Shown here: positions 1 to 6,239 of the stretch, piece by piece
Layout of the letters: every line of letters begins with the position of its first letter
How positions within the stretch are numbered: position 1 is the first letter of the stretch
Source: Chloroflexota bacterium
GTDB lineage: Bacteria > Chloroflexota > Anaerolineae > Fen-1058
DNA length: 6,239 nucleotides
Reading direction: 5' to 3'
Assembly: GCA_016219235.1 (NCBI GenBank)
Contig: JACRBO010000742.1
Coordinates: forward strand, 1 to 6,239
Program-made: the position numbers and the translations under genes
The notes under the pieces: model-generated
Database searches by the model: none
What the model was told of the DNA's origin: nothing
Seen by the model: only the letters and a program-made list of their open reading frames with translations

Positions 1-153
1 CGGCGTGACGCGCTCACCGCGCTCACGGACGTTTACGAACGGGCGCGTTATTCGATCGAGCCGCTGACTTCCGCTGAGGCGCGTATCGCGCAAGACTCCC
101 TCGTTACCCTTGAAGCCGCCAGTGTGATAAAATCCTCTACGACAGATCGCTAA
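1..153 (+). CDS. C-terminal tail of a DUF4129-like protein (partial, start outside window)
   Basis: The frame is open from the first base and gives 50 residues before TAA at 151-153. The visible pattern, LTALTDVYERARYS followed by PLTSAEARIAQDSL, resembles the C-terminal end of DUF4129 proteins, where a 'LT.LYE.ARYS...LT..EA..A...L' stretch forms a short helical cytoplasmic domain after membrane segments and often a transglutaminase-like region. None of those upstream parts is in view, so function cannot be stated. The next gene starts 60 bp downstream on the same strand, so co-transcription is possible. No repeat array follows this stop, unlike the other gene ends here. The family call rests on a short tail recognised from memory; a different protein with a similar end is possible. 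Confidence 0.65.
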   Translation, partial: RRDALTALTDVYERARYSIEPLTSAEARIAQDSLVTLEAASVIKSSTTDR

Positions 154-203
154 CATCAAGTACACTGCACCGAGCCTATCGGTTGAGTTGGCGTGTCTGC
201 GAC

Positions 204-207
204 GAGG
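204..207 (+). promoter_or_regulatory. Shine-Dalgarno site that selects ATG 214
   Basis: GAGG lies six bases before ATG 214, at normal spacing. The longer open frame begins at GTG 193, which has no comparable purine run upstream. The ATG start also places the hydrophobic segment almost at the N-terminus, as expected for a membrane anchor. This supports 214 over 193. Confidence 0.55.
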
Positions 208-213
208 TCTGGC

Positions 214-1800
214 ATGGATCCCATACTGATTATCGCTTTGGTGGTAAGCGTGGTGCTGCTGGTCGTCTTGAGCGCGATCTCGCTTCGGCGGCGACGGCGC
301 ACGCCTAAAGCGCCACGCACTAAGGGCCGGGGCAAGGTTGCGCCGGTACCGACGACCCTGTCGGCTGAAGACGAGCAATTGTTGGAGACGCTGGGTGGCA
401 CCAAGCGGGTAATCGCTACGCCCGCCGCCGAAGCGCCGTCCCCCAAACCCGCACCGGAAACCCCGGTTTCGAAAATCGAAGGGCCGCTCAAGCCGATCAA
501 TGTTGCGCCGCTTAGCCCGCGCAGCGGATCGCGCGCCTCGGCCGAACACGGCAAGATTCGCATTCTGGTGGTGGACGACAACAAGGACACGCGCGACAAT
601 GTGTCGCGCTTGATTGCGTTTGAGCCGGACATGGAAGTGGTGGGGCAGGCGTTTAACGGCAAACAAGCGGTGGATGAAGCCATTAACCTGCGCCCGCATA
701 TCGTGTTGATGGATATCAACATGCCGGATATGGACGGCATTCAAGCCACGCGCGAGATGGTAGTGCGCGCACCCTACAGCCAGATCATCATCATGTCCGT
801 GCAGTTTGAAACCGATTATATGCGCGCGGCGATGCTGGCCGGGGCGCGTGACTATCAGACCAAGCCGTTCAGCGCCGATGAGTTGGTGAACTGTATCCGG
901 CGGGTGTATGACATTGGGCGGCCCATCTACCAGAAACTGGAACTTGCCGATCGTTCGCTCCAGCCCACCGAAGTGGCGGTGGTCGCGGCCAGTACCGCGC
1001 CCATCAATGGCGCGACGACACCGGTCCTGATGGTCTATAGCCCTAAAGGCGGCACGGGCAAGACGGCGATGGCGATTAATCTGGCCGCGGCGCTGCGGCG
1101 CGATCTGGACAGCGTGACGCTGCTGGACGCCGATCTGCAGATGGGCGACCTGCCGATCGATCTCAACATCCGGCCGGCCGCCACACTGACAGAACTCATC
1201 GCCAGCAGCCGGCCTGATCCGGCGTTGCTGCCGTCAATTTTGCAGGCGCACTCGTCGGGTATCAATGTGCTGTTTGCGCCTCAGAAACCTGAACTCAGCG
1301 AATTGATTACGGGCAATATGATGATCCAGGTGGTGCGGGCGGTGAAGACGCAGACGCGGGCGGTGGTCGTGGACACGGCCAGCTATCTGACCGATCACAA
1401 CCTGGCGCTAGTCGAAGCGGCCACCGATGTCCTGCTGGTCATTACGCCCGATCTGCCGTCGGTGAAGAATGCCAAGATGTTCCTGGAACTGGCGCCGGAT
1501 GTGGGCCTCAAGCCGGATCAGATTGCGCTGGTGATCAATCGCGCTACGATGCCCGGGGCGATTCCGGCGCTGCAAATTGAAAGGGCGCTGAAATTGACGC
1601 GCGTCTACGCCATCCCCGATGATCCCAAAATGCGATTGGCGCTGATCAAGGGCGTGTCGATCTTTCAACTGGATGCGGCCTCGCCGTCAGCCGTCGCGAT
1701 GGAGACCATGGCGAAGGCGATCTGGCAGCGCCAGATCGCACCGCCGGTGCTGGTGGAAATGGCGCCGCCGACTAAATCGGCCGCGGCCGCGGCAAAGTGA
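214..1800 (+). CDS. Membrane-anchored receiver domain fused to MinD/CpaE (TadZ)-type ATPase
   Basis: This is a 528-residue, three-part protein. Residues about 4-24 are a single hydrophobic helix followed by five arginines (25-29), so the bulk of the protein should be cytoplasmic. A Pro/Ala/Lys-rich linker runs to about 113. Residues 114-236 form a response-regulator receiver with the acidic pair D121-D122, phospho-acceptor D167 in LMDINMPDMDG, S195, Y214 and K217, all intact. Residues about 270-503 form a MinD/ParA-like ATPase with the deviant Walker A motif KGGTGKT (278-284), Walker A' LDADLQMGD (304-312) and Walker B VVVDTA (384-389). The order receiver then ATPase is that of CpaE/TadZ, which localises the Flp/Tad pilus secretion machine to a cell site. 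No other tad/cpa gene is visible, so a pilus role is inferred from architecture alone. Many CpaE/TadZ receivers have lost the phospho-acceptor, whereas this one looks phosphorylatable. Start 214 has a good ribosome site; GTG 193 would add seven residues. Confidence 0.88.
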   Translation: MDPILIIALVVSVVLLVVLSAISLRRRRRTPKAPRTKGRGKVAPVPTTLSAEDEQLLETLGGTKRVIATPAAEAPSPKPAPETPVSKIEGPLKPINVAPLSPRSGSRASAEHGKIRILVVDDNKDTRDNVSRLIAFEPDMEVVGQAFNGKQAVDEAINLRPHIVLMDINMPDMDGIQATREMVVRAPYSQIIIMSVQFETDYMRAAMLAGARDYQTKPFSADELVNCIRRVYDIGRPIYQKLELADRSLQPTEVAVVAASTAPINGATTPVLMVYSPKGGTGKTAMAINLAAALRRDLDSVTLLDADLQMGDLPIDLNIRPAATLTELIASSRPDPALLPSILQAHSSGINVLFAPQKPELSELITGNMMIQVVRAVKTQTRAVVVDTASYLTDHNLALVEAATDVLLVITPDLPSVKNAKMFLELAPDVGLKPDQIALVINRATMPGAIPALQIERALKLTRVYAIPDDPKMRLALIKGVSIFQLDAASPSAVAMETMAKAIWQRQIAPPVLVEMAPPTKSAAAAAK

Positions 1801-1827
1801 CTGGTAACTGGTTGACTGGTAACTGGT
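1798..1827 (+). repeat. Two perfect tandem copies of a 15-bp unit, beginning on a stop codon
   Basis: The unit TGACTGGTAACTGGT occurs at 1798-1812 and 1813-1827, and a third copy starts (TGACC) at 1828. The first three bases are the TGA stop of the ATPase gene. Internally the unit contains CTGGTAA followed by a diverged copy, CTGGTTGA, so it looks built from 7-8 bp subunits. CCGATTAC occurs at 1831-1838 and again at 1853-1860 in the flank. Confidence 0.9.
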
Positions 1828-1847
1828 TGACCGATTACCAGTTGGCC
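1810..1847 (+). repeat. Imperfect inverted repeat (hairpin) after the ATPase gene
   Basis: Arms 1810-1826 and 1831-1847 pair over 17 positions around a TTGA loop (1827-1830): 12 Watson-Crick pairs, 4 G-T pairs and one C/A mismatch. The left arm is taken from the 15-bp tandem repeat. No T-tract follows, so it does not look like a classical intrinsic terminator. It fills part of the 79-bp gap to the next gene and could affect the mRNA end; no function is shown by the sequence. Confidence 0.65.
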
Positions 1848-1879
1848 GCTTACCGATTACGCACCTCGCGGGGGCGAAC

Positions 1880-2863
1880 ATGTTGGCAAATTTGCGCGCC
1901 GTCTGGCGACCGGCCATGTATCACGGCCACGGCCAGCGGCGCAACTTTTTTGAAGGCTGGTATTACAAGCTGGTCGATGCGGCCGAAAGCCACGTCCACG
2001 CCATAATCCCCGGCGTGTTTCTGGGCAAAGACGCCTCCGCTTCGCACTGCTTTGTGCAAGTGCTCGACGGCGCAACCGGCCACTCCACGTATCACCGCTA
2101 TCCGCTCGATCGGTTCTGGGCGTCCAAATATGAACTCGATCTGCGCGTCGGGCCGAATCGTTTCTACCTCGATCGAATCCAATTGGACCTCGACGATACC
2201 GATCGTTCCTTGCGCGGTGAACTTCACTTTGACGGCGTGACGCCGTGGCCGGTGACGCCGACCTCGCCGGGCATCATGGGGCCGTATTCGTTTGCCCCGT
2301 TCATGGAATGCTATCACGGCGTGCTGGGCTTCGATCACGCGCTGCGCGGCTCGTTGATGATGAACGGCGAGTCGATCAACTTCGACGGCGGGCGCGGCTA
2401 CATGGAGAAGGATTGGGGCAGGGCGTTTCCGCAGGCTTGGGTGTGGGGGCAGAGCAATCATTTCGATCATGTGGGCACCTCGATGACGGTTTCTGTCGCG
2501 ACAATTCCGTGGCTGCGCACGTCGTTTCGCGGTTTCATCATCGGGCTGTGGCATGAGCGACAGCTCTATCGTTTCGCCACGTACACCGGCGCGACGATCA
2601 CGAGTCTCAAGTTGACGGACACGCATGTCGTCTTGCGCGTGGAGGACAAGCACCATCGCCTTGAGGTGGATGCGGCTCGCAGTGAGGGCGGCTTGCTCCA
2701 CGCGCCCTATCGCACCGACATGCTGCAGCGTGTGACCGAAAGTCTGACGGCCACCATCGCGGTGAAGTTGATCGATCAATCGGGCAATGTGATCTTTGAA
2801 GGCGTCGGTCGGCACGCCGGGTTAGAGATCAACGGCGAGATTCAGCAGATAGTAGATAAGTAG
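1880..2863 (+). CDS. Tocopherol cyclase family protein
   Basis: This is a 327-residue soluble-looking protein with no signal peptide or membrane helix. It carries family hallmarks I associate with tocopherol cyclase (VTE1-like) proteins: NFFEGWYYKLV at residues 22-32, a GPYSFAPFMECYHGV block at 134-148, and GRGYMEKDWGRAFPQAWVW at 171-189 followed by QSNHF. Plant and cyanobacterial members close the chromanol ring of tocopherols. Many non-photosynthetic bacteria carry shorter relatives whose substrate is unknown, and this looks like one of them; no other tocopherol gene is in view. The fold is expected to be lipocalin-like, of the CrtC/AttH type. ATG 1880 follows GGGGG (1870-1874) by five bases, and its N-terminus leads directly into the conserved region. 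The last codon and the stop lie inside the first unit of an octamer repeat array. The family call is firm; a real cyclase activity is not established. Confidence 0.85.
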   Translation: MLANLRAVWRPAMYHGHGQRRNFFEGWYYKLVDAAESHVHAIIPGVFLGKDASASHCFVQVLDGATGHSTYHRYPLDRFWASKYELDLRVGPNRFYLDRIQLDLDDTDRSLRGELHFDGVTPWPVTPTSPGIMGPYSFAPFMECYHGVLGFDHALRGSLMMNGESINFDGGRGYMEKDWGRAFPQAWVWGQSNHFDHVGTSMTVSVATIPWLRTSFRGFIIGLWHERQLYRFATYTGATITSLKLTDTHVVLRVEDKHHRLEVDAARSEGGLLHAPYRTDMLQRVTESLTATIAVKLIDQSGNVIFEGVGRHAGLEINGEIQQIVDK

Positions 2864-2923
2864 ACAGGGAAACAAGGAGACAAGTAGACAGGGAAACTTG
2901 TTTCCTTATTTCCTTGTCTACTT
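2858..2923 (+). repeat. Octamer-based inverted repeat overlapping the stop codon
   Basis: From 2858 to 2897 the sequence reads as five consecutive octamers: AAGTAGAC, AGGGAAAC, AAGGAGAC, AAGTAGAC, AGGGAAAC. It therefore includes a 16-bp direct repeat at 2858-2873 and 2882-2897. From 2898 to 2923 the same octamer family runs in reverse complement. Arms 2858-2883 and 2898-2923 pair over 26 positions with 23 Watson-Crick pairs, 2 G-T pairs and one C/A mismatch, around a 14-base loop. The first unit includes the last sense codon AAG and the TAG stop of the tocopherol-cyclase-like gene. No T-tract follows. Confidence 0.85.
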
Positions 2924-2943
2924 CCCCTAACCTGCGGTATACT
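2914..2943 (+). promoter_or_regulatory. Candidate sigma-70-type promoter for the bkd cluster
   Basis: TTGTCT at 2914-2919 (4 of 6 to TTGACA) and TATACT at 2938-2943 (5 of 6 to TATAAT) are separated by 18 bases, in the longest gap of the window. Transcription would start near 2950, giving a leader of about 70 bases before ATG 3018. The -35 box lies inside the right arm of the octamer inverted repeat, so the repeat may have contributed the promoter. The call rests on consensus similarity only. Confidence 0.45.
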
Positions 2944-2962
2944 CTCTTTGTAATTTCTGCCT

Positions 2963-2992
2963 AACTCGCACGGTCAGCCAATCGGGCGAGTT
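2963..2992 (+). other. Small hairpin in the bkd leader
   Basis: AACTCGC (2963-2969) and GCGAGTT (2986-2992) form a perfect 7-bp stem with a 16-base loop, inside the predicted leader of E1 alpha and 12 bases before its ribosome site. Loop bases GGTCA (2972-2976) are complementary to TGACC (2992-2996), which would give an H-type pseudoknot arrangement if the shared base is released. I recognise no known riboswitch; chance is possible at this length. Confidence 0.35.
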
Positions 2993-3004
2993 GACCAGCA
3001 ATCC

Positions 3005-3012
3005 AGGGGGGA
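3005..3012 (+). promoter_or_regulatory. Shine-Dalgarno site for E1 alpha, selecting ATG 3018
   Basis: AGGGGGGA ends five bases before ATG 3018. The longest open frame would start at TTG 2991, upstream of this purine run, so the run would then be coding. A second ATG at 3024 is eleven bases from the run and less well placed. Confidence 0.65.
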
Positions 3013-3017
3013 CTTCG

Positions 3018-4037
3018 ATGGTCATGACTCCGGCTTTAGTCGCCGCAGAGCCGAGCACTGCCTCGTTCGGCGATCTTCCGTCTGATCTGTTGCTTGACAT
3101 GTATGAAGCCATGCTGCGCGCTCGTCGATTGGACGAGCGCTGTTGGCTCTTGCATCGTCAGGGCAAGATCGCGTTTCATATTTCGGGCATGGGGCACGAG
3201 GCCGCGCAAGTGGGCATTGTGTTCGCGTTGCGGCGCGGCGACGATCATCTGCTGCCCTACTATCGCGATCTGGCAATGGTACTGGCCTGTGGCATGACGC
3301 CCCTCGACGTGATGCTGGGCGTGTTTGGCAAGCAGAGCGATCCCAGTTCGGGCGGGCGGCAGATGCCCGAACACTACTCGCTGCGCGCAAAGAACATCTA
3401 CAGCGTGTCCAGCCCGGTGGCGACGCAAGTGCCGCAGGCCGCGGGCGTGGCGCTGGCCGAGAAGTTGAAGGGCGGCGATCGGGTCGCAGTGACGTGTTTG
3501 GGCGAAGGCTCCACCAATCAAGGCGATTTTCATGAGGCGCTGACGTGGGCGGGTGTCCACAAATTACCACTCATCGTCGTGGTGGAGAACAACGAATACG
3601 CCATCTCGGTGCCGATGGAGAAGCAAATGGCGATCCCGCGCGTGTCCGATCGCGCGCAGGCCTACGGTGTGCGCGGCGTGACAGTGGACGGCCTTGATCC
3701 GGTGGCGACCTATCTGGCGATGAAGGACGCGGTCGAGCTGGCGCGCGCGGGCGGCGGGACCACGCTGTTTGAAGCGCGCGTGGTGCGCCTGACACCGCAC
3801 TCGTCGGACGATGACGATAGCGCGTATCGCTCGAAGGAAGAGAAGGTTGTGCTCAAGGCTTCCGATCCGTTGCCGATTTTCCGCGAACGGCTCAAGGCGG
3901 CGGGCGTGTTGACGGATCAACTCGAGATGGAGTTGGATGCGCGCGTGATGGCCGAAGTCAACGCGGCCCATCTCGACGCCGAACGCGCACCCTATCCTGA
4001 GATTGAGTGGGCGGCGGGACCGGTGTACGCAGCGTAA
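3018..4037 (+). CDS. bkdAA: Branched-chain 2-oxoacid dehydrogenase E1 component, alpha subunit
   Basis: This 339-residue protein is the normal length for bacterial E1 alpha. With E1 beta it binds thiamine diphosphate, decarboxylates a 2-oxoacid and transfers the acyl group to lipoyl-E2. The ThDP/Mg motif is GEGSTNQGDFHEA (162-174) with the closing ENN at 190-192 and YAISVP at 194-199. YYRD (81-84) and SSPVATQVPQAAG (131-143) are further conserved active-site stretches. The loop LTPHSSDDDDSAYRS (258-272) corresponds to the regulated E1 alpha loop and has the form typical of branched-chain dehydrogenases. GEG in place of GDG is also usual in that branch, so I favour 2-oxoisovalerate-type over pyruvate; related pyruvate or acetoin enzymes cannot be fully excluded. 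It is followed by E1 beta and E2, consistent with one operon. ATG 3018 is chosen on its ribosome site. Its TAA stop is directly followed by a heptamer array. Confidence 0.9.
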   Translation: MVMTPALVAAEPSTASFGDLPSDLLLDMYEAMLRARRLDERCWLLHRQGKIAFHISGMGHEAAQVGIVFALRRGDDHLLPYYRDLAMVLACGMTPLDVMLGVFGKQSDPSSGGRQMPEHYSLRAKNIYSVSSPVATQVPQAAGVALAEKLKGGDRVAVTCLGEGSTNQGDFHEALTWAGVHKLPLIVVVENNEYAISVPMEKQMAIPRVSDRAQAYGVRGVTVDGLDPVATYLAMKDAVELARAGGGTTLFEARVVRLTPHSSDDDDSAYRSKEEKVVLKASDPLPIFRERLKAAGVLTDQLEMELDARVMAEVNAAHLDAERAPYPEIEWAAGPVYAA

Positions 4038-4087
4038 CGAGTAATGAGTAACGAGTAAATTGCTGGTTACTCATTACTCGTTACTCG
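4038..4087 (+). repeat. Heptamer (YGAGTAA) inverted array between E1 alpha and E1 beta
   Basis: Three head-to-tail heptamers, CGAGTAA, TGAGTAA, CGAGTAA (4038-4058), are followed by an 8-base spacer and then three in reverse orientation, TTACTCA, TTACTCG, TTACTCG (4067-4087). The 21-base arms pair with 19 Watson-Crick pairs, one T-G pair and one C/A mismatch. The array starts on the base after the E1 alpha stop. Its TAA triplets at 4042, 4049 and 4056 fall in all three frames. No T-tract follows the right arm. Confidence 0.92.
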
Positions 4088-4107
4088 TCAAGCCAAGAAT
4101 CATTGAC

Positions 4108-4113
4108 GGGGGA
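4108..4113 (+). promoter_or_regulatory. Shine-Dalgarno site for E1 beta, selecting ATG 4123
   Basis: GGGGGA lies nine bases before ATG 4123, slightly long but acceptable spacing. The longest open frame begins at a TTG at 4060 in the loop of the heptamer hairpin and would add 21 residues encoded mostly by repeat sequence. E1 beta proteins normally begin a few residues before the TLIEGIREAMDEEL block, which fits ATG 4123. Confidence 0.65.
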
Positions 4114-4122
4114 CACAACGGC

Positions 4123-5106
4123 ATGGCCGAAAAGACCTTAATTGAAGGTATCCGCGAGGCGATGGACGAAGAACTCGCGCGCGATGACAGTGTGTTTATC
4201 ACGGGGGAAGACGTAGGCCCGCGCGGCGGCGTGTTTCGCGCGACGCTGGGTCTGTTTGCGAAGTACGGACCCACGCGCGTGATCGATTCGCCGCTGGCGG
4301 AACTCTCGATCGTGGCGGTGGGCATCGGCGCGGCGATGAACGGCCTGCGCCCCATCTGCGAAATTCAATTCGCCGACTTCATTCAACCGGCTTATAACCA
4401 GATCGTGAACGAAGCGGCGCGCATGTACTATCGAACCGGCGGCACGTTCACCGTCCCGATGGTCATTCGCACGCCCTACGGCGGCGGCATCGGCGGCGGA
4501 CTGTATCACTCGCAATCGATCGAGGCCACTTACGCGCACGTGCCCGGCTTGAAGGTCGTGATCCCCTCGAATCCGCGCGATGCCAAGGGCTTGCTGAAAA
4601 GCGCCGTGCGCGACAACAATCCTGTACTGTTTCTGGAACCGAAGAAGGGCTATCGTTTGATCAAAGGCGACGTGCCCGCAGACGACTACACCGTTCCGAT
4701 CGGGGTGGCGAACGTCACGCGCGAAGGCGTTGATCTCAGTGTATACGCTTACGGCATGATGCACTTTTATTGTATGCAAGCGGCCGAAGAAGTGGCGAAA
4801 GATGGCATCGACGTGGAAGTGGTCGATCTGCGCACGCTCAATCCGCTGGACAAAGCCACAGTGTTGGAGTCGTTCAAGAAAACAGGCAAAGCCCTCATTG
4901 TGTATGAGGACAATCGGTTCCTGGGTTACGGCGCGGAGATTGCGGCCATCCTCGCGGACGAGGGCTTCCGCTACATGGACGCGCCCATCATGCGCGTGGC
5001 CGGGCCGGATGTGCCCGCCGTGCCGTACAGCCATCCGCTGCAAGACTGGTTCATGCCCAATCCGAAGAAGATTGCGGATGCGATGAGGCAATTGGCGAGA
5101 TACTGA
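4123..5106 (+). CDS. bkdAB: Branched-chain 2-oxoacid dehydrogenase E1 component, beta subunit
   Basis: This 327-residue protein matches the usual length of about 325. It forms the alpha2-beta2 E1 heterotetramer with the preceding gene product and supplies part of the thiamine-diphosphate site. The N-terminal pyrimidine-binding domain (about 4-180) shows GEDVG (28-32), DSPLAE (55-60), whose glutamate E60 is in the position that activates the cofactor, and YHSQS (128-132) with the conserved active-site histidine H129. A transketolase-C domain follows (about 195-320), with VDLRTLNPLD (234-243) and AGPDVPAVPYS (293-303). The stretch YRLIKGDVPADDYTVPIG (177-194) is close to what I recall of Bacillus BkdAB and differs from pyruvate E1 beta, supporting a branched-chain substrate. 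The E1 alpha gene is 85 bp upstream and E2 is 98 bp downstream. Those gaps are wider than usual for such operons because each is mostly a repeat array. Confidence 0.92.
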   Translation: MAEKTLIEGIREAMDEELARDDSVFITGEDVGPRGGVFRATLGLFAKYGPTRVIDSPLAELSIVAVGIGAAMNGLRPICEIQFADFIQPAYNQIVNEAARMYYRTGGTFTVPMVIRTPYGGGIGGGLYHSQSIEATYAHVPGLKVVIPSNPRDAKGLLKSAVRDNNPVLFLEPKKGYRLIKGDVPADDYTVPIGVANVTREGVDLSVYAYGMMHFYCMQAAEEVAKDGIDVEVVDLRTLNPLDKATVLESFKKTGKALIVYEDNRFLGYGAEIAAILADEGFRYMDAPIMRVAGPDVPAVPYSHPLQDWFMPNPKKIADAMRQLARY

Positions 5107-5169
5107 TGAGTAATGAGTAACGAGTAATACGTAATGGGAGTCGGATTACTCGTTACTTGTTACTCATTA
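5107..5169 (+). repeat. Heptamer (YGAGTAA) inverted array between E1 beta and E2
   Basis: The left side is TGAGTAA, TGAGTAA, CGAGTAA and a degenerate TACGTAA (5107-5134). After a 9-base loop (5136-5144) the reverse units TTACTCG, TTACTTG, TTACTCA follow. Arms 5111-5135 and 5145-5169 align over 25 positions with 21 Watson-Crick pairs, 2 G-T pairs and 2 mismatches. It is the same unit family as the array after E1 alpha: the first 21 bases differ by one base. It begins directly after the E1 beta TGA stop and again has TAA in all three frames (5111, 5118, 5125). There is no T-tract. Confidence 0.92.
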
Positions 5170-5193
5170 TCCGGCCAGTTATTTGATTCATTG

Positions 5194-5199
5194 AAGGAG
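5194..5199 (+). promoter_or_regulatory. Strong Shine-Dalgarno site for E2
   Basis: AAGGAG ends five bases before ATG 5205, the closest match to the consensus ribosome site in the window. It may favour high E2 synthesis, as the E2 core needs many copies; that link is inference. Confidence 0.75.
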
Positions 5200-5204
5200 C
5201 ATTC

Positions 5205-6239
5205 ATGGGCACACAAGTCATCATGCCGCAGTTGGGCGAGAGCGTGGTTGAAGGAAAAATCAGCCGCTGGTTGAAGCAGGTCGGTGAGCAAGTGGCCTTA
5301 TACGAACCGATTCTGGAAGTTGAGACGGATAAGGTTACGACCGAAGTGACGGCGGCGGGTGAAGGCACGCTGTTGAAATTGTACTTCAATGAAGGCGACG
5401 TGGTGAAGGCCGGCACGCTGATTGCCTTCATCGGCGCGGCAGGCGAGTTGGTCACTGAGACACCGACTGTAACCCCCGCCCACTCGCCGGCATCTAAGAT
5501 GGAGCGGCATGGCAACGGATCGAACGCGCGGATTTCGCCGGTGGTGGCCCGCATCGCGGCGGAGCATCACGTCGATGTGTCGCAGATCAACGGCACGGGC
5601 GAGGGCGGCCGCGTCACGAAGAAAGATATTCTGGCCTACGTCGAGCGGCAGTCGCAGGCACAGCCGGTGGTTGAACAAAAATTGGAGCCGTGGGAACAGC
5701 CCGGCCTGGGCGAACTCTTCAGGCCAAGCGAAGAAGTCTTCGGCAAGCCAACGGCGGCGATCCCGGCGGCCCCGAGTGTTCCGCCCGGCCCAACGGCCAG
5801 CGTGTCGGATGAAGTGGTGCCATTGACGGGCATCCGCAAAGCCATTGCCGATCACATGGTCATGTCGAAGCGCACCAGCCCGCACGTGACCACCGTGTTT
5901 GAAATCGATCTGTCGAAGGTGGTGGCGCATCGCAACGCCAACAAAGCGGCCTTCGAGCGCGACGGTGTGAACCTGACGTTTACGCCGTATTTTGCGGCGG
6001 CGACGATCGTGGCGTTGAAGCGTTTTCCGCTGGTGAACTCATCATGGAGCGAGGGCGGCGTCGTCGTGCATCGCGCGGTGAACCTGGGCATTGCGGTGTC
6101 GCTGGGCGCGGATGGACTGATCGTGCCCGTGATCAAGCACGCGGAAGGACTGAACTTATTTGGATTAGCGCGCGCGGTGAACGAGCTGGCCGATCGGGCG
6201 CGGCATAAACAACTGAGGCCGGATGATGTACAGGGCGGC
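5205..6239 (+). CDS. bkdB: 2-oxoacid dehydrogenase E2, dihydrolipoamide acyltransferase (3' end outside window)
   Basis: The open frame runs off the right edge after 345 codons. E2 carries the acyl group on a swinging lipoyl arm and transfers it to CoA; it also forms the core that binds E1 and E3. Residues about 3-77 form one lipoyl domain, with the lipoylated lysine K43 in VETDKVTTE. Residues about 108-146 are the peripheral-subunit-binding domain (RISPVVARIAAEHHVDV, then GTGEGGRVTKKDIL). A linker (about 147-204) leads to the acyltransferase domain, beginning near VVPLTGIRKAIADHM (204-218), with SPHVTTVFEIDLS (225-237) and GLIVPVIKHAE (304-314). The catalytic HxxxDG motif should lie roughly 60-80 residues past the edge, so activity cannot be confirmed here. 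A complete protein of about 420-440 residues is expected. The assignment to branched-chain substrates comes from the E1 neighbours, not from E2 itself. The linker contains an unusual acidic/aromatic segment at 161-180. Confidence 0.92.
   Translation, partial: MGTQVIMPQLGESVVEGKISRWLKQVGEQVALYEPILEVETDKVTTEVTAAGEGTLLKLYFNEGDVVKAGTLIAFIGAAGELVTETPTVTPAHSPASKMERHGNGSNARISPVVARIAAEHHVDVSQINGTGEGGRVTKKDILAYVERQSQAQPVVEQKLEPWEQPGLGELFRPSEEVFGKPTAAIPAAPSVPPGPTASVSDEVVPLTGIRKAIADHMVMSKRTSPHVTTVFEIDLSKVVAHRNANKAAFERDGVNLTFTPYFAAATIVALKRFPLVNSSWSEGGVVVHRAVNLGIAVSLGADGLIVPVIKHAEGLNLFGLARAVNELADRARHKQLRPDDVQGG

Follow-up and report, generated by a model that had tools for sequence, protein, structure and literature searches.

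Tandem heptamer arrays, often folded back, at gene ends in some Chloroflexota and phages

Introduction

Tandem heptamers in the gaps between genes are known from cyanobacteria as STRR sequences, and we know of no stop-anchored inversion among them. A close published parallel to the arrays studied here comes from Xanthomonas and Nostoc (PMC4692102), where the heptamer units are GGGAATC/GGGGA(C/T)T with some loose positions (GGGANTN). According to the portion of that paper available to us, a Xanthomonas genome holds 183-186 heptamer sets, most commonly of four units, which lie mostly between aligned ORFs and nearer to the upstream gene (mean 28 nt), some of them overlapping its stop codon; 70-75 inverted pairs occur, 7-11% of sets are in genes, 83% stay in the same gene context, and length differs between two species. 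Stop-proximal inverted heptamers are already in print for Xanthomonas; the first-pass annotation of our locus knew of no description of the stop-anchored inverted form. The arrays reported below have in common with these repeats the dispersed tandem heptamers, the inverted pairs, the placement in aligned-ORF gaps near the upstream stop, and a low number per kb in coding DNA. They differ in that one G-rich family per genome was studied there, whereas here we see many families and no G-tract rule, a stop codon that fits the phase of the unit, and replacement of units at orthologous sites.

Other described systems resemble the arrays in part, as far as the accessible parts of the sources go. The TAACTGA repeat of marine Beggiatoaceae is intergenic and holds both TAA and TGA, its author notes stops in all frames, and 14 sets overlap an upstream ORF end; unlike the arrays here, it sits mostly just before start codons, is direct (1 inverted in 170), and has few related heptamers (PMC4679880). 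Dispersed tandem heptamers also include the heptanucleotide elements of Geobacter metallireducens, in and between genes (PMC2700814), and satellites of the form (GATAGRA)n in Chloroflexus aurantiacus, from the phylum of our locus (PMC6749651); stop anchoring and fold-back at stops are not among the features that the accessible text of either describes, and the corresponding part of PMC3543383 does not mention heptamers. Rickettsia palindromic elements are also short palindromic DNA found in frame within proteins, but they are about 150 bp long and form conserved families that are not tandem heptamers (PMC10969869).

Results

Array layout in the window

In some Chloroflexota and some phages, many gene ends consist of head-to-tail 7-mers, often followed by the same units reversed, and the first unit often doubles as the stop codon. 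In the window (the whole 6,239-nucleotide stretch of DNA analyzed), all four complete genes terminate in a short-unit array plus a reversed copy:

193..1800, + strand: response-regulator receiver and ParA/MinD-like ATPase gene (Pfam PF00072, PF01656)
1797..1860, + strand: array 1, (TGACTGGTAACTGGT)x2 then reversed arm; fold z -4.78; TRF period 15, 100% match
1880..2863, + strand: tocopherol cyclase-like protein gene (Pfam PF14249)
2858..2923, + strand: array 2, 8-bp units AAGTAGAC/AGGGAAAC then reversed arm; fold z -6.55; inverted repeat 28 nt, 89% complementary
3018..4037, + strand: 2-oxoacid dehydrogenase E1 alpha gene (Pfam PF00676)
4034..4088 (fold stem 4034-4084), + strand: array 3, GTAAYGA units then reversed arm; fold z -9.55; inverted repeat 25 nt, 92% complementary
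4123..5106, + strand: 2-oxoacid dehydrogenase E1 beta gene (Pfam PF02779, PF02780)
5104..5169, + strand: array 4, GTAAYGA units then reversed arm; fold z -6.11; inverted repeat 26 nt, 88% complementary
5205..6239, + strand: 2-oxoacid dehydrogenase E2 gene, truncated by the window end (Pfam PF00198, PF00364, PF02817)

Two of the arrays sit inside the E1alpha-E1beta-E2 gene run. The gene at 193..1800 is one that we take to be CpaE/TadZ. In RNA folds, every one of the four stop codons falls among the first six bases on the 5' side of its stem: the TGA at 1798-1800 opens the array 1 unit as its first triplet, the TAG at 2861-2863 is contained in the first unit of array 2, the TAA at 4035-4037 shares the phase of the units that follow it in array 3, and the TGA at 5104-5106 forms the base of the array 4 stem. 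Three unit types share this one layout, namely a 15-mer (a 7+8 pair, TGACTGG-TAACTGGT), an 8-mer and a 7-mer, as the first-pass annotation had it. Its four stop-anchored inverted arrays are all present, each with a fold z that 0 of 200 shuffles equalled, and their layout stands, with small corrections: array 1 continues as far as about 1860, the start of array 3 is at 4034, and the stop codon itself is where stem 4 begins. A strict detector, limited to periods 6-9 and therefore missing array 1 (period 15), finds three fold-back arrays in the window and none in each of 300 Markov shuffles.

Position relative to stop codons

Genome-scale tests were run in relatives, the closest of which (G001) is represented by 1.01 Mb. 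Genes were called with a purpose-made, non-standard simple finder whose stops are safer than its starts, and hairpins containing N were excluded. The G001 hairpins divide into 50 tandem and 122 plain when more periods are allowed (44 and 128 with fewer), and of the 50 tandem hairpins 35 have period 7 and 7 have period 8. Once the 24 intragenic hairpins and the 3 at the edges of stretches are set aside, 27/38 tandem hairpins start within 8 bp of a stop, compared with 17/98 plain ones. This link between array position and stop codons, which the earlier annotation had proposed to plot, also goes beyond gap size. In codirectional gaps of at least 130 bp, 24/58 array clusters are stop-anchored where 9.1 are expected, which rejects short gaps as the sole source of anchoring; in short gaps the figure is 67/77 with 57.7 expected, so much of the anchoring is forced there (13 edge clusters are excluded from the cluster set, and another 13 codirectional clusters in gaps below 40 bp from the gap test). 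Between convergent genes, 10/11 clusters lie within 16 bp of a stop. Among the 39 placed tandem hairpins of G001, 37 are in codirectional gaps and 1 is in a convergent gap, but when gap size is taken into account the case for avoidance of convergent gaps is weak: gaps of 50-120 bp hold 29 hairpins per 163 codirectional gaps and 1 per 20 convergent ones.

G001 contains 140 array clusters of periods 7 and 8, and 37 of these have the fold-back form. By count, the idea that arrays might be equally common inside genes has something to it, since 37/140 G001 clusters (and 62/255 arrays in the whole set) are in predicted genes; by density it fails, at 0.044 clusters per kb in predicted genes vs 0.76 per kb in codirectional gaps.

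Stop triplets within arrays

The gene's own stop triplet recurs exactly one 7-bp unit further on in 29/103 stop-near arrays, at lag 14 in 22/103 and at lag 8 in 8/103, with at most 4 at any other lag from 4 to 14. Setting aside 28 of the 103 arrays that have no majority stop triplet, the gene stop matches the array's majority triplet in 48 of the 75 testable arrays (30.5 expected; 0/10000 permutations). Strand matters as well: stop-near arrays carry 315 stop triplets in sense vs 147 in antisense, while the 62 in-gene arrays, some of which run in frame inside proteins, carry 38 on the coding strand vs 164 antisense, counted in any frame. Within 30 nt past the gene, stops occur in all three frames in 34% of the 103 arrays vs 3% of 1091 array-free gaps, and in 13% when the antisense is read. 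A rule that every unit must carry a stop is rejected by families in G011 such as AGTTCCG.

Unit families and turnover

Each genome has many unit families, variable in unit sequence, unit number and arm length. No G-tract is present in GTAAYGA or in the commonest G001 units, AGTGANN and CACGCAC, and the 8-bp AGGGAAAC has one GGG. When the same gaps are compared across relatives, as had been suggested, the layout returns with a different unit sequence. In the E1alpha/E1beta and E1beta/E2 gaps, the array site is kept and the unit differs between species; by eye, E1alpha and E1beta end near the same residue whichever array follows. A loop of LeuC (13/26 loci compared) also keeps its array site with a changed unit. 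The original argument that insertion of one mobile repeat is insufficient is thus borne out, the families being many and different at orthologous sites.

A Mu-like phage also has the layout between its genes. In a pair of phage contigs with 99.7% identity (8155 aligned nt), the only internal indels are of 7, 7 and 21 nt, all in arrays, and the unit numbers of their arms differ; a 2233-nt 'indel' is an end artefact and is excluded from this count. The fold-back form is distributed patchily across Chloroflexota rather than throughout the phylum: an array cluster is present at 23 of 79 loci fetched for E1beta and one of fold-back type at 11, and the tandem hairpin count is 10 for G009 (262 kb), 2 for G011 (400 kb) and zero for G010 (400 kb).

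Discussion

The arrays are probably dispersed, satellite-like heptamer/octamer repeats, tolerated where harmless and changing by slippage and unit turnover. On this account, arrays gain and lose whole units by replication slippage, as one phage pair shows, and unit sequence, which is seen to shift fast at a fixed site, would do so presumably via homogenization of units and exchange between loci. Arrays may then persist where they do no harm, at stops (often in short codirectional gaps) or within proteins in stop-poor orientations. At a gene end, the outermost unit often serves as the stop codon, as the stop-triplet statistics show, and homogenization would then carry units with stops throughout the array; gene-end arrays would therefore often close all frames, and some families would differ mainly by TAA, TGA or TAG. 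The reversed arm would probably come from fold-back template switching. The data can be explained without any RNA hairpin function.

Several observations sit uneasily with tolerance. Neutrality alone leaves the stop-hugging in long gaps and between convergent pairs unexplained, and the constant end residue of E1alpha and E1beta looks more precise than random insertion and filtering. The bias in arm order (GTAA..TTAC 16 to 1; GTGA..TCAC 13 to 0) is stronger than can be derived from the model, and GTAA arms are slightly better matched within than between loci (6/2000 permutations). Slippage is seen in one phage pair and not in G001, and no whole-array insertion or loss was caught between close relatives.

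It is unlikely, though it fares best among the alternatives, that the arrays are a selected intercistronic device in which all-frame stops and a hairpin insulate, stabilize or uncouple operon neighbors. The all-frame closure, the codirectional placement, the return of the layout with other sequence at the same gaps and in the Mu-like phage, and the modest matching of GTAA arms all speak for it. Selection for an RNA hairpin, however, is not what the stems indicate: mismatches near stops are G-U vs A-C in the ratio 61 to 62, giving no wobble bias, and GTGA arms have no matching within loci (964/2000 permutations reach the observed mean; the matching test covered two families, the third having only 4 loci). 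Arms that differ in unit number between near-identical phage contigs and copies in frame inside proteins count against a device too, as do E1 operon gaps, which are below 40 bp in 64/83 and 42/80 cases and so too short for most such arrays. An intrinsic terminator (a G+C-rich stem then a T run) is rejected for the window, since none of the four terminator-like calls there falls at any of the four arrays (the scan admitted loops of 3-8 only), and the window has no Rfam match at gathering score. The earlier proposal of a transcript-end process or a selected hairpin is therefore not supported, the more so with arrays lying within genes and two of the window's inside the E1alpha-E1beta-E2 run.

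We regard as very doubtful a third reading, in which the arrays are mobile palindromes of the REP/MITE or Rickettsia-palindromic-element type whose transposase prefers gene ends. They are dispersed, one family pattern having 73 forward and 101 reverse matches in G001, several per array (43 and 37 for the backward-read control), and the in-frame copies within proteins resemble the Rickettsia elements. In REP/RAYT systems, according to a published abstract, a single conserved palindrome of 20-40 bp bears an end tag (GTAG or CGTC) and is associated with a Y1 transposase; the arrays are tandem, with many families. No fixed element of MITE or Rickettsia type emerged from the unit and arm comparisons, in which the units vary in sequence and number and the arms in length. 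Y1_Tnp, an HUH transposase family and the only one searched, is present in 16/17 genomes whatever their array load, including 7 of the 8 without a forward or reverse AGTNNNN match (two of those 8 match its control), and is rejected as a discriminator. Local birth of each array from its own gene's stop neighborhood by slippage and fold-back would account for the in-phase stop as first unit and for its agreement with the array unit, but it is highly improbable given that the same 7-mers, among the matches listed, are found again at dozens of G001 sites, which independent births without exchange would not lead one to expect.

A broader and decidedly speculative proposal, which we judge quite unlikely, is that gene-end heptamer arrays form a single convergent class spanning phyla, with the stop codon as a seed: copying of the stop and its neighbors would build an array with stops in every frame, and folding back would complete a rapidly rewritten insulator between neighboring genes of bacteria and phages, free in sequence and kept in place and layout. 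If the satellite-like reading is true, part of a large environmental group has its gene ends and protein loops written by a fast repeat process, which supplies stop codons and in-frame peptides and, from one related species to another, changes its unit but not its site. Such a process would link the scattered heptamer reports from Xanthomonas, Nostoc, Beggiatoaceae, Geobacter and Chloroflexus, and it would caution annotators that such peptides and hairpins are not necessarily functional. Why bacterial satellites favor seven bases would become testable, with at least one carrier in culture: arrays are present in the cultured strain Longilinea arvoryzae KOME-1, and a TGA-heptamer pattern matched one of the four cultured strains searched.

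Arrays at stop codons

All genes of the window lie on the + strand (response-regulator/ParA-like, tocopherol-cyclase-like, 2-oxoacid dehydrogenase E1alpha, E1beta and E2), and the layout described by the first-pass annotation, tandem units followed by reversed copies at the end of each complete gene, is present at all four. When the RNA is folded computationally, the stop codon falls within the first six stem bases at 4/4 arrays; a strict array detector recovers three of the four and finds 0 in 300 shuffled windows. Rfam models give 0 matches in the window. Upstream of E1alpha there is a promoter-like match (2914-2943, a consensus match only) whose first hexamer lies within the 3' arm of the second array.

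Among the genomes available for comparison, the closest relatives by E1beta are Anaerolineae/Thermoflexales MAGs (protein identity 90-92%). From the closest relative genome sampled, G001 (MAG fen_1063, 7.7 Mb), we use 60 stretches (1.01 Mb), 40 from contigs with a known GAGTAAY match and 20 picked by contig number, together with stretches of three further relatives (G009, G010, G011) and 79 loci fetched solely for E1beta; genes were called with a simple purpose-made finder. With N-containing hairpins left out, tandem-unit hairpins make up 44 of the 172 hairpins in G001. The link to stops proposed from the window extends to this genome: 27 of the 38 tandem hairpins with an adjoining stop lie within 8 bp of it, versus 17/98 plain hairpins, which lack tandem units (Fisher p 5e-9). 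Codirectional gaps of 50-120 bp, which they nearly fill, are the main site of tandem hairpins (29 per 163 such gaps); 28 of the 106 placed plain hairpins are in convergent gaps. The G001 stretches (L111-L170) also contain other dispersed palindromes (GGAGTCGAGGCTTTAGCCGG, AGAAACCGGGTTTCT, ACGCTCCTGCTGGATG).

Across the samples we place 255 clusters, fold-back or not (G001 140, G009 40, G011 21, G010 8, loci 46): 148 in codirectional, 11 in convergent and 21 in divergent gaps, 62 within genes and 13 at edges. Densities per kb in G001 are 0.76 for codirectional, 0.52 for divergent and 0.29 for convergent gaps and 0.044 for coding DNA. Anchoring at the stop in short gaps is largely forced (67/77 against 57.7 expected). 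In codirectional gaps of at least 130 bp, 24 of 58 clusters begin within 12 bp of the stop (expected 9.1) and 10 have the next start at most 12 bp away; with fold-back clusters alone (n=13) the count near the stop is 6 versus 3.2 expected (P 0.05). Ten of the 11 clusters in convergent gaps have a stop within 16 bp.

The stop codon as a repeat unit

The gene's own stop codon often acts as a unit of the array. We took the 103 codirectional arrays that start no more than 12 bp from a stop and looked for a repeat of that stop triplet at lags 4 to 14: 29 have one at lag 7, 22 at lag 14 and 8 at lag 8, with at most 4 at each remaining lag. The array's commonest stop triplet is also the gene's stop in 48/75 (expected 30.5; 0/10000 permutations; 28 arrays untestable), or by codon 30/38 for TGA, 11/22 for TAA and 7/15 for TAG; array-free gaps show a weaker excess (229/584 vs 199.1 expected). 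In 34% of the 103 arrays every one of the three frames meets a stop within 30 nt, versus 3% of 1091 array-free gaps, with 4% in letter shuffles and 13% on the antisense strand.

Orthologous gaps

Visual inspection of the three closest relatives shows arrays, of several unit families, in every E1alpha/E1beta and E1beta/E2 gap.

Unit families in the E1 gaps (by eye)
Relative L001: AGTGANN and CACGCAC
Relative L002: GTAA-type and inverted GTGA
Relative L005: GTGA and GTAATGC
More distant relatives: AGTTTTN, AAACTCC, AATACCN, AGTGCTT and one 8-mer

An automatic test confirms both gaps of L001 and of L005; for L002, E1beta/E2 scored as a hairpin only and E1alpha/E1beta scored nothing. Most E1 gaps in this test are shorter than 40 bp (64/83 for E1alpha/E1beta, 42/80 for E1beta/E2) and none of these scored as array or hairpin, gaps up to 20 bp being exempt from array scoring and those up to 30 bp from hairpin scoring. 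At 40-130 bp, 6/14 and 21/29 gaps, respectively, have an array or hairpin, in a set that contains repeat loci from a few genomes. By eye, the gap 3' of the response-regulator/ParA gene in L001 (6461-6589) and L002 (2714-2899) shares a hairpin-like element, ACTGCGT..CGCAGTTT, which may be a terminator.

Arrays within proteins

Long open frames of G001 hold 45 arrays with a 7- or 8-bp period, and in-gene arrays of all samples contain 38 coding-strand stop triplets versus 164 antisense. Nine of the ten array-bearing proteins scanned match Pfam families. In a fused glycyl-tRNA synthetase alpha-beta chain (L139:7263-10256) the array, residues 299-311, lies in the linker between domains ending at 286 and beginning at 321, as if an array at an old gene junction had turned coding; in a regulator another array occupies residues 839-849, between the TPR and LuxR domains, which end at 801 and begin at 853. 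A LeuC-like enzyme (L128:8175-9494) has one loop with differing peptides between conserved flanks in many of the homologues P0001-P0120 (the best 120 listed of 8000 scored); many of these peptides appear heptamer-encoded, and other homologues have ordinary loops. At the 13 of 26 loci with readable loop DNA, four genomes carry four different heptamer sets, three have a long loop with no clear array and six, more distant homologues, have a 13-nt loop. Two single in-gene arrays (L135:9022-9123 and L141:18188-18261) switch unit family in register, a pattern that suggests exchange between families.

Slippage in a phage pair

Scanning viral contigs for one heptamer family yielded 10 stretches. Two of these, L285 and L286, represent one Mu-like phage or prophage with portal, terminase and head protein genes (the nearest named relative of its terminase is from a Winogradskyella phage, at 49%), and carry stop-anchored fold-back arrays between structural genes. 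The pair shares 99.66% identity across 8155 aligned nt. The only internal indels, of 7, 7 and 21 nt, all fall within arrays: direct evidence, from one pair, of whole-unit slippage. Phages could also be carriers of fold-back heptamer arrays.

Selection on the hairpin

The first-pass annotation had also offered selection for a hairpin after the stop, which is not supported here. In codirectional tandem hairpins, G-U and A-C stem mismatches are equally frequent (61 vs 62 in the 67 near stops; 77 vs 76 in all 81). For GTGA, arms of one locus resemble each other no more than arms of different loci do (13 loci; 964/2000 permutations); for GTAA they resemble each other more (17 loci; 6/2000). The two phage contigs have arms of different length, and a search of the window found no terminator-like site at its arrays. 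Together these results speak against strong selection on RNA pairing; a weak role of the hairpin, or one at the DNA level, is still compatible with them. Arm order is fixed, 16 to 1 for GTAA and 13 to 0 for GTGA.

Published parallels and distribution

The closest published likeness is the GGGAATC heptamer repeat of Xanthomonas, with a related Nostoc repeat: loosely positioned heptamers mainly between aligned ORFs, adjoining or overlapping the upstream stop and seldom in genes, with 70-75 inverted pairs per Xanthomonas genome (PMC4692102). The TAACTGA repeat of Beggiatoaceae differs in lying chiefly 5' of start codons, and its author already pointed out the all-frame stops such repeats create (PMC4679880). 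In the accessible parts of the open-licence literature we found no description of stop codons in phase with a repeat unit, of unit replacement at orthologous gaps, or of loop arrays in Chloroflexota proteins.

The arrays are not universal: the TGA-heptamer pattern has no matches in three cultured strains, and fold-back arrays are missing from 400 kb of G010 and few in G011. Nor are they an assembly artefact, being present in a further cultured strain, Longilinea arvoryzae KOME-1 (27 overlapping matches to this pattern; 2 for the backward control). In 13 stretches chosen for TGA-heptamer matches plus stretch L041, 10/17 array clusters have a stop no more than 12 bp away.
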